64,000 nt of DNA from Tildeniella nuda ZEHNDER 1965/U140 (GTDB lineage: Bacteria; Cyanobacteriota; Cyanobacteriia; Leptolyngbyales; Leptolyngbyaceae): the NCBI GenBank assembly GCA_019358895.1, contig JAHHIG010000014.1:1-64000 (forward strand), read 5' to 3'. Numbering within the stretch: position 1 is the stretch's first letter; each line of letters starts with the position of its first letter. Below are positions 1 through 64,000 of the stretch, in pieces. The notes under the pieces were generated by a model. The model searched no databases. It was given only the letters and a program-made list of their open reading frames with translations, and was not told where the DNA came from. Made by a program: the position numbers and the translations under genes.

Positions 1-610
1 GATTCGAGAGCTTTTTTAATCCCTGTTCAGCATCAAATGCAGCTGAGGAAACTAGCAAAACATTGATCTTTTCGGTAAGTGGTAAGTTGGGTGGGGCTGA
101 CTCATAGGCGATATAACGGGAGAAAGTAACCCGTCGATGTGCTAGAAATCTTGTTTCGTCATGCATTAGTTCCCAAGGATAATCAGCAAATCGTGACTTT
201 TGAACTGAATTTTCCTGGAAGGTGAACTGAATGTGTAAATAAGTATTTTGGCTTTCAGCAGATCTAAGTGCAGATTTCAAAATGCTCTCCAATTTGCCCC
301 CAGATGGAAAGAGGCATTGATAGAGAGCATTACCAATGTTCTTCAGTAGATCTGGATGGAAAGCTTGAAAATCCTCTGTCAGAAGTCTAGCTCTGACCAT
401 CCACGCCTGTTCTCCTTCCTGACGGAAGTCCTTTGTGTTAAAGGTTGGCACTTCTAGAACTTTGATCAATGTTGTCCGCCAGTCCTTCCCATTGTCAGTA
501 AATGGTAGAAGTAATTCGTCCTCTTCCTCACCAGCAGAAGAACGAACCACAATAGCCTTAAACCGATTAGGAGTAGCGCTTGGAGAGAAACGGATCTCGA
601 ACAGTTCCAC
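1..610 (-). CDS. CHAT-domain protein, partial (runs off left edge)
   Basis: An open frame on the minus strand has no stop down to the window edge, so only about the first 203 residues are present. The likely start is GTG at 610-608, with an AGGAG about 12 nt upstream. Around residue 150 it reads YPWELMHDETRFLAHRR, then VTFSRYI and a hydrophobic strand INVLLVSSAA. This is the usual opening of a CHAT (caspase HetF-associated with TPRs) peptidase domain; the catalytic His and Cys would lie beyond the edge. It follows the trypco2 gene by about 20 nt on the same strand, so the two are probably co-transcribed. Pairing of CHAT effectors with trypco proteins is known from bacterial conflict systems. 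Family fairly sure; activity not shown. Confidence 0.72.
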   Translation of the reverse strand, partial: MELFEIRFSPSATPNRFKAIVVRSSAGEEEDELLLPFTDNGKDWRTTLIKVLEVPTFNTKDFRQEGEQAWMVRARLLTEDFQAFHPDLLKNIGNALYQCLFPSGGKLESILKSALRSAESQNTYLHIQFTFQENSVQKSRFADYPWELMHDETRFLAHRRVTFSRYIAYESAPPNLPLTEKINVLLVSSAAFDAEQGLKKLSN

Positions 611-630
611 TGGTTGAACTTTCTCCTGGG

Positions 631-1005
631 TTAGAACTGATCACCGACTGAACTACCATCATCAATGTTTTTAAACAATGCCCCTAGACTTTTATCCGCA
701 AGTTTTTGTAATCGATCCGGATGGTGCTTCTGGTAGTTCTCAAGTAGCTTCTCCTTGCTTAATAAGGGGGACAAGGTTACTTTCACAGTTTGAACATCAT
801 CTCGACCGGCAGAACCACCAGCCTCTAGCACGTAAATTTTGATACCAGCCTTTCCCTCTCGCTTCACTGTGACCTGTAGTTCCAATTGAATAGAGTCCAC
901 ACTCAGAAATGGAACATCTGTTTCATTATCTAGAGATGTGACAAGCAACTCGCGTTTGACTTGTTCGATCAGCTCTGCTAAACCAATAGAGTTTTCTTCT
1001 GCCAT
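631..1005 (-). CDS. trypco2-domain protein (trypsin-co-occurring domain 2)
   Basis: A 124-residue protein starting MAEENSIGLAELIEQVKREL. It continues with a strand pair built around VDSIQLELQVTVKREGKAG, then IKIYVLEAGG and VQTVKVTLSPLL. This order (helix GLAELIEQVKREL, then alternating beta strands ending in a VTLSP-like strand) is the pattern of trypco2. That small domain sits beside trypsin or CHAT effector genes in bacterial conflict operons and is thought to be a regulatory or recognition part. It is the first gene of a minus-strand pair with the CHAT gene. The 242-nt gap to the divergent helicase gene would hold its promoter. Assignment by motif only. Confidence 0.75.
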   Translation of the reverse strand: MAEENSIGLAELIEQVKRELLVTSLDNETDVPFLSVDSIQLELQVTVKREGKAGIKIYVLEAGGSAGRDDVQTVKVTLSPLLSKEKLLENYQKHHPDRLQKLADKSLGALFKNIDDGSSVGDQF

Positions 1006-1203
1006 CTTGATACCTTAATTACAATTACGTTTTCATCACGTATGCTAAGTTATTCTTGGCTGTAGGAATGATTTAATCTGCCAGAATTTAAGCTAGCTTT
1101 GCAGAATAACCATAAATTCGTTGCCCTGCCTTGAGATTATTCAGTTAGCTCATCAAAAATTAATTATTTTTAACTTTGAGAGATCATTACAGGCATCTGC
1201 CTT

Positions 1204-1215
1204 CCCCTATAGGGG
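1204..1215. promoter_or_regulatory. perfect 12-nt palindrome upstream of the helicase gene
   Basis: CCCCTATAGGGG, about 32 nt before the ATG at 1248. A related CCCCTACCGGGG lies at 4989-5000, upstream of the gene at 5038. Both are followed within about 15 nt by a GGGCAGT-like string (GGGGCAGT and GCGGGCAGT). This could be an operator or a short hairpin. Function unknown. Confidence 0.35.
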
Positions 1216-1247
1216 ATGTTTTGGGGCAGTGAGCGAAGCCAACGACC

Positions 1248-3890
1248 ATGACAACTACACCGAACTACGGTGCTCTGCTCCAGAGTTTCTGGACACCACC
1301 GACAACTTCTATTGCAGAAAGCCCTGATTCAACGAGCGATAGCCCCTCTGAACCAACCGATATCATTGAATTCTTGGGAGAAGACTTGCTCTGGCAGCAA
1401 ACCATTCCTGCACAAGAACCAGATTTGAAAGAGATTCCTGCTGATTTGCCGCCTGAATTGGTTGAGGCTCTTCATGCTCAGGGGATTCACCAGTTCTACT
1501 CCCATCAACTCAAAGCTTTGCAAGCCATGCGTGCAGGCAAAAGTCTGATTCTCACCTCTCCCACTGCCAGCGGCAAAACACTCAGTACCTACCCTGGTAT
1601 TTTGGAAGGTTGCGTGAATGCAGGACACCGGGCATTGGCATTTTATGGACTCCGCGCATTGGCGTTGGATCAGTTCCATAAGATCTCGGAGCTGCTTTCA
1701 GGTATACCTGTTGTCTCCCGCCCTGTATTGGCAATGATGACAGGGGATGTGAAGACCGAGGAACGGGAGCAAATTCTCGTATCCGATCCTCACATTCTGG
1801 GAGTTACGCCAGAACTGATTCATTTTCAACTCAAGCAAGCCTGGAAATCGGAGCGTTGGGCAACCTTTTATCAGCAATTGCGTTACGTGTTGATTGACGA
1901 GGCACATACGCTCTCAGGCAGCTATGGAGCCAATATGGCTTGGCTGATCCGTCGCCTTCGGTTAGCAGTGGATCACTATGGCGGTCGCTCCAGAGAGCTG
2001 CAATTCATCTTTCTGAGTGCCACCTGTGGCAACCCGAAACAGCTTGCCCAGAAGCTGGCGGGACTGAAGCCAACTAAACGTAATCCAAAACCTCTCATTT
2101 GGATTCATAGAAGTGGAGCGGCGGCACCCCATCGCCAGATGGTTGTGACTCAACCTAGCTACAACCTGACTGCGGATACAGCCCGTATTATTCAGTTCTT
2201 GTTAGTTCAGGGAAAGTCCGGGATTGCCTTTTGCAACTCGCGCCGGAGTGTCAGGGATCTAACAGGATTGCTGAAGTCAAACCAGGTGGCTGCTTTCTAT
2301 GGCGGTATCAGTCCAGAACGTCGGGCTGAAGTGGTTCAACAACTCCAGTCTGGCATCATTCAATGGATTATTGCGACGGAAGCCTTAGAAGCTGGCATTG
2401 ACCTACCTGAGCTGGAGTGCTGTGTTCTACGGGGCTGGCCCGGCTCCAAAATGGCATATCAGCAGCGCAGTGGTCGAGCCGGACGTGTCAAACCGGGAAT
2501 GACAGTGCTGATTCCCAATGCCTTAAACCCCATCGATCGCTACATCACAGAGCATCCAGAACTTTTGATCTCTGGTGAAGCGGAGGACGTTTTCTTTAAT
2601 GACGAATACCCTATCTTTGCGGCTAAACATCTTCTCTGTGCCGCAGCAGAAACGGGCATTCCCACCAGCAAAATCAAGCATTACTTTGGTAGTGCTGCGA
2701 TCGAGGTTGCAAAGCTTTTAATGGCTCAGGGGCACCTCAACAAAGGGCGTAAGGGACTATGGGCGCGGGGCTACCCGCATAAAGATGTCAACTTTCGGGG
2801 AGGTGTGTCTCAAACGACTGTCAAACTAATGGATGCCGAGTCGGGCGAAGCACTGGAGGAAGTGTCGGAGGACATTGCCCATCGGGAAGTGCATCCTCAT
2901 GCCATTTACAAACGGCAAGATGGCGACGGACAAATGTTGACCTATCAGTGCCTCGCGCTCGACTTGACCAGTAAGCAGGCCATGCTGAAACAAGTGCCGG
3001 AAAGTCCCCTGTTCACGGTTGCCTTCACTCAGTCGGAAACCGGCAGCCTGAAGGCGTTAACCAATCCGGTCGCCTTACCGTTAAAATTTCCCAGTGTAGA
3101 GGGGGTTGCTGATCTATCTGCTGTTCTGAGGCTTGAACTCAGCTATGGGCAAATCAGCCATATCACCAGCGGTTACAGTTTGATGACACAGCTCTATGAA
3201 CAGACCTGTCTGAACCGACGGTGCTTGAACTACAAAGAGCCGTTACCAGACGAGCGCCGCTGTCCACTGTGCATCAAGCCAACCCGCAAGGCACTGCTGA
3301 TCAAGACCCTGTCTGAAGAAAGTTTTGAGCAACCCTACCGCACTCAATTTTCAGCCCCTATTGTCAAAGTGGCGATCGACTCCACTGCACAAGACTATCT
3401 CCAAACCTTTGCTAGAGCAGCAAGAACGAGCTTGAGTCGCAGTGGGCAGCCAATTCCACCCGGATATCAGCAGTTATGGGAGCATCCCAGTAGCCTGATC
3501 GCCATACACAGCTTTGGGCATCAAATCCTGCGATCGCTCCAACTCTTTGCCAGGGTTGACTCTAGAGAAGTGAACTTTTCGGTGGTTAAGGAGGCTGGCG
3601 ATCGCAACCACTACGCAGGCTATTTCTACGACACCAGCGACGGCGGAAATGGGGCTTCTGAAGCCGTATTCAAACATATGGCTGCACTTGCGAGTACTGC
3701 TGCGGCGATCGCTCGTAGCTGTGATTGTGATGCAGGTTGCGCCAAGTGCCTGATTCAACATGGTTGTCCTGATGGCAACACAGCTTTGCTGAAGCAACTG
3801 GGGTTGGTGTTGTTGGATGCGTTGGCAGAGCCTCTGGTTGAGAGAAACGCTTTACCCACCGCACAGACTGAGACAGCAATGAGCTCCTGA
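1248..3890 (+). CDS. DEAD/DEAH-box helicase with C-terminal DUF1998-like zinc region (MrfA/YprA family)
   Basis: 880 residues. Superfamily 2 motifs are clear: Walker [10 protein letters not shown] (103-111), DEAH (217-220), SATCG for motif III, and QRSGRAGR for motif VI near 405. A cysteine group [12 protein letters not shown] followed by RRCPLC lies near 660-690. A second, [19 protein letters not shown], lies near 825-842; this is the cysteine cluster typical of the DUF1998 region of MrfA/YprA-type helicases. Those proteins are 3'-5' DNA helicases, and Bacillus MrfA acts in mitomycin C damage repair with the exonuclease MrfB. No MrfB homolog is adjacent, but a RecA paralog follows on the same strand 79 nt later. 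The DUF1998-bearing DrmB and related DISARM helicases are alternatives; no methylase or PLD gene is nearby to support DISARM. Confidence 0.85.
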
Positions 3891-3969
3891 TCAACTGAGT
3901 AACCGTCAGCTATCGCTGCACATCCACCGATCTTCAGAGATGGAGGTCGGTTGTTCATTCTTGAGAACG

Positions 3970-4848
3970 ATGGCTAACAAACTGGTAAGCAAAAAATCGG
4001 ATCTAGAGCAGACCCTATCAACGATCAACCGAGAATTTGGCAATGGCTCCATCATGCGCCTGGGGGATGCCAGTCATATGAACGTGAAAACCTTCTCCAG
4101 TGGCTCAACTGAACTGGATGTAGCATTGGGTGGAGGCTATCCCAGAGGACGCATTATCGAAATTTATGGACCAGAGAGTAGCGGCAAGACCACACTGGCA
4201 TTACAGGCGATCGCCCAAATGCAAAAGCTCGGAGGTATCACTGCCTTTGTTGATATGGAACATGCCCTCGATCCACTTTATGCCGCTGCGATCGGAGTCG
4301 CTAGCGATCAAATGCTGGTCAGTCAACCTGATAGCGGTGAGATGGCAATGGAAATAGTTGAACAACTGGTGCGTTCTAAGAGTGTTGATCTGATTGTGGT
4401 GGACTCCGTGGCTGCATTGGTGACAGAGGCAGAACTTCAAGCAGAGATGGGTGATTTCCCAACAACTTCCATTGCCTGGTTGATGAGCAAAGCCCTCCGG
4501 CGCTTAATGAATTGCCTGCATAGTCAATGCACCGTGATTTTTCTGAATCAACTGCGTTTCAAGATTGGTGTAGTTTACGGTAATCCTGAAACAACCACAG
4601 GAGGTCATGCACTCAAATACTATGCTTCACTGCGATTGGATACTCGCCGGATTCAGACATTGAAGCGAGGGAGTGAGGAATACGGCATTCGGGTCAAAGT
4701 CAAAGTGGCGAAGAATAAAATTGCTCCACCCTTTCGAGCGGCAGAAGTTGACATGATCTTTGGCAAAGGTATCTTCAAAGGCAATACTCTCAACGGGCTT
4801 GCTGTAACCAACGGGCAATTAGACAGCGAGTTACTGTTGTGTCGCTGA
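3970..4848 (+). CDS. recA: RecA paralog lacking the C-terminal domain
   Basis: The ATG at 3970 begins [14 protein letters not shown], matching the usual RecA N-terminus. An in-frame upstream ATG at 3940 would only add ten residues. Walker [10 protein letters not shown] is at 67-75. The L1 region QAEMGDF, the [17 protein letters not shown] loop and [10 protein letters not shown] are well conserved. The protein is about 292 residues and stops soon after the core, whereas chromosomal RecA is about 350. The C-terminal DNA-binding/regulatory lobe is therefore missing, and no frameshifted continuation is visible after the stop. RecA forms filaments on single-stranded DNA for strand exchange. A plasmid-borne shortened copy beside a repair-type helicase suggests element maintenance or recombination during transfer. 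The family is certain; its in vivo role is inferred. Confidence 0.92.
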
Positions 4849-4988
4849 TGATTTCAATCAAAACCAACCGCAACCTGAAACTGGATTACCACGATCTCCC
4901 ACAAAAACGACAACTTCCCGAACCACAACGTTGTGGTTCAGATTTCGAGCCAGTTAATGCTGTCTGAATTCAGGCAGTAATTTTTTCT

Positions 4989-5000
4989 CCCCTACCGGGG
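4989..5000. promoter_or_regulatory. palindrome-like element related to 1204-1215
   Basis: CCCCTACCGGGG preceded by a T-run (4981-4986) and followed by taaagcGGGCAGT. It lies about 37 nt before the ATG at 5038, close to the spacing of the similar element before 1248. The CCCC/GGGG arms pair around TACC. A terminator for the recA-like gene is an alternative, but the T-run is on the wrong side. Confidence 0.3.
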
Positions 5001-5037
5001 TAAAGCGGGCAGTTTTGATTCCTTTTCAGCAACACTT

Positions 5038-5277
5038 ATGGAACCTGCTCAATTTAATCAACTCAGGAAAGCGCTTGGCACCTTCTACTGGGATAACGGA
5101 TTTGACACTTTCTGTCACGTAACCGGGTTTGATCCACAGTTTCAACATGCCCAAGAGAAGTGGCAGCAATTTTCAGCTTGCATTCAAGCAATGGGACAAT
5201 TGGACGATCGCACCTGGGAAACGCTGTTAGAAGCCAGTCTGGCTGCCCAACAAACCGAGCCTCTACTACCTAGATAG
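5038..5277 (+). CDS. small hypothetical protein
   Basis: 79 residues, ATG at 5038, beginning MEPAQFNQLRKALGTFYWDN. It looks alpha-helical with many aromatic residues and no cysteine cluster, signal peptide or membrane segment. It lies on the same strand as the next gene, 54 nt upstream of it. A short perfect hairpin, GCGGCG and CGCCGC with a 5-nt loop, sits at 5286-5302 in that gap. The family was not recognised. It is kept as real because the codon usage resembles its neighbours and a regulatory-like element lies upstream. Confidence 0.5.
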   Translation: MEPAQFNQLRKALGTFYWDNGFDTFCHVTGFDPQFQHAQEKWQQFSACIQAMGQLDDRTWETLLEASLAAQQTEPLLPR

Positions 5278-5331
5278 AGACTGTAGCGGCGACAAACGCC
5301 GCATCGGTAAGATAGTTATCCCTTCTTACCT

Positions 5332-5982
5332 ATGGCACTTTTTACTCTGGCTGATCTGCATCAGGTTTATCAACGTCAACAGCCCCTTTTAGGATTACGC
5401 ACTTATGAATCAGAATTTGCCTTTGATCGAGCCGATCCAACCAATTTCCAGTTGTTGATGAAACAGCTATTTCTGGGACTGCCAGTGCAACCTCTTTTGA
5501 ATAACCACCCATTGATGGCTCGATGGGTTGCTGAAGTCCAAGAACTGGTTCCAGAGCTTTTCCAGGGTAGGAAAAAACTCTGGATTGATGTACCAATGGT
5601 TGCTCCTCTGAGGACTGGGGACGCTCCAATTTTCATTCAAGTTCAGGTTAACTATGGCCTTCGACGAGGGATGCCCAGACTTTATGAATGGGCGATGCGC
5701 TCTGCAAAACCAACCTGGCAAGATGCTGTAAAACTTTGGGTGATGGCTGTGCATTACACCATTCCTCCAGAGAAGTTATCCCTGATTGTTCTGGCACTGC
5801 ATCCATCTCTACCAGCTCAAAAACTCCGATTACAGTGGGATCAAGAACAACAAGAGCAAACGCAGCAGTGGTTAATGCAGCTCCTGACTCAGCCTACTAA
5901 CCTTCCAGTGCCTGAAATCCACACGAACACTGATTATTCGTTGCTGTTGAACTTAGATGCAATTCCAGAAGTGTCTCTGTAG
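5332..5982 (+). CDS. hypothetical protein (possible PD-(D/E)XK-like fold)
   Basis: 216 residues from ATG 5332. It opens MALFTLADLHQVYQRQQPL and contains two predicted helical parts around a beta core (LWIDVPMVAPLRTG, then IFIQVQVNYGL). Near the end LSLIVLALHPSLPAQKL is followed by a long charged helix. That last arrangement recalls helix-strand ends of some PD-(D/E)XK nuclease-like plasmid proteins, but no convincing D...ExK triad was found. It has no membrane segments. It is the second gene in a run of three small plus-strand genes before the convergent coupling-protein gene. Function unknown. Confidence 0.6.
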   Translation: MALFTLADLHQVYQRQQPLLGLRTYESEFAFDRADPTNFQLLMKQLFLGLPVQPLLNNHPLMARWVAEVQELVPELFQGRKKLWIDVPMVAPLRTGDAPIFIQVQVNYGLRRGMPRLYEWAMRSAKPTWQDAVKLWVMAVHYTIPPEKLSLIVLALHPSLPAQKLRLQWDQEQQEQTQQWLMQLLTQPTNLPVPEIHTNTDYSLLLNLDAIPEVSL

Positions 5983-6043
5983 CAAAGAATCAGCGCTATT
6001 TCACATCCATTTCTGCATTTAAGATAATGCGAGGTGTTTACTT

Positions 6044-6310
6044 ATGACAACGCGATCGCCACAATCGAATGATCCTACGCGTGCAATTCCAGTCTTACAT
6101 CTAACTGTGCCAATGCCAGAATTCTCATTCTTCCAAATCGTTAAAGTCAGGACAACCAAGGAAGTTGGAACAGTTGTTGGCATGTGGTGTGTCCAAACGG
6201 AAGGGCAGTCTTATCAATGGCTTTATCGATTAGAAGGATTGACAGAACGTAATACAACCTGGTGGCAAGAATTGCAAATTCGTAGTTTGGATCGTAGACA
6301 AAACCGTTGA
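6044..6310 (+). CDS. small SH3-like plasmid protein
   Basis: 88 residues. The core alternates short strands and aromatic residues: FFQIVKVRTTKEVGTVVGMW, then QWLYRLEGL and TWWQELQI. The same pattern (hydrophobic strand, T..V..W, WWY.V, acidic residue, final strand) occurs in the 69-residue protein at 29967-30176, so the two are probably paralogs. Such tiny beta barrels are frequent on cyanobacterial plasmids, and their role is not known to me. It ends 23 nt before the convergent stop of the coupling protein. Confidence 0.6.
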   Translation: MTTRSPQSNDPTRAIPVLHLTVPMPEFSFFQIVKVRTTKEVGTVVGMWCVQTEGQSYQWLYRLEGLTERNTTWWQELQIRSLDRRQNR

Positions 6311-6332
6311 TGTAGTCATTCTGATAATAAGG

Positions 6333-8357
6333 CTATTCTTGTAATCCTGGTGTTGTAAAAGTTCGTTTAGGGAAATGATCAAGTGCATCAGTCTCAACAC
6401 CACTTTTTGATGACGATGCTGAGGCTTCTCCTTCATCGGGAAGTGGCAGCATACGCTCTGCTTCTTCAATCCGCTCATACAAAGCTTGCGTTAATGCATC
6501 TACATTTGGCAGAATCACTTGGCTTTCCAAAGCGGCTCTCACTTGTGCTTCCCATAGACCTTCACTTTCCTTTGCTCGTTTCTCATCTGCTTTAGAAACA
6601 GGAATAATCAGTGGATAAGGAATGGATGCCTGCCCACCTGAACTATAGCCAGGACTGGTGATCACGCATTTGCCTTGAGGAAATTTGAGAATCTCATCGG
6701 CGCTGATCACCGGCATTTTTTGCAGATTCTCACTCCAGCTAATTGAGCGGCTCATTTGTCCACCGAGCGATCGCCCCGTCGTTCGATTTTTGATCAGCAC
6801 TTCTTTTTCACCGTACCGTTTCGAGTAATCCTCAGCCGTTTTATGATTGCCGGGATTGAACAGGACATGGGTGCTACAGGCAGAGGCGATCGCAGCCCCC
6901 ATTTTGTCTCCATAAATGTCATAAAGTTGATCCAAACTTTGAATGCCCAGGATGAAGCAGGCTCCATTGGAGCGGTATTCGTTAATCCATTGTGGTAGGC
7001 GATCGAGTTTGATGGAGGGCAACTCGTCTAGAGAGATAATCAGCGGGTCTTTGCGGGGTGTGCTGAGATTGCCCACAATCATTAGGTGAATTGCAGCAGC
7101 CAGTAGCGGACCCACCACACTGCGACGCTCATCATCCAACTTGAATACTACGATTTCCCGTCCTTCCAAGCGAGTTGGAATCGTGGATTTGCCAATAAAG
7201 GCGCGGAGCAGGTCTACTTGAATGAACGATGAGAAGGTGCCTGCGGCGGTTGTTAGGATACCAGAGATTGTTTTTTCAGCGTCCTTCGCACTGAGGAACT
7301 GCACAAAAGAGGTAGCGACCCATTCATCTAACTGTTTGGATTGCACCGCATAATCGATTCGATGCACCAAGTTAGGCAGGCGCAACACGGCGTAGAGCAT
7401 TGCCATATCGGGATAATGGGAACCCTTGACCAGTTGCAGCAATGCCTTTGCCAGCAAGTCTCCTGCCTTGGTGAAGAACTCGTCGCTCCGCCCGCCATCC
7501 CCCTCTCTGGCGTTGCGATTAATGACTTTACCGATCTCCCCTGCCATCACTCCATCGCGTGCATCCCGCATGTAATCCAACGGGTTAATCACGCCACTGA
7601 AGGCTTCTCCTGGTGCAAAGACTCTGACCTGATACCCATATCGCGCTGCCAGGGGTGCATGGAGGCGCATCTGATCACCCTTTTTGTCGTAGAGCAGAAT
7701 GGGAAAGCCCTGTTGCATAGCACTTTCCAGCATTCGATCAATTGTGGAGTACGTTTTTCCAGAGCCAGGAGCACCAATGACCAATGTACCTCGCTCAGAA
7801 CTGGGAAACCAAACCGTTGGGGATGCTCCCAATGTCGTTTGTATTGTTGTTATCAACCCGCGCCAAGCTCCTTTTGCCCAATAACGAGGTGTGCCAGACC
7901 AGAGCGTTACTTTGTTGTGTTTGCGTTCCCGAATCTGTTTAAGTGACAGGCTGGTTGCAGATAGTTTCTCCGCAGTGCTGCATAGCTTGCCCGTAGTAAT
8001 TTTGCCCTTGCCCGATCCACTGATGCGAAGCAGCACTAACACAACCAGCAATCCGCCCAACATCATCCAGCCTTGAGGATTGTTGTACTGCTGGAACATT
8101 TTGCCGAAGTCGATCGCTGCCAGTGGTTGGGAATAGGACGGCACCTGCATCAAAGCAGTAGATGTATTGCTCTTACTGCTAGACAGGGAGTTCCAATGTG
8201 TAGGCAAGGGGAGAGACATAGCAAAAGGCTGAGATTCTAGCGAAAATTCTAACGATTGCAGTTTGGTGAGTGGATCAGCTACCTGGACATTTTTTTGGGG
8301 GTGAGGAGATGCGATAGCTTGCGCTGACTTGTCAGTTCGCGATCTCCAAAGGCTCAA
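6333..8357 (-). CDS. type IV coupling protein (VirD4/TraD/TraG family)
   Basis: 674 residues. A single clear membrane segment (GWMMLGGLLVVLVLLRI, around 95-111) precedes an ATPase core with Walker A GAPGSGKT (near 195), a DKKGDQMRLH motif and Walker B PLIISLDELPSI. It continues with NGACFILGIQSLDQL, typical of the VirD4/TraD/TraG superfamily. Coupling proteins are hexameric inner-membrane ATPases that bring the relaxase-DNA complex to the type IV secretion channel. The N-terminus has one visible transmembrane helix rather than two, and a Ser/Gln-rich leader. It is divergent from the gene at 8432, with about 74 nt between them. Together with mobC and the relaxase at 37-38 kb it makes the element mobilizable. 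No VirB4 ATPase is in this window. Confidence 0.88.
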   Translation of the reverse strand: MSLWRSRTDKSAQAIASPHPQKNVQVADPLTKLQSLEFSLESQPFAMSLPLPTHWNSLSSSKSNTSTALMQVPSYSQPLAAIDFGKMFQQYNNPQGWMMLGGLLVVLVLLRISGSGKGKITTGKLCSTAEKLSATSLSLKQIRERKHNKVTLWSGTPRYWAKGAWRGLITTIQTTLGASPTVWFPSSERGTLVIGAPGSGKTYSTIDRMLESAMQQGFPILLYDKKGDQMRLHAPLAARYGYQVRVFAPGEAFSGVINPLDYMRDARDGVMAGEIGKVINRNAREGDGGRSDEFFTKAGDLLAKALLQLVKGSHYPDMAMLYAVLRLPNLVHRIDYAVQSKQLDEWVATSFVQFLSAKDAEKTISGILTTAAGTFSSFIQVDLLRAFIGKSTIPTRLEGREIVVFKLDDERRSVVGPLLAAAIHLMIVGNLSTPRKDPLIISLDELPSIKLDRLPQWINEYRSNGACFILGIQSLDQLYDIYGDKMGAAIASACSTHVLFNPGNHKTAEDYSKRYGEKEVLIKNRTTGRSLGGQMSRSISWSENLQKMPVISADEILKFPQGKCVITSPGYSSGGQASIPYPLIIPVSKADEKRAKESEGLWEAQVRAALESQVILPNVDALTQALYERIEEAERMLPLPDEGEASASSSKSGVETDALDHFPKRTFTTPGLQE

Positions 8358-8431
8358 TACCCAAATTCTGTTTCAGATAGCGTCTCAGGCTAACGCCTCA
8401 GCGTTGGGATAATTCATTTGGCTGCACTGCA

Positions 8432-9535
8432 ATGGTTAAACCAACGAACTCTAGAAATAGCTCTACCAGCACTGCCAGAACAGGTGCTAAGACGGCTACG
8501 CCCAAAGCACCAAAATCAACTGCGGCAACCAACTCTCGTGCGGCTCGAACCGACAGGACGGAGCCAGAAGACTTTGAGGTTGACACAGACCTACTCAGCA
8601 ATGTCTACAATCAGGTGCGCCGACCGCAGTTGCCCTACGGCATTGTCGTCAATGACAAGCCCGCTGGCATTCTGATTCCGATCGATCAGTTGGAGAAAGC
8701 GGGCTGGCTAGCGATACCGGATGAAGATGACCTCACGACCGTTACCTTCACCGAAGATGTGACGGGTCTTTTGATTACGGAAGCCCGGTTGCTCGTGCTG
8801 GCATTTGTGCCCGAATACATTCGCTACAAGTCGGATGTGGAAGATTTGGGCGGTACGGTTGTTGGACTCTACGATGAGTACCGCAATAGCCTGGACAAGA
8901 AATCGATGGATGTCTGCTCAGAACATGCGCTGTTGTTTCTGGATGAAGATAATCAACCACTGCATACGATGCCGATTGTCGTGCGGTTCAAAAATGTCGC
9001 GCTCTGGAGCTTTAAATCAGCCCGTGAGGAGTTCTACCGTGCCCTGGAAAAAACATTCGCTGACTACTTTAATGTGCCTTTCAGCGGCAAGAATGATCGA
9101 TGGCGGAGTTTGGGAGTGTTGGAGGTGGAGTTCAAAGCCGTCAAGGAAGGGGAGGGCAAGAATAAACACGACTGCTGCAAGACAGTGGCGTATACCAAAC
9201 CGACGATCGAAACATTGCCTCTCCTTTATTTGGGCACTCCTACGGCAAAGGCGCTGATCTGGCAGCAGCATGATGCGATCGCAGGATTCACGGAACCTCA
9301 ATCTCTGCCTGCTTTGCCAGGTGAGGTAGAAGCGGTTGAAGTAGAAGTATTGCCGCCTCACAAGAATAGTGCGACTGCTAAAGCCTTGAATACCAAATCT
9401 TCTACTAAATCTCCCCGAAAGATCAAACCGATTGAAGAGGATGAAGATTTCCTGGATGAGCTGGAGGAATCGGATGCGGAGCTAGACGATGAGGACTTTG
9501 ATTTCGATGACGATGGACTGGATGACGACGAGTAA
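8432..9535 (+). CDS. cyanobacterial plasmid protein (DUF5895-like) with acidic tail
   Basis: 367 residues from ATG 8432. The N-terminal 50 residues are Thr/Ala/Lys-rich and basic. A folded middle begins VYNQVRRPQLPYGIVVND and KPAGILIPIDQLEKAGW, and a final acidic stretch is rich in DDE (last 40 residues). The YNQVRRPQLPYG segment is what I associate with the cyanobacterial DUF5895 family, usually plasmid-encoded and of unknown function; that link is from memory. A basic head, a core and an acidic tail resemble single-strand-binding or nucleic-acid-handling proteins. The same acidic-tail design recurs in the genes at 30253 and 31105. A strong terminator follows at 9572-9606. Confidence 0.65.
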   Translation: MVKPTNSRNSSTSTARTGAKTATPKAPKSTAATNSRAARTDRTEPEDFEVDTDLLSNVYNQVRRPQLPYGIVVNDKPAGILIPIDQLEKAGWLAIPDEDDLTTVTFTEDVTGLLITEARLLVLAFVPEYIRYKSDVEDLGGTVVGLYDEYRNSLDKKSMDVCSEHALLFLDEDNQPLHTMPIVVRFKNVALWSFKSAREEFYRALEKTFADYFNVPFSGKNDRWRSLGVLEVEFKAVKEGEGKNKHDCCKTVAYTKPTIETLPLLYLGTPTAKALIWQQHDAIAGFTEPQSLPALPGEVEAVEVEVLPPHKNSATAKALNTKSSTKSPRKIKPIEEDEDFLDELEESDAELDDEDFDFDDDGLDDDE

Positions 9536-9571
9536 TTCAGTCCATCCCTGTGAGATATTCTGAATGAATTT

Positions 9572-9606
9572 CTGCTGTAGCTGAATTGGCTATAGCAGCT
9601 TTTTTT
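9572..9606 (+). terminator. rho-independent terminator after the acidic-tailed gene
   Basis: Stem CTGCTGTAGC (9572-9581) and GCTATAGCAG (9589-9598) pair fully except for one G-T wobble, with a 7-nt loop. A run of T follows at 9600-9606. It lies 37 nt after the stop at 9535. Confidence 0.85.
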
Positions 9607-9625
9607 ACTTGCTTCTAATGCTGAG

Positions 9626-10318
9626 TCAAAATTCTTTTTTACTTAGAGTTACTTTCTCTAAAGTCATTCGTCTCCCTAGTAGGCCAAAAAAGACCTTGAC
9701 TGCTTGACCAGGATACAAGGAGTTAAAATCGATCGCATCTGTACTTGCATCAAGTTTAATATCAAATTCATCATCATGCCCCCCTTCGATATCTCGGGCA
9801 GCAGCAAAAGCTAGTCTAGTACTAGTTGATACTTGAATCACACAAGGAGTAAAGCTTTCGAGCAAACTTTCATTACAATCCCTTCCTGCAACATGTCTTT
9901 TACCAGGAATAACTTTGGCACGAATGCTTAGTTCAATCTTATAGGTAGCTGATGGTCCAAACTCGTCAGGCTGAAGTTCTATCAGCCCTGTTAGCTTACA
10001 TTGGTTATTAATTCTAGGTTCAGGAATTTTTACTATTTTTGTTCCACCAAAAGGAAAAGGAATTCTTCTGCTGGTTTCGCAAGAAGTAGAATGATCAACG
10101 CCTGTGAAAACTAATCGCCCTGCACTGTCTTCTCCTGAGAAAACGGTCCAGCCAACAACTTGACGATTATCGTTATCGTAGTCATAGTTTGTAAGATCCC
10201 ATTGAATATATTTTCCTTGAAGCTTTCCATTTGCTTCATTAGAGCGATCTAGTTCATTAGCTCTGTCCAGAGCTTCAATTTCCCACCCGGTGAATGTTCT
10301 AGGTAATGAGTCAGCCAT
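9626..10318 (-). CDS. unknown protein, paralog A of an operon pair
   Basis: 230 residues, MADSLPRTFTGWEIEALDRA at the start. It has no signal peptide, is mostly beta-strand in character and has several cysteines. It is a clear paralog of the 240-residue protein at 11228-11950. Both share LP.TFTGWE, ELDRSN..GKLQGK, GEDS.G.L.F, a C-terminal DAIDF...YPG segment and VTL.K.EF at the end. It is the last gene of a minus-strand operon that also encodes a secreted coiled-coil protein and a phospholipase C-like protein, now interrupted by an IS1-family element upstream of it. The family was not recognised. A lipid- or partner-binding beta sandwich is possible but unproven. Confidence 0.7.
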   Translation of the reverse strand: MADSLPRTFTGWEIEALDRANELDRSNEANGKLQGKYIQWDLTNYDYDNDNRQVVGWTVFSGEDSAGRLVFTGVDHSTSCETSRRIPFPFGGTKIVKIPEPRINNQCKLTGLIELQPDEFGPSATYKIELSIRAKVIPGKRHVAGRDCNESLLESFTPCVIQVSTSTRLAFAAARDIEGGHDDEFDIKLDASTDAIDFNSLYPGQAVKVFFGLLGRRMTLEKVTLSKKEF

Positions 10319-10477
10319 AAGGGAATTCCTCCAAGCATAGTTTAAGATTCAATGTTTGTCGCTTGCTCTTCTAACCTTCCCACAAACGAAGATTTACAAG
10401 AAAAATATACCCATATGCTGTATAGATATTAGTCGAGCATTAAACTCTGACTTAAGGCACGAAGATGGGAAAAATTA

Positions 10478-10485
10478 AAATTCCA
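10478..10485. repeat. 8-bp target-site duplication of the IS1-family element (second copy 11243-11250)
   Basis: AAATTCCA occurs directly before the left end (10478-10485) and directly after the right end (11243-11250). Eight to nine base pairs is the usual target duplication for the IS1 family. It derives from the last codons of the paralog B gene (minus strand TGGAATTT). Confidence 0.88.
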
Positions 10486-11242
10486 GGCGTTGCAGAATAG
10501 AGGTTATGAATTAGGGAAAATCTCAATGCAATGTCCTGAATGTAAGTCCTCTCATGTGCGTAGGAACGGAAAGAAAAAGGGTAAACAAAATCACATTTGT
10601 GTCAATTGTAGTCGCCAATTTATCGATCAGTATGCTCCTCCCAAAGGCTACAGCGATGAGTTCAAACGAGAATGCCTCAAAATGTATGTCAATGGCATGG
10701 GTTTTCGGGCGATTGAGCGGGTTAAAGGAGTGCATCATACGACCGTCATCGATTGGGTCGCACAAGTTGGCCAACGGCTTCCAGATACTTATGAGCCTGA
10801 AGCAATTCCTGAGGTGGGGGAACTGGATGAGTTGGAAACCTTTGTTGGCTCAAAAAAAAACAAAATTTGGCTGTGGACAGCCGTTAACCACTTCAGTGCT
10901 GGCATTTTAGGTTGGGTGTTGGGTGACCACAGTGGAGAAACCTTTAAGCCCTTGTGGGCAATTGTGGGCGCTTGGCAATGCTATTTCTACATCACCGACG
11001 GTTGGAGTGTCTATCCAGGATTTATTCCACCGGGAGACCAGATTATTAGCAAAACGTACATGACCCGAGTGGAAGGAGAAAACACCAGATTGCGCCATTA
11101 TTTAGCGAGACTGCATCGAAAAACCTTGTGCTACTCTAAGTCGGTGGAAATGCTGAAACACTCCATTCGTTTGCTACTCCACTACTTAAAATTTGGGGAT
11201 GTTCCTGTTCCTGTCTAATTCATACCTTCATCCAGCAACGCC
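10486..11242 (+). mobile_element. IS1-family insertion sequence, complete
   Basis: The ends are inverted repeats of about 27 nt. The left end reads GGCGTTGC...GGTTATGAATTA (10486-10513). The right end, reverse-complemented, reads GGCGTTGC...GGTATGAATTA (11242-11216). The element is 757 bp, flanked by an 8-bp direct repeat AAATTCCA, and holds a single intact transposase frame. It is inserted in the final codons of the paralog B gene (11228-11950, minus strand). That gene now reads four residues (GVAG) into the right end of the element before stopping. The intact duplication indicates a recent, simple transposition. Confidence 0.93.
10526..11218 (+). CDS. IS1-family transposase, single-frame
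   Basis: About 230 residues from ATG 10526 (MQCPECKSSHVRRNG). A TTG further up at 10490 is less likely. An N-terminal zinc ribbon (CPEC and CVNC pairs) is followed by a helix-turn-helix region (MGFRAIERVKGVHHTTVIDW). The DDE catalytic core follows, with DELETFV, YITDGWSVYP and the ENTRLRHYLARLHRKT end motif typical of the IS1 family. In classical IS1 the InsA zinc-finger part and the InsB catalytic part are joined by a -1 frameshift; here both are in one frame. The stop codon lies in the right inverted repeat. Likely active. Confidence 0.92.
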   Translation: MQCPECKSSHVRRNGKKKGKQNHICVNCSRQFIDQYAPPKGYSDEFKRECLKMYVNGMGFRAIERVKGVHHTTVIDWVAQVGQRLPDTYEPEAIPEVGELDELETFVGSKKNKIWLWTAVNHFSAGILGWVLGDHSGETFKPLWAIVGAWQCYFYITDGWSVYPGFIPPGDQIISKTYMTRVEGENTRLRHYLARLHRKTLCYSKSVEMLKHSIRLLLHYLKFGDVPVPV

Positions 11243-11950
11243 AAATTCCATTTTGGTCAAAGTCACTTCATCTACAATCATGCGTTCTCCAGCCATAGAG
11301 AACCAAAGCTGAATTGTCTCTCCAGGATACTGGGAACTGAAATCAATAGCATCTGTAACCGCATCTAATCTAATACTAACCTCGGAATTATCAGGTATTG
11401 CTATTTGATCATAGAATTTTGCTCCTAACTTAGTACCTGTACCAGTTTGAATTACAACTGCACAAGGTGTATAGCTTGGAATTCTAAAGATGTCATCACA
11501 ATCTACCCACGGAAGCGCAGGTGCGTAAGATACGCCAGGAATAATTTTTGCGCGAACCTCCAATCTCAATTTGTATTTGGTTCCTATAGCAAACTGCTCA
11601 GGAGGCAGTTTTACCAATCCTCTTACACGACCTCGGTTACTTGGCTCGCGAAATTTATCAGGACGAGGAGGAAGGGGAATCCTGAAAGGACCACGCTGCT
11701 GCCTTAGGCAACTAAGCTGATATTGGATGCTTGAAAATATTAAACTTCCTGTACTATCTTCCCCCTGCAAAATTGACTTACCGACAATGCGATGATACTC
11801 ATCATCAATCATTTCGGCGTTTGTAGTATCCCACGTAATAAATTTACCTTGAAGCTTTCCAATCGCCGCATTAGAGCGATCTATTTCGTTCTCTTTTTCC
11901 CGAATCTTGAGCTCCCAGCCAGTAAAAGTGTTGGGAAGTGAATTAGTCAT
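11228..11950 (-). CDS. unknown protein, paralog B, C-terminus altered by IS insertion
   Basis: 240 residues, MTNSLPNTFTGWELKIREK at the start, paralogous along its length to the protein at 9626-10318. The annotated end is VTLTKMEF followed by GVAG and a TGA that lies inside the IS1-family right end. Paralog A ends VTLSKKEF followed directly by stop. Reading across the element from the duplicated target AAATTCCA, the left flank continues as TTT TAA. The native protein therefore most probably ended ...KMEF with a TAA now stranded at 10477-10475. The protein is thus nearly intact, with four extra residues. It starts 27 nt after the phospholipase C-like gene stop. Function unknown. Confidence 0.75.
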   Translation of the reverse strand: MTNSLPNTFTGWELKIREKENEIDRSNAAIGKLQGKFITWDTTNAEMIDDEYHRIVGKSILQGEDSTGSLIFSSIQYQLSCLRQQRGPFRIPLPPRPDKFREPSNRGRVRGLVKLPPEQFAIGTKYKLRLEVRAKIIPGVSYAPALPWVDCDDIFRIPSYTPCAVVIQTGTGTKLGAKFYDQIAIPDNSEVSIRLDAVTDAIDFSSQYPGETIQLWFSMAGERMIVDEVTLTKMEFGVAG

Positions 11951-11977
11951 GTTAATTAGCCTTGTTAATGAATCAGT

Positions 11978-14900
11978 TTAACTGTTGCCTGTTGGGCTTT
12001 TTGTCCTCATAAACCCTTCTATAAAATCTGCTCCTGCGTAGCCCGATGCCACAATAGTTAGTAAAAATTGCTGGTCTATTGGTGCGCCAAGCTGGGAGAT
12101 TGCTCCTAAAGCACCAGCAGTTCCTCCGATTATGAGGCTGAAAATGAGCCTTTTAATTTCAAACCAGTCCTTGAAAGCCTTCTCAGAAAATGAAGCTTCA
12201 TCACTACTTTTCTTTACTCCTACGATCGCCCTTACAGACTGTCCAACTATTCCTAAAATAATTCCTAACACTACATAAATCAAAGTTTCAGAAGCATTCA
12301 TGTTGTTTTGTTGATTAGTTGTTTTTTCAGAATCTACTGAAAGTTCATCTGGTTGTAACTCTACAATGGACTCAAATACATCTGCCTCATTTTGAGATAA
12401 AGATCCATCTATATCAAGATTGGGGTCTACAATAGCAGTTTCGGATTCTATAGCAGAGTTAAACTCAGATTCTGGATTTAACTGAAATGAGAATCTTTGC
12501 AGACCTCGCTCCAGCATCCTTCCAGAAGCCGTTTCTGCTGAAGCTGCACTAAAGGAATTTATCTTCTCCTCAGCAAGACCAAGGCTCGTATCATAGCTAA
12601 GCAAAGATTCTGCGTTAGAAAAGATAGGTATCTGGATACGTTGTCCTGTTTGTAGCCCTAACAATTCATTGATAGAACTTTTAACATTATTCTCCCATTC
12701 TGAGCGTTTTGAAGGATTGCTGACAATTGCTTGCTCAATCTCAGATATCTTCATCTGCAATCCTTGTACACGCCTAAGTACAAGAACAGGCAAAGTTTCA
12801 AACTTCAAGTTATTTTCTGTATCTTGCTGAATCTCTGACAAAGCTTGAGCACTGTATTGTTGTAACTGCGAAATTTCTTCATTACCAAAAATATTTAGGT
12901 CTTTCGCCTTTTGAAGAATTTGATCAATGGTTTCTTCCGCTGTACTTGCAAGACCTAGTGCCTCATTCGCCTCCCCTTGGATAATTCGCTCAGATAACTG
13001 AGCTTGGACGGATTCTATGGCTCTTTGAAAATTCACGAATTGTTTGTTCTGTTCAATCTCATTCTGAATCTTTGCAATTTGGTTCCTAAGCTCAGTCGTG
13101 ACTTCACCGAGCTTCTTACTGGTATCGTTAACGTCAATACCTTGAATTCTAAGACTATAAACTTTGGGTAGCGTGTCTAAAGCAGTACAGTTATCTGGTA
13201 TTTTTTTCAGATTAAGCCCCTGCTCCAACAGTATAATTGCTTTACTGACTAGACTTTCTAACGAGGAAATTAGCTGCTCATGTTGACCACCCAGCGTTTT
13301 CCAGGGTTGGTACTCAGATAACATCCTCTGCGTGGAGACTTTAACTCCTTCAATTCTTGGGAGAAATTCCACAGATTCTCTGCCACTCTTGCAAAGCCGA
13401 ACTTCTGGAGTATTAATCTTTTGAGAGTAGATTTCTAATAGAGAGTCAATAGTGCCTTTTGTTGTCTCAGGAGATAATGCTGTCTTTAAGTCCTGATCAA
13501 TCCACGTATTCAGGCTGTTCAACTCCCCCTCTTCTTTTGCTAATTCCCTCTGGAAATTGTTGACAAGCTCATTGATAGTCTGCGTTCTAGTTGAGAACTC
13601 TGATAGAAACCGTTGAGAGGGAGAACATACACCATTGCTATCCTCTCCTGGCTGCTTCATGAAAATCTGTCGATAAGTTGCACAGGTTTTAGCCAGAGCC
13701 ATTGTTTTGTGGTTCGGCTTTCCTTGCCCTGACCACTCATTGTCGCCATCAAGAGTTCTAATAAAACCTAACATGGCGTTCTCAGATGGCTCTAGTCGAA
13801 CATTATCTTTCAAATCACTAAGTAACTGATTGACTCCTGCCGGACTTAGTAATACTAGTTTGCTCATTACAACTGTATTATAAGCAGCAGGAACCTTTCT
13901 ATAATCAAAATCTTTAGGCTCAGTGTTTGACCAATATTTTGAATGAAATGTTTTCCGATCAATCTTTTCTCCGCTTCCTTTAGTCATAACTTGGTCAAAG
14001 TACAAAGCGGGTTTCTGCAAATATTTCTTTAAATCCTCCAAAGACATTCCAGTAGCCTGCTCAAGAATAGAACTATAAAAGTTTTCTTTAAGCTTTTTTA
14101 TTGGCTCTATTTGCTCTTCAAGCGCATCTTGCACTTTGTCCACTACTCCAGCAAAATCACCGACTACATCAGGGGCACCAGACATTGATAACAAATGCTG
14201 ATTCAAATAATCTTCAAGAATCTCTTGAGCATCACTAACATTTGTCTTATCTTCAGGATTGAAGAATAAAGCTTTTGCTACCTCATGGCTGGTTTCTGAC
14301 CATTTCCGCAATCCGTCGTCAATGTCATTACGCCAGTACTCTTGATATGTTGTGGCTAGTCCAACAGTAGCAATAAAAGCCGTTCTCTCTACTTGAATGG
14401 CAGCCGCTTGAGCATATAGAGCTGTGGCGCTACATGAGAAGTCTAGTGGTTCACAATCCTCCGCTGCTTTAATCTTCTCGTCATATCGACGGTCATATTC
14501 AGACTTTCTCTTGTAGTAAGAATCAATGTTCTGTTGCAACTTGTATCGAAGTGTTGAATAGAGACGAGGTACAGAAGATTCTGTTCCTTTACCACCTTCC
14601 CGTAGGTACTTTTTGTCCAAGTCACTTCCGGGTTTAGCGTCTATCATCTTTTGGTAGATAAAATCTTTCACCCCTTCAATGCTTGCACTGAAGTTAGGTC
14701 TAGGCATAAGTTTGTCAATATAAGATTCCAATAGAACATGTTTAATAGCATTCGAGGGTGGTGTAGGGGTAAAAGCTCCGCCAGTGAACTTATTCACGAA
14801 AGTATGTCCATACATGTCTCCTGCTGCATGGGTCAAGTAACCTGTTGCGAACGCTTTTACAGCAGGAGATCCAGACCTACTCTCATGCCATAGATACTTT

Positions 14901-15286
14901 AGCCATCCATCGCTACCTTCGGGATTTGCATCAGGATGAATGACTTGCTGACCTGTTAATATATCAGGATAAGCGTCTGGACCGAGTACACCTGCTCTAT
15001 ATTGACTTGGATACCCCTTTAACGCGGAGAGTATTTCCGGATCGATTGGATACGTACCAAGGGTACCTGTTATTTCTCCAGTGTTGTAATTGACACGTTC
15101 AATAGTTACTTTTCCATCGTCCTTAGCATCTTTGAGGGCTTGTTCAGCTAAATAAACGTGTGTAGCTGGCTTCCAAGCAAGAGCAGTAGGAGTGTGCCAT
15201 GTAAACACGATAGTGAATGCAAGTACAGCGGCGGCTATTTTCAGATATGCCTTCTGATAAGGAGCACCTTGAGAATTTCTATGCAC
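11978..15286 (-). CDS. secreted zinc-dependent phospholipase C-like domain fused to coiled coil and C-terminal membrane segments
   Basis: 1102 residues. A signal peptide ends TPTALA just before W38, which would make Trp the first mature residue, as in bacterial zinc phospholipase C and P1/S1 nucleases where it binds zinc. Further candidate zinc ligands are in order: H43 (WKPATHVY), D104 (GPDAYPD), H117 or H134, H153 and D157 (LTHAAGD), H161 (MYGH), and H183xxxE187. A long helical/coiled-coil part follows (about 240-1000) with an acidic stretch. Hydrophobic segments near 1023-1045 and 1062-1085 (YVVLGIILGIVG, FSLIIGGTAGALGA) suggest membrane anchoring. The family is normally 250-400 residues and soluble, so this fusion is unusual. 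It is the central gene of a four-gene operon. Confidence 0.78.
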   Translation of the reverse strand: MHRNSQGAPYQKAYLKIAAAVLAFTIVFTWHTPTALAWKPATHVYLAEQALKDAKDDGKVTIERVNYNTGEITGTLGTYPIDPEILSALKGYPSQYRAGVLGPDAYPDILTGQQVIHPDANPEGSDGWLKYLWHESRSGSPAVKAFATGYLTHAAGDMYGHTFVNKFTGGAFTPTPPSNAIKHVLLESYIDKLMPRPNFSASIEGVKDFIYQKMIDAKPGSDLDKKYLREGGKGTESSVPRLYSTLRYKLQQNIDSYYKRKSEYDRRYDEKIKAAEDCEPLDFSCSATALYAQAAAIQVERTAFIATVGLATTYQEYWRNDIDDGLRKWSETSHEVAKALFFNPEDKTNVSDAQEILEDYLNQHLLSMSGAPDVVGDFAGVVDKVQDALEEQIEPIKKLKENFYSSILEQATGMSLEDLKKYLQKPALYFDQVMTKGSGEKIDRKTFHSKYWSNTEPKDFDYRKVPAAYNTVVMSKLVLLSPAGVNQLLSDLKDNVRLEPSENAMLGFIRTLDGDNEWSGQGKPNHKTMALAKTCATYRQIFMKQPGEDSNGVCSPSQRFLSEFSTRTQTINELVNNFQRELAKEEGELNSLNTWIDQDLKTALSPETTKGTIDSLLEIYSQKINTPEVRLCKSGRESVEFLPRIEGVKVSTQRMLSEYQPWKTLGGQHEQLISSLESLVSKAIILLEQGLNLKKIPDNCTALDTLPKVYSLRIQGIDVNDTSKKLGEVTTELRNQIAKIQNEIEQNKQFVNFQRAIESVQAQLSERIIQGEANEALGLASTAEETIDQILQKAKDLNIFGNEEISQLQQYSAQALSEIQQDTENNLKFETLPVLVLRRVQGLQMKISEIEQAIVSNPSKRSEWENNVKSSINELLGLQTGQRIQIPIFSNAESLLSYDTSLGLAEEKINSFSAASAETASGRMLERGLQRFSFQLNPESEFNSAIESETAIVDPNLDIDGSLSQNEADVFESIVELQPDELSVDSEKTTNQQNNMNASETLIYVVLGIILGIVGQSVRAIVGVKKSSDEASFSEKAFKDWFEIKRLIFSLIIGGTAGALGAISQLGAPIDQQFLLTIVASGYAGADFIEGFMRTKSPTGNS

Positions 15287-15308
15287 GAAAACAACTCCTT
15301 ATGCCCAT

Positions 15309-16373
15309 TTATTGGCAAATATTTATGTTGGTACCAGTGATGGCGCTGATTTTGCAGGCAAGTTCTTTGATTTGCGCGCTAATCTGATCGTTGGTTTCTT
15401 TTAGACGCAGAAATTCTGCATCTAAAAACTGGAGAACTTCCTCAGCCAACTTCATATCTTCGCTAATGAAAGTATTAAGAGACTCCTTAACTTGAGTTAC
15501 TTTATCTAAGCAGAAAGTTCGGTCTGCTGGATTATCCACAATGCATTTAGAAGCGTCAGGAAGAGCAGCTTCAACATCCTGAATTAGAAGCTCAAAATCT
15601 TTAATTTTAATTTCAGTTACATAGATAAGTCCAGGTAAGGCTGCTAGTCTTGTTGATTCAAAATCAGTTAAACCACTTTTACTTTGGAGAATTGTAAGCT
15701 CAGATTTCAGATCTCCTAACTCCAATTCTCTATCTTTCTTTTTAGCTTCAAGATTGCCAGAAAGCCGAATCAAAACAATCCATTTTGCAGGAAGTGTACT
15801 TGCCTCATCAATTGCTTTAATCTCGTCCTTTCGGGTTTCTACCTGGCGTAAAATGAGATTTACGTATTCTTTGATTGGCTCAATCTCTGGAGTTGTGACG
15901 TTAGAAAGAACAGAAAACTCGCAGCCTGGGAACACTTCTCTAGCAGGGCTGTCAATTTTAACGAAGAAATTATAAGTTGCACCAGAATAAGGTATTGATG
16001 CTGTGGAAATGCGAGGTATAGTTCCTGTTTGCATTAAAACGTCTACTGTTTGACCATTAATATTGAAGCCAGCAGGAATATTACGAGTGGAGCGACAATT
16101 GAAGAAAGTTGAGATTGAGGTTTTGAAGTTTAACGACTTGATGAATGTATTCTGTGTATCAGAAGGATGGTTAGCCTCTAAAGTTTTATTTGGAACAACA
16201 CATTGGTGGAAGATACCAAACCGTGTTGGCTTGCAATCCCTCTCAGCTTGAAATACTGTAAGAGAAGAGTCTGCGTATGAAGGTAGCAATAGACAAGAAA
16301 ACAGAACCAAGGACATTGCTAGTATCTTCGTTACTAACAATATCTTCGTTACTAGCACCTTTGCTTTTTTCAT
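15309..16373 (-). CDS. secreted coiled-coil protein, first gene of the phospholipase-like operon
   Basis: 354 residues. The N-terminus MKKAKVLVTKILLVTKIL contains a short internal duplication (LVTKIL twice; the DNA repeats atcttcgttacta). It is followed by a hydrophobic stretch and a cleavage-like SYADS, so export is likely. Residues about 35-170 look beta-rich with four or more cysteines. From about 170 to the end the sequence is strongly helical and heptad-like (EVETRKDEIK, LELGDLKSEL, LRLKETNDQISAQIKEL). It lies 22 nt upstream of the phospholipase C-like gene and is likely translated with it. The shared coiled-coil character suggests the two could form a complex in the periplasm or outside the cell. 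Family not recognised. Confidence 0.65.
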   Translation of the reverse strand: MKKAKVLVTKILLVTKILAMSLVLFSCLLLPSYADSSLTVFQAERDCKPTRFGIFHQCVVPNKTLEANHPSDTQNTFIKSLNFKTSISTFFNCRSTRNIPAGFNINGQTVDVLMQTGTIPRISTASIPYSGATYNFFVKIDSPAREVFPGCEFSVLSNVTTPEIEPIKEYVNLILRQVETRKDEIKAIDEASTLPAKWIVLIRLSGNLEAKKKDRELELGDLKSELTILQSKSGLTDFESTRLAALPGLIYVTEIKIKDFELLIQDVEAALPDASKCIVDNPADRTFCLDKVTQVKESLNTFISEDMKLAEEVLQFLDAEFLRLKETNDQISAQIKELACKISAITGTNINICQ

Positions 16374-16712
16374 TTCAATAATTTTAATTCTTTAAAGTGT
16401 AAAGATGATCCAGCCTGTAATTTTATAGATTGCATCCTCCATAACACCCTGTATCCCTCTTTTATCAGCCATTTGCTCAACCGCCCACCATGACTTGCAG
16501 GGAGGCTATCACAATCATTCTCCACCAAATAGCTCAAATCCGATGATTTAATAAAACTTCATATAATTGTGGTTCATGCTGTAATACTAACGGGCTACCT
16601 ATCTACTATCCTCTTTATGAATGACGATTTCAGCGTCTAAATTCAAAACATCTAAATGAGAGTTCTACGCTGCTTGCTTTTTGTTTGAATAAATGTTACG
16701 TCCATAATAGGA
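16374..16712. other. 339-nt intergenic region, no gene seen
   Basis: An AT-rich gap between the end of one minus-strand operon and the start of the next. It should hold the promoter of the operon beginning at 16373. No convincing frame, RNA or strong hairpin was seen. Confidence 0.5.
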
Positions 16713-17345
16713 CTACTTAGGCAATAAGCTGAAGAGTTGACTATCAGCAAGCTGGTAGCGATCGCCATTAAAGCAATAATTCAACTGTCGTAAGCGTTCG
16801 GCTTTGCCGTCTCGGAGAGAATCGCTCTCCATCTGTAACACCTCCAGACAGGGCAGAGCCTGACTCCGGTTTTCTCCTACTTGGAATAGCGGTTTGTTGG
16901 CTGGAAGGTTGGGGTTTAGATAGTTTTGGAACACTTCCACTGCGGGTTGATTATCTCTTAACCAGTAGCCAGCGTAGAGACAGCCCAAGGCTCCACACAG
17001 ATTGGGAGTATTGAAATTAAACAGGGTTAGTTTGCCTGCTTTTCCGTCTACAGTCCAGGCAAGCAGGTTTTCTTTGGCTTGTGTCATATCCAGATCCGTG
17101 TTTGCTTGAATAACTTGTTCTAAAACAGGTTCAGGAACTACTGATGTTGCTTTTTGCCAGGGAACCGTTGCTGCACTAGAACTGCAACCTGCCATGCCAA
17201 TAAGTACCGGTAACAGCAGAAAAAGGCTAAAACCGATGCGAAACCAGTATCCCACCTGCCATAACCAGTGAGGTGGTGCAGGGATTGTAGATGTGCTCAG
17301 TTCCTGCTGCTGAGTTGGAGCCAGTTCTGAAGCTGAATCTGTCAT
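16713..17345 (-). CDS. membrane-anchored lipoprotein-like protein of the secretion operon
   Basis: ATG at 17345 (MTDSASELAPTQQQELS) gives about 210 residues; a longer frame up to 17507 would overlap the upstream gene and is disfavoured. After a short cytoplasmic head there is a membrane segment FRIGFSLFLLLPVLIGMAGC, whose end resembles a lipobox. A periplasmic domain follows with cysteine pairs (NLCGALGCLYAGYWL, LPCLEVL, YCFNGDRYQL). It starts 26 nt after the preceding gene of the operon. The operon context with a cell-wall hydrolase suggests a part of a conjugation apparatus, but the family was not recognised. Confidence 0.6.
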   Translation of the reverse strand: MTDSASELAPTQQQELSTSTIPAPPHWLWQVGYWFRIGFSLFLLLPVLIGMAGCSSSAATVPWQKATSVVPEPVLEQVIQANTDLDMTQAKENLLAWTVDGKAGKLTLFNFNTPNLCGALGCLYAGYWLRDNQPAVEVFQNYLNPNLPANKPLFQVGENRSQALPCLEVLQMESDSLRDGKAERLRQLNYCFNGDRYQLADSQLFSLLPK

Positions 17346-17370
17346 AGCGGGTTTCCTTTTCAACTTGCAC

Positions 17371-17928
17371 TCACTGTTGAACCTGAACATTCGCGGGAAC
17401 CGTAATGCCCAACTGCCGCAGCGCCCAGACTTCCTCTGCAAACCAGGTAGGATTTTGAGTTGAGGCTGCGCCCTGGTTGACCTGCTGCTGAAAACGCTCT
17501 TTACCAAGCCGTTGAATCTCTCGCCGGAATCGTGCCAGCGTCAATTGTTGAGCAACGGACTGGGGCACAACACTAGCAAAGGGAACGCGATCGCCCATCG
17601 GGTTAAAAAACACTTCCTCGCAGCGTCCATTCGTAACCGCGATAATCAAATTAGTCGGCGGTTGGCTGTTTTCGGTGTGAGTTGCTAGTAAGTAATAGTC
17701 TTTGCCCTGTGATCGACTAGAGCCGATCAGTTCACTCCGAACAATGGGCTGTCGAGTTTGTTGAGGAATACAACGACTGACGGCTTCTGGGATTCTAGGG
17801 GTTTGAGCATCAAGTGGAAGATACCCTAACCCTATGGTGAGCAGCATACCCACCGCTAAAGGTAGCCAGAAGGTTGCAGTCAAGCGTCTGCCAATGGATC
17901 TCAGTGAAAATCGCTGCTGGGGTTGCAT
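17371..17928 (-). CDS. exported protein of the secretion operon
   Basis: The ATG at 17928 is chosen because GGAGG (17941-17937) lies 8 nt before it, directly overlapping the upstream stop TAA at 17944-17942. The 185-residue product has an N-terminal membrane or signal segment (TFWLPLAVGMLLTIGLGYLPLDAQ). It is followed by a compact domain with two cysteines (SRCIPQQ, GRCEEVFFNP) and a helical C-terminus. The stop-to-start overlap indicates translational coupling with the M23 peptidase gene. Function unknown; a periplasmic accessory role in transfer is plausible from context only. Confidence 0.62.
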   Translation of the reverse strand: MQPQQRFSLRSIGRRLTATFWLPLAVGMLLTIGLGYLPLDAQTPRIPEAVSRCIPQQTRQPIVRSELIGSSRSQGKDYYLLATHTENSQPPTNLIIAVTNGRCEEVFFNPMGDRVPFASVVPQSVAQQLTLARFRREIQRLGKERFQQQVNQGAASTQNPTWFAEEVWALRQLGITVPANVQVQQ

Positions 17929-17941
17929 GGTTGATTCCTCC

Positions 17942-20353
17942 TTAGAATTGAACTCGCTGTCTGGGATTGATGGAAGAGCCGCTGCGCCAGTTGCCGGGGG
18001 TAGCACCTTCAATCACTTCAAAGTGGAGGTGGGGTCCGGTGCCCAAGCCACTTTGTCCACTGCGAGCGATCGCCTGCCCCTGCCGAACAGCCGTGCCAGT
18101 GCTCACGTCCATTGAATCCAGGTGGGCATAGAGCGTCATCCTGCCATTGGCATGTTCCACAATCATGGTCTTGCCATAGCCCGAAAGCCAACCTGCGTAA
18201 AGAACCTTGCCACCATCAGCCGCTCGAACCGGTGTCCCGATCGGTGCGCCAATATCAATGCCAGCGTGATTGGAGCTACAACTGGCACAAGGACTGGAGC
18301 GAGAACCAAACTCACTGGTCACTGGAAAGCCTGGAGCAGGGTTAGTTAGCTTTCCGGTGACTTGTCCGGGTGTCCCACTGTTCGAGGCTGTATCATTGCT
18401 TTTCGTTCCAGAGGCATTAGCGGTTGTCCGGGTAGCGCTGGGAGCACAGGTGAGTGTGCCATTGCCACCGTTGCGATAGCGAGTCACAGCAGCGCGACCG
18501 TAATCTCGTAGACTCAGACGACCCAAGGCATCGGAACTTCCCCCATCCACACGGCTGTAATCGCCACCGAAATGTTTTTGGGCAACTCGTTCTAAGAGGC
18601 GATCGCCCGTAAAGGGTTGCCCTGTCGTTGGATCAATCTGTCCTCGCGTCACCTGAATTTTATTGGCAAGGTCTGCCATAAAGGCACGATCCTGATCAGC
18701 AGGTGGAAAAAATTGAAACAGTTCTGCTTCAGTAGGTTGGTAACCCTGTCCAATGCGATTTAAGAATCCCTGCCCACCTGGCTTTGCAGCAATTAACTGG
18801 ACTGCATAAGGGTTGTAGCTCATGAACTGGTAGCGACCTAACCCCCGTCCACAATTGCTTCCGCCATCCGCACATGTATGAACTCCGACTGCCTGGTAAC
18901 CGCCACTTCCAGCACTTTCGATGCTGGCGATCGACTCTGCCAGTGCGTTTAGATCAATGCCTTGTAGGGACTGCGCTGATACAGGTTGACTACTGCCGCT
19001 GAAGGTACAGGGATTGCCCTCATTTTGATTTCCAGCGCCAGTTCGGCTACTTCCGGACTCTCGGCTAGCCCCAGTGGGTTGAGAGGCAGCGGCAGCTCGT
19101 TGATCACTCAAATCGCCCACAAACATCAAGGCATTAACTTTGTAGCTGAAGAACGGCACTGGACCAATGAAGTAGGGTGTACAGCCCAGTGCGTTGGCGC
19201 AGAAGCGGAAGAATAGGGCGGTGTCTAGGGTGTCCGTAGTTTCGTCTGGCTCCATCACCACAACTTTGAAAGCAGAACCGAAGGGCAAGCGTCCCGTAGG
19301 TTCTCGACCACCATCCACCGATCGCAAAACGCCCCAACCACCCTGAACTTCCTGATATTTTCCTGAAATCCATTGCTTTCCTTCCAGCCTGCCACGCGAG
19401 CTACGTCCAGCGTTCTCCAGATCATCCAGTTCAACATAGGCGCAATCCGTTTCAGCACAGGGCACAGAAAAGCCCTGAACATCAGAGCCAGAAATGGTGT
19501 TGTTGCGTTGTGCCTCTGCTGGACCATATACCTGATCGATCCGCATGACTAGACTACCCAGTTCAGCGATCGGGTTGGGCATTGATCCTAACGGCACCTG
19601 ACCCAACCCTGGAATACCTTTCACAAAGCTGTTCATCCAGCCCTCAAATTGTTGGAGCTGAACGGCTTCCAGGTTGGGAATGGAGCTGACAGGAAAGCGA
19701 GAAAGATCAATCTCCTTTAAGCGTAGCTGTCCAATCTGGGGATTTTGTGCCAGCACTTCAGCCAGGGTTTGATCAGAGACATTAATGCCGACGGCTTTGG
19801 CAGCGAGAAGAGCCGCGACAGGGGCGATCGCCCGGACATTAGTTTGTGCCAGCCCCGGCACCACTTTTGTTAAATGGCTCAGGGTTTGATCGGCTGCCAG
19901 CGTAAACGCACTCAGAGCCACTTGATTGAGATCGAGGTTGGTGAGGTGGGCGATCGCCCCTGGCGAAAAGACTTCTGCCTGAAATGCCTGCGAGATATCC
20001 CCCAGCTTCAAATACTGATCGGGAGTCATGCCAGCACTCCAACGACGGCTCAGGTCGTACCCTAACGCTTGGCTGTAGGGCTTGTCATCGATCGAGCCAG
20101 AGCGACTAATACCCGGCATCTGCGATAAAGAGATCCGGTTCCAGTCGGGCAACAAAACTTGCGTTGCAGGCAATCCAGATTGACTCCCTGCAATTTCTAG
20201 CATGCGCGTGGGTAGGCTGCCGTCGTCGATCGTGCGAGCAGATGCAGGTGAAATAAGTCCGCAAAGGCCAATGACAATCAAGCACAGCGAAATGATCCAT
20301 GCCAGAACACGCTGCCTTTTGAAGCCGTCTGGCATTCTCAGTGGGGTATTCAT
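17942..20353 (-). CDS. cell-wall hydrolase: transglycosylase-like domain fused to M23 (LytM) peptidase
   Basis: 803 residues with a signal peptide (IISLCLIVIGLCGLISPASA). The first 400 residues are a helical region of unknown type plus a cysteine-containing part. Around 455-620 a lysozyme/transglycosylase-like segment carries SIASIESAG (candidate catalytic Glu), VGVHTCADGGSNCG and GLGRYQFM. The last 130 residues are a complete M23 peptidase: NHAGIDIGAPIGTPVRAADG (HxxxD zinc motif), YAHLD and HLHFEV. Such enzymes open peptidoglycan for type IV secretion channels, which fits the coupling protein and relaxase in this window. It is the second gene of the minus-strand operon. Enzyme class is well supported; the transglycosylase assignment is weaker than M23. 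Confidence 0.85.
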   Translation of the reverse strand: MNTPLRMPDGFKRQRVLAWIISLCLIVIGLCGLISPASARTIDDGSLPTRMLEIAGSQSGLPATQVLLPDWNRISLSQMPGISRSGSIDDKPYSQALGYDLSRRWSAGMTPDQYLKLGDISQAFQAEVFSPGAIAHLTNLDLNQVALSAFTLAADQTLSHLTKVVPGLAQTNVRAIAPVAALLAAKAVGINVSDQTLAEVLAQNPQIGQLRLKEIDLSRFPVSSIPNLEAVQLQQFEGWMNSFVKGIPGLGQVPLGSMPNPIAELGSLVMRIDQVYGPAEAQRNNTISGSDVQGFSVPCAETDCAYVELDDLENAGRSSRGRLEGKQWISGKYQEVQGGWGVLRSVDGGREPTGRLPFGSAFKVVVMEPDETTDTLDTALFFRFCANALGCTPYFIGPVPFFSYKVNALMFVGDLSDQRAAAASQPTGASRESGSSRTGAGNQNEGNPCTFSGSSQPVSAQSLQGIDLNALAESIASIESAGSGGYQAVGVHTCADGGSNCGRGLGRYQFMSYNPYAVQLIAAKPGGQGFLNRIGQGYQPTEAELFQFFPPADQDRAFMADLANKIQVTRGQIDPTTGQPFTGDRLLERVAQKHFGGDYSRVDGGSSDALGRLSLRDYGRAAVTRYRNGGNGTLTCAPSATRTTANASGTKSNDTASNSGTPGQVTGKLTNPAPGFPVTSEFGSRSSPCASCSSNHAGIDIGAPIGTPVRAADGGKVLYAGWLSGYGKTMIVEHANGRMTLYAHLDSMDVSTGTAVRQGQAIARSGQSGLGTGPHLHFEVIEGATPGNWRSGSSINPRQRVQF

Positions 20354-20376
20354 GACATCAGGCAGGGTTGAGGGGA

Positions 20377-20682
20377 TTAAAGCTCCAGTTCGGGTGCAGA
20401 AAAGGTACGCTCTGTTTTCGGCTGATAAGCGGAACCCTTGCCATAGCCCTTTAAGTGAGGGTTGGGGTTGGCGGCTGATTCTGAGTAGGGTGTATCGCCA
20501 AAATTTTGTTCAAAGATGTTTTCCTGATATCCATCACTGAAGTGATCGGTTTGCCAGGGATTCGTGCTTGCCCCAGTGATTGATTGTTCGCCACCAACGA
20601 CAGAGGTTTGATAACCACCCGTTTGGTAACCGCTACTACTGTCAGGATTGGCATTGAAATCGGGGGTTGATTCAGTGTTCAT
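20377..20682 (-). CDS. small hydrophilic protein heading the secretion operon
   Basis: About 101 residues from ATG 20682 (MNTESTPDFNANPDSSSGYQ); an ATG at 20697 is also possible. The sequence is rich in Asn, Ser, Gly, Tyr and Gln, without hydrophobic segments, and looks disordered. It lies 23 nt before the M23 peptidase gene and is divergent from the gene at 20817. No family recognised. Confidence 0.5.
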   Translation of the reverse strand: MNTESTPDFNANPDSSSGYQTGGYQTSVVGGEQSITGASTNPWQTDHFSDGYQENIFEQNFGDTPYSESAANPNPHLKGYGKGSAYQPKTERTFSAPELEL

Positions 20683-20802
20683 CGCGCAAGCATCCATACG
20701 AAACGATATGCTTGCCAGCCTATAAAGCCAGACCTGGGAGTGACCTCAACCAGGTGGATAACAACGCTCCAGCCAATTGGCTGTTTGTAGGGACATTCCT
20801 AC

Positions 20803-20808
20803 AGGAGG
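20803..20808 (+). promoter_or_regulatory. strong ribosome binding site deciding a GTG start
   Basis: AGGAGG at 20803-20808, 8 nt before GTG at 20817. It favours the GTG start over the upstream frame opening at 20667, which would overlap the divergent gene. Confidence 0.75.
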
Positions 20809-20816
20809 CTTGCGCT

Positions 20817-21491
20817 GTGGATCAACTGAGTTTTATTCCCGAAGAGTTGGTGCGAACCCTGCAACAAGGGAAAGATGCTGCCAACCCAGACACCCGTTGC
20901 TCATCTAGCACCCTGGAAATGTTGCGCCTTTTGGCATCCCTTGATGTTCCTAGAGAACTGCTAGCGTGCATGTTGGAAATGGCAGAGTTTTCCATGCATC
21001 ACGTTCGTTATTTAGCTGGACCGCTGGTGCTGCATCGTAGTTCATGGGGTGATGCCACTCCAGGTTGGTTAAAGGTTGCCTGTGTGCAAGATCGGTTTGA
21101 ACTTATCCTTTCCGAGTATGAACAGGAGCAAGTTGGAGATTATGCTACACCGACGGAAGTATTAGCTTATATGATGCCTGCAACGATGGAAGCGCCGATG
21201 CATCGAAATTATGTTGATCTCTATCTTTGGTCGGGAAATGAGGTCATGAAAAAACACAATCGGTTGCCCGAAAACGCAACCAGTTTTTATGAGTTGATTG
21301 GTGGGCATCCGATTGCATTCAGCACAGTCAGAGATGATTTCCAAGATCTGAGTCGATCGATTCGTCAAAGTGTGGTGAAGCACGCGGCTCAACAGGGATG
21401 GGGGAAACGGCGCAATCGGGCAAAGGTAGAAGCAAGCTCGGTTGACCCAGCTCAAGTATCCGATCAGCCAGAACAGGTCAGTTTGTTCTGA
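20817..21491 (+). CDS. unknown protein with C-terminal clamp-binding-like motif, coupled to DNA polymerase
   Basis: 225 residues from GTG 20817 (read as Met, then DQLSFIPEELVRTLQQG), chosen for the AGGAGG upstream. It is mostly helical, with a central EMAEFSMHHVRYLAGPLVLH and a basic stretch GWGKRRNRAKVE. A flexible tail ends in QPEQVSLF at the very C-terminus. QVSLF resembles the bacterial sliding-clamp binding pentapeptide QL(S/D)LF. The stop lies only 3 nt before the ATG of the family A polymerase, so the two are translationally coupled. I infer a polymerase or replisome accessory role. No known family recognised. Confidence 0.65.
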   Translation: MDQLSFIPEELVRTLQQGKDAANPDTRCSSSTLEMLRLLASLDVPRELLACMLEMAEFSMHHVRYLAGPLVLHRSSWGDATPGWLKVACVQDRFELILSEYEQEQVGDYATPTEVLAYMMPATMEAPMHRNYVDLYLWSGNEVMKKHNRLPENATSFYELIGGHPIAFSTVRDDFQDLSRSIRQSVVKHAAQQGWGKRRNRAKVEASSVDPAQVSDQPEQVSLF

Positions 21492-21494
21492 ATC

Positions 21495-23372
21495 ATGAGC
21501 GATACCGGAGATGGTTGGTGCTACCGCCCCTTTAAGCCAGTCCTCCAGCCATTTCCGCTTATGCCTGCCTCCCAAACTCACCCTCATTTGAAAGATGGAA
21601 CCTATCAACTGATTACGTCGGGGAAAGAACTCGAATCGGCACTGCGTTGGTGTAGCCCCTCCGGAGGAAAATCGCTAGAACAGTCTCCCATATTTGGATT
21701 GGACTGCGAGACAACAGGGTTAGATCCTCACATTCATACGATTCGGCTCATTCAGCTTGCAGTCCCCGATCAGCCAGTGATGCTCATTGATTTACCCCAG
21801 ATTGCTCCCTGCGATCGCCACCCACTCCAACAGCTCCTCTCCAGCCCTGTGCTTAAGATTACTCACAACGGCAAATTTGACTGGCAGTTCCTTGCCCAGG
21901 CAGGACTCCAACCCGCGCCTCCATTCTTCGATACACAACTTGCCTATCGAGTGCTGACAGCAGGACTGAAAACCATTCTCTCGTTGCAGACGCTTGCTCA
22001 AAAGCTATTGAATATAGAGCTGGATAAAACCCAACAGGTCAGTGATTGGAGCAAGCCCCTGACTTCAAAGCAGTTACAGTATGCGGCGTTGGATGCAGCA
22101 ATTTTGTTAAAGTTGTATCCGATTCTAATTAAGAAGTTAGAGCGATCGCACCTGCTCAAAATTGCCCAATTGGAGTTTCACTGTATGCCTGCGGTGGCTC
22201 AGATGGAGCTGAATGGGATGTTGCTGGATCTCTCCCGATGGAAAAGTTTGGGGGCAAAGCTAGAGAGCGATCGGGATGCAGCACTTCAGCAGCTCAGCCA
22301 ACTCCGGATCGCTGGTAACGCTCAGATGTCTTTGCTACCAGAGATGACGGATACGATTAACCCAAACTCTCCCCAACAGGTGCTTGCAGCGCTTCAGGTA
22401 TTGGGCATGCCAGTCAACTCGACCAATCAAAAGGAGCTGGTTCCCCTAGCGAAACAGTATCCTGTGATCCGAGCGTTGTTGGACTACCGCCACCTCTCCA
22501 AAATTACTGCTACCTTTGCCGATAGCCTGCCCAAGCACATCCATCCCGTAACAGCCAGGATTCACCCGACCTACTATCAGCTTGGAGCCAGGTCTGGTCG
22601 GTTCTCTTGCCGTAACCCGCCCCTGCAAACCATTCCTCGTGATGCTGCTGCCCGAACTTGTTTTGTCGCTGCACCGGGTTATCAGATCGTGCAAGCGGAC
22701 TATTCTCAGATTGAGCTGAGGATTGTTGCCCGCTTGAGTGGCGATGCTCAGATGCAACGAGCGTATCGTAAAGGTGAGGATCTGCACCGATTAACAGCAG
22801 CTTTGGTGACTGGAAACGCGATCGACGCGGTGAGTGAGGAAGATCGACGGCTTGCCAAAGCCATCAACTTTGGGCTGATCTATGGTATGGGTGCTGCCAA
22901 ACTTCAGAGCTATGCTGAGATGAAGTATGGAGTTACTTTGTCGTTGGAGGAGGCAAAGGCATTCCGAAAACGATTCTTTGAAGCCTACACCGGAGTAGCA
23001 GAGTGGCATGAGACGATCAAGCGCAGTTACATCCGAGGAACGAAGGAGAGCCGTACACTGGCAGGACGGCGGCGCAGGTGGGCAGATAAACCCAGGCTGG
23101 CGGAGTTGCTGAACCATCCAGTCCAGGGATTGAATGCTGACATCACGAAATTGGCGTTAGTGAAACTCAACAAAGTACTGACAGAGACAGGAGCAAAGCT
23201 GATTTGCACAGTTCATGATGAGATTCTGCTGGAGTGTCCTGTTGTTGAGGCAAAGCACATTAGTTATCTCTTACGTCGCTGCATGGTTGCAGCAGCTCGG
23301 AAGTTTCTGCGTCCGATCCCAGTGGTCGTGGACATCAAAGTTTCATCTAGTTGGGGTGGCGATGAGGCTTAG
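21495..23372 (+). CDS. family A DNA polymerase with 3'-5' exonuclease, no 5' nuclease domain
   Basis: 625 residues. The exonuclease part has all DEDDy motifs: FGLDCETTG (near 70), ITHNGKFDW and YAALDAA. The polymerase part has motif A VQADYSQIELR, motif B RRLAKAINFGLIYGMG and motif C VHDE. Compared with chromosomal Pol I (about 900-1000 residues) the 5'-3' nuclease domain is absent, giving a Klenow-like enzyme. Both activities look intact. Translation likely starts at ATG 21495, 3 nt after the upstream stop. Such compact polymerases occur on large plasmids and phages and could serve plasmid replication or gap filling after conjugation. The stop codon overlaps the first of several TTAGGGAA repeats. 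Confidence 0.92.
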   Translation: MSDTGDGWCYRPFKPVLQPFPLMPASQTHPHLKDGTYQLITSGKELESALRWCSPSGGKSLEQSPIFGLDCETTGLDPHIHTIRLIQLAVPDQPVMLIDLPQIAPCDRHPLQQLLSSPVLKITHNGKFDWQFLAQAGLQPAPPFFDTQLAYRVLTAGLKTILSLQTLAQKLLNIELDKTQQVSDWSKPLTSKQLQYAALDAAILLKLYPILIKKLERSHLLKIAQLEFHCMPAVAQMELNGMLLDLSRWKSLGAKLESDRDAALQQLSQLRIAGNAQMSLLPEMTDTINPNSPQQVLAALQVLGMPVNSTNQKELVPLAKQYPVIRALLDYRHLSKITATFADSLPKHIHPVTARIHPTYYQLGARSGRFSCRNPPLQTIPRDAAARTCFVAAPGYQIVQADYSQIELRIVARLSGDAQMQRAYRKGEDLHRLTAALVTGNAIDAVSEEDRRLAKAINFGLIYGMGAAKLQSYAEMKYGVTLSLEEAKAFRKRFFEAYTGVAEWHETIKRSYIRGTKESRTLAGRRRRWADKPRLAELLNHPVQGLNADITKLALVKLNKVLTETGAKLICTVHDEILLECPVVEAKHISYLLRRCMVAAARKFLRPIPVVVDIKVSSSWGGDEA

Positions 23373-23482
23373 GGAATAGTTTTGCCTTTATAACGAGCCA
23401 AATTTTCCCTAACCAAAAGCAGTACGGGTGAATCTGGACTTAGGGAATAAAAACAAGCTAAAGATCTCTAAGTATTCCCTAA
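23369..23482. repeat. two spaced inverted-repeat modules of TTAGGGAA
   Basis: TTAGGGAA at 23369-23376 pairs with TTCCCTAA at 23405-23412. TTAGGGAA at 23440-23447 pairs with TTCCCTAA at 23475-23482; in the second module the arms extend to CTTAGGGAATA and TATTCCCTAAG. The modules repeat with a period of about 71 nt and lie directly upstream of the 23511 gene. Operator or iteron-like role is possible. Confidence 0.7.
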
Positions 23483-23510
23483 GCAGATTTTGCGAGATCA
23501 GGGGTGGGAG

Positions 23511-23831
23511 ATGCCAAAGCGGAGCAAAGCAGGGCAATTGATTCAGGAACTCCAGGATTGGAGTGATGAAGAGCTAGGGGATCTGGCTGAAATGATTCAG
23601 GGGCTATTGGAGTCACGCCGGGAGGAGGCAGAGGAGAAAACCCAGGAGACTCGTGAGGATGGCACACCGCTGGGGAAACACGGGGGACGAGGACATATTG
23701 AGCTGAAGATGATTCCTGACTCTAGGACGGGTAAAGCTTATGGACCTTACCGTTATCTGCGCTACTGGGGAGTGACGAAGAAGGGGACGATGGGGTTGAA
23801 AAGCGTGTACCTGGGTAGAGGGGATCGCTAA
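23511..23831 (+). CDS. small protein with GPYRYLRYW motif
   Basis: 106 residues from ATG 23511 (MPKRSKAGQLIQELQDWSDEE), with a purine-rich GGGTGGGAG just upstream. A helical acidic N-half is followed by a charged linker. A beta-like C-half reads RGHIELKMI, GPYRYLRYWGV and SVYLGR. The GPYxYLRYW type motif is common in short cyanobacterial proteins next to mobile elements and recalls DUF6788-like small proteins, but I would not assign it. The TTAGGGAA inverted repeats lie immediately upstream and may control it. Confidence 0.6.
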   Translation: MPKRSKAGQLIQELQDWSDEELGDLAEMIQGLLESRREEAEEKTQETREDGTPLGKHGGRGHIELKMIPDSRTGKAYGPYRYLRYWGVTKKGTMGLKSVYLGRGDR

Positions 23832-23972
23832 TTAAGTAGAAAGGCGCTGTAAAACTCAACCATGTAAACGAATGTAAAGTACTCAAACGCCTGCTAGCAG
23901 ATAATTGACTCTTGTTTACATGCTGTTACATAGCTCACTTTAATCCCGCCTACCTACTTACTATAAATTTAT

Positions 23973-24000
23973 ATAGTCAGATAGAAAAACTCATAGTCAG
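23973..24000 (+). promoter_or_regulatory. direct repeat ATAGTCAG in the promoter region of the STAND ATPase gene
   Basis: ATAGTCAG at 23973-23980 and again at 23993-24000. Their starts are 20 bp apart, about two helical turns, in an AT-rich stretch 126 nt before ATG 24126. The rest of the 294-nt gap 23832-24125 holds only a spaced pair CATGTAAAC/GTTTACATG near 23863 and 23915. Confidence 0.35.
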
Positions 24001-24125
24001 CTATATTTATGTAGTGTATTCAGGATATTTGCCTCGTAATCTGATTGAGGGTTAACTGTTCTAACCAACGGTGGTATTCAGAACTAATCTGCACGCGCCT
24101 ATTAAACTAGTAGAGAGCTTACCAA

Positions 24126-26999
24126 ATGGCAGATGCTCCAAAAATTCTTTCGTCTGATGATTTCAGGGTGGCTATTACTGATCCCGCTCGCTTCTTTGGT
24201 CGCAGTAATTTAATTGCAGTAGTACTTAGGTCTCCTTTTCAAGTTCGTATTCTACTTGGTGGAAGACGAATTGGCAAAACTAGTACCTTACGAGCTTTAG
24301 AATGGAACTTATTTGAATCAGCCTCCCGTGAACCTCGCCAAGCATTTCCTGTTTATTTAAGTTTACAAGTAGAACAGCCCAAAAGTCTGGGCAATTTTCG
24401 ATACCTCTTAATTGCTCGTTTAAGAGAAGCAATAGAACGATGGCAAAACGTCTCAGGAACAACCATTCGTGAAATGTATCGCCAGTTTCTTAGACAGGTT
24501 AGCAGTGGCGAGGTAACTGCTAGTTTTTTGTCAGCCATCAACACTAAACTAAGTATCAGTGACCTAGATCAAGATAGACAGTTAACTCATGATGATTTCC
24601 GAACGGCGCTCCTTAAAACTATTGAAGAACTTTACAAATGGAAGTTTGAAGGGATTTGTTTCCTGTTGGATGAATCAGAATATATTGTGCAGCAGGATTG
24701 GGCGAATGATGCTTGGAGTTATATCCGAGGTTTGAAGGATACTGACACTGCTCTCAAACCATTTCTTGGTTTTCTCCTATCAGGTTATCGTGATCTGGAA
24801 AAGTACCAACAGCAAATAGGTTCTCCACTGTTAAATATTGCCGATATTGAGTGGCTAACAGTACTAACTGATGCGGAAGCGGAGCAATTAATTTCCTATC
24901 GAAGTCAGGAAGTAGGAGTTTCCCTTGGTAGTCAGATTGAAACTGTTATGAAATGGACAGGCGGACATCCATATCTTATTCAGGAAGTTCTTAGCACTAT
25001 TTTCGATAACTTTCAAATAAATAAGGTTGCTGATTTAGATGGATTACTGGAACATTGCCTCAGCTTATTTCAGCGAGAATTCTCCAGATGGTGGGGAGAA
25101 GACCAGAACACTGACGGTTTTGGTGAAATTGAACGCTCAATTTACTACGCTTTGATAACATACCGTGAGGCAAACGTTGAGGATTTGGCACAGTTTACTG
25201 GCTTAGGTTTACATTTAGTAGAAAAAGCCTTGAATGTGCTGGCAGGAAGTGGTGTTATCCAATGGCTAAATGAGGGAAACTGCACCATTGGCGCAACACT
25301 TTTCGAGAAATGGGTCGCGCAGAAGCTATTTAAGCCCTTGTTAACAGTTGTGCGACCATTTTTGGAGCAAGCAGGGGCAACAACAAATCCGCTAGGCGAG
25401 AGATGTCTACAGGTTATGACTATTCAAGGTAAACTTAAACCTTATGCACCATTGCCAGTCTTGCTTGCCATTGACAAGCCAAATGATCGAGATATCGTTG
25501 AACTGTTCCAATACGCCGTCCAATTGGTAAGAAACCGCCAAAAGCAAGTTGGAGTTTTTATTTATCGTGAATTACCAGACGCGTTGTTTCGGGTGCGGAT
25601 GGCTGAGGTTCGATTGCGCGATCATTTTATTCTCATTCCGCTTTCTTTAGCTGAAGTGGAAAAGGCGCTAGTTGGAAGCGCGAGTCGTGGACTGATAGCT
25701 AAGTACGCAGAGCGTTACTTACCAGGTTCTGATCTCTTTGATGATCGCAATGCTATTAGCGATACACTTGCTTTCTTTGGACGAGCTAAGCTTCTAGAAA
25801 CTCTAACAGAAAACCTACAACGTAATCAGAGCATTGGTCTCTTTGGATTACGTAAATCGGGAAAAACCTCGGTCATAAGACAATTAGAATTTGCATTACG
25901 GCAATATCCACATCCAGTTGTGCAAATTGATCTTCAACGCTATGGTGACAAACTTCGCTTCGGATCTGAATTATTTAATGAAATTCTTCAACAACTCACC
26001 AGACTCGCCAGTAGCTCTGTTTTCATTCAAGTGAATGATAATAAAGTTTTCTCTAATAACCAAGAACAACCGAAGAAGCCAATTGTAACACCACTAAAAA
26101 TTCCACTGCTGCCCTGTGAAGCTCCGGCAGCAGAATTGACCAATGAATTTATCAGGCAAGTCTCACAACTAGTAAATGTCCTTAAAGAAGTAGGATATCG
26201 ATTACCTATCATCTGTTTTTTGGATGAAATAGAACAAATTCTACCTCGTTCAATAGATTCGTTTGAGAAAGCAGAAGAATTTAATGCTTTCTTTAGAGGA
26301 TTACGGGTGTTAAGTCAGGAGCAGGAACAGCTAGCCCTTCTTGTTGCTGACGTTCACCCTGATTGCAACCGGATTAATCACTGGACACAATCAGACGCTC
26401 TAAATAATCCTGTTTATAATTTCTTCAAGGAGACTTTTCTACTACCCTTCTTACCGGATGATACAACAACGATGCTGACTGATATCGGACAAATGATGGG
26501 ACAAAGGTTTGACCAAGAGGTACTGGCAGCAATTCATAAACAAAGCGGTGGACATCCTTTTCTTGCACGACAGCTAGCTAGTTTACTCTGCACTAAAATT
26601 ACAACAGAGGCAGGCGAATCAATTACTTGGTCAAAAGCACAACGATATTTGAAGAATCCTTTTACCTACTCAGGTGTACTTAAGGAATATTTTAGACAGA
26701 ACATTTGGGCTGATTTGGAAAAGCGAAAATTTATATCTGCAATGACAATTCTAAATGTGCTTGCCTGCAATAGTAACTTAAATCAGGGGATAGCTTGGGA
26801 GGTTCTTCTTATGAAGCTAAAGCACAAATTTTCTGAAGATCAATGTTTGGATGCTCTTCTATGGCTAGAAAGTGTTGGTTTAATTAGCTTAACTGAAGTA
26901 GAGGATGAAAATTACTATTGTCTACAAGTTCCACTCTTATCAAGATGGCTTCAAATGCAACTCAGAGAAGAGGAAATACTTCAATGGCAGATAAATTAA
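24126..26999 (+). CDS. double STAND-type P-loop ATPase
   Basis: 957 residues. The first NTPase has FFGRSNLI, Walker A LGGRRIGKTS (44-53), Walker B ICFLLDESEYI, sensor-like LSGYRDLEKY and a winged-helix part with WTGGHPYLIQEV. A central alpha/beta region (about 400-540, VLLAIDKPNDRDIVELFQYA) is of unknown type. The second NTPase has FFGRAKLLETL, Walker A GLRKSGKTS (near 575), Walker B IICFLDEIEQI and KQSGGHPFLARQL. FFGR, GGHP and the winged helix mark STAND/AAA_14-like signalling ATPases, often acting as switch proteins in conflict systems. The next gene is a shorter paralog of the first half, and the two overlap by 16 nt. No effector domain is recognisable. Confidence 0.75.
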   Translation: MADAPKILSSDDFRVAITDPARFFGRSNLIAVVLRSPFQVRILLGGRRIGKTSTLRALEWNLFESASREPRQAFPVYLSLQVEQPKSLGNFRYLLIARLREAIERWQNVSGTTIREMYRQFLRQVSSGEVTASFLSAINTKLSISDLDQDRQLTHDDFRTALLKTIEELYKWKFEGICFLLDESEYIVQQDWANDAWSYIRGLKDTDTALKPFLGFLLSGYRDLEKYQQQIGSPLLNIADIEWLTVLTDAEAEQLISYRSQEVGVSLGSQIETVMKWTGGHPYLIQEVLSTIFDNFQINKVADLDGLLEHCLSLFQREFSRWWGEDQNTDGFGEIERSIYYALITYREANVEDLAQFTGLGLHLVEKALNVLAGSGVIQWLNEGNCTIGATLFEKWVAQKLFKPLLTVVRPFLEQAGATTNPLGERCLQVMTIQGKLKPYAPLPVLLAIDKPNDRDIVELFQYAVQLVRNRQKQVGVFIYRELPDALFRVRMAEVRLRDHFILIPLSLAEVEKALVGSASRGLIAKYAERYLPGSDLFDDRNAISDTLAFFGRAKLLETLTENLQRNQSIGLFGLRKSGKTSVIRQLEFALRQYPHPVVQIDLQRYGDKLRFGSELFNEILQQLTRLASSSVFIQVNDNKVFSNNQEQPKKPIVTPLKIPLLPCEAPAAELTNEFIRQVSQLVNVLKEVGYRLPIICFLDEIEQILPRSIDSFEKAEEFNAFFRGLRVLSQEQEQLALLVADVHPDCNRINHWTQSDALNNPVYNFFKETFLLPFLPDDTTTMLTDIGQMMGQRFDQEVLAAIHKQSGGHPFLARQLASLLCTKITTEAGESITWSKAQRYLKNPFTYSGVLKEYFRQNIWADLEKRKFISAMTILNVLACNSNLNQGIAWEVLLMKLKHKFSEDQCLDALLWLESVGLISLTEVEDENYYCLQVPLLSRWLQMQLREEEILQWQIN

Positions 27000-28192
27000 A
27001 AGATCGTCCATTCGATAATTTTAAGGCAGCAGTTACTGATCCTCCACACTTCTTCGGACGCAATAAGCTAATTGAGGAGGTGCAGCAGTTTCCTTTTCGA
27101 ATTCGTGTCCTACTAGGGGGAAAGCGAATTGGAAAAACTAGCACTTTGCGTGCTTTAGAGTGGAACCTGCTTGAGCCTGCACCCAATAAATCTCGTCGAG
27201 CATTTCCAGTTTTTATTAGTCTTCGATACGAACGCCCTAACAGTTTAGATAATCTGCGTTATCTTATGATTGATCAGTTGCGGAACGCTATTGATCGGTG
27301 GCAGAAGACTCCAGGCTTGGTTCTCCGAGAAAAGTATCAGCAGTTTCTGAATCAGTTCGAGAGTGGTGAGGTAACTATTAGTTTTCTAACGGCAATCAAT
27401 GCAAAAGTTAAGATCAATAATCTTGGCCGTGAGCACCTTTTGGACAAAACTGATTTCCAAAAAGCCTTATCCAAGACAATCATTGATCTTCAAAAGTGGG
27501 ACTTTGAAGGAGTTTGCTTTCTATTTGATGAAGCTGTATATCTTGTACGTGAAGGTTGGGCAAACAGTGCCTTGAGCTACTTTCGAAGCATAAAAGATGA
27601 TGACATGGAACTTAGTCCACTGTTTGGTCTCGTTTTGTCTGGCTATCGTGCATTGAAGAACTATCAACAAGAAGTAGGTTCACCGTTGTATGGTTTTGCT
27701 GATTTTCCTTGGCTAGGGGCATTAGAAGATTCTGAAGCAAAACAGTTAATTATCCACCGGATACAAGAGCAACAATTTTTTCTCAATGACTCAGTTAACA
27801 CTATCATGCAATGGACAGGAAATCATCCTTACCTAACTCAACAAATGCTGAACTCAATTTTTGACATTTATCAGACAAATGCAAAAATGAATTGGGAAGC
27901 TTTATTTCATAAATTAATCCGGCAACATGATGTTGACTTTAGTGTCTGGTGGAACAAAAATCAACAGTCCGACGGTTTCAGTGATGCTGAGCGCTTGGTT
28001 TACGAAGCTCTAATTAAGAATCGTCGAGGAACTATTAAGGAGATGTTAAAGCTAGTAAATTTGAGCGAAAGTGAGGTTGAAGATGCTTTAGTAGTACTTT
28101 CTGGTACTGGTGTAATCCAAAGACTAGATGAAGAGTGCTACTCTATTGGCTCACTTCTTTTTGAAACATGGGTAAAACAGCAGAAAAAGTGA
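26984..28192 (+). CDS. single STAND-type P-loop ATPase, paralog of the preceding N-terminal half
   Basis: 402 residues from ATG 26984 (MADKLKDRPFDNFKAAVTD), overlapping the previous stop by 16 nt, with AGAGGA upstream. It follows the first NTPase unit of the preceding protein almost segment by segment: FFGRNKLIEEV, Walker A LGGKRIGKTS, SLRYERPNSLDNLRYL, Walker B VCFLFDEAVYLV and WTGNHPYLTQQM. The winged helix (VNLSESEVEDALVVLSGTGVI) closes it. The two likely arose by duplication and probably act as partners or as sensor and amplifier. Both are AT-richer than the flanking backbone. Confidence 0.75.
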   Translation: MADKLKDRPFDNFKAAVTDPPHFFGRNKLIEEVQQFPFRIRVLLGGKRIGKTSTLRALEWNLLEPAPNKSRRAFPVFISLRYERPNSLDNLRYLMIDQLRNAIDRWQKTPGLVLREKYQQFLNQFESGEVTISFLTAINAKVKINNLGREHLLDKTDFQKALSKTIIDLQKWDFEGVCFLFDEAVYLVREGWANSALSYFRSIKDDDMELSPLFGLVLSGYRALKNYQQEVGSPLYGFADFPWLGALEDSEAKQLIIHRIQEQQFFLNDSVNTIMQWTGNHPYLTQQMLNSIFDIYQTNAKMNWEALFHKLIRQHDVDFSVWWNKNQQSDGFSDAERLVYEALIKNRRGTIKEMLKLVNLSESEVEDALVVLSGTGVIQRLDEECYSIGSLLFETWVKQQKK

Positions 28193-28253
28193 GTATATGG
28201 TGGAAGCCTAGTTAATATCATACGCTTTCAATTTTACTTGTAATGTCTAATTG

Positions 28254-29882
28254 CTACTCAAACAACTCTCGAGGAACGTAAGCAAATCTTGATCGATCGC
28301 CTCCACTCGCAGGTCTCGCATACGTCGCCTGATTCCGAATTGCCTGCATCTGTTCCGATTCCCGCTCCATCGCTGGGGTAAACTGCTGCCGCTGTGCCAA
28401 CAAAGCCTCCAATTCAATTTGCCCCGGTTTGCCTTTGTAAAACGCCTCCTCTGCACAACGCTGCACCGCATTCCCAATCTCAGCAGGGGTACAGATTCGA
28501 TACTCCGTCAACAGTCTGCGCCACTGGTCATCTGTCCAGGGTGATTGACTATTCCCTCGAAATGCTGGAAAGTACTTTGCCAGATGTAGATTGAACACCT
28601 CATACCTGGCTCCCTCATGGGGCAGATCGATAAAGAAAATGTCATCAAACCGACGTACCAGTTCGGGTGGTAGCATTCCGAGACGATTGACGGTTGCGAT
28701 CGTGTAGATCGGTTCCTGGTGTTCCTGCATCCAGGTCAGCAAAGCCGCCGACAGACGACGGGCGATCCCACCATCAGCATTCGAGTCCCAGCCAGCAAAG
28801 CCCTTATCAAAATCGTCCCAATAGAGGACACAAGGAGCCAGGGACGTGACCACAGCAATAAACTCCTTCAAAGCGCGATCGGGGTTTGGGCTACTCAGGA
28901 GAATGCCCCAATTTGCCGCCAGCAAAGGTAACCCCATCTTCTTAGCCGCCAGTTTGGCAGAGAGGCTCTTGCCTGTACCGGGTGGTCCCCACAGCACCAT
29001 CCCCGTAGGCAAGCTCAGCCCATATTGTTGAGCTTCGGGTCGAAGCAGAGAAGCGATCGCCTCCAACCGCCGCTCCAATAAATCCAATCCAGCAGCAGTG
29101 GGCACATCTGGTTCTGCAATATACTCCAGCCCCCGCCCTCGCAGCTTGTTAATTTTATGATCCAGAATCAATTGAATCAGTTGCTCCGAAGAATCCGCAA
29201 ACGTCAGAAGTCTGTCCAGCACCATTTCAATCTCACCCACTGGCAATCCCTGACAAGCCGTAATCAATCGTTGCTGAGCTTCAGAGTCATCCTTGCCAAT
29301 CCAGGGATGCTGGTTACAGAACTGAGACACGAGTCCTTCGGAGAGCTTCGCTAACGCTTGCACCTGTTGGCGATCGGGCATTGCATGAGACAGCACTGAA
29401 ATAAACGGCTGAAGCTCCAATGGTAATTGAACGTAGGTTTCTAGCAAAACCCAATAATGAGGCAACGAATTCCAGAGCGATTGGTGGTAAGCATTCAAGA
29501 GTTGGTAGCAACGTTGCTGGCTCATCTCTGCCACAGTGCTATTCAAAACCCCTTCCAGAAGGTAAATGCCGGGTTCCGGCTGGTCTAGCAAGGATTGGAG
29601 GATGTCTTGCTCTATCGTTTGCGTTGTGGGTTGCAAAATCAGTCTCCCGTGCAGTTCTACCAACTGCTGAAGTGTTGAGTAACCAGGGTTCCAGACATAG
29701 ACTGTTAGTGATCGCGCCTTACCCCATTGATAAAACTGGCTCAACACCGCCATTCGATCCGGAGTCTGATATTCCAGCGCCACGATCGGAGCGTTCTGCT
29801 CGATCAGTTTTATCCAATCCTGCAACTGTCGCATGATCTCAAACTGTAAGGGTTTCCACTGGTTGTAACGAAACAAAAACAC
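28254..29882 (-). CDS. Ycf46-like AAA+ ATPase
   Basis: 542 residues. The N-terminal 250 residues are a helical/alpha-beta region (IVALEYQTPDRM) as in cyanobacterial Ycf46 proteins. The AAA+ core follows with GLSLPTGMVLWGPPGTGKS (Walker A near 300), CVLYWDDFDK (Walker B), a sensor 1 segment YTIATVNRLGMLPPELVRRFDD with the arginine finger, and a lid region rich in helices. Ycf46-type proteins are probable remodelling ATPases of unclear substrate, chromosomally encoded in cyanobacteria and algae; this is a plasmid-type paralog. It converges with the STAND ATPase gene and is divergent from the small genes starting at 29967. Confidence 0.78.
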   Translation of the reverse strand: MFLFRYNQWKPLQFEIMRQLQDWIKLIEQNAPIVALEYQTPDRMAVLSQFYQWGKARSLTVYVWNPGYSTLQQLVELHGRLILQPTTQTIEQDILQSLLDQPEPGIYLLEGVLNSTVAEMSQQRCYQLLNAYHQSLWNSLPHYWVLLETYVQLPLELQPFISVLSHAMPDRQQVQALAKLSEGLVSQFCNQHPWIGKDDSEAQQRLITACQGLPVGEIEMVLDRLLTFADSSEQLIQLILDHKINKLRGRGLEYIAEPDVPTAAGLDLLERRLEAIASLLRPEAQQYGLSLPTGMVLWGPPGTGKSLSAKLAAKKMGLPLLAANWGILLSSPNPDRALKEFIAVVTSLAPCVLYWDDFDKGFAGWDSNADGGIARRLSAALLTWMQEHQEPIYTIATVNRLGMLPPELVRRFDDIFFIDLPHEGARYEVFNLHLAKYFPAFRGNSQSPWTDDQWRRLLTEYRICTPAEIGNAVQRCAEEAFYKGKPGQIELEALLAQRQQFTPAMERESEQMQAIRNQATYARPASGGDRSRFAYVPRELFE

Positions 29883-29966
29883 TCCTTACCTCAGTCAAAT
29901 GGACACTTTTGCCCAACACTGTTATGGAGTGCTATTCAAAACATTGTGGTGTTTGGAGATTGTTAA

Positions 29967-30176
29967 ATGGAGCGCACTAAAATCCTTGAAGTTCCTGCCC
30001 CTAAGTTTGACCTCTATGAACTGGTAACTCTCTATTGGAATAACCGAGAACAGCCCACCCGAATTGTCCAACGGTGGCTCAACATCGATGAATCTGACCA
30101 GGGAGGCTGGTGGTACAAGGTTGCAGAAGATGAGCAGCTCTATCCAGAATCGGTACTCGCACCCCGTAATGATTGA
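29967..30176 (+). CDS. small SH3-like plasmid protein, likely paralog of 6044-6310
   Basis: 69 residues from ATG 29967 (MERTKILEVPAPKFDLYELV). Short strands and aromatic residues (LVTLYW, PTRIVQRWL, GGWWYKVAEDEQLYPESVL) match the pattern of the 88-residue protein near 6.1 kb. It heads a plus-strand group with two acidic-tailed proteins and is divergent from the AAA+ gene. Function unknown. Confidence 0.6.
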   Translation: MERTKILEVPAPKFDLYELVTLYWNNREQPTRIVQRWLNIDESDQGGWWYKVAEDEQLYPESVLAPRND

Positions 30177-30252
30177 ATAATGGTTTTCAAATGGAGGGAA
30201 ATGCCGCTAATGCGGCGAGGGAGGGAAATCCTCAAATTTGGGAGTTTATGAA

Positions 30253-30897
30253 ATGGCAATGACCACAAAACCTCGCACCCCCAACGGCACTCGCAATGGT
30301 GCCACCTCCAAAACGGCTAAACCTAACGGTACAGCCTCAGCCACTAAAGCCAAAGCACCAACGGTTGATGGACCCCCGGAAACTAACGCATCAGCACTGC
30401 TCAAAGAATTGCGGAACTTGGTGTTCAAGGAGTACGGCGTGAAGCTGCAACTCCGGGATGCTCGTGTCTCTACCAAAATTGGGCATGCGACTCGCGAAAA
30501 GCTTGGGCTTGACATTGCCGCTCAGGTGAAGAAGAAGGGTGGTAACAAAAAGTTCGACTGGCAGCGATGGAATACGAAGGTGTTCCCGCGACTATTCGGA
30601 CAACCCGATGCGCTGAAGTACGCGCCAGAAGTGGTGGCGATCCTTATGAGCCTGCTGTATGACACCGTTCGTACTGATCCAGAGCAAGCTGTTGCAGACC
30701 TGGTGGAATTCAACCGGGCATCGCTGGAGCGCCGCAACTCTTTCCAAGCGGAGCAGGATGATGACTTGGATGATGAACTGGATGACGATCTCGATGATGA
30801 CTTGGATGATGAACTGGACGATGAAGCCAGTGATGAACTGGACGATGACTTGGATGACGAGTTAGATGAGGATCTAGACGAAGAAGAAGACGAATAA
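30253..30897 (+). CDS. acidic-tailed plasmid protein
   Basis: 214 residues from ATG 30253 (MAMTTKPRTPNGTRNG). A basic, Thr/Ala/Lys-rich head of about 45 residues leads into a helical core (ALLKELRNLVFKEYGVKLQL, KKFDWQRWNTKVFPRLFG). It ends in some 50 residues made almost only of Asp, Glu and Leu in DDxLDDE repeats. The core shares the FDW..(W/H)N...F pattern with the 144-residue protein at 31105, so these are paralogs. The basic head and acidic tail suggest a nucleic-acid-associated protein or DNA mimic; function unknown. A terminator follows at 30931-30966. The serine-rich opposite-strand frame here is a shadow of the tail. Confidence 0.65.
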   Translation: MAMTTKPRTPNGTRNGATSKTAKPNGTASATKAKAPTVDGPPETNASALLKELRNLVFKEYGVKLQLRDARVSTKIGHATREKLGLDIAAQVKKKGGNKKFDWQRWNTKVFPRLFGQPDALKYAPEVVAILMSLLYDTVRTDPEQAVADLVEFNRASLERRNSFQAEQDDDLDDELDDDLDDDLDDELDDEASDELDDDLDDELDEDLDEEEDE

Positions 30898-30930
30898 CGC
30901 ATTCGGTCTTGCTCACTGCCTGATTGCTTG

Positions 30931-30966
30931 CCCTGCATTAGTTCGGCTGATGCAGGGTTCTTTTTT
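30931..30966 (+). terminator. rho-independent terminator
   Basis: CCCTGCAT (30931-30938) pairs perfectly with ATGCAGGG (30950-30957) around an 11-nt loop and is followed by TTCTTTTTT. It is 33 nt after the stop of the acidic-tailed gene. Confidence 0.85.
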
Positions 30967-31104
30967 CCCGCCCACCTCCCACGCACGCTGAAGCTAAAGG
31001 CAGTAGCAACTGCGGAAGGAATGAAAGCTCGGACTGCGCGAAGCAGGCATCTGTCGATGCGATCGCTGTGAGAAATCCAACTCATTCATAAAGGAGCAAT
31101 TCTC

Positions 31105-31539
31105 ATGGTTACTGCAACTGCAACACGCAAAGCTACAAAAAACACTGCACACAAGGTACCGAAGCACACACCTGCTTTACAACGGGTAATTCCCTATCAG
31201 GAGAAAGTTCGACTGATGGTGATTGAAGTGCTAAGGGAAGAGTCTGGACGAGAGCTGGCAGCATCTGCTCGTTTCACCGGACAGGAGTTCGATTGGGAAC
31301 AGCACAATGCCCAGTTCCGTAAAGACTATGCCGAAACGTTACTCCGGGATCTGTTGACTTATGCTCGCAAGCTCTACGGATTGCAAAATCTGGATGAAGT
31401 GCGCGATCGCCGTGCTGCCCACAAAGCTACTCGCACGGGACGCTTGAATGCGCTCAACGGCTTGAGTACAACGGATGACTTGGATACGGATGAAGAGTTT
31501 GAAGTTGATCTGGAAGAAGACATCAACCTGGATGACTAA
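31105..31539 (+). CDS. acidic-tailed plasmid protein, shorter paralog
   Basis: 144 residues from ATG 31105 (MVTATATRKATKNTAHKV), with AAAGGAGC upstream. A basic head, a helical core (YQEKVRLMVIEVLREESGRE, GQEFDWEQHNAQFRKDYAE) and a shorter acidic tail (TDEEFEVDLEEDINLDD) repeat the design of the 30253 protein. The gap between them contains a terminator, so it probably has its own promoter in 30967-31104. Function unknown. Confidence 0.65.
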   Translation: MVTATATRKATKNTAHKVPKHTPALQRVIPYQEKVRLMVIEVLREESGRELAASARFTGQEFDWEQHNAQFRKDYAETLLRDLLTYARKLYGLQNLDEVRDRRAAHKATRTGRLNALNGLSTTDDLDTDEEFEVDLEEDINLDD

Positions 31540-31570
31540 TTCTTGAGCAGGTTCGGAGGCTACCACTCAA

Positions 31571-31596
31571 ACCCCGGCGATGAGTCGGGGTTTTTC
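31571..31596 (+). terminator. rho-independent terminator
   Basis: ACCCCG (31571-31576) pairs with CGGGGT (31586-31591), followed by a T-run. It lies 32 nt after the stop at 31539. Confidence 0.8.
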
Positions 31597-31621
31597 ATTA
31601 CCGCCCGCCCACCCACGTAGA

Positions 31622-31658
31622 ATGGGGTTTAACCATTGTCCAAGATCGCTTGGACAAT
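31622..31658. repeat. left palindrome and terminal-repeat-like end of the DUF1016 cassette
   Basis: A perfect palindrome, ATTGTCCAAG and CTTGGACAAT around ATCG, lies at 31635-31658. Together with the preceding ATGGGGTTTAACC (31622-31634), the outer 23 nt match the reverse complement of the right end (32910-32888) at 18 of 23 positions. Confidence 0.7.
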
Positions 31659-31677
31659 TAATTTATTCCTAAAAATT

Positions 31678-32757
31678 TTATTCGCTCACATCTGTAGGAT
31701 CTGCGATGCTTGCACCGCGCTTCGCGTTCGCCTCTGCTGCCAGAGCATTTAGCTCCACCTCTAGCTGCTCAATACTGGGCAAACTTCTCTGTAATGGTTC
31801 TGGTAACGTGTCCTTCAGTCGGTAGGTTGCCACTCCCACCGGGTGTTGGATGTACCGCAATGCATATTCCACCGTTGCCTTATTTTTAGACTTGCACAAG
31901 ACAATCCCAATCGTTGGATGATCCATCTCACTCCGCAACAAATCATCCACAGCAGCAATATAGAAGCTCATCTTGCCTGAAAATTCAGGTTCAAACTCAA
32001 CCATCTTCAGGTCAATCACCACATAGCAGTGTAGTTTGACGTGGTAGAAAAGCAGGTCGAGTTTATACTCCTTGCCGCCGACCTCAAGCGAATACTGGCT
32101 ACCCAGGAAGGAAAAGCCCACACCCAGTTCCAGCAAAAAATCTCGAATTCGATCCACCAGTGCCCGTTCAAAATCTCGCTCTTGAGCGGCTTCTGCCAGT
32201 TCCAGAAACTCAAAATTGTAGGGACTTTTCAGGATCTGGCGGGCTAGGTCTGACTGGCTTTGAGGTAGCGTATGGTCAAAATTATTAACGGCATTCCCCA
32301 CTCGCTGATGCAAACCGCTTTCAATCTGATGCACTAGGGCACTGCGGCTCCAGCCATGTTCGATCGTCTTCTGGGCATACCACAGTCGTTCCTCATTGCC
32401 TTTGAGCTTATCCAGCAGCGCAATGTTGTGATACCAGGTAATTTGGCCCATGACTGCTTGAATTACCGTTTCATCCGGAAAGGCTTGGGCAAAGGCTCTC
32501 ATATAGAGCAGATTAGAGCGGGAGAAGCCCTTAATCTCTGGAAAAGCGTGTTTTAGGTCTTTAGATAGGCGTTCAATGACTTTGGCTCCCCACCCTTCCT
32601 GCTGCTGCTTGGCAAGAATAGCACGCCCAATCCTCCAGTACAGAGTCACGAGTTCCCGGTTGACTGCGGTCGCTGCCCGCAGTTGAGCACTCTGAATCCA
32701 TGCTTTGAGGTCATCCAGAAAGCGATCATAGCTATCTGACGACAGGTTGCTTGCCAT
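31678..32757 (-). CDS. DUF1016/YhcG-family PD-(D/E)XK nuclease
   Basis: 359 residues from ATG 32757 (MASNLSSDSYDRFLDDLKAW). A longer open frame to 32910 would read through the right palindrome and is unlikely. The N-half has the DUF1016 helical domain: VNRELVTLYWRIGRAILAKQ, WGAKVIERLSKDLKHAFPE, SRSNLLYMRAF and WYHNIALLDKL. The C-half has a nuclease core: SQYSLEVGGKEYKLDLLFYH (D of the LDLLFY motif), then VVIDLKMVEFEPEFSGKM (DLK) and TIGIVLCKSKNKATVEYAL. YhcG-type proteins are predicted nucleases, often near restriction or mobile genes. This gene stands alone between matching palindromes, 117 nt from the right one and 19 nt from the left one. Confidence 0.85.
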   Translation of the reverse strand: MASNLSSDSYDRFLDDLKAWIQSAQLRAATAVNRELVTLYWRIGRAILAKQQQEGWGAKVIERLSKDLKHAFPEIKGFSRSNLLYMRAFAQAFPDETVIQAVMGQITWYHNIALLDKLKGNEERLWYAQKTIEHGWSRSALVHQIESGLHQRVGNAVNNFDHTLPQSQSDLARQILKSPYNFEFLELAEAAQERDFERALVDRIRDFLLELGVGFSFLGSQYSLEVGGKEYKLDLLFYHVKLHCYVVIDLKMVEFEPEFSGKMSFYIAAVDDLLRSEMDHPTIGIVLCKSKNKATVEYALRYIQHPVGVATYRLKDTLPEPLQRSLPSIEQLEVELNALAAEANAKRGASIADPTDVSE

Positions 32758-32873
32758 TCCTTTCACAAACCAGTACAGGGAGTCTAATCCAGACCTTACT
32801 ATACCGTGCGATTGGGTGAATTGCTTGTTTAGAGAAAGGGGATGAAAAATGATAGGGGAGCATTCAGCTCTTA

Positions 32874-32910
32874 ATTGTCCAAGCGCTCTTGGACGATTGG
32901 CAAAACCCAT
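32874..32910. repeat. right palindrome and terminal-repeat-like end of the DUF1016 cassette
   Basis: ATTGTCCAAG and CTTGGACGAT around CGCT at 32874-32897 differ from the left palindrome by one arm base and the 4-nt loop. The outer sequence ATTGGCAAAACCCAT (to 32910), reverse-complemented, resembles the left outer flank. No clear target duplication was seen beyond the ends. Confidence 0.68.
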
Positions 32911-32925
32911 CCATAGTACCAGAAA

Positions 32926-33459
32926 TTAACTAGCAGGGGCGGGTTCACAGCCAACACCACCGAAAGTTGGAACACTTGAATTTGAGAGCTTTCCAGTGAC
33001 CAATTCATGAACTTGCTGATTTGAAAGTTGTGTGGGTTTTACCTCGATCGTGGTTTTTCCACCCCGGTTAACCTGGATAATCGTGTCTGCCCAGTAAAAT
33101 TGTTCTTGTGAAGGTTGCGAGTATGCTGGGTAGCAGCCTTTTGAGGCGATCGCAACTTTATGCTGTACAGCGGACACGGATGGCAGAGCCACTCCAGCCC
33201 GAACCAGCCTCGCTTCTCCTACTGGACCCCAAAGCTGAAGTTGAGTCGTGATGCAGCGTTTTCCATCCTTTAGTGGTGCAATAATGTTACCGCATACCTC
33301 AACATCCACGTTATAAAGCGGTGGATATTCTGGAATGGAAGGATTTTGCGCTTGAGTGGCTTCATTTCCGCCTCTTGTTGCGCGAGGAGTGCAACCAACG
33401 GCAAGCAGCCCCGCCAAAGTCACGACTGTCCAGTATTGAGTAGTTTTACAAGTCCACAT
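32926..33459 (-). CDS. lipoprotein
   Basis: 177 residues. The N-terminus MWTCKTTQYWTVVTLAGLLAVGCTPRA has a lipobox LAVGC, so lipid attachment at Cys23 and membrane anchoring are expected. The mature part has a low-complexity linker and then a beta-rich domain with cysteines (VEVCGNIIAPLKDGKRC, KGCYPAYSQ, GVGCEPAPAS). It is the last gene of the minus-strand run starting with the actin-like gene at 36645, 32 nt after the preceding stop. Specific role unknown; a surface or envelope role is inferred from the lipobox. Confidence 0.7.
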   Translation of the reverse strand: MWTCKTTQYWTVVTLAGLLAVGCTPRATRGGNEATQAQNPSIPEYPPLYNVDVEVCGNIIAPLKDGKRCITTQLQLWGPVGEARLVRAGVALPSVSAVQHKVAIASKGCYPAYSQPSQEQFYWADTIIQVNRGGKTTIEVKPTQLSNQQVHELVTGKLSNSSVPTFGGVGCEPAPAS

Positions 33460-33491
33460 TGGTAAATTCCCCTCAAACTTTGGATAGATGC

Positions 33492-34280
33492 TTAGTTTCG
33501 TTGAACGGGCGCAAATTCGCGTTGATTAGGAGGCTGAACCCATAACGTGCAGAATCCGGCAGTCGCTTTTCGGTTAGGCAGCATCTCCAGAGTGACACCC
33601 AAGCGCTTAACCTCATTGGCGCAAACAAGCTGACCATTGCGATCGCGGCTCAGCAAGTCCTGATTCCAGTTCATTAGATTACGGGCAAATAGCCCCTCAG
33701 CACTGGTTGCCCAGTCTAAAGCTTTGGCTTGCTCTAGCGTCAGTTGTCGGGGTCCGGCGGGATCAAGGGGGCGACTGGCTTGATACCAGGAGAGTCCGGC
33801 AACGCCCAAAAGTCCTCCTAATCCGGCTGTAGCCAGGAGCAATACCCCGGCTGCAAGCAATGAGGGAACCGAGTGAATAGCCCGCTCAAACTCTGTGCGA
33901 CGAATCAGGGCAGAGACGGTTTGGGCGATCGCCTTTTGATGTCCTTTGATCGCCACCTTTTCGTAGGTCTGGAGCCGATCATATAACTGCGTCTGCCACT
34001 GATCAAACATGGTCTCCATCTCTTGGGGACTGTCTTCTAGCAGCACCTCTAGCCTGCCAGTCGCAACCAGCATCAAGAAGGCTGGATCATCTGGGTCAAT
34101 GCCCGTTTGTACGACAATTTCCCATACTCTGGCTTTGAAAGCATCATCCTTACCGCGAATTGCCAGATCGAGCAGGGTCGGGTAAGGAATCCGATTTAGA
34201 CCTTTGCCTCTGGCAGCCATTGATTCCAGAAATTGATCATCCAGATCCAGAGGTTCTTCTATTTGGCGGGGATTGCTCAT
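33492..34280 (-). CDS. plasmid membrane protein with one transmembrane helix
   Basis: 262 residues. The cytoplasmic part is helical (YPTLLDLAIRGKDDAFKARV, EMETMFDQWQTQLYDRLQTY) up to about 135. A long hydrophobic glycine-rich segment follows (SLLAAGVLLLATAGLGGLLGVAGL). A C-terminal part has two cysteines (LVCANEVKRLG, GFCTLWVQP). This layout resembles proteins encoded beside ParA-like genes on cyanobacterial plasmids (possibly DUF6753, from memory). It lies 14 nt after the ParA-like gene, so they are co-transcribed. A link between the segregation or transfer ATPase and the membrane is possible. Confidence 0.6.
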   Translation of the reverse strand: MSNPRQIEEPLDLDDQFLESMAARGKGLNRIPYPTLLDLAIRGKDDAFKARVWEIVVQTGIDPDDPAFLMLVATGRLEVLLEDSPQEMETMFDQWQTQLYDRLQTYEKVAIKGHQKAIAQTVSALIRRTEFERAIHSVPSLLAAGVLLLATAGLGGLLGVAGLSWYQASRPLDPAGPRQLTLEQAKALDWATSAEGLFARNLMNWNQDLLSRDRNGQLVCANEVKRLGVTLEMLPNRKATAGFCTLWVQPPNQREFAPVQRN

Positions 34281-34294
34281 AAGCCTTACCTCCC

Positions 34295-35122
34295 TTAGCT
34301 TGAACGTTTGCTATTGCGGGATTTAGAGCCGCTTGTTGCTGGTTCAGCCGTTTTAATGTCAGCTTCTCCAGCTTCCATTGGTGATCCATCATTCGCAGTT
34401 GGCTTTGAAGGACTGACTTCCGACTGCGAGAGTTTCCAGATGTTTGCCTGGTCGATCGCTTGATAAGCACTCTTCAGAAACGTATGGAGCCGCTGCTTCC
34501 CCAAAACGCCCAGCTCACCGCTCTCCCTGCCTGCTGAAAAAGCAAGTCGCTTGGCATCAAGGTGATCACGCTCGCGATAACTGAACTTGGGGAAATCAAG
34601 CACAGGGACTTTTTGCTTTGCCAGAAGTTGTTGTAGTTCCTCTCTAACGTCCAAGTGGGACCAGTCATCACAGAGTCCCCAGTTGCGGACAAAAACATGC
34701 TGCACTTTGCCATCAAACTGCTTTAAAGATTGGATGAAAAGCTGCACACTGTCATAGCCGCCGGTGCAGATAAACCACTTGCAGATACTAACTCCATGCT
34801 GCGCTCCCATCTCCAGCACCCCGTTGCGCTCAATCCAATCAGTAACGGCTGGAAAGACCTGAGCTGGGAGATTCACAATCACCGGAGTTTTGATCGCTAG
34901 GTCAAAAATGCGATCGGCATCGTAGGCTTTCCGTTCGGCTTCGCTAAAGATTGCTCGCTCACACCCTTCAGGGTAGACTTCACCCACATCAGGATTACTA
35001 CGATCGGCTTCTACCAACACATAGGGAAGCTGGCGATCGATGCAATATTGCACCATTACGCGAGCAAACAAAGACTTACCGACACCGCCTTTTTCACCAT
35101 CAATGAAATGAATGATTGCCAT
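34295..35122 (-). CDS. ParA/MinD-like P-loop ATPase
   Basis: 275 residues. The N-terminus MAIIHFIDGEKGGVGKSLFA carries the deviant Walker A with its signature lysine (GEKGGVGKS). A strand-turn PYVLVEADRSNPDV and a PVIVNLPAQVFPAV strand in place of the usual D-x-P follow. The C-terminal 40 residues are charged and low complexity. ParA/MinD relatives use ATP-dependent dimerisation to position plasmids or complexes. A DRSN in switch 1 and NLPAQ suggest the MobD/TraL-like plasmid branch rather than classical ParA. It lies 9 nt downstream of the small gene at 35132. Confidence 0.75.
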   Translation of the reverse strand: MAIIHFIDGEKGGVGKSLFARVMVQYCIDRQLPYVLVEADRSNPDVGEVYPEGCERAIFSEAERKAYDADRIFDLAIKTPVIVNLPAQVFPAVTDWIERNGVLEMGAQHGVSICKWFICTGGYDSVQLFIQSLKQFDGKVQHVFVRNWGLCDDWSHLDVREELQQLLAKQKVPVLDFPKFSYRERDHLDAKRLAFSAGRESGELGVLGKQRLHTFLKSAYQAIDQANIWKLSQSEVSPSKPTANDGSPMEAGEADIKTAEPATSGSKSRNSKRSS

Positions 35123-35131
35123 TGCACTCTC

Positions 35132-35518
35132 CTATTGCCACATCGTTCGGGTTGCTCGATCAGCAGGCTTGTTACTGCCATTTTGGCGATCGCCCTTGGT
35201 ATATTCGATTGTTGAGGATTCAGCAGATGGAATCGGCAGTTGTAAACATTCCCGGATATAGTCTGCCTGACGTTCCAAAGCACGACAGCAGCTCAATCCC
35301 AGTTGGCGTAGTTCTTCTTGGCTCAACAGACCTTCTGCCTGACGAGCGGCTACCATCCAAAAAGCTCTGGCGGACTCCAACATCAACTCTTTGCCCTGCC
35401 TCACGCCATCACCTTTCTTCAAAAATGCTGTTAACACACCGTCTGGAGTGTCGGTGTAAGGCGAATAGCGAAAGCTGAAATCTTCGCGTTTACGGGAGGT
35501 TTGAGCGGTCTCGTTCAT
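35132..35518 (-). CDS. small protein between actin-like and ParA-like genes
   Basis: 128 residues, MNETAQTSRKREDFSFRYSP at the start, then helical (KELMLESARAFWMVAARQAE, LRQLGLSCCRALERQADYIRE) with a charged tail. Its ATG overlaps the stop of the actin-like gene by 4 nt (ATGA), so the two are translationally coupled. By position it could be the adaptor (ParR-like) of a ParM system, but no ribbon-helix-helix is evident. Confidence 0.6.
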   Translation of the reverse strand: MNETAQTSRKREDFSFRYSPYTDTPDGVLTAFLKKGDGVRQGKELMLESARAFWMVAARQAEGLLSQEELRQLGLSCCRALERQADYIRECLQLPIPSAESSTIEYTKGDRQNGSNKPADRATRTMWQ

Positions 35519-36645
35519 GCGACCTCCGCTAACTGCTCAACAAAGTCACAGTACATTCCAAAAGCATCAATTAGACGAAAGGACAGCGCTTCAGCATCTG
35601 AACGGCTAGAGCGATAATCCAGTCCTAACAGGTCTTGTAATCGTCGCTGAAGATCAGTACCCCAATAGGTCGGGGTTCGATTGAAATAGTTCTCTAATTC
35701 ATCATGGAGGTAAAGAGCAGCTCCACCAGAAATAATCACCTCGGTGACATTTGGCAGCATGGTGTCAAGCCAATCTTGCAAGCGTGACCAGTACTCCTCT
35801 CTGGCAGTCAAAATAGCAGTGACAATTTGTTCCCGTTCTAGTTTTTGTTCAGTGGGCGATCGCGTTTTTACCAGCTGTTGAAGTTGTGTATGATCAGGAA
35901 TGATCTGATTGCCAATACTATAGATTGCGCTCGTTAACGAATCAGCACTTTGACCAGAGGTGCGGTTTAATACCTTAGCTACCAGTTGATGAAAGCCCAA
36001 ATCGGTGGTGTTACCGATCGCCAGCTTGCCCCGTTCAAACAGCAATAGGCTGGTATTCCGATGCCCAAACATCAGCACAGCCAGCGTTTGTTGCTGGAAC
36101 CACTCTGCCCCATTCTGCATGACCCGTGCCATTGCCAAGCCACCTCCCTCTGGGCGACACTCAAAGGCTGCTAACTTGACCTGAAGGCGTTCACCGCGAA
36201 AGCTGTAGTTTTTGAGCTGTTGTTTCAGGAGTTGCTGAAAGCGTTGAGCATTCTGGTATTCGCCGTAGGGTAACAGAGCAGAAATGGCAATAGAGAACTT
36301 ACGAGGTAGATCCATGTGCTGGACGATTGCTCCTACGGCTGCCAGCACTTTATATAACGCCCGTTCGTATTTCACCTCATTCATCCGCACGGCTGCCAAA
36401 AACTGACGCGCTAAATAACCAACCACCTGACACTGCTGACTAGCAACACATTGAAGCCAAACATCATCTTCAGGTCGGGTGATACCAAGACTTCCTCTGG
36501 TTCTCAAGTGGGCATCAATTGAACTCAAGCTGAGTTCAATCACTTCAGGCTCCATGAGCAGCAATCGAGGTCTGCCATCCGCCAAGTGATAGATCACTTT
36601 ACTGAGTGAGGAGCCTGGATCGAAAGTCAACGTGAGGTCAGACAT
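35515..36645 (-). CDS. actin-like ATPase (ParM/StbA type)
   Basis: 376 residues from ATG 36645; a GTG one codon earlier is possible. The actin fold phosphate-1 loop FDPGSSLSKVIY is at the N-terminus. Phosphate-2 appears as LMFGHRNTSLLLFERGKLAIGNTTDLGF. The adenosine loop is EVIISGGAALYLHDEL near 310. Actin-like ParM/Alp proteins polymerise to push plasmid copies apart. The operon continues with a coupled small gene, a ParA/MinD-like ATPase, a membrane protein and a lipoprotein. A ParM-plus-ParA-like arrangement is unusual for simple partition. The 500-nt region upstream would hold the promoter and possibly a centromere. Confidence 0.75.
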   Translation of the reverse strand: MSDLTLTFDPGSSLSKVIYHLADGRPRLLLMEPEVIELSLSSIDAHLRTRGSLGITRPEDDVWLQCVASQQCQVVGYLARQFLAAVRMNEVKYERALYKVLAAVGAIVQHMDLPRKFSIAISALLPYGEYQNAQRFQQLLKQQLKNYSFRGERLQVKLAAFECRPEGGGLAMARVMQNGAEWFQQQTLAVLMFGHRNTSLLLFERGKLAIGNTTDLGFHQLVAKVLNRTSGQSADSLTSAIYSIGNQIIPDHTQLQQLVKTRSPTEQKLEREQIVTAILTAREEYWSRLQDWLDTMLPNVTEVIISGGAALYLHDELENYFNRTPTYWGTDLQRRLQDLLGLDYRSSRSDAEALSFRLIDAFGMYCDFVEQLAEVA

Positions 36646-37150
36646 CACGGGTTGATCAGTAATGGTTAACGTTTCCTCAACTTAGCGAGCACTGATTGAA
36701 TACTCATCATCCATGTGGATAAAAAAGAGAACCCCGGATTTCCTCTCCCGCAGGAGTTCACAATTTGCCACAGTTTCCCTCAATGGTTCGTCTCCATCCT
36801 CATTTGACCACCCGATTAAGGCGCTGAATTCCTAATAAGCTGGACTTGTTGACACTCAATAACCTCAAATGTCCACAGCTTTATCGCAGCATTCCACCCA
36901 TGAACCACATTCTTACAGCAGACTACAGTACCCGTTCAAAACCCAGGATGCAGAGCAAGCCATGTTGTAATGTATATTCATATACCGGAATAAAAATAAT
37001 GGTGTTATTGCAACACCCGTGAGTTTTGTTTGTTGTAAAAGGCTATTGCCCGATGCAGAAATCAAAAAGATAGCCGACTGGTAGATCACAAGTCAACGAA
37101 GGAACAGCAAAGCTAGAGAAGAATCTTCACCGTCTTCCTGATTGGCTGGA
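36646..37150. other. 505-nt non-coding region with candidate oriT
   Basis: Lies between divergent segregation and mobilization genes. Four loosely similar CCTCA-containing stretches occur between 36670 and 36870. A perfect hairpin lies at 37001-37017: GGTGTT and AACACC around ATTGC, followed by CGTGAGTTTTG. A short inverted repeat just upstream of mobC and the relaxase gene is the usual shape of an origin of transfer. The exact nick site cannot be read. Confidence 0.45.
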
Positions 37151-37537
37151 ATGTCCTCGCAGAAACGTCCCATCAAGTTCCATATCTCCCTCAACGCTAA
37201 GGAGAAAGAGCAGGTGCGCTGTATGGCGACAGAGCACAACCTGACGATGGCAGAATTGTTTCGTGCCAAGACATTAAAAAATCAGCTCCCCCGGCGCGTA
37301 ACTCGAATTGCGGGTCTGACCTACTGGGAACTCACCAAAATCAGTGACAGCCTGAACCAAATTGCTAGGGCGGTACTTGCGAACACAAAGGCTAGCACCA
37401 ACACCACTGCTCCACTTCAAGCAACTCCGATCGTGGTCGATCAGGAGTTGTTGAATCAAACCAGAAGTCTCTTGAGCCAAATACGGCGAGAACTGACTGA
37501 CCTGGAATTCATGACAGAGATAGAAGAGGAATCGTGA
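37151..37537 (+). CDS. mobC: MobC-like relaxosome accessory protein
   Basis: 128 residues from ATG 37151 (MSSQKRPIKFHISLNAKEKE). The N-terminal ribbon-helix-helix pattern (IKFHISLNAKEKEQVRCMAT, LTMAELFRAKTL) and the helical C-terminus (LTYWELTKISDSLNQIARAV) match MobC/MbeC-type proteins. These bind oriT and open the DNA for the relaxase. Its stop overlaps the GTG start of the relaxase gene by 4 nt, showing an operon. Confidence 0.82.
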   Translation: MSSQKRPIKFHISLNAKEKEQVRCMATEHNLTMAELFRAKTLKNQLPRRVTRIAGLTYWELTKISDSLNQIARAVLANTKASTNTTAPLQATPIVVDQELLNQTRSLLSQIRRELTDLEFMTEIEEES

Positions 37538-38472
37538 TCGGCAAACAAATCAAAGGTCGGAGCTTCAGCAAATTGCTCAATTATTTGTTTGGCAAAGATG
37601 GAGCCAGCTTAATTGGCAGCAATATGGAGGAAACAACCCCGCGTGGGTTAGCAGCGGAGTTCCGATTTTGCCGACAGTTAAACCCCAGGGTGAGTCGATC
37701 GGTCTACCATGCCTCCCTGAGTTTGCCCTATACCGAGCATCTGGAGAATGACACCTGGCACGATATTGCCCAGAAATATCTCCAGGCAATGGGCTTTGAC
37801 ATGAACCAGTATGTAGTTGTGCGGCATAGCGATCGCGACCATGATCATGCTCACATTGTCGCCAGTCGAATTCGGTTGGACGGAACAACCGTTTCCGATC
37901 GCTGGGATTATCGCCGGAGTGAAGCCGCTATTCGCCAGTTGGAACAGGACTATGGGTTGCGATCGCTCCACTCAAACCAGGAAAAAATCAGCCGTAGCCC
38001 TACTACTGGAGAACAGCGATTACTGGCTCGAACTGGTGAGGAAAGTATTCGAGTGCAGCTTCAGCGATCGCTTGATCAAGCCACTCAATCTCCTATCACT
38101 ATGCCTCAGCTCATTGGGCAGCTCCAGCAAAACGGCATCAGTGTTCGGATTCGCGATCGTCAAACTGGTGAGATAACAGGCATCAGCTACGAATTAAATG
38201 GTATTGCTTTCAGTGGCACTCATCTGGGCAAAGCCTATACCTTCCAAGGCTTGCAGAGATACCGAGGAGTGAACTATGACTCACATCGAGATGCGGAATT
38301 AATTAAAAAACTGGTAGAGCAACCGGTTAATTCATCAACTACCAGTGGAATCGATGCAGACTCGTTAGTGCAGGTATCGAATAGAGAAGAGAACCAACGG
38401 GACGATAATGCAGCGAAACATCGCCAAAAATCCAAATTACCAAAACAACGACAACGAGAGTTAGAACTTTGA
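37534..38472 (+). CDS. MOBP-type relaxase/mobilization nuclease
   Basis: 312 residues from GTG 37534, overlapping the mobC stop. The N-terminus MIGKQIKGRSFSKLLNYLFG carries a short motif I; the usual catalytic Tyr is probably Y17 (NYLFG). Motif II-like ESVYHASLSLP appears as SRSVYHASLSLPYTE. The metal-binding histidine motif is HSDRDHDHAHIVASR, near 98-112. Relaxases of this class nick oriT and stay covalently bound to the 5' end. At 312 residues it lacks a C-terminal primase or helicase domain. It acts with the VirD4-type coupling protein at 6.3-8.4 kb. Class is sure; MOBP versus a neighbouring MOB family is less so. Confidence 0.88.
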   Translation: MIGKQIKGRSFSKLLNYLFGKDGASLIGSNMEETTPRGLAAEFRFCRQLNPRVSRSVYHASLSLPYTEHLENDTWHDIAQKYLQAMGFDMNQYVVVRHSDRDHDHAHIVASRIRLDGTTVSDRWDYRRSEAAIRQLEQDYGLRSLHSNQEKISRSPTTGEQRLLARTGEESIRVQLQRSLDQATQSPITMPQLIGQLQQNGISVRIRDRQTGEITGISYELNGIAFSGTHLGKAYTFQGLQRYRGVNYDSHRDAELIKKLVEQPVNSSTTSGIDADSLVQVSNREENQRDDNAAKHRQKSKLPKQRQRELEL

Positions 38473-38527
38473 TAGTCAGGGCAGCTAACGCCACTCAAGG
38501 AGTAGCAATGCTCTTGGCTTAACTGCG

Positions 38528-39085
38528 ATGAATGTCAATCTGCGACAAATGACGATCCGATTTCTCAGGCATATTGGCTTTGTGTCAGGTGCTAAAATCT
38601 GGCTACGGATATCTTGGGATCTTCCTGTAAAACTCATTCCTGACAACTGGAACTGCTACTGGAAGAACAATCAACTGATCTACAGTCATTACATTTTTTG
38701 TGGCAGCATCACTCCCCAGGGCTTTACCCTCTATTGCTGCACTCAGGGTGGGCGCGATCGCCAGGGTAATACCTGCTGGCAGCTCACTCCCAAACGCTAT
38801 GCAGATGGATGGGCACTTGCATTCAAGTTTTCCTCTTTGGGTGCAACGGTTAGTTTCTACCCCAACCAGCCTGATAAAGGAATTAGCAACAACCACGTCA
38901 GGCAATGCCAGTGTTTGTTCTATGAAATTGATGACTTGCCTTTGGCAAACCAATACATTGTATTGGAAGAATTTAAGCATGCAACGGGCTTGGAACCAGC
39001 AGCAGTTGCATATACCGGAGGAAAATCACTCCACATGTATTTCAGATACAAGATTAAATTCTGTTCAAAAGGTAGAAATCTTTGA
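38528..39085 (+). pseudogene. truncated primase/primpol-like plasmid gene
   Basis: 185 residues. The first 175 fit a cyanobacterial plasmid primase/replication protein: CQCLFYEIDDLPLANQYI, then LEEFKHATGLEPAAVAYTGG and KSLHMYFR. The ID-D pair and GGKSLHxYFR are the active-site region of archaeo-eukaryotic-type primases. The remaining residues (YKIKFCSKGRNL) do not continue the family and a stop follows at once. Full-length relatives are several times longer. The break near 39050 coincides with the border of the AT-rich NB-ARC/TPR gene on the other strand. The missing C-terminal part was not found elsewhere in the window. Confidence 0.7.
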
Positions 39086-39103
39086 TTTGTATATTCCCAA
39101 ACT

Positions 39104-41887
39104 TTACTTATTCTGCACTTTTTCCAATTCTTCTTTCAGCTTTCTGCATTCTTCAGCTAACGGAATACCGAGTTCACTTGCAATCACGAATGCCTGCTCA
39201 CAACATTCTAAAGCACAATCTACTTGTCCTAAGACTTGATACAATTGCGCTAGCTGTTTAAGAGCCTCAGCTTGATTACTTGTTGCGCCAATCTCCGTAA
39301 AAATTTCTAGACTTGATTGTAATTTTTCTAGAGCTTCTGAATATTTCTCAGTCTTTATTAATGGATGTGCCCATCCCATAAGCATCTCTCCTTCTGCGGC
39401 TTGGTCACCAAGTTCATGAACAACTTCTAAGGCTTGCTGATAGAAGTTAATTGCCTGTTGATAATCGCCTAGATCGCTATAGCCTTGACCTAGAACGCCC
39501 AGAACCTTACCCTCTGTCGGTTTATCTTCAATCTTACGTGCCATCGTCAAGCATTGCTGATAGGTGTCCATTGATTGTTGATAGTCATTCAACACTTTGT
39601 ATGCAATACCTAGAATGACTAAAGCTTCACATTCTTGATGATGGTTTCCAGTCTCACGGAAGATTATCAAACTTTGCTGAGAGCATTCAATAGTCTGCTG
39701 ATAATCGCCTAGAAGTGAGTAGGAAAGAACCAGGTTGAGCAATACCTTACCCTCCATTTCCCTATAACCAAACTTATGAGCAATTGGTAGAACTAGCTGC
39801 TGATAGTGGATTGCCTGCTGCGGATCTCCTAATAGAACATAGGTGTGCCCTATATTGATCAAAGCAACACTTTCTCCCCAATGGTCCTGAATTTTACGAA
39901 AGACTACTAAGCTTTGCTGGTGGTAATCAATTGCTTGTTGATGATTTTGCAAATGAGAGTGGGCATGTCCTAAGCTACCTAGAGCAGAGGCTTCCCACTT
40001 CAAATGACTAATATCACGAGCAATTGTCAAGCATTGCTCATAACAATCGATTGCCTGCCGAGAGCCATTTAGCGATAAGTAACTATTTCCTAGATTTAGC
40101 AGAGCACTACACTCTTCATCTTGATGCCGAATTTCACGCGCGATTGCCAATTGTTTCTGATGGTAGTCGATTGCCTGCTGATAGTTGCCCAAAGTTAAGT
40201 GTGCAACTCCTAAATTACTCAAGATGATTCCTTCACCTTGACGATTGTCCATTTTATGCACAATCGTCAATAAATTATTTTGAAGATCAAAATATTCTCG
40301 GTAGTAGCCCCATTGTCTAATGTGCCAGCTTAAATCTTGCTCTGTAGAAAAACTCAGCGAAGTACTTGCGGTTTGAATAGCTTTTTGCCAATCCTTTACT
40401 TCATAGTAATGATGAAATGCTTCTAAATAACCCCGTACTTTTTCCAAGTTTGGCCCATCAGGAGCAGGTTGGTATGCTGTTAGCCACATTTCAGCCGCTC
40501 TCTGCTGAGCAGACTTCCATACCTCGGAATTTTTTTGCAGTAAATCGTAGGCAACATCACGAATTAGGTTATGTTGCCGGATGAGAAGTTGTTCTTGCAG
40601 AGTACCTTCTTGCTCAACCAAGGTACGATCACTCAATACACGATAAGCTTCTTGTTGCTGAAAAGGAGTTCGATCCTCAAGCATTACCAACCAAAAACTT
40701 TCAACTACAGGACGACGGTAAACGGCACTACGGCAAAGAAGATTCAATGCGTCTTCAGGCAATCGCTTGAACGAGATTTCTACCCGTTGTCGTACCCGTT
40801 TCTGAAGTGTCTGGTTATAAAGAGCGGGGTTGACCCTTTGAGATTGTAGTTCGCGGGCAACTTGTTCAAACTCACTTCCGTACCGTTCCCAATACTGGAC
40901 AACGTTGCCGCCAAAATCCTTGCGAATCTCTCCGCCAATTACCCGCAATACGAGCGGATGCCCTTCGTAAGTTTGCCCAATGCGGCTGAGCAAGGCATCG
41001 TTTGTACTATCATCTGCGACTCCATATTTACCAAAAAGCTCTAACTGTTCAGTATCAGACAATCCACGTAGCGTTTGTTCACTCCAAGCGTGAGGATAAT
41101 CGTCCTCAAATCGAGCAAATTCGCTCGGTATCGCTTGGGCTGTCAAAACCAAGCGACTAGGAAAATCAGAACTACTCAGGCAGCGTTGGAAAAAACCTAA
41201 CCAGTGAGAATCTGTAAATTCAGTGGGGTGTTCAGGATCAAGTAACCGCTCCAGCGCATCCAGTTGTAGCCAGTATTGATGCATCTGAAGTTTTCGGAGG
41301 AGGCGATCACTGAGTCGTTTCGGGTCATTAAGTTCTTTGGGGTCAAGGTCTTTATCCCCCAGTTCTGCAAGGATCTCAGCCGCTCCTGCTGTAAAGTCCT
41401 GGCTCTGTCCCACGATATCAAAACTGACTCGATGAAAGGACACATCGGGATTTTGAAACTGCACTGCCAAACATTCTGCCAGTGCAGTTTTGCCAATCCC
41501 TGAGATTCCAGTTAGACAAAGCAATCGAGTCTGCCCATGCAATTGATTGAGGAGATCGCCGATCAGGGCATCTCTTCCTGCCCAAGTCTTCGCATCATAG
41601 GCTGAAAGGCTAGGTGGTTTAGGGACAATCTGGGTCGATCGCAGACGTTTTTCCAGTGCCCCTCGAAAATTGGTTTTACTAACCTTCTCATCTAGTGCTC
41701 CAGATAACGCCGCCCAAAGTTCCTTTCCTTCGTTTTTGATGTGCTGAGTAGCGTAGCCTTGCATCTCCTCATACCCCTTACCTGCCAAAGACTCTAGTAA
41801 AATCAGGCGTTGGATATCCGTTAAACGCTTACCAGCGTGAACATACAAAACTTGATCGGCAACACCGAGAGCTTCTTCGGGGGTCAT
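39104..41887 (-). CDS. NB-ARC STAND ATPase with vWA-MoxR-associated HTH and TPR repeats
   Basis: 927 residues. The N-terminus MTPEEALGVADQVLYVHAG, then RLTDIQRLILLESLAGKGYE and SKTNFRGALEKRL is the helix-turn-helix domain found in vWA-MoxR-associated conflict proteins (VMAP-type). An NB-ARC ATPase follows: GRDALIGDLL, P-loop TGISGIGKTA (124-133), SRLVLTAQ and GHPLVLRVIGGEI. From about 520 to the end are TPR repeats of 40 residues (LGNYQQAIDYHQKQLAIARE and variants). Proteins of this type sense a trigger through the repeats and signal by ATP-driven oligomerisation. No effector domain is visible, so a partner or the HTH may provide output. Confidence 0.85.
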   Translation of the reverse strand: MTPEEALGVADQVLYVHAGKRLTDIQRLILLESLAGKGYEEMQGYATQHIKNEGKELWAALSGALDEKVSKTNFRGALEKRLRSTQIVPKPPSLSAYDAKTWAGRDALIGDLLNQLHGQTRLLCLTGISGIGKTALAECLAVQFQNPDVSFHRVSFDIVGQSQDFTAGAAEILAELGDKDLDPKELNDPKRLSDRLLRKLQMHQYWLQLDALERLLDPEHPTEFTDSHWLGFFQRCLSSSDFPSRLVLTAQAIPSEFARFEDDYPHAWSEQTLRGLSDTEQLELFGKYGVADDSTNDALLSRIGQTYEGHPLVLRVIGGEIRKDFGGNVVQYWERYGSEFEQVARELQSQRVNPALYNQTLQKRVRQRVEISFKRLPEDALNLLCRSAVYRRPVVESFWLVMLEDRTPFQQQEAYRVLSDRTLVEQEGTLQEQLLIRQHNLIRDVAYDLLQKNSEVWKSAQQRAAEMWLTAYQPAPDGPNLEKVRGYLEAFHHYYEVKDWQKAIQTASTSLSFSTEQDLSWHIRQWGYYREYFDLQNNLLTIVHKMDNRQGEGIILSNLGVAHLTLGNYQQAIDYHQKQLAIAREIRHQDEECSALLNLGNSYLSLNGSRQAIDCYEQCLTIARDISHLKWEASALGSLGHAHSHLQNHQQAIDYHQQSLVVFRKIQDHWGESVALINIGHTYVLLGDPQQAIHYQQLVLPIAHKFGYREMEGKVLLNLVLSYSLLGDYQQTIECSQQSLIIFRETGNHHQECEALVILGIAYKVLNDYQQSMDTYQQCLTMARKIEDKPTEGKVLGVLGQGYSDLGDYQQAINFYQQALEVVHELGDQAAEGEMLMGWAHPLIKTEKYSEALEKLQSSLEIFTEIGATSNQAEALKQLAQLYQVLGQVDCALECCEQAFVIASELGIPLAEECRKLKEELEKVQNK

Positions 41888-42013
41888 ATTTCAAGTCACA
41901 GGGCAGTTAGGAAAATTGGTTTGATCATAACCTTACTTTTTCGGAACTTCTCGTAATGACTGACTCTGAGGCAGTTTTTAGGATGAGAGCATGAATTTAA
42001 GGAGTTCATTCAA

Positions 42014-42217
42014 ATGTCCCCAGAGCTAACGAATACAAGCCAAACCCTTTCTCCAATTGCTCCCATTGATCCTACCGCGATCTTAGAACATGGCGACTCT
42101 CCCACCGCAATTATTTTGGCAATCACCATCCTCATTGCTATCCTACTTGGCTCTTTGGCTGGACTAGTTCGAGTCACAGTCATCCTAGTTCTTCGTCAGT
42201 CCAAGTCTCATCGATAG
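42014..42217 (+). CDS. small single-pass membrane protein
   Basis: 67 residues from ATG 42014, with AAGGAG upstream. A hydrophilic Pro/Thr-rich head (MSPELTNTSQTLSPIAPIDP) precedes one long transmembrane segment (AIILAITILIAILLGSLAGL) and a basic end (RQSKSHR). It is the first gene after the NB-ARC island and is followed by a strong hairpin at 42223. Family unknown. Confidence 0.55.
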   Translation: MSPELTNTSQTLSPIAPIDPTAILEHGDSPTAIILAITILIAILLGSLAGLVRVTVILVLRQSKSHR

Positions 42218-42222
42218 AGTTC

Positions 42223-42266
42223 AAGAATAGATTGCATTTCTTTTTTCGGGGATGCGATCTATTCTT
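42223..42266. terminator. long hairpin after the small membrane protein gene
   Basis: AAGAATAGATTGCAT (42223-42237) pairs with ATGCGATCTATTCTT (42252-42266) except for one mismatch, with a T-rich 14-nt loop. It acts as a terminator or a processing hairpin; there is no T-run directly after the stem. Confidence 0.6.
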
Positions 42267-42322
42267 CAAACTTCTTCAGAGCTATCGCTCCAACACTTTC
42301 AGCCGTTTAATCTCTGAGCGAT

Positions 42323-42763
42323 ATGGAGCATTATCTTAACTTCAACCTGGTTGGTGAATCCCAACGCTTTCATGTGAGCCTTCCCTGGAGCAACCTCCAT
42401 GCCATCAATTTCAACGCGGTTGACGCGCATCTGAAAAGTGTGGTGCCCGAAGCGATATATGATCGCACCCGAAAGCTTAAACCCAGCGAGTATACCCCCG
42501 AACTCGAAAGTATCGACTTTCACCATTGGCTCCGGCAAGCGCAAACCAATACAGGCACCGTCATGAACCCGTATCAACAAGAACTCACCAAGCTGGTTGG
42601 TGGTCAGGTTCATCATGCTGGACTCACTCAGGATGGCTACCCTTACCTGATTGTGAGGCAACCAGCTTCAGAGACGTTCTTTTATGTAATCGCCCAGGCA
42701 AATCCAGAGGGCACCAGTATTGGGTTTCTGCATATCACCGAACGAACAGGAAACATCACCTGA
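42323..42763 (+). CDS. hypothetical plasmid protein
   Basis: 146 residues from ATG 42323 (MEHYLNFNLVGESQRFHVSL). Alternating strands and one helix (LESIDFHHWLRQAQT), with an amphipathic C-terminus (YPYLIVRQPASETFFYVIAQ). It ends before the PP-loop gene on the same strand. Not recognised. An opposite-strand frame of similar size is a shadow. Confidence 0.5.
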   Translation: MEHYLNFNLVGESQRFHVSLPWSNLHAINFNAVDAHLKSVVPEAIYDRTRKLKPSEYTPELESIDFHHWLRQAQTNTGTVMNPYQQELTKLVGGQVHHAGLTQDGYPYLIVRQPASETFFYVIAQANPEGTSIGFLHITERTGNIT

Positions 42764-42830
42764 GAACATCAAAATCCTTTCCTACGAACTCCTTCAGGCA
42801 CTAGACTGGAGGATTTTTTATTTCTACGCT

Positions 42831-44006
42831 ATGACTCCTCAATTGCATCTTCTCAATTGGGGGATGGGAGTTGAGAGCACAGCAATCCTGGTGCGTTGGC
42901 TACTGGAGCCTCAATCCCGTCCCTTCGATCGCTTCCAAAATCTAATCGTGTTGACCGCGCAAACTGGCGATGAGATGGATGAAACCAAATACCTTTGTGA
43001 GACTCATCTCTTCCCACTAATGCGGGAGCACAGGGTTCGATTGGTGCAAGTTGCCAAAGCCTCTGCCAGTAAACTGGATGGCTACATCATTCTCAGTGAC
43101 ACTCAGCAGCCCTACGAACTGCACACCGAAGGATACTTTCCCCTCAGCCGTGATCTGCTTCAGTCTGGAACCGTCCCTCGATTAGGGCGACCTCACATCT
43201 GTGCTCAACGTTGGAAAGGGGAAGTGCTTGATGCCTGGATCTCAGATCACATTACAGAAGCCTTTGGTCCCTATTTGGGTTACAACGCGGATGAAACAAA
43301 ACGGGCAGGTAAAGCCGATGGCTACACCTGTCAGGGGCACCCGTTTCTCTACCCTCTCATCGAATGGGGATGGACACGGGATGATTGCATTGAATATCTC
43401 TATCGTGCTCTGGGAGTTCTATGGAGGAAATCTGCCTGTAGCTACTGCCCGTTTCAGCAAAAACAAGCTGCGATCGCCCGCTACAATCGTGACCCGAAAG
43501 CCGCAGGGTTCACACTGCTGATGGAGCTAAACGCTCTGGCATTTAATCCTCGAATGCATCTATTTTCATCAGGCACTGCTTACGATCTGATAGTGAAAAG
43601 CAGTAACCAGGCTGCCCTTGCTGAATTGGAGCAGCTCTTACGCCAGTTACAGTGGGCAATCTATCACGTTCAACGCACTTACAAGCAATTAACTGGGAAA
43701 AACGGCAAGCCCTACGTCAATTCCGATCGCAAGGTGGTTCTGGTAGACGAAGGCGACAAAGCTCAGATGGAGTCCAAGTTAGAGACAATTTGCCATCGTC
43801 ATCATGCCTCAATAGAAGATCTGCACGGCAAACGGTGCTATCTCCACCGACGACAAGAAGGCGTTTATCCGGCTTTCGAGGAGTTTTACGTTGTGGCTCC
43901 CAAGCTAGCGAAAAACAAATGCCGTAACCTGAAAGCCTTTGAGCAAAATTGGCGAGAACTGACAGAACCCGCTAAACCTGTTCAGTTGACTCTCTTTGTT
44001 CCCTAA
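42831..44006 (+). CDS. PP-loop/PAPS reductase-like ATP pyrophosphatase
   Basis: 391 residues from ATG 42831 (MTPQLHLLNWGMGVESTAIL). The PP-loop is GMGVEST instead of SGGxDS, as in phage- and plasmid-borne PAPS-reductase-like proteins. A cysteine pair SACSYCPFQQKQAAIARYNR and a helical C-terminus (HVQRTYKQLTGKNGKPYVN) follow. PP-loop enzymes adenylate a substrate carbonyl or sulfur carrier. Related ones serve tRNA thiolation, DNA sulfur modification and sulfate reduction. It ends KPVQLTLFVP, with QLTLF resembling a sliding-clamp binding motif. Two genes downstream lies a TGT-like protein, so a nucleic-acid modification role is possible. No sulfate-pathway gene is nearby. Confidence 0.7.
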   Translation: MTPQLHLLNWGMGVESTAILVRWLLEPQSRPFDRFQNLIVLTAQTGDEMDETKYLCETHLFPLMREHRVRLVQVAKASASKLDGYIILSDTQQPYELHTEGYFPLSRDLLQSGTVPRLGRPHICAQRWKGEVLDAWISDHITEAFGPYLGYNADETKRAGKADGYTCQGHPFLYPLIEWGWTRDDCIEYLYRALGVLWRKSACSYCPFQQKQAAIARYNRDPKAAGFTLLMELNALAFNPRMHLFSSGTAYDLIVKSSNQAALAELEQLLRQLQWAIYHVQRTYKQLTGKNGKPYVNSDRKVVLVDEGDKAQMESKLETICHRHHASIEDLHGKRCYLHRRQEGVYPAFEEFYVVAPKLAKNKCRNLKAFEQNWRELTEPAKPVQLTLFVP

Positions 44007-44126
44007 CCTAAGCCCAGACAAGATGGCTGCGATCGTGATAGAGCTTCCGCTCCAGGCAATATAGGCGGGCTGCCAGCTTTAAGCAGGTCTATATGCTCTC
44101 GCCTGTTCACCAACATGGAGCGGTCT

Positions 44127-44411
44127 ATGTCTGAATCACTCAACTCAAATCCTCCAACTTTCGTAGTGGTTAAGGTCGATGAACCTTTACCGTGGTCAGA
44201 ACCGGAGACTTTCTATCCCATTTTGCCAACAGAAGAACCCCACACCTACGGTACGCTTCAGCGTGCAGTGGAACTGGTTGCCTCGTTGATTGAGGACTTT
44301 GGGTACACCACCCAAAATACTCGGATTTATCGACTTGTGCCTGTTGCTGACGAAGACACGTTGCCACTCATCCAAAACGCTCTGACGAATCTACAACAAG
44401 ACGGTGAGTAG
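44127..44411 (+). CDS. small hypothetical protein between PP-loop and TGT-like genes
   Basis: 94 residues from ATG 44127; GGAG six bases before it favours this over ATG 44115. It begins MSESLNSNPPTFVVVKVDEP and has a helical middle (LQRAVELVASLIEDFGYTTQ). It ends 3 nt before the next ATG, so it is probably translated together with the TGT-like gene. Family not recognised. Confidence 0.55.
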   Translation: MSESLNSNPPTFVVVKVDEPLPWSEPETFYPILPTEEPHTYGTLQRAVELVASLIEDFGYTTQNTRIYRLVPVADEDTLPLIQNALTNLQQDGE

Positions 44412-44414
44412 CTC

Positions 44415-45158
44415 ATGTTCTTCTACTTTAGTGGGCTTTCTAGCACGAATGATGCCCTGATGCTGCGACAGGCAGATGTACAGCGAGTCCTTGTGAATCC
44501 AACCAAGATTCATCTGGTTCAAGGATTTCAACGGGTGGCTCTAGACTCTAATGCCTATAACCATTTCAGGCATGGCATCACATTAGATGTGATGCACTAT
44601 TTGGAAGTCGCCGTCTCAGGGAATTACGTTTGGGTTAGCGCTCCTGATGTTATCGGAGATCCAGAAGCAACTTATCAAAACTGGATGGCTGCACGCCAAT
44701 GGCTCCAGCAAAACTTTAGGAAACCACCTGTCAAAATGATTCCGATCTGGGGTTGGGGAACGCCCAAGAAATATCTCGACTACTACCTGCAATGCAGCAA
44801 GATTGTGGGCATTGGTGGATTAGTAATGTTAATGCGTCAGGGCAAATCTGAGGATCTAGAGGAAAAAGCGATCGCTTATCAAATGCTGCGTCAATTGAAA
44901 ACCCTCTGTCAGCAATATCCTCAACGGTTTCACATCTATGGGTGCAATTGGACAGTTGCCCTCAATCACTTGCGGTATCTGGCTTACAGCGCAGATAGTA
45001 GCCTTGCTTGGGACGGTGCTCGCTATGGATTGATTATTCATATCCGTAACGGTAAACTAATTCGCACACCTGCCTGGAAATTAGGGTTTGAAGGTCACCG
45101 GGAAGCTCGGTGTATTGTATGTGCCAGAAGCATTCGACGGTTTATGGCACAGAGGTAG
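44415..45158 (+). CDS. TGT-like (DpdA-related) TIM-barrel protein, candidate
   Basis: 247 residues. The order of segments fits a tRNA-guanine transglycosylase-like barrel: YFSGLSSTNDALML at the start, LDSNAYNHFRHGI (compare LDSGAF in phage DpdA-like proteins), WVSAPDVIGDPEATYQNW, MIPIWGWGTP, VGIGGLVML, FHIYGCNW and SADSSLAWDGARYG. A C-terminal CIVCARS is Zn-like. DpdA exchanges guanine in DNA for 7-deazaguanine derivatives. Phage and plasmid relatives have varied, mostly unknown substrates. The gene is small and lies beside a PP-loop enzyme. The call is moderate because it depends on motif memory; an unrelated barrel is possible. Confidence 0.5.
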   Translation: MFFYFSGLSSTNDALMLRQADVQRVLVNPTKIHLVQGFQRVALDSNAYNHFRHGITLDVMHYLEVAVSGNYVWVSAPDVIGDPEATYQNWMAARQWLQQNFRKPPVKMIPIWGWGTPKKYLDYYLQCSKIVGIGGLVMLMRQGKSEDLEEKAIAYQMLRQLKTLCQQYPQRFHIYGCNWTVALNHLRYLAYSADSSLAWDGARYGLIIHIRNGKLIRTPAWKLGFEGHREARCIVCARSIRRFMAQR

Positions 45159-45202
45159 GGCGCTATCGCGCTGGTTCATACAGCGTGATCAAGGCTACCC
45201 CT

Positions 45203-45376
45203 ATGCAAACTCTGACAACCAGTTCTACGAATCACTCAGTACCACTGACAATCACCCATCCTGATCTCTCTCTTGAATCCGAGCAATCCTCAGAAGACAT
45301 TAATCCAGGCACTCTGATGATTTTGGCAGACATCGAAGCAGAACGAGACTATTACGAATCTTGTGGGAGATGGTAA
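45203..45376 (+). CDS. small acidic protein
   Basis: 57 residues from ATG 45203 (MQTLTTSSTNHSVPLTITHP), ending DIEAERDYYESCGRW. It is acidic, without membrane segment. Its TAA (45374-45376) ends 2 nt before the next gene ATG at 45379, suggesting coupling with the Gp157-like gene. Function unknown; a real but minor gene is likely. Confidence 0.45.
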   Translation: MQTLTTSSTNHSVPLTITHPDLSLESEQSSEDINPGTLMILADIEAERDYYESCGRW

Positions 45377-45378
45377 TC

Positions 45379-45963
45379 ATGACCTTGCCTCTGGCTCAAC
45401 AATCTCTGGCAGGACTCTCTCAAGCAGCAGCAGCACTCTGGGATCTGCTCACTCATTCCCAAACAGTTGAGGAGGAAGCAGAACTTCTTGCAGCGATTTG
45501 GGAAACCCAGGAAGCACAAGAAGACGCGATCGATCTTCACGCCGAGCTGGCATTTCAGCTTGATGCTGAGATTGCAGGTGTCAAACAACGGCTGGAACAC
45601 CTGAAAGCAGTCCATCAGAAAGCCCTCGATCGCCTGGAACGATGGCGACAGGCCCTTGATCAAAGTATCCTGGAGCAAAACCTAGCCGGGGGGCTGCCCG
45701 ATGAAGTCGTCGGACGTTCACTCCGCATCACCATTCGCGAAAATCCTCCCAGTTGTGAGCTACTGGTGGACGCAGAAGACTTACCAGATGAGTTCCGCAA
45801 AAAGAAAGTCACTTACGCTGCCGACAAGAAAGCGATCATTGCTGCCTGGAAGAGAGGCGTTCCGGTCGATGGCACCCATATCGAACGCAGGCGGCGCGTC
45901 ATTTATGCACTGACCGCTACGGCGATTCAGGACTTCAAAAACTCACTTTTGGCAGAGCAATAA
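45379..45963 (+). CDS. siphovirus Gp157-like protein
   Basis: 194 residues from ATG 45379 (MTLPLAQQSLAGLSQAAAAL). A coiled-coil middle (EIAGVKQRLEHLKAVHQKAL) leads to the family's C-terminal region: SLRITIRENPPSCELLVD, LPDEFRKKKVTYAADKKAII and AWKRGVPVDGTHIERR. Phage Gp157 proteins sit in recombination or replication modules and are linked to phage resistance in some hosts; their activity is uncertain. A terminator follows at 45975-46015. This suggests some phage-derived content in the block from 42 to 46.5 kb. Confidence 0.72.
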   Translation: MTLPLAQQSLAGLSQAAAALWDLLTHSQTVEEEAELLAAIWETQEAQEDAIDLHAELAFQLDAEIAGVKQRLEHLKAVHQKALDRLERWRQALDQSILEQNLAGGLPDEVVGRSLRITIRENPPSCELLVDAEDLPDEFRKKKVTYAADKKAIIAAWKRGVPVDGTHIERRRRVIYALTATAIQDFKNSLLAEQ

Positions 45964-45974
45964 ACCCTTTCGTC

Positions 45975-46015
45975 AGCCAACAGCAAGGATGCGCCTCTGC
46001 TGCTGGCTAATTTTT
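45975..46015 (+). terminator. rho-independent terminator
   Basis: AGCCAACAGCA (45975-45985) pairs with TGCTGCTGGCT (45998-46008) with one mismatch around a 12-nt loop. AATTTTT follows. It is 12 nt after the Gp157-like stop. Confidence 0.8.
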
Positions 46016-46066
46016 GCATTGTCCTGGCTACCGCCATGTCAGCCAGACCATTAATTTGTCTCTGCT

Positions 46067-46510
46067 ATGAAATGGCTAACACCAGAAGAGGCGATTCTCA
46101 AAATGAGAGGCTCCGCCAACACTGCTGCAAATTTAACAGCGACAACAACTAAATTGGATGCGTTGGCGAAGCCTCTCGGAACGAGAATCGCCAAAAGCAC
46201 TAATGGCAAAAAGACGGCTGAAGAGCGTTTTCAAGCGCTTGGGCTGTTGTTCGATCGGGAGCATTACGAAGCAAGTCATTCCAAACGATTGCAGCAAGCT
46301 GAACAGAAAGTTTTAAACGAACAACTGGAAGTGCATCGGTCGGCAAAAACCCTCGATCGCCTGCAACAACTCACCCTCGCCTGGAAAGATACTAAACGTT
46401 CCTCCCCATTTGCATTTCCCCTGCTTGTTGAACGTTTAACGTTGCGGATGTCTAACGAAAGTTTGCTAGAGCGCATCCAACGCATAAAACAGCAAAAGGA
46501 GAATAAATGA
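46067..46510 (+). CDS. hypothetical helical protein
   Basis: 147 residues from ATG 46067 (MKWLTPEEAILKMRGSANTA). It is almost entirely helical and lysine/glutamine-rich, with a basic end (ERIQRIKQQKENK). It follows the Gp157-like terminator and converges with the trypsin gene, 23 nt away. No family recognised. Confidence 0.5.
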   Translation: MKWLTPEEAILKMRGSANTAANLTATTTKLDALAKPLGTRIAKSTNGKKTAEERFQALGLLFDREHYEASHSKRLQQAEQKVLNEQLEVHRSAKTLDRLQQLTLAWKDTKRSSPFAFPLLVERLTLRMSNESLLERIQRIKQQKENK

Positions 46511-46532
46511 TTCTCTAGACTTATGCAAACTG

Positions 46533-48413
46533 CTAGAGATAACTGTGTGTTTGCCTATCGGAAGTAGATTCTGGAACCGATGGCTCATTTGTCTGAGCGG
46601 AAGTGTCAGGATAAACCTGGGGACTGATCAAATTTTTAGCTTCTGCTTCTACGGCTCGTTGTCCTGGTTGATTTAGTGGTTCTCTGGGCGCTTGAAGATG
46701 CAAGTGTGCTTGTGCCATAGCTGCTTGCTCAAACAGCCTTATTTGGGAGTCTTTTTCTTCTATTTCTCTTGCTCGGAGCAACAATTGTTCTCGCAAATTT
46801 TCATTCTCGCCTTTAAGCGTATTAATTTCATCGTTAACTTTTTCAGTTTCCTGCTGAAGTTTGGTTATTTGTTGGCTCTGCGTGTTCAGTTGTCTTTCAT
46901 TAATTGTTAATTCCTCTTCCAACTTCGTAATCTCGACATTTTGTTGCATCACGGGGGCGCTATCAGCTGGTTCATCCTTGCCATTCGTTGAACTATTGTT
47001 CCCAGGTTTTTCTTCAGGTAGATTATCTGGAGGAGTCGGCTTAGACTCAGGAACCTTAGATTTAGCAGCAAGATATTTTATGATATCTCGGACTTTTCTG
47101 AGAGAATCACGGTCAGCAACGGACAGAGTGATTAAACTAGATTCAACTTCTTTCTCAGCAAGGCCAAGCAGAGTTGATGAGGAAGAAGTCTCGCTTTGAC
47201 TGTGCTGATGTAATCGGTCAATGGCATCCTCAAGACTTGCTGCATAAGCTTTTTGAACTTGATCCTCAAATAACTTTTCAGCTGTTCCCAAAAAAGAACG
47301 AGTTAATTGAATTCGTCGGCTTTTCCTTGTCTTACTTGTCCGTAATTCGAGTCTCAGTTTTGCTTGAACCTCCTCACTCCCTATCTTCAAATCTTGAAGT
47401 GTGTTTGTAATTCTCTGTTGACTATCCTGGCTAGAATTAGCAAATAGTTTGACAAGTTGAATCAGTAACCAGTATTCAATGTCTGAGCAGTTAAGTTCTT
47501 CTACATTTTGGTCTTTAGATTTTTCTTCCTCTAGTTCTGCCTGTTTTCGACGAATGATTCGATTAGCCCGAACCAAATCCTGTCTATTGGATGCATGCAA
47601 CGGAGAGAAGCATATCATCATTTCTCTAACTGCATTAAATGGAAAAGCATATCCGCTGAATAAACCAAATACTAACCATAAAATAGGTAAGAGCGCCAGG
47701 ATGAAAAAGGCTAAGACATAATTCCATACTCTTTGCTTAGTACTCAGATCTCCAGCCTGAATACCCAGCAAACTTCTCCATTCTTTGTTTTCATCATGAA
47801 ATTTTGTGTTGAGAGCTTTAATGTCTCTATACTTTTGAAAGACCTGAATACTTGCTTCTATAGGAATTGCTACACTTTGGTTATCGGAGTTTGGGTGATC
47901 TTCTGAAGCATTGACAATTGCACAAACTTTATCACTATATCGACTTAATAATGGAGAGCCACTCAACCCTCCCCAAACAATTCCACCTTTGAATCTATAA
48001 AGGTATTCTCTTTCCTGAAGATTACCGTACCGCCGCCCTTCATAGCGAGCAGTTACCTCAAGTCCTCCCGTTTTTTCTGCATATCCATAAACGAGAAGTG
48101 GATCGTCTTGACTGGGTTCCACAAAATCGAAGGCAACGCAGGGATGCTTGGGAACATTACTTTCCAATTGCAGTAAAGCTAAATCCAATGAGTTGTTTCT
48201 AATAGGTCCAATAACTCTAGCTTTCAAATTATGTGGAGAGGGATCATACCAAACCACATTGATGGGATTTTTTTCTACATCCTCTACCACATGATGACAA
48301 GTGAGTATATAGCCTTTAGCAACAAAGAAACCTGTCCCTGTTTTACCAGAGGCAATGTGAACCGTACATTTTCGCAGTAACTCAGCCAGTTTATCTGAGG
48401 TTTTCGTTGACAT
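46533..48413 (-). CDS. membrane-anchored trypsin-like serine protease of a trypco1 module
   Basis: 626 residues. The N-terminal protease domain has the triad in order: H41 (GYILTCHHVV), D77 (NNSLDLALL) and S151 (GGLSGSPLL). A transmembrane segment lies near 231-258 (YVLAFFILALLPILWLVFGL), after the protease and without an N-terminal signal, so the protease faces the cytoplasm or starts there. A long charged, helical C-terminal part includes a coiled coil (TKLEEELTINERQLNTQSQQ) and a Pro/Gln-rich tail. It is 38 nt downstream of the trypco1 gene. Trypsin-trypco pairs are known conflict modules in which the protease is the probable effector. Confidence 0.85.
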   Translation of the reverse strand: MSTKTSDKLAELLRKCTVHIASGKTGTGFFVAKGYILTCHHVVEDVEKNPINVVWYDPSPHNLKARVIGPIRNNSLDLALLQLESNVPKHPCVAFDFVEPSQDDPLLVYGYAEKTGGLEVTARYEGRRYGNLQEREYLYRFKGGIVWGGLSGSPLLSRYSDKVCAIVNASEDHPNSDNQSVAIPIEASIQVFQKYRDIKALNTKFHDENKEWRSLLGIQAGDLSTKQRVWNYVLAFFILALLPILWLVFGLFSGYAFPFNAVREMMICFSPLHASNRQDLVRANRIIRRKQAELEEEKSKDQNVEELNCSDIEYWLLIQLVKLFANSSQDSQQRITNTLQDLKIGSEEVQAKLRLELRTSKTRKSRRIQLTRSFLGTAEKLFEDQVQKAYAASLEDAIDRLHQHSQSETSSSSTLLGLAEKEVESSLITLSVADRDSLRKVRDIIKYLAAKSKVPESKPTPPDNLPEEKPGNNSSTNGKDEPADSAPVMQQNVEITKLEEELTINERQLNTQSQQITKLQQETEKVNDEINTLKGENENLREQLLLRAREIEEKDSQIRLFEQAAMAQAHLHLQAPREPLNQPGQRAVEAEAKNLISPQVYPDTSAQTNEPSVPESTSDRQTHSYL

Positions 48414-48451
48414 TGTCTTACTTGATGTATTGAGGTGAATTATCTGTGCCT

Positions 48452-48784
48452 TTATTTGTTTGATTCATCCCAATTAAGCGTTACTTTTAGAGACGTTTTA
48501 CTAGTCAACTTACCAAGAATTGCAACAAGATTGCCTGACTCTAACCCAAACTCCAACCCAAATTCTACGCTGCACCGATTTGCTTTAACATCCTGCCTCA
48601 CATCTTCTACGGCTGTGGCAATTTCCGTAGCGATGACTCTAATTTGCTCTTTAACCTGCCTGAGCGGAAGCGGTCTATCAGGTGATCTTGGAGTTAGACC
48701 ACCAGTTTCAGTAATTGGAGTTGCCTCTACACGAACAAGTACACCATTTTCGAGTTGAACCTGAACCAGTTTTGTTTGCTCCAT
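48452..48784 (-). CDS. trypco1-domain protein (trypsin-co-occurring domain 1)
   Basis: 110 residues from ATG 48784 (MEQTKLVQVQLENGVLVRVE). Segments fit the trypco1 family: strand VLVRVEATPI, helix LRQVKEQIRVIATEIATAVE, and the final SVEFGLEFG...GNLVAILG...SLKVTLNW strands ending in W. It is the first gene of a minus-strand pair with the trypsin gene. Trypco1 is thought to regulate or target the adjacent protease. No other gene is in this operon. Confidence 0.75.
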   Translation of the reverse strand: MEQTKLVQVQLENGVLVRVEATPITETGGLTPRSPDRPLPLRQVKEQIRVIATEIATAVEDVRQDVKANRCSVEFGLEFGLESGNLVAILGKLTSKTSLKVTLNWDESNK

Positions 48785-48881
48785 AAAGACTCCTAAATTT
48801 CGCTTATACACTAATCTATATCCCTAAATTTTACCTTGGGAGTAACTTTTATGAAAGCTGATGACGGGGGTTGGGGAGTAA

Positions 48882-49445
48882 CAGAACAGTGAACCGACTC
48901 AAGGACGTTTAGCGATCGCCCAACCCTTCAATCCAGCTTGGGTTGCTCCCGCCTACAATACCCTTGCCTTGGTCACTGGTTGTGTCGATAACGCCAGAGC
49001 CAGACAATCGATCGTTCAAATATTAGAGAACAACAACCACCAATTCACACCTCGCACCTGGTATCTGGATTGTGGCAATTCCCGACGCAGTGGACAAGTT
49101 CTCTTAGGCTCTCACCTTTCCACCAAACCCGATGATTATCAGTTTGGCGCATTGGGATGCTTTCGGCTCCCTGCCCCTATCATCCAACAACCCGACCTGC
49201 TGATTCCACAACCAGGGGAAATAGAGGATAACAGCCTCTCCTGTGAACAACTTGCCTCACTGAATAGCCAATCTCTCAGCATTAGTCAGCGGGTTGCGGC
49301 TGAAGCCTTTGATTATCTGTTGCAGTTGACCACCGGGAAGCTGCGACGGTTCGCCACCTACTTTGATCTAGAGAGCGGCAGTGGGCAATCGCTCTACACG
49401 ACCCAAGCCAGTGTCATTCAAGCAATCCATCAGTCTTCAAATTAA
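48882..49445 (+). pseudogene. N-terminally truncated ThiF-family (PRTRC-type) gene
   Basis: The frame is open from just after a stop at 48879-48881. Without an obvious start it reads GRLAIAQPFNPAWVAPAYNT then LALVTGCVDNARARQSI and YLDCGNSRRSGQVLLGSH. VTGCVDNARAR and LDCGNSRHSGQ-like segments are characteristic of PRTRC-system ThiF/MoeB-like E1 proteins. The nucleotide-binding N-terminus (GxGGxG, IVDxDxV) is missing. PRTRC genes occur as a plasmid cluster; no other member is seen here, so this is a remnant. A short alternative start at TTG 48969 gives 158 residues but lacks the domain core. Confidence 0.75.
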
Positions 49446-49485
49446 TCATCGCTCACTGCATAATTTTCCATTGTGCTGGAACTTT

Positions 49486-50202
49486 TTACTCGATCAGTCC
49501 TGCTCGCATTGCCAATACGGCTGCCTGAGTGCGATCGCTGGCACATAATTTGCTGAGAATACTACGGATATGCACTTTGACGGTACCAAGACTCATATAA
49601 AGTTGTCCCGCAATCTGATTATTGGTGTAGCCCTGCACTATCAATTCCAACACTTCCAACTCTTTGTTTGTTAATGGATCAGCCTCTAAAATCGTTGACT
49701 GTTCAGCGTCAAGGGCAGCGATCGTGACAGTCCTACAAGCAGTGGACTTTGTCGCTAATACAGCCTGCTTGGCATATTTGAGAATCACATGGGCAATAGT
49801 AGAGTCAATCCAAAGCTGCCCTTCAGCCGTAAGACACACCACTTCCGGCAAAAACTCGAAGCGCGTCGTTTTTACAAAATAGGAATCCGCCCCTACAGCA
49901 AACGCATCCAAAACGACCCGTTCGGTTGTAAATGCTGTCACCATTAAGAGCTTTGTGCGAGCAGCGTCATCAGCGCCGACGGAAAGCCGAAATTTCTGGA
50001 TCAGTTCGGTTCCGCTCATGTCAGGCAGATCAATATCGATAATGGCAACATCTGGTTTTGTTGTCTGAAGCAGCTTCAACCCAGCCGTAGCAGAAGCAGC
50101 TTCACCAACCAAGGCAATTCTTTCACAGCTATGGAATGCACCGCGCATTCCCAAACGAGTTAGACTATGGTCTTCCACAATGACGGTTTGAATCTTCTTC
50201 AT
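49486..50202 (-). CDS. NarL/LuxR-type response regulator
   Basis: 238 residues from ATG 50202 (MKKIQTVIVEDHSLTRLGMR). The receiver has the acidic pair near VEDH, the phospho-acceptor in DVAIIDIDLPDMSG, T at LLMVTAF and K at SYFVKTTR. The C-terminal LuxR helix-turn-helix reads LTNKELEVLELIVQGYTNNQ and SLGTVKVHIRSILSKL. All key residues are present, so it should be a phosphorylation-controlled transcription factor. Its strand and position are unlike the histidine kinase at 51681, which faces the other way. Cognate kinase unknown. Confidence 0.9.
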   Translation of the reverse strand: MKKIQTVIVEDHSLTRLGMRGAFHSCERIALVGEAASATAGLKLLQTTKPDVAIIDIDLPDMSGTELIQKFRLSVGADDAARTKLLMVTAFTTERVVLDAFAVGADSYFVKTTRFEFLPEVVCLTAEGQLWIDSTIAHVILKYAKQAVLATKSTACRTVTIAALDAEQSTILEADPLTNKELEVLELIVQGYTNNQIAGQLYMSLGTVKVHIRSILSKLCASDRTQAAVLAMRAGLIE

Positions 50203-50830
50203 GATGATCTGAATGCGGATTGCTAATGATGTTGAAATAGATTCAGGCAGAATCGGCATCACAAAATAGCTCAACTAAATTGTCATTTAGCTGAGTCTTA
50301 GACTCGCATACGACAAGAACGTCAGTGGTAGACCAACCCTAAGGATCACAGCTAGACGGTAGTGACCTCCCTTAGCTTGCCATTTCAGCACAGCTAAAAC
50401 AAGCACTTATCCTACAAATGCTGTGAAAATACCACTTTATAATACTAAATCGCTTCTTTTGAGGACTAATTAGAAAACCAGAGAAAATTAACGCCCTACT
50501 TTCAGCGCCCTACAGCAGCTTACAAGGCAAGTTACCCCAAAAATGAACAGCAGCAGCTTCAAGTCGCCTGCTGCCAAAACCGCCTTCTACAATGAGTACA
50601 GGTGTTAATGACAGTCGATCGCTGGTATCTGGTTAGTAGAAATCAGTACGGCACAGTTATTGCTGGTGTCGTCAAGTCACCAAAGCTGAGTTATTTAAAT
50701 CTAGTGTAAAGTTCCAGCTTCTGTTTGATAGGTAACTATAGTGTTTGCATGAAGCGTCTGTGTTTTCACTGTAAGTTCACCGAAGTAGGAGCTAAGGTAT
50801 ACCTTGTTGTACTTCCTGACTGTGAGCTAT
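50203..50830. other. 628-nt mostly non-coding region
   Basis: Promoters of the divergent regulator and the 50831 gene should lie here. A short frame at 50608-50709 (MTVDRWYLVSRNQYGTVIAG, 33 residues) is the only protein-like stretch and could be a remnant. CGCCCTAC is repeated at about 50492 and 50506. No RNA gene seen. Confidence 0.4.
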
Positions 50831-51277
50831 ATGCCAGTTCAGAAACAGACGATAGACGCAGCACCACCGAATCAGAAACTAGAGCATGAAGACCACGTAG
50901 AAGGTGCTTGTCGTCCTACCTTTTACATGCATGCAGACTTATTAGCGGCTCTCGAAGCTCAATGTGCCATCGAAGGCGATAAGAAACGATCGCCGTTCTT
51001 AGCAGAGCTACTGAGCTTGTTGCTAACTTCCCCTGTGGGGCAAGAACTACGTGAGCAAGCAAAGGTTCATAGACGCACACTGGTCTATGAGTTAGAGCGC
51101 AATCTCGTCCTTTTTAACGAACATCTGCCGACAGAGCGGATCAAAGAATTAGCTGAGCAAAGTCAGCGACATCCGGATCAAATGCTAGTACGTTTGGTTC
51201 TCATCGGGCTGAAAGTTTACGAACGATCCATCGCCCGTATGGAAACAGAAATCGAGACCAGCAAAGAGCTGCTCTAG
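50831..51277 (+). CDS. hypothetical protein, possible DNA-binding
   Basis: 148 residues from ATG 50831 (MPVQKQTIDAAPPNQKLEHE). The segment PTFYMHADLLAALEAQCAIE and the following helices (RSPFLAELLSLLLTSPVGQE) resemble ribbon-helix-helix style regulators. The rest is helical with a charged end. It lies on the plus strand between the regulator and the kinase genes. Not confidently assigned. Confidence 0.5.
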   Translation: MPVQKQTIDAAPPNQKLEHEDHVEGACRPTFYMHADLLAALEAQCAIEGDKKRSPFLAELLSLLLTSPVGQELREQAKVHRRTLVYELERNLVLFNEHLPTERIKELAEQSQRHPDQMLVRLVLIGLKVYERSIARMETEIETSKELL

Positions 51278-51680
51278 CCTTTAAAGTCAGCGAAAAGTTC
51301 CGGATTGTTATATGAATTCGCTGTACTTATTTATACAAGCATCTATTGATACTTAGACGAGTAGTTACTTCGCTATGCTCATTGAACTACCGCTGACAAG
51401 CCCACTTCTCCTTGTTAGCCACCCTTAACCTACTCAACTACCGTACTTAGCGTGTTAGTTAAAGCACTAGTTGAACCTAGTAGTATAGCCGTCGAACAAG
51501 CGTCAGTTTGCCTCTCCCAAGGCGGCTCAAGGAACGCCTATGTTCTTACAGGAGCAAGCGTTGCTGCTGCACAACCAAGCACATAGCGTGATGATACATG
51601 CATTCATTTCCCCCCAGTGGAGAGCATGAGGATAAGCATCACTGTGAGACAACGCAACACTGCCTATTTTGCTCACATCC
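51278..51680. other. 403-nt intergenic region, no gene seen
   Basis: The region before the histidine kinase gene. Many short CTA-rich stretches, no convincing frame, RNA or repeat. Confidence 0.4.
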
Positions 51681-52802
51681 ATGCATACAAACTCTTCAAG
51701 TCCTTACTCCAGGATTTTGATCCTGGGGTCTCTGCCAACGGAGTGTCAGTGGCTCCAACAGATTCTTACCACCAATGGCTATGCAGTATCAATAGCCGAG
51801 CCTGATGGACAACTTGAGCAAGCTCCCTTTGATCTAGTGATTCTCCATGCCATCCTTCCAGACCTAAGGCACAGAGCGCTGATCCAACAAATTCGCCAGC
51901 AGCAAATGGCATCCTTCATTCCTGTCTTGCTAATCACTGCCAATGATTCATTGAGCCTGCTTCGCAGTCTGGAGACGGAGGCAAATGACTTCATGGCAGC
52001 ACCAGCGGAACCAAACCATCTGCTCAATCGAGTGCAAGTGCTGCTCAAATGGAAGCAGCTGATGGAGGAGTTAATCCAGCTTAACCAGCAGCGGGAAGAT
52101 TTTGTCGCCTGTCTGCTACATGACCTACGCAGTCCACTCAGCGCTACAAATCAAGTACTACGGCAAATGCTACAGGGTGTATTTGGCAACACACTACCAG
52201 AACTTGAGTTGGTATTAAACCAGATAGCAGAGAATAATCAGTCCCTCATTCTAATGGTTGAAACTCTACTGGACAGTTATCGCTACGAGACTGGGCAGCA
52301 GTCCCTCAATTTTCTTCCGGTCGATCTAGCTGCATTAAGTCAGCAGATCGTCGATCAAATGTCACCGCTGGCAACCCAGAAAGGCTTAGCCTTGACGTTG
52401 CACCTGGAAGTAGAGCCAGGGCAAGAACCGCCTGTCATGATAGTTCTTGGCGATCACACAGCACTTTACCGGCTGCTCCTCAACCTTATTAGCAATGCCA
52501 TTCAATATACAGAGAGCGGCTCGATCGAAGTACGGCTCTATTCCTCCGTCAGTACGCAGCCATCTACCAGGGAGCAGATCACTATTGAAGTAGCAGACAC
52601 TGGCAGTGGTATTCCTACTGAGGGAATGGAAACGATCTTTGAACGTTTTCAACAGTCTAGCGCTGCTAGAAGAGGCTATGGTTTGGGCTTGTATCTCTCA
52701 AAGCAGATTGTCGAGTCGCATCAAGGAAGCCTTACAGTGAGAGTCAACCAAGGCAGAGGTAGCGTGTTCACGATCCGGCTTCCCACACGCCCTACTAACT
52801 GA
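51681..52802 (+). CDS. histidine kinase with degenerate N-terminal receiver
   Basis: 373 residues from ATG 51681 (MHTNSSSPYSRILILGSLPT). The receiver-like part lacks the phospho-acceptor: FDLVILHAILPD has His where Asp is usual. The conserved Lys near NDFMAAPAEP is replaced by Ala, so it is a pseudo-receiver. The kinase is intact: HisKA H-box LLHDLRSPLSATNQVL, N-box LLNLISNAIQYTE, G1 VADTGSGIP, F-box FERFQ and G2 GYGLGLYLSK. It lacks transmembrane segments and is cytosolic. Pseudo-receivers often act as binding or dimerisation modules, as in CikA. A strong terminator follows. Confidence 0.88.
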   Translation: MHTNSSSPYSRILILGSLPTECQWLQQILTTNGYAVSIAEPDGQLEQAPFDLVILHAILPDLRHRALIQQIRQQQMASFIPVLLITANDSLSLLRSLETEANDFMAAPAEPNHLLNRVQVLLKWKQLMEELIQLNQQREDFVACLLHDLRSPLSATNQVLRQMLQGVFGNTLPELELVLNQIAENNQSLILMVETLLDSYRYETGQQSLNFLPVDLAALSQQIVDQMSPLATQKGLALTLHLEVEPGQEPPVMIVLGDHTALYRLLLNLISNAIQYTESGSIEVRLYSSVSTQPSTREQITIEVADTGSGIPTEGMETIFERFQQSSAARRGYGLGLYLSKQIVESHQGSLTVRVNQGRGSVFTIRLPTRPTN

Positions 52803-52840
52803 AATTTAATTTATCTAGCGCATCACTCCATGTCAGCGCG

Positions 52841-52883
52841 GTGGCGTATGAGCATTGTGACCATAATGCTCATACGCCACTTT
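52841..52883 (+). terminator. perfect 16-bp hairpin terminator
   Basis: GTGGCGTATGAGCATT (52841-52856) and AATGCTCATACGCCAC (52865-52880) pair without mismatch around an 8-nt loop; TTT follows. It is 38 nt after the kinase stop. Confidence 0.8.
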
Positions 52884-53011
52884 GATGCACGGTGTAAGGA
52901 ATGCTTGAGGCAGTGATCGAGAACCGTCACACTTACAGAACTGGTAACATTAATCGATGCCACTGACGAGGATTGGGTGTTGGGTGCCCCAATTAATGAA
53001 ATAAGAGCGCG

Positions 53012-55915
53012 TCACTCCGCTTCACCAATGAGTGTGAATGCAGCCCAGTTTAATGGTTGCGGATATTTATCGCGGGTGGACAGCATTGCCTTTCGTAGCG
53101 CCTGGGCTTTGTCTAGCTTGCGCTCCCGCCAGTTGCGATAAAACTCGGTCATCAAGAAGGCAGTGGAATCATCGGGTACTTTCCACAGGGAGACAATGAC
53201 GCTGGGGACTCCAGCGACGAAGAGCGATCGCGATAACCCAATGACTCCATCGCCCGTAATATCACCGCGTCCGGTGTCGCAAGCACTGAGTACCACGAGA
53301 TTGGCATTCAGCTTAAGGTCGAAGATTTCACCGGAGGTCAGCAAACCATCGTTGGGCTGGTTGGTGCCGTTGGGAGCCAGCGCGATCGCACCAGGAGTAT
53401 CACCTTTGAAGCCATCCAATAGCCCATGCGTTGCCAGATGGATGATGCCTGCGTTCTGCATTTTCTGGACAATCGCATCTTTTTTAGCGTCGTTTCCAGT
53501 GATAGCTTGAGTATTGAGTTGCTTGGCGATCGCCTTGGCTTCCGTTTCGGAACCAGCAAGGGGAGCAAGTTTATGGGGTGGATTACCAATGATCGTGGTG
53601 ACAGTAGGCATGGCGGGATTGCCCACCACAAGAGCAGGGCGATTACCTTTGGGCAGGGCTTGGGCTGTTTTATGGGTGAGGTCGAGGGTTTGGATGGAAG
53701 GGGCAGTGAGGATGGTGTGTTGGGTAATCAGGGGTTGGTTTTGGGCGTTGAGCAAGGCAGGGAAAGGCACGAGGAAAAGTTCGCCTTGAGGCATGAAGAT
53801 GACACGATCGTTTTCGTTCTTAAGCAACAGATCGGCGATTGGCTCAATCAAGAGTTGATGGAGTTGGCGGAGGGCGCGATCGCGCTGTTCTCGCAGTTCC
53901 TGTTCTTTTTCAGGTGTCAGACTGACGACAATATCACCACGATCTCTAACTCCAAGCTTGTTACGGCTGGCATTGACAAAATCATTGAGGGACTTACCCA
54001 GGGTACTAATGTCACCTTTACGAAAGTGAATGCTGCCATCGGGTTGAATAATGTAAATGTAGAGGTCTTGATCAGAAGCAATCGAGTATTGCACCAATGT
54101 TGCAGTTTGAGTTTTAGAAACTTGCTGGATCTGTGGAAGCGAGAGTTTGGCAACCTTCTGTTTAGCAATTGCGTTTTCGAGAGTTTCGCCTGAAAATCGA
54201 GCCGCGAGTAGTTCGATGAAGGCTCTGGCACGACCGCGATCAGAAGTTTCGAGAGCAGCTTCAGGTTTCTGAAGTGCGATTTGGACTTGTTGCAGGAAAC
54301 GATAGGTTTTAGCTTGTTCCTCAAACAGGGATCGTCGTTGAGTGTCTGTCAGTCCAAAGCGTAGAGATTCCCAAATTTCAACTGCCTTTAATAGGCTTAC
54401 CTCTGCGTCTTCTGTGCGTCTATTATTAAATAGGGCAAGCCCCAGATTGTTGAGAGCAATTCCCTGACTGTTTTGAGATTTAATTTCTTGTGCAATAGCT
54501 AAGCTTTGTTGGTGATACTCAATCGCTTTAGCATAATCACCCAAAGCGTTATATGCATTTCCTAAATTAGCTAGTGAGTTGCGTTTACCACTTCGGTCTT
54601 CAATTTCTTGCGCAATCGCTAATTGCTGTTCTTCGTAATAGATCGCTGTAGCATATTCTCCTAAATAGTAGTGAACAATTCCCAGATCGCCTAAGGCGGC
54701 TCCTTCACCCTGTCGGTCTTTGATTTGCTGCGTAATAGCTAAGCGTTGTTGGTGATGTTCAATAGCCTTAGTATAATTGCCTAGAGCATTGTAAACATTA
54801 CCCAAATCGCCTAGAGCACTGCTTTCAAGCTGTGGGTCTTTGATTTGCTGTGCGATGGCTACACGCTCTCGATGGTACTCAATGGCTTTAGCATAGTTAC
54901 CCAAAGAAAAGTAAACGCTACCCAAGCCACCTAGTGTATTACCTTCAAGCCGTGGGTCTTTGATTTGTCGTGCAAGAGCTAAACTTTGTTGATGGTAATT
55001 AATAGCTTTAGCATAGTTGCCCAAAGACCAGTGAACACGTCCTAGATTACTTAGTGAAGCTCCTTCGCCCCGCTGATCTGAAATTGCTCGAAAGACATCT
55101 AAACTCTGTTGATAGTACTTGATAGCTTCAGTGTAATTGTCTAGAGACCACTGAGCATTGCCCAAGCCACCTAGTGTATTACCTTCAAGCTGTGGGTCTT
55201 TGATTTGCCGTGCAAGAGCTAAACTTTGTTGATAATACTCGATAGCTTTCGCATAATTACTCAGAGTATAATAATCAATGCCTAGATTATTCAATGAGGC
55301 TCCTTCGCCCCGTGGATCATTGGTCTTCCGCGCAAGAGCTAAACTTTGCTGGTGATACTCGATAGCTTTGGCAGAGTTACCCATTGTGAGATAAATACTT
55401 CCTAGGTTGCCTAGCGCATCACCTTCACCCTGTGGATCTAGGATTTGTCGAAAGATATCTAAACTCTGTTCGAGATACTCGATGGCTTTGAAAGAGCTAC
55501 CCAAAGACCAGTAAGCACTTCCCAGCATATTTAGTGCTTGCCCTTCGCCCCGTTGGTTCTGAATTTCCCGCATGACTACTAGAGTCTGTTCAAAGTACTC
55601 AACGGCTTTGGCAGAGTTACCCAAGGCATCATAAGCACTTCCCAGATTACCTAGTGCATTGCCTTCGCCGCGTCGGTCGTTAATAGAGCGGTAAATCTGT
55701 AGGGCTTCTTGCAAGAACTGCAAGGCTGACTTAAATTGCCCTATTTTATATTGCTGAACACCTTGCTGCAACAACCGATCGCCCTCTGCTTTCTTCTCAC
55801 TAATTGTCTCCTGAGCGATCGCCCCCTGATTACGCTCGCCTATCACCACCGCGATCGGCAAGGAGAGAACCAGAGGCGCAATGGCTAAACCAAATAGCTT
55901 GAGCGTGGGATGCAT
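53012..55915 (-). CDS. secreted TPR-CHAT protein
   Basis: 967 residues. A signal peptide (LFGLAIAPLVLSLPIAVVIG) is followed by TPR repeats of 40 residues from about 45 to 500 (ALGNLGSAYDALGNSAKAVE and variants). A helical linker then leads to the CHAT domain near 620-967: catalytic His in IIHLATHGLLDG, Cys in LVVLSACDTGRG, and the closing LSRSLFVAGVPSVIVSLWKV. CHAT proteases are caspase-fold peptidases used as conflict or death effectors. Export suggests a role outside the cytoplasm. A 34-nt element 33 nt upstream is shared with the second CHAT-TPR gene. It is downstream of the caspase gene. Confidence 0.92.
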   Translation of the reverse strand: MHPTLKLFGLAIAPLVLSLPIAVVIGERNQGAIAQETISEKKAEGDRLLQQGVQQYKIGQFKSALQFLQEALQIYRSINDRRGEGNALGNLGSAYDALGNSAKAVEYFEQTLVVMREIQNQRGEGQALNMLGSAYWSLGSSFKAIEYLEQSLDIFRQILDPQGEGDALGNLGSIYLTMGNSAKAIEYHQQSLALARKTNDPRGEGASLNNLGIDYYTLSNYAKAIEYYQQSLALARQIKDPQLEGNTLGGLGNAQWSLDNYTEAIKYYQQSLDVFRAISDQRGEGASLSNLGRVHWSLGNYAKAINYHQQSLALARQIKDPRLEGNTLGGLGSVYFSLGNYAKAIEYHRERVAIAQQIKDPQLESSALGDLGNVYNALGNYTKAIEHHQQRLAITQQIKDRQGEGAALGDLGIVHYYLGEYATAIYYEEQQLAIAQEIEDRSGKRNSLANLGNAYNALGDYAKAIEYHQQSLAIAQEIKSQNSQGIALNNLGLALFNNRRTEDAEVSLLKAVEIWESLRFGLTDTQRRSLFEEQAKTYRFLQQVQIALQKPEAALETSDRGRARAFIELLAARFSGETLENAIAKQKVAKLSLPQIQQVSKTQTATLVQYSIASDQDLYIYIIQPDGSIHFRKGDISTLGKSLNDFVNASRNKLGVRDRGDIVVSLTPEKEQELREQRDRALRQLHQLLIEPIADLLLKNENDRVIFMPQGELFLVPFPALLNAQNQPLITQHTILTAPSIQTLDLTHKTAQALPKGNRPALVVGNPAMPTVTTIIGNPPHKLAPLAGSETEAKAIAKQLNTQAITGNDAKKDAIVQKMQNAGIIHLATHGLLDGFKGDTPGAIALAPNGTNQPNDGLLTSGEIFDLKLNANLVVLSACDTGRGDITGDGVIGLSRSLFVAGVPSVIVSLWKVPDDSTAFLMTEFYRNWRERKLDKAQALRKAMLSTRDKYPQPLNWAAFTLIGEAE

Positions 55916-55948
55916 CCAAAAACTTCCATAGAGAGCAAGATTCGTTGT

Positions 55949-55982
55949 TAATCTATCACTCTTCGCTGTTGGAGGTTATGCA
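55949..55982 (-). promoter_or_regulatory. shared 34-nt upstream element, CHAT gene copy 1
   Basis: On the plus strand, TAATCTATCACTC (13 nt), 11 variable nt, then AGGTTATGCA (10 nt). The same layout and length occurs at 62266-62299 before the other CHAT-TPR gene. It ends 33 nt before the ATG at 55915. Likely promoter or operator. Confidence 0.72.
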
Positions 55983-56121
55983 CTCCTGTACCCAGGCGCG
56001 ATCGCTCTCTGACAATGCGGGTTCTGGTATGGGTTGAGTGTAGTCAATCCGCAGATCGAAATTTCCTTGTTCATAAACCGTGTGTAAAAGCGGCTGTCAA
56101 TCAACCAGTATTTCTAAATTC

Positions 56122-58368
56122 TTATTTCACCACCTCTAGGATGGTGGAAATGGCGGCAAGTTGCCTACGATTGATAGCGTTCATGTCTCGGCTCACAGTG
56201 ATATCGCTGCGCGTGTTGCGATCGCCATCGCCCATCAGCGCTTCCACAAAGCCCAATTCCTCCTCCCCAGAGAGAGCCAACGGTGCTCTAGAGCCAGCCT
56301 CTGCCCCACGCCCAGCGGCGATCGTTTGTAAGCCCTTGAGCGCATCACGAATCGGTTTCTCGCTTGCCAACACCAGGACTTCCAGCGATCCAGTCCCCTC
56401 CAGCGTAAAGATATAGCTATCGCCCTGGACAGGCGTGAGCAAGGTTTGTCCGGCACCCAACAACGCTTCACTTTCTGCCGAATTCCAGTAAGGATAAAGG
56501 GGCGTCAGTTTCCCACTTTCACCAATCCCAATGACTGCGACATACAAATTGCGCTTTTCCTGGTTGCGAATTTGCACCTGTACCGTCGTCCCTTCCTTGA
56601 AGGTTTTGGGTGTAGTCGCAATACGGCTCCCTTTCGGCACTACGGCAATATCTACTTTATAGGCTGAGGACTGCCCAACCAGCACCACATCACTACCCGT
56701 CACCAGTTTCAGCAGCTTCCCTGCCAAGAGCGATTTGAACCGTCCCGCTAAACGATCGATCGCTGCCTGTGCCGTTTCACCAGGTTGATCACTGAAGGTT
56801 GGGGCGATCGGACGCAGCCCTGTCAAAAACAAGCCAACAGTCTCAACGTTTGGTAAGACAGCACCTCGCTGCGTTTGCCCACGCTTAACCTGTTGCAACA
56901 CGGCTGGAGTTAACCGTCCTAGAATACAATCAGCACCTTGCTCAACACTGACGACTTGTACTCGCTCCAATTTTTGCAACGCGGCTTTTGCTGCCTCCAA
57001 CTGGTTGCCCAAAGACGCATCCAAACTCACGCGCAATTTCAAATCAGTGGGCACACCGCGTATTTTTTCCCGCAGCACGGTGCCTCGTTGCAAATTGCTC
57101 AACTGACCCGATCGCACTTTGCCCGTTGCCGTTAACCCAGTGCGACTGGTTTGCTCCAGTTCTGCAATCTCATTGCCGTTGGCATCAATCACTGCCCACA
57201 GCCCACCTTTGCTACTGGCTGCCAAACTCAACGAAGAGGTGCCCCCCAGCCAGTACTCCACCTGTCCATCTGGTTTGACAGTACGCACGACTGCTTCTGC
57301 CCAGGGCTGATTCGGAGTGAGGAAATAGGCTCGTTTTTCTTCGTTGCTAACTGGATTGGCGGCAAAGAGGGGGAATTGCTCCACGGGATATTTGGTGTTG
57401 GCAGCTAAATCTTTGGTGCTACGAGCCAGGTTGACAAACGCCGACTTAATGGATTCCTTTGTATCCGATTGCCAGAGGTAGCGAGTCAGCAGGTAGGTAA
57501 AGGCTCCAGCATGGAATGTTTCGTTATCGAAGGCAGCATCAGCCGCGTATTGGTCAAACTGGGCAGAGCCGATCGCCACGCCTTTGGCAATCCCTTGTTT
57601 CCGCAATGCCAACAACTTCGTTTCGTCAAGGTCTTTCATCAGACGGTGTTGCAGTTCCAGTTCTGCTGGACTGGGTTTCGCGTAGCGATCGCCATCCACC
57701 CGCGACGGCACCGCGCGAAAGGTGAGTCCACCACGAGTGCCGCCCCCCGAATGGCAGCTATCAAGGACGGCTGTGACCAACTCGGTTTTGAGCGATCGCG
57801 TCAAGAGAAACAATGTCTTTCCCATAATGTCTTGCACAATAGCAGGGTCACTGGTGAGGCGATCGGTGGGCACCATCGTCCCGTTCAGGCGATCGGTATT
57901 GGGCATTTTCTCACCATTGATAATCAGCTCTGGAATGGGGTATGGATCAATAATGCGGGAACCATGCCCAGAGTAATGAAAGACAACCACGTCCCCAGAC
58001 TTCGCTTGACCGAGGTGAGTTGTGAACGCCGTCAGGATATTGTCGCGCGTTGGTTTGAGGGGTTCAGAGTCTGTCACAGCCAATCTTTGATCTGCTACTA
58101 CCAAAATATCTTTGGGGTTGAAGCCAAACCGATGCACCAGCAATTCCCACTGCAACTCCACATCGGTTAAACACCCTTTGAGGTTGGGAATCTTGTCTGG
58201 ATAGGCATTCACCCCCACCAGTAGCGCCAACTTCCGCCCTGGCGTACCCTGCGCCAGAACGCGCCCATACTGCTCTGCCCGCTGTCGGATATCCCACTGG
58301 CTCAACCCCAGGCTTGCCAGAGTTGCACCAGCCGCTTGCAGAAAATGACGACGCTTGATGGGGGACAT
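56122..58368 (-). CDS. caspase-like (metacaspase/C14) peptidase with DUF4384-like C-terminus
   Basis: 748 residues from ATG 58368 (MSPIKRRHFLQAAGATLASL). The start resembles a twin-arginine signal (KRRHFLQ followed by a hydrophobic stretch). The C14 domain has ALLVGVNAYP, catalytic H in VVFHYSGHGSRI and C in VLDSCHSGGG. The C-terminal part has RNLYVAVIGIGESGKLTPLY, GTGSLEVLVLAS and EKPI, the DUF4384-type beta domain. A longer frame up to 58455 has no support. Prokaryotic caspases cleave after basic residues and are linked to stress death. It sits between two CHAT-TPR genes on the same strand. Confidence 0.9.
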   Translation of the reverse strand: MSPIKRRHFLQAAGATLASLGLSQWDIRQRAEQYGRVLAQGTPGRKLALLVGVNAYPDKIPNLKGCLTDVELQWELLVHRFGFNPKDILVVADQRLAVTDSEPLKPTRDNILTAFTTHLGQAKSGDVVVFHYSGHGSRIIDPYPIPELIINGEKMPNTDRLNGTMVPTDRLTSDPAIVQDIMGKTLFLLTRSLKTELVTAVLDSCHSGGGTRGGLTFRAVPSRVDGDRYAKPSPAELELQHRLMKDLDETKLLALRKQGIAKGVAIGSAQFDQYAADAAFDNETFHAGAFTYLLTRYLWQSDTKESIKSAFVNLARSTKDLAANTKYPVEQFPLFAANPVSNEEKRAYFLTPNQPWAEAVVRTVKPDGQVEYWLGGTSSLSLAASSKGGLWAVIDANGNEIAELEQTSRTGLTATGKVRSGQLSNLQRGTVLREKIRGVPTDLKLRVSLDASLGNQLEAAKAALQKLERVQVVSVEQGADCILGRLTPAVLQQVKRGQTQRGAVLPNVETVGLFLTGLRPIAPTFSDQPGETAQAAIDRLAGRFKSLLAGKLLKLVTGSDVVLVGQSSAYKVDIAVVPKGSRIATTPKTFKEGTTVQVQIRNQEKRNLYVAVIGIGESGKLTPLYPYWNSAESEALLGAGQTLLTPVQGDSYIFTLEGTGSLEVLVLASEKPIRDALKGLQTIAAGRGAEAGSRAPLALSGEEELGFVEALMGDGDRNTRSDITVSRDMNAINRRQLAAISTILEVVK

Positions 58369-58514
58369 AATGGAACCGTTCTCCTGTAAAAATATGGATT
58401 GGTTTTGCAGCAAGCGCTTTGTCCAGAGGCATGGCTCTAAGACATCCAACAGCATATCCCTCCGGCACTTGGGAAGGTTTTGCAGCGATTAGCCAACAGC
58501 TAATTGCTAACGAC

Positions 58515-61500
58515 TTACAGCCCATTGCCAATCAAAATAAATGGTGCCCAATAGTAGGGATGGGTATAGTCGGGCGATCGCTGGACAGGAAGTTGCTTAC
58601 CCGGTTTAGCTGTCACTACTAACGCAGCATCGCCACCTCTAGGAGCATCTTTCTCAGTCTTTTTGCCTGTCATCAAGTCAAGTTGAGCTTGGCGCATAGC
58701 CTCTGATTTCGTTTTGCCTTCAGCCAGGTGACGATAAAATTCTTGCATCAGCAAACCCGTGCTAGCATCACTGACATTCCAGAGGGACGCAACTACGCTT
58801 TTAACACCCTTCTCAAAAAAGGCATTACCAACGCTAGAGATTTCAATACCATCAGCAGTTTGGCTGGCAAGAGCCGTTTGGCAAGCAGAGAGTACGACGA
58901 GGTTAACACCTGGTAATCCGTAGAGCGCAAGCATTTCAGAGATCTTTAGCTTGCTGCCGTTGCCAAGCAAAATATAGGATTGCTCTTGAATGCCACCAAC
59001 AAATTGACCGTGAGTGGCAATGTGGAGGATTTGACGATTAGGTAAATATTGTTCCAGGATCGCGGCGGTAAATTGCTGATTGAGGAATTTGCGACCAGGG
59101 AATCTTCCGGTTTTGTCGCGATTATCGGTCTCGTCGCGCAGGATGGCGTTCAGTTCGCCTTCCACAGCGGGGAGGGGATAAGGGAAATCGGGTGGCTTGG
59201 CAGCGGAGAGACCGAGGGCAAGGACTTTAGTGTGCTTACTATCAGTGGGAAGACGCTCGCTGCGGGTAGAATCAGCGGAGACAATTGTGGCAACGGTGTA
59301 ATCTTGGATGAGGTATTTTTGACCGTTGAAGAGGGCACTCATAGGGATATAGCGGGTGACACGATCGAGCGCAAACACGAGATGTTCAATTTTTGGAACG
59401 TCTTTGGTGCCTTGCAGTTCTGTTTGCAGATCCTTGGGAAATAGCCAGATATAAAGCTGCTGGCTGACGGCTTTGAAAGCAGCAGTATCGGCAGCAGTGC
59501 AAGGATTCTTCTCGCATCGTTTCATGAGATCTCGGAATTCCTGTACCTTGTCGGACAGTTGCTTTTGACTAACATCGACCTCGAACGATCGCAGCACTTC
59601 ACTCTGAGTTGCCAGCACAATCCACAAACGTTTGTCAGTCACCAGTGTATAGATCAACGCCGTGTTGGGCTGGGCTTTGATGATTTCTTGGGCTTTGGCA
59701 TTCAGAGGATTTTTCGGATCAAGGAAGTTCTTTTCATCGTTTGCCTTACGATCTTGGAGTGCCTGCTCAAAGGATTTAACAACTTTTTCGTATTCATCTT
59801 TGGCTTGCTTACGCTGTCGCCGGAGATCTTCACAGGGATCGTTTTTGTCTTCGCATTGTTTGAGCTGTTGTGCAAAGGTAATGTAGGTTGTATGTTTGGC
59901 AATAATGGTCTTCTCAGCGGCATCCAATTCAATGGTTTTGCCGTTCTTATCAACTTTTGCTCTAACGATAGGATCGAAGTCTTTCAATTCCTGTACTTTT
60001 AGCAGTTCCAATACTTCTTGGGCTTCCAGAATCCGCCCTTGAGTAAGCAGCAATTCTGCTAACTGACGGTAAATTTCACTAGTTTTCTGGCGTCCCAATC
60101 CTTGAACAGCCTGCAAGAACAATTGCTGTGAATCTGGAGATGATTTCTGGATATAACTGCGGATTTTTTCAATTTGATTAATAGCTTGTTTATAGTAAGC
60201 GATTGCAGAGACGGGCATATTTAAATCTTGATAAACCTGAGCTATTCCTATTTTTGCCCTATAGGAATAGACGAAGGATTTACTGCCTATGACTTCTCGG
60301 TAAGCTGCAATCGACTGGTCGAACTGACGCTGCTTGCGATAGATATTACCCAAAACATAAAGGGCGAGTCCCTCAATATCTCGGTTTTTCATATTGCGTG
60401 CGATTGATAAGCTACGCTGAGTGAATTCATAAGCTTTTGAATAACTTTCAGCATCTGTATGCCACCAGCCTAAATAAGCAGTTGAAATCGCTTCAAGAAG
60501 TGGATTTTTAGCCTGTTGTGCCGCTATCAAACTTTGTTGAAGAACCTTTTCTGCTCGTACATCGCCTTGCCCGTAGTATGCAGAAGTTAAACTAAGTAAA
60601 GCTATAGCTTCAATTGCTGGATCTTTGATGTTTTGATTGATTGTTTTGATTCTTTCAGCAGACTCGACGCTGCCTGGATAATTCCCGATCAGAAAGTATA
60701 TATCACTTAGATTTACAAGCACAATTATCTCAGCCTGGGGATTTTTAGTCTTTTGGGCAGTTCTCAAGGCTTGTTGAAAATATTTAATTGCCTCAGGATA
60801 GTCATTGAATTGATTAGCATAAAGACTACCAAGAGCATTTAGAACTTTTGACTCACGAAAACTATCCTTCGCCTGCTTCGCCGTAGCAATCGATTGCTGA
60901 TAATTCTTTATTGCTTCTGCATAGTCTTTCAATGCAACGTTAAGATCTGCAATCACTGCGAATGCTCTAGCGCGTGCAGAAAAGTTTTCAGTTCCTTCCG
61001 TCAGCTTTAAACCTTTCTGAGCCAATTTTAACACTCGTTGGTATTCCGTTTGTGATGCAGTAATCTGACCTGAAGAGTTAGCAATATCTAGCAGGGCTTC
61101 GATTTGTAGTTCCCGCTCTTGAATCTTCTCAGCGACCTTCAATCCCTGCTGATAATATCTAATTGCCTCATGATAATCGTTGAGGCTATCATTGTAGATA
61201 TCACCAATTTGATTAAGAAGGCGGGCTTCTCGCCATCCCTCATGCGCTTCCTGTGCGTTTTTAGTAGCTTGCTGGAGGTAACTGATCGACTTCTCATAAT
61301 CCTTTAAATAGTACTGAGCAGTACCCAGAATAGCGAATGCTCTGGCTTTGCCAGATAGGCTATTAGTACTCTCTGCAAGTTTTAAACCTTGTTGAGCGAA
61401 TTTAGTTGCCTTTTGGTGATCTACTTGAGAAGTGGCAAAAAGAGAAGTAGTGTTGGCTATATTCAGTAATATATCAATCTGCAATACATAATCTTTAATT

Positions 61501-62234
61501 TCTTCTGAAATTTGTAGTCCTTTTTGGTAGGATTCAATCGCTTTTCGATAGTCTTTTAAATCGTTACTGTAAATATCGCCAACAGTACTAAGAGTAGACG
61601 CTTGACTATATTTTTCCTTCGCATCTCTAGCAGTAAGAATTAGCTGCTGATAGTACTCGATAGCTTTAATACTTTCACTTTTTCCTTGGTAAAGTCTGCC
61701 TAGATTACCAAGCACGATTTGCATTAGTTTAAAGTTGTTCTCGGCTTTCGCAGTGCTTAGTGACTGATTATACAGCTCGATCGCTTTTGTTATATTTTTT
61801 AATCCTTTATATGCATTACCGAGGTTATTGAGTGTCCTCCCTTCCAAATCTAGATCTTTGATCTCACGAGCAATTACTAATGTCTGCTGCTGATATTCCA
61901 GCGATTTAGCGTAATCGCTCAAAATAAAATATATATTGCCAATACTCCGAAGGGTGTGTCCCTCCTGTTGGCGCTCTCCAACTTTTTGGTAAATTACCAG
62001 AGCTTGCTGAAATGTCTTTAACGCCTCCTGATACTGCTTTTGTTCCAGTTGCTTATTTCCTTGCTCGAACAGGCGATTTGCTTCACGCAAAGCTGCACTG
62101 CCCTCCTCTGCCTTCTGATTTTGCGCGATCGCCGTTTGAGCGATCGCAGGTGAAACCACAGTGGGGATTGATGGACTCAGGCAAATGCAAATAGTGGCAA
62201 TTGCCAGACCAGCAGACTTCAGGTGATGCATCAA
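58515..62234 (-). CDS. secreted TPR-CHAT protein, longer paralog
   Basis: 1239 residues. A signal peptide (IATICICLSPSIPTVVSPAIA) precedes many TPR repeats (ANRLFEQGNKQLEQKQYQEA and others) up to about 700. A helical linker with an Asp/Lys-rich part (LKQCEDKNDPCEDLRRQRKQ) follows. The CHAT domain has His in ILHIATHGQFVGG and Cys in LVVLSACQTALA, then VGNAFFEKGVKSVVASLWNV. TPR spacing is less regular than in the 967-residue paralog. It carries the same 34-nt upstream element, 31 nt before its ATG. Likely co-regulated with the other CHAT gene. Confidence 0.92.
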   Translation of the reverse strand: MMHHLKSAGLAIATICICLSPSIPTVVSPAIAQTAIAQNQKAEEGSAALREANRLFEQGNKQLEQKQYQEALKTFQQALVIYQKVGERQQEGHTLRSIGNIYFILSDYAKSLEYQQQTLVIAREIKDLDLEGRTLNNLGNAYKGLKNITKAIELYNQSLSTAKAENNFKLMQIVLGNLGRLYQGKSESIKAIEYYQQLILTARDAKEKYSQASTLSTVGDIYSNDLKDYRKAIESYQKGLQISEEIKDYVLQIDILLNIANTTSLFATSQVDHQKATKFAQQGLKLAESTNSLSGKARAFAILGTAQYYLKDYEKSISYLQQATKNAQEAHEGWREARLLNQIGDIYNDSLNDYHEAIRYYQQGLKVAEKIQERELQIEALLDIANSSGQITASQTEYQRVLKLAQKGLKLTEGTENFSARARAFAVIADLNVALKDYAEAIKNYQQSIATAKQAKDSFRESKVLNALGSLYANQFNDYPEAIKYFQQALRTAQKTKNPQAEIIVLVNLSDIYFLIGNYPGSVESAERIKTINQNIKDPAIEAIALLSLTSAYYGQGDVRAEKVLQQSLIAAQQAKNPLLEAISTAYLGWWHTDAESYSKAYEFTQRSLSIARNMKNRDIEGLALYVLGNIYRKQRQFDQSIAAYREVIGSKSFVYSYRAKIGIAQVYQDLNMPVSAIAYYKQAINQIEKIRSYIQKSSPDSQQLFLQAVQGLGRQKTSEIYRQLAELLLTQGRILEAQEVLELLKVQELKDFDPIVRAKVDKNGKTIELDAAEKTIIAKHTTYITFAQQLKQCEDKNDPCEDLRRQRKQAKDEYEKVVKSFEQALQDRKANDEKNFLDPKNPLNAKAQEIIKAQPNTALIYTLVTDKRLWIVLATQSEVLRSFEVDVSQKQLSDKVQEFRDLMKRCEKNPCTAADTAAFKAVSQQLYIWLFPKDLQTELQGTKDVPKIEHLVFALDRVTRYIPMSALFNGQKYLIQDYTVATIVSADSTRSERLPTDSKHTKVLALGLSAAKPPDFPYPLPAVEGELNAILRDETDNRDKTGRFPGRKFLNQQFTAAILEQYLPNRQILHIATHGQFVGGIQEQSYILLGNGSKLKISEMLALYGLPGVNLVVLSACQTALASQTADGIEISSVGNAFFEKGVKSVVASLWNVSDASTGLLMQEFYRHLAEGKTKSEAMRQAQLDLMTGKKTEKDAPRGGDAALVVTAKPGKQLPVQRSPDYTHPYYWAPFILIGNGL

Positions 62235-62265
62235 AAAATCCTCTAGGGGTAGAGAAGCTCATCAG

Positions 62266-62299
62266 TAATCTATCACTCTCGTTTGCGAGAGGTTATGCA
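62266..62299 (-). promoter_or_regulatory. shared 34-nt upstream element, CHAT gene copy 2
   Basis: TAATCTATCACTC, 11 variable nt, AGGTTATGCA, as at 55949-55982. Here the variable part allows a perfect hairpin CTCTCG-TTTG-CGAGAG. It lies 31 nt before the ATG at 62234. Confidence 0.72.
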
Positions 62300-62387
62300 G
62301 TGTAAAGCTGATAGCTAGAAGCAGCAGCAGATATGATAGGTGTATTCAGTAATGCGCGATCGCCGTTCAGCCATCCAGGTACACGCC

Positions 62388-62882
62388 ATGTCTGTTGCCA
62401 CCAAACTCATGACACTTGAAGAGTATCTGAACTATGACGATGGCACCGATACCCGCTACGAATTGGTCAACGGGGAACTGATTGCCATGCCGCCCGAAAG
62501 TGTCCTCAATCACCAAATTGCCTCTTTCCTGTTTGCCTCCTTTTTGCAACTGGGGATTCTTTACTACTGTTTAAGCATTGGGGCGCAGATTGCAGTCAGT
62601 GGCTACCGCGCAACCGCACGACAACCCGATTTAATTGTTTTGTCAGAAGAAGTGGCAACAGCATTGGAGGGAGCAAGCCAGGATCTCATTACCCACGATA
62701 TGCCACCGCCCCAGCTAGTGGTAGAAGTGGTTAGCCCCAAGCAAGAAAATCGCGATTACCGTTATAAACGCACTGAATATGTCGCCCGGCAGATTCCTGA
62801 GTATTGGATTGTAGACCCGATCGCTCAAAAGATCACCGTCCTGGAATGGGTTGATGGTTTGTACGAGGAAATGGTGTACTAG
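62388..62882 (+). CDS. Uma2-family protein (PD-(D/E)XK fold)
   Basis: 164 residues from ATG 62388 (MSVATKLMTLEEYLNYDDGT). Family motifs are in order: RYELVNGELIAMPPES, the NHQIAS pair, RQPDLIVLSEEVATAL, PPQLVVEVVSPKQENRDYRY and IPEYWIVDPIAQKITVLEW. Uma2/DUF820 proteins have a restriction-nuclease-like fold and are very abundant in cyanobacteria. Catalytic residues D and E-x-V look present (PDLIV, LVVEVVSP). Their targets are unknown. It lies alone between divergent and convergent neighbours; an ATG at 62355 is less likely. Confidence 0.9.
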   Translation: MSVATKLMTLEEYLNYDDGTDTRYELVNGELIAMPPESVLNHQIASFLFASFLQLGILYYCLSIGAQIAVSGYRATARQPDLIVLSEEVATALEGASQDLITHDMPPPQLVVEVVSPKQENRDYRYKRTEYVARQIPEYWIVDPIAQKITVLEWVDGLYEEMVY

Positions 62883-62967
62883 GGCGATCAGTCCATCCGT
62901 TCGCCCCAGTTTTCCACCTTAAATGTGACGGCTGCAATGGTTTTAAGCGCAGGACGCTGAGTGAGGT

Positions 62968-63987
62968 TTACTGCGCAGGGGCGGCTTCAGGCTTTTGCAC
63001 CACGAAAAAGCAGCTATTGTATTCACTGCCGCTGTCTAACCCCCAAACGCCTGTAAACGGACGCACACCCCGATCGCTAACCGACTTCACCACCACATCA
63101 TACTGCCCTGGTTCCAGCACATAGGTGCCGACTGGACCTTGATTTGGGCACCCCTTCGGTCCTTCTCCCACATATTTTTTGCAATCGGTACAGGGTGCCA
63201 ACTCTTCCAGGCGCGGCGTCGGTCCGCTAAACACGATTCGCATCTTTTCTGGAGAATCATTCCGAATGACAACAGCGGTCGTGCCATCGCCCCTGGAGCC
63301 ACTGAACCCTGGACGATCAATCTTACCTGCTCCTTTTGCGCGCGTATCATTCACGATCGCTTGGGTATAGGAGCGTTTGACCGCTGCGGTTTGAGGATGC
63401 TTGGGATAGTCATCCAGAAATTTCTCAAACATAGCAAGCGCCTGCGGAAAAATTTTGCGATCGGCGTAGGCGTTGCCACAGGCTTGGTAAAAGCTGGGCA
63501 GATTGGTCGCAGGCTGCGGCAGCAGGTTGTGTTTGGTTAACGTCCCAGCTTGGTCACAGACCTTGGGTGTCACCAGAGCCACCATTGACGGCTGCTGAAA
63601 CAGTTGAGCCGTTTGCTGTTGGGTGGCACTCATCAATCCGGTTTCAGGATACTGCTTGGCAAGTTGGAGATAGGCTAGCAGCGCCGCTGCGCCTTTGCCT
63701 GCCTGCTGCTCGCTAACTCCCTTCTGAAACGTCTGACATTCCGCCTTTTTGACCTTTGCGGTCGCCACCAGGTCATCATCATCATTACCGGGATTAGCAG
63801 TAATTACTCGATCGAGAGCCGCGATCGCAGCAGTACAGTTAGCTGCATTGTATGCTTGCAACCCCTGTTTGTAATGATGGCGATCGACAAAGTATTGAAT
63901 GCTGCTGGGCAAGAAGAGAACCGCAACTGCCACGGTTCCCAAACCGAAAAGCCATCGACGTGTTTTGTTCGGTGGCGGCGTTTGCAC
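62968..63987 (-). CDS. membrane-anchored TPR-like protein, possibly N-terminally extended beyond the window
   Basis: 339 residues if the GTG at 63987 is the start. The frame is open from there to the window edge, so the protein may be longer. The N-terminus has a membrane segment (WLFGLGTVAVAVLFLPSSIQ). TPR-like helices follow (HHYKQGLQAYNAANCTAAIA, FPQALAMFEKFLDDYP). The C-terminal beta domain has four cysteines (APCTDCKKYVGEGPKGCPNQ, SCFFVV) and DxGVRPFTG. It lies in the caspase/CHAT cluster. Similar proteins occur beside such genes, but I cannot name the family. Confidence 0.6.
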   Translation of the reverse strand: MQTPPPNKTRRWLFGLGTVAVAVLFLPSSIQYFVDRHHYKQGLQAYNAANCTAAIAALDRVITANPGNDDDDLVATAKVKKAECQTFQKGVSEQQAGKGAAALLAYLQLAKQYPETGLMSATQQQTAQLFQQPSMVALVTPKVCDQAGTLTKHNLLPQPATNLPSFYQACGNAYADRKIFPQALAMFEKFLDDYPKHPQTAAVKRSYTQAIVNDTRAKGAGKIDRPGFSGSRGDGTTAVVIRNDSPEKMRIVFSGPTPRLEELAPCTDCKKYVGEGPKGCPNQGPVGTYVLEPGQYDVVVKSVSDRGVRPFTGVWGLDSGSEYNSCFFVVQKPEAAPAQ

Positions 63988-64000
63988 CCTGTGGGGCGAA

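Follow-up and report, generated by a model that had tools for sequence, protein, structure and literature searches.

Most sampled nucleases of the DUF1016/YhcG family carry, inside or beside their own genes, a palindrome that changes together with single residues of the encoded protein. Computation establishes the palindrome, its nature as DNA and its coupling to those residues. Our reading is that DUF1016 proteins would be sequence-specific nucleases that read and cut the palindromes of their own genes, making the segments flanked by such palindromes movable in a homing-like manner, and we give this reading as a whole a probability of about 0.6. It draws on about 30 joint specificity switches of protein and site among 148 genes, and on rearrangements bounded by palindromes, namely flips of a cassette of the type described below and the limits of an island in Escherichia coli K-12.

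A nuclease gene bracketed by rare palindromes

The window analyzed here, a stretch of 64,000 nucleotides, holds on the reverse strand at 31678-32757 a DUF1016/YhcG nuclease gene of 359 amino acids, the single DUF1016 gene found in the 6.08-Mb genome. The protein belongs to the family with 156.9 bits against PF17761 and 213.2 bits against PF06250 (curated cut-offs 32.8 and 32.5). Its DUF1016_N domain is encoded at 32302-32709 and modelled as a ParB/Noc-like palindrome reader, and its YhcG_C PD-(D/E)XK nuclease domain, with E193, D234, D249 and K251 present, at 31777-32238. The open reading frame extends up to 32910, and the start consistent with homologues is the ATG at 32757, which places the right palindrome 116 bp 5′ of the start codon and the left one 19 bp past the stop codon. 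The left palindrome (31635-31658) is perfect and reads ATTGTCCAAG-ATCG-CTTGGACAAT, with the core TTGTCCAAG-ATCG-CTTGGACAA; the right one (32874-32897) reads ATTGTCCAAG-CGCT-CTTGGACGAT, with the core TTGTCCAAG-CGCT-CTTGGACGA, and has one arm mismatch. A first-pass annotation of this DNA had described these 24-nt palindromes on both sides of the gene, inverted outer ends of the cassette with 18 of 23 matches over 23 nt, and the DUF1016 nuclease as the only long gene in between, and our analysis confirms all three. Read by eye from the forward strand, the inner ends of the cassette, CTTGGACAATTAA at 31649-31661 and TTAATTGTCCAAG at 32871-32883, form a perfect 13-nt inverted repeat.

The unit lies between two backbone genes with no Pfam match, one on the left (31105-31539, forward strand) and one on the right (32926-33459, reverse strand), the latter serving as the marker for finding the same locus elsewhere. 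Among four neighbouring proteins no methyltransferase was found, the only Pfam match being DUF6753 in one of them. The gene at 30238-30897 encodes a backbone protein with an acidic C-terminal tail of DDLDDEL repeats, and its position corresponds to that of a Nostoc-plasmid gene annotated as a primosomal protein.

At up to two mismatches, the window 24-mer occurs in the 6.08-Mb genome only at the two bracketing places, a rarity which indicates that the cassette palindromes are not due to chance. Across 42 genomes of the order, the window pattern occurs at 10 places in 7 genomes, and 9 of these are within or beside a DUF1016 copy; the tenth (genome G005, 2 mismatches) has no DUF1016 on its contig among the matches listed. 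Both searches agree with the earlier view that the palindromes are tied to the nuclease gene and are not dispersed repeats. The many dispersed copies typical of REP/RAYT sequences were not seen at this mismatch limit, and a dispersed-repeat or RAYT reading is ruled out by the two copies per 6.08 Mb together with the motif scan of the 42 genomes. The first-pass annotation had also invoked a mechanism of the IS200/IS605 type. In such an element, or a RAYT-like one, the palindromes would be ends recognized by a transposase acting in trans, and they do lie at the ends of the cassette. However, only two such palindromes exist in the genome, and their type fits residues of the enclosed nuclease. In addition, no transposase was found within the unit by open reading frames and Pfam, in a scan that left overlapping frames of 65-68 amino acids outside, and the Y1 HUH transposase of IS200/IS605 elements is not found either, the nuclease being the only long frame between the palindromes. 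We therefore abandon that mechanism as exceedingly improbable.

An internal palindrome across the DUF1016 family

The DUF1016 family is present in many phyla and is listed by PADLOC as the candidate defence system PDC-S02; no NCBIfam match was found for it. Within the order, DUF1016 matches occur in 36 of the 42 genomes, often several per genome and many of them partial. Many copies contain a palindrome some 290 nt downstream of the beginning of the coding sequence, directly preceding the conserved IxW108 codons. Such an internal palindrome (score of at least 6.4, at most about 90 nt upstream of the conserved codon, mostly 19-39 nt) was found in 80 of 88 homologues, which comprise 80 from genome contigs of many phyla, archaea included, 7 from plasmid or phage records and E. 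coli K-12 yhcG; the 80 contig loci are the best 80 of at least 578 and thus no random sample. As background, a score of 6 is reached by 51 of 3,287 other 42-nt windows of such genes. Scoring was extended to 173 distinct genes, out of 185, that have W108 and sufficient upstream sequence, and here 120 reach at least 7 in the 42 nt before W108, compared to 15 of 3,287 other in-frame windows. When synonymous codons were shuffled, the mean score was 3.5 compared to the observed 8.6; 88% of genes had p≤0.05 and 68% had p≤0.01. These shuffles, together with the wobble-base coupling described below, lead us to reject the idea that the palindrome merely follows from the protein motif EFVQQ..AQIP.

The window gene has a decayed internal site at 32443-32465 (reverse strand), before IxW108, where most homologues have the palindrome. 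Neither it nor the same gene in six other genomes (G035, G002, G298, G371, G366 and G303) contains an internal palindrome. At all seven loci flanking palindromes with the core GTCCAAG-N4-CTTGGAC are present, two at each except in G035, which has only the left one because its contig ends. The first-pass annotation had held that homologues without flanking palindromes would speak against its cassette. Most homologues examined indeed have none that match, but most carry a palindrome inside the coding sequence. Judging from these comparisons, the bracketing palindromes of the window are a displaced form of a family feature.

Two further observations concern the same genes. Cyanobacterial DUF1016 copies are broken near residue 180-189 at G030:C75:2696-6145, where about 2.4 kb separate the halves, and at G021:C84/C96, G023:C10/C213, G040:C249 and G011:C279; the domain border is perhaps an insertion hot spot. 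Other long palindromes, centred on AACGTT, lie within about 2.3 kb of a DUF1016 gene at seven loci (L019, L023, L030, L032, L036, L055 and L071; AATAGCCTGACGGGAAACGTTTCCCGTCAGGCTATT at L055) and are perhaps another palindrome family.

Covariation of the arms

Of 179 distinct sites, 159 share one common register with at least 6 of 9 pairs, and 148 of these belong to genes with intact aligned proteins. Shifting one arm by 1-3 bases lowers pairing at k3-k9 from 96.4% in the 148 genes, a value raised by the retention of genes with at least 6 of 9 pairs, to 18-35%. When changes are counted on the nuclease-domain tree, both arms switch together in 18 of 42 cases at k2, 20 of 25 at k3, 24 of 35 at k4, 11 of 11 at k5, 2 of 8 at k6, 30 of 32 at k7, 7 of 10 at k8, 10 of 19 at k9, 2 of 31 at k10 and 0 of 8 at k11. 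By these counts, k3-k5 and k7-k8 covary strongly and k2 and k9 moderately, and the outer end shows no covariation. Mismatches over k2-k10 in the 159 sites comprise 17 G-T and 31 A-C. Because the arms change together and show no overall G-U excess, we read the constraint as one on DNA. On this lack of excess we also reject an RNA hairpin, with local exceptions at k4 (10 G-T against 3 A-C), at k13 (12 against 0) and at the central k1, which is G-T or T-G in about 79-80 of the 159 sites. At L258:6410, L258:7611, L260:3982 and L260:5182, perfect arms of 12-14 nt reach past the core with outer sequences that differ between sites, and the symmetry itself thus seems to be kept or restored.

Under a broader alternative, the protein would not read the palindrome, which would be maintained as a DNA or RNA hairpin by selection for folding or by fold-back copying. 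In its favour, joint changes of the two arms are usual, symmetry extends beyond the core although the sequences differ (four non-coding sites have perfect arms of 12-14 nt and some genes have arms of 15-18 nt), and mismatches lean towards G-T at k4, k13 and k1. A hairpin would nevertheless have no reason to follow residue 81 or 109 of the protein, as shown below, and over k2-k10 G-U is not in excess (17 against 31). We consider this alternative very unlikely.

Predicted structure of the reader and nuclease domains

An excerpt of Kosinski 2005 describes the N-terminal ~200 amino acids as mainly helical, with no confident matches (PMC1189080). Our sequence search gave no solved homologue (best E 1.2). 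The N-terminal domain was modelled with a pLDDT of 93.6 and a pTM of 0.82. In a structural search with this model, the top 12 entries were all ParB, Noc or Spo0J (Z 9.5-7.4, over 93-102 residues at an rmsd of 2.5-3.8), followed by an entry at Z 5.3; the tool cautions that helical models commonly give Z values below about 13. Foldseek likewise placed the ParB/Noc family in its first 17 rows, but with E of 0.34-1.7. By sequence, no Pfam ParB domain was above cut-off, nor was one among the 19 Pfam families listed for 43 members. Nor was an N-terminal ParB CTPase domain found, DUF1016_N and YhcG_C alone being above cut-off. As modelled, the fold of the DUF1016 N-domain resembles the helix-turn-helix DNA-binding domain of ParB/Noc.

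In the model, a further helix and a short turn precede each of the helices 80-92 and 138-146, with residues 80, 81, 84, 138 and 139 at the starts of these two, and the position of the palindrome in the gene encodes the linker between these two helix units. The window gene encodes the first putative recognition helix (GFS-R80-S81-N-L-L84) at 32482-32520 and the second (GWS-R138-S139) at 32320-32346, both on the reverse strand. Published work on ParB/Noc assigns specificity to the residue that follows G-K-S, which is R173 or Q173 (PMC7383237), and an alignment by motif places DUF1016 residues G77-F78-S79-80-81 opposite G170-K171-S172-R173 of ParB. In the C-terminal part, where model confidence is mixed, residues 184-312 match PD-(D/E)XK structures with Z up to 9.5. 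Consistent with this nuclease fold, E193, D234, D/E249 and K251 are present in 167-168 of 168 proteins.

Coupling of residues to bases

When palindrome positions were compared with protein columns by mutual information, residues 92-109 being excluded, sharp peaks appeared at k7 (residues 81, 80 and 84), k4 (112) and k2 (139), while k9 and k3 were more diffuse. All 93 genes with Arg at residue 81 have G:C at k7, and of the 55 genes with Thr, Ser, Ala, Lys, Gln or Asn there, 51 have C:G. At residue 109, picked later among four columns, Tyr accompanies G:C at k3 in 25 of 25 genes and other residues almost always C:G. Looser links join residue 84 to k9, 112 to k4 and 138/139 to k2. In the left arm, k7 coincides with the wobble position of the codon at W-9, occupied by G in all 93 genes with R81 and by C in 51 of the 55 without it. 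Where this codon is Val, it is GTG in 67 of 67 genes with R81 and GTC in 41 of 42 with other residues. This coupling at a synonymous position is not explained by protein structure alone. On the nuclease-domain tree the residue-81 state changes 31 times, the k7 pair 31 times and their combination 32 times.

Tables made from 76 cyanobacterial genes and applied to 72 others called k7 correctly in 61 of 61 (majority guess 49; 11 unseen left out) and k3 in 68 of 71 (majority guess 53; 1 unseen). Weaker results were obtained for k4 (55 of 70; guess 48; 2 unseen) and k2 (46 of 63; guess 43; 9 unseen), and at k9 the 62 of 70 compares with a majority guess of 64 (2 unseen); since the residue positions were chosen on the pooled genes, the transfer is not blind. 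Two palindrome positions, k7 and k3, look firmly read, and the others less so. E. coli YhcG has Lys at the position of residue 81 and sites with either k7 base (CCAGAC and GCAGAC), which indicates that the code is not universal and does not carry over unchanged.

In the window, L84, R80 S81, I112 and Y109 fit G:C at k9, C:G at k7, A:T at k4 and G:C at k3, as found in the flanking palindromes; the gene was outside the training genes, though its flanking sequence was known in advance to the analyst. Together with the family consensus, these residues give the half-site TTGTCCAAG, which is present on 3 of the 4 flanking arms, the fourth being TCGTCCAAG, and on both arms in only 2 of 148 internal sites. 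Two features run counter to this fit. The flanking sites have a spacer of 4 nt compared to 5 in standard internal sites, and the A:T expected at k2 is missing. From the coupling as a whole, DUF1016 proteins very probably recognize their own palindromes.

Rearrangements bounded by palindromes

The locus (REARRANGEMENTS) lies on a backbone common to plasmids of Nostoc, Anabaena and others; 13 records with the right-flank gene define this comparison, and 9 of them are typed conjugative. The first-pass annotation had suggested a switchable unit, and the cassette does occur in both orientations, with the reverse one of the window also in G035, G002 and G298 and the inverted one between palindromes in G371 and G366 (86% identical). 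The flanks of G371 are collinear with the window on both sides, apart from about 750 extra bases on the left. In G303 the same gene stands forward between palindromes, with about 1 kb from palindrome to right flank. The 4-nt centre of the left palindrome (window 31645-31648; same place L092, L261) is ATCG in G000 and G035 and CGAT in G002 and G298, the spacer being inverted between identical arms.

A different DUF1016 gene, forward and with a protein about 64% identical, occupies the site in G001, G009 and G038. There the left palindrome of the window type is intact and followed by GATTG(G/A)C, and in the window GATTGGC comes after the right palindrome. From the placement of these bases, about a dozen, we infer that the window cassette may have been inserted into that palindrome. 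Three Nostoc/Anabaena plasmids among the 13 records have neither gene nor palindrome at the site, and contigs G013:C91 and G002:C121 appear to end short of it. The comparison of sites with and without the unit that had been proposed earlier thus yielded inverted and exchanged forms, but no clean empty site, and no target duplication was found for the window cassette.

In E. coli, a yhcG probe matches 3,784 of 5,426 complete genomes. Strain K-12 has three tandem palindromes inside yhcG, one after the yhcG stop and another after gltD, and the last two bracket the gltF-yhcG island (L146 633-657 and 8971-8995). The three tandem copies, 39 bp apart at L146 8130-8240, lie in a stretch encoding extra linker residues, as if the palindrome site had multiplied inside the gene. 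In strain R14, which is free of the island, gltD and nanQ are separated by one palindrome whose outer flanks are the same, and a 161-nt query for this empty site was at least 80% covered in 943 of the 5,426 genomes, the palindrome itself being outside the count. The left palindrome is missing from strain 2016C-3878, which has yhcG alone, and strain MINF_1A, with a DUF1016 remnant, has no palindrome of the YhcG type.

Discussion

Our results suggest a model in which DUF1016 proteins, probably as dimers, would join a ParB/Noc-like palindrome reader to a PD-(D/E)XK domain. The recognition palindrome would be kept at the protein's own gene, in most sampled members inside the coding stretch for the linker between the two putative DNA-reading helices, and in the window lineage the internal site would have decayed, with palindromes on both flanks instead. 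The protein would bind its palindrome and then cut at or near it. Segments flanked by palindromes, such as the 1.2-kb window cassette and the E. coli gltF-yhcG island, may in this way be cut out, inverted or exchanged, or inserted at a palindrome, much as in homing. We put cutting at the palindrome, and movement of the bracketed segments by that cutting, at even odds. A self-cutting gene should be selected against, and our model has no protection or regulation step.

Regulation without cutting is the main rival. Here the protein would repress its own gene through the palindrome, as a roadblock or operator, the nuclease would act elsewhere, for example on phage or plasmid DNA, and the rearrangements would be ordinary recombination. 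All of the coupling data show recognition and not cutting, PADLOC lists the family as a candidate defence system, and ordinary recombination between inverted repeats could produce the orientation switch. In addition, the looser motif TTGTCCA..TGGACAA occurs at 32 places in the 42 genomes, of which 19, assigned by hand, are at DUF1016 loci, and the remaining 13 are comparable with the 17 matches of a reversed control pattern. Extra sites of a gene's own type, several of them just past the stop codon, occur in 13 of 148 loci (7 with at most one mismatch), compared to 0.65 in a shuffled-arm control that scanned one arm pair where the observed scan covered up to two. However, an operator lying some 290 nt within the reading frame, and at the same place in most family members, would be unusual, and the cassette flips and the E. 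coli K-12 island boundaries coincide with palindromes. We judge regulation alone unlikely and favour recognition followed by cutting.

The DUF1016 system matches no family tested. Bacillus subtilis parS is located in the spo0J gene. ParB/Noc proteins with their parS/NBS sites share with DUF1016 the fold predicted for residues ~32-152, a palindromic site and specificity at the start of the recognition helix, as far as an excerpt of the ParB/Noc work describes it (PMC7383237). Unlike ParB/Noc, which has no nuclease, DUF1016 has no CTPase domain that was found and is fused to a PD-(D/E)XK nuclease, and its site lies inside most sampled genes with a sequence that changes with the protein. Homing endonucleases, of which I-Ssp6803I is of the PD-(D/E)XK type, resemble DUF1016 in having a nuclease gene with a patchy distribution and presence or absence at one site. 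Their target is interrupted in the gene-bearing allele, whereas the DUF1016 allele keeps its palindromes intact, inside (80 of 88) or on both sides, if these are the targets. Type II restriction endonucleases share the PD-(D/E)XK fold and recognition of palindromes, which for DUF1016 we infer, but no methyltransferase is adjacent among the four scanned neighbours of the window gene, and the DUF1016 site is long (~22-27 nt) and rare in the genome. IS200/IS605 and RAYT elements need a transposase. Rickettsia palindromic elements, in an excerpted description, are ~100-150 nt long and inserted in intergenic regions, RNAs and coding genes, and thus also place palindromic DNA within open reading frames (PMC4316617); the DUF1016 site, in contrast, is short, confined to one position of one gene family and coupled to the protein. 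PADLOC PDC-S02 covers the same protein family, in a listing without a self site or mechanism.

The open literature searched, seen in part as excerpts and with subscription journals outside the search, describes no palindrome, code or ParB-like fold for DUF1016/YhcG, and no target or function of the family. DUF1016 is an almost unstudied nuclease family. We tentatively propose, at somewhat less than even odds, that it represents a new kind of selfish or self-marking nuclease system, in which one gene would encode reader and nuclease and carry the reader's palindrome, the specificities of protein and site would switch together, and cassettes or islands would be moved by cutting. Each gene appears to name its own target, so that specificity may be read from sequence, and the family provides a large natural collection in which each protein comes with its matching site. 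It might also supply nucleases that have long sites and switchable specificity, and it exemplifies a coding stretch shaped by having to serve as a DNA site for its own product. If our reading is true, DUF1016 genes would hold a natural, self-labelled protein-DNA recognition code.
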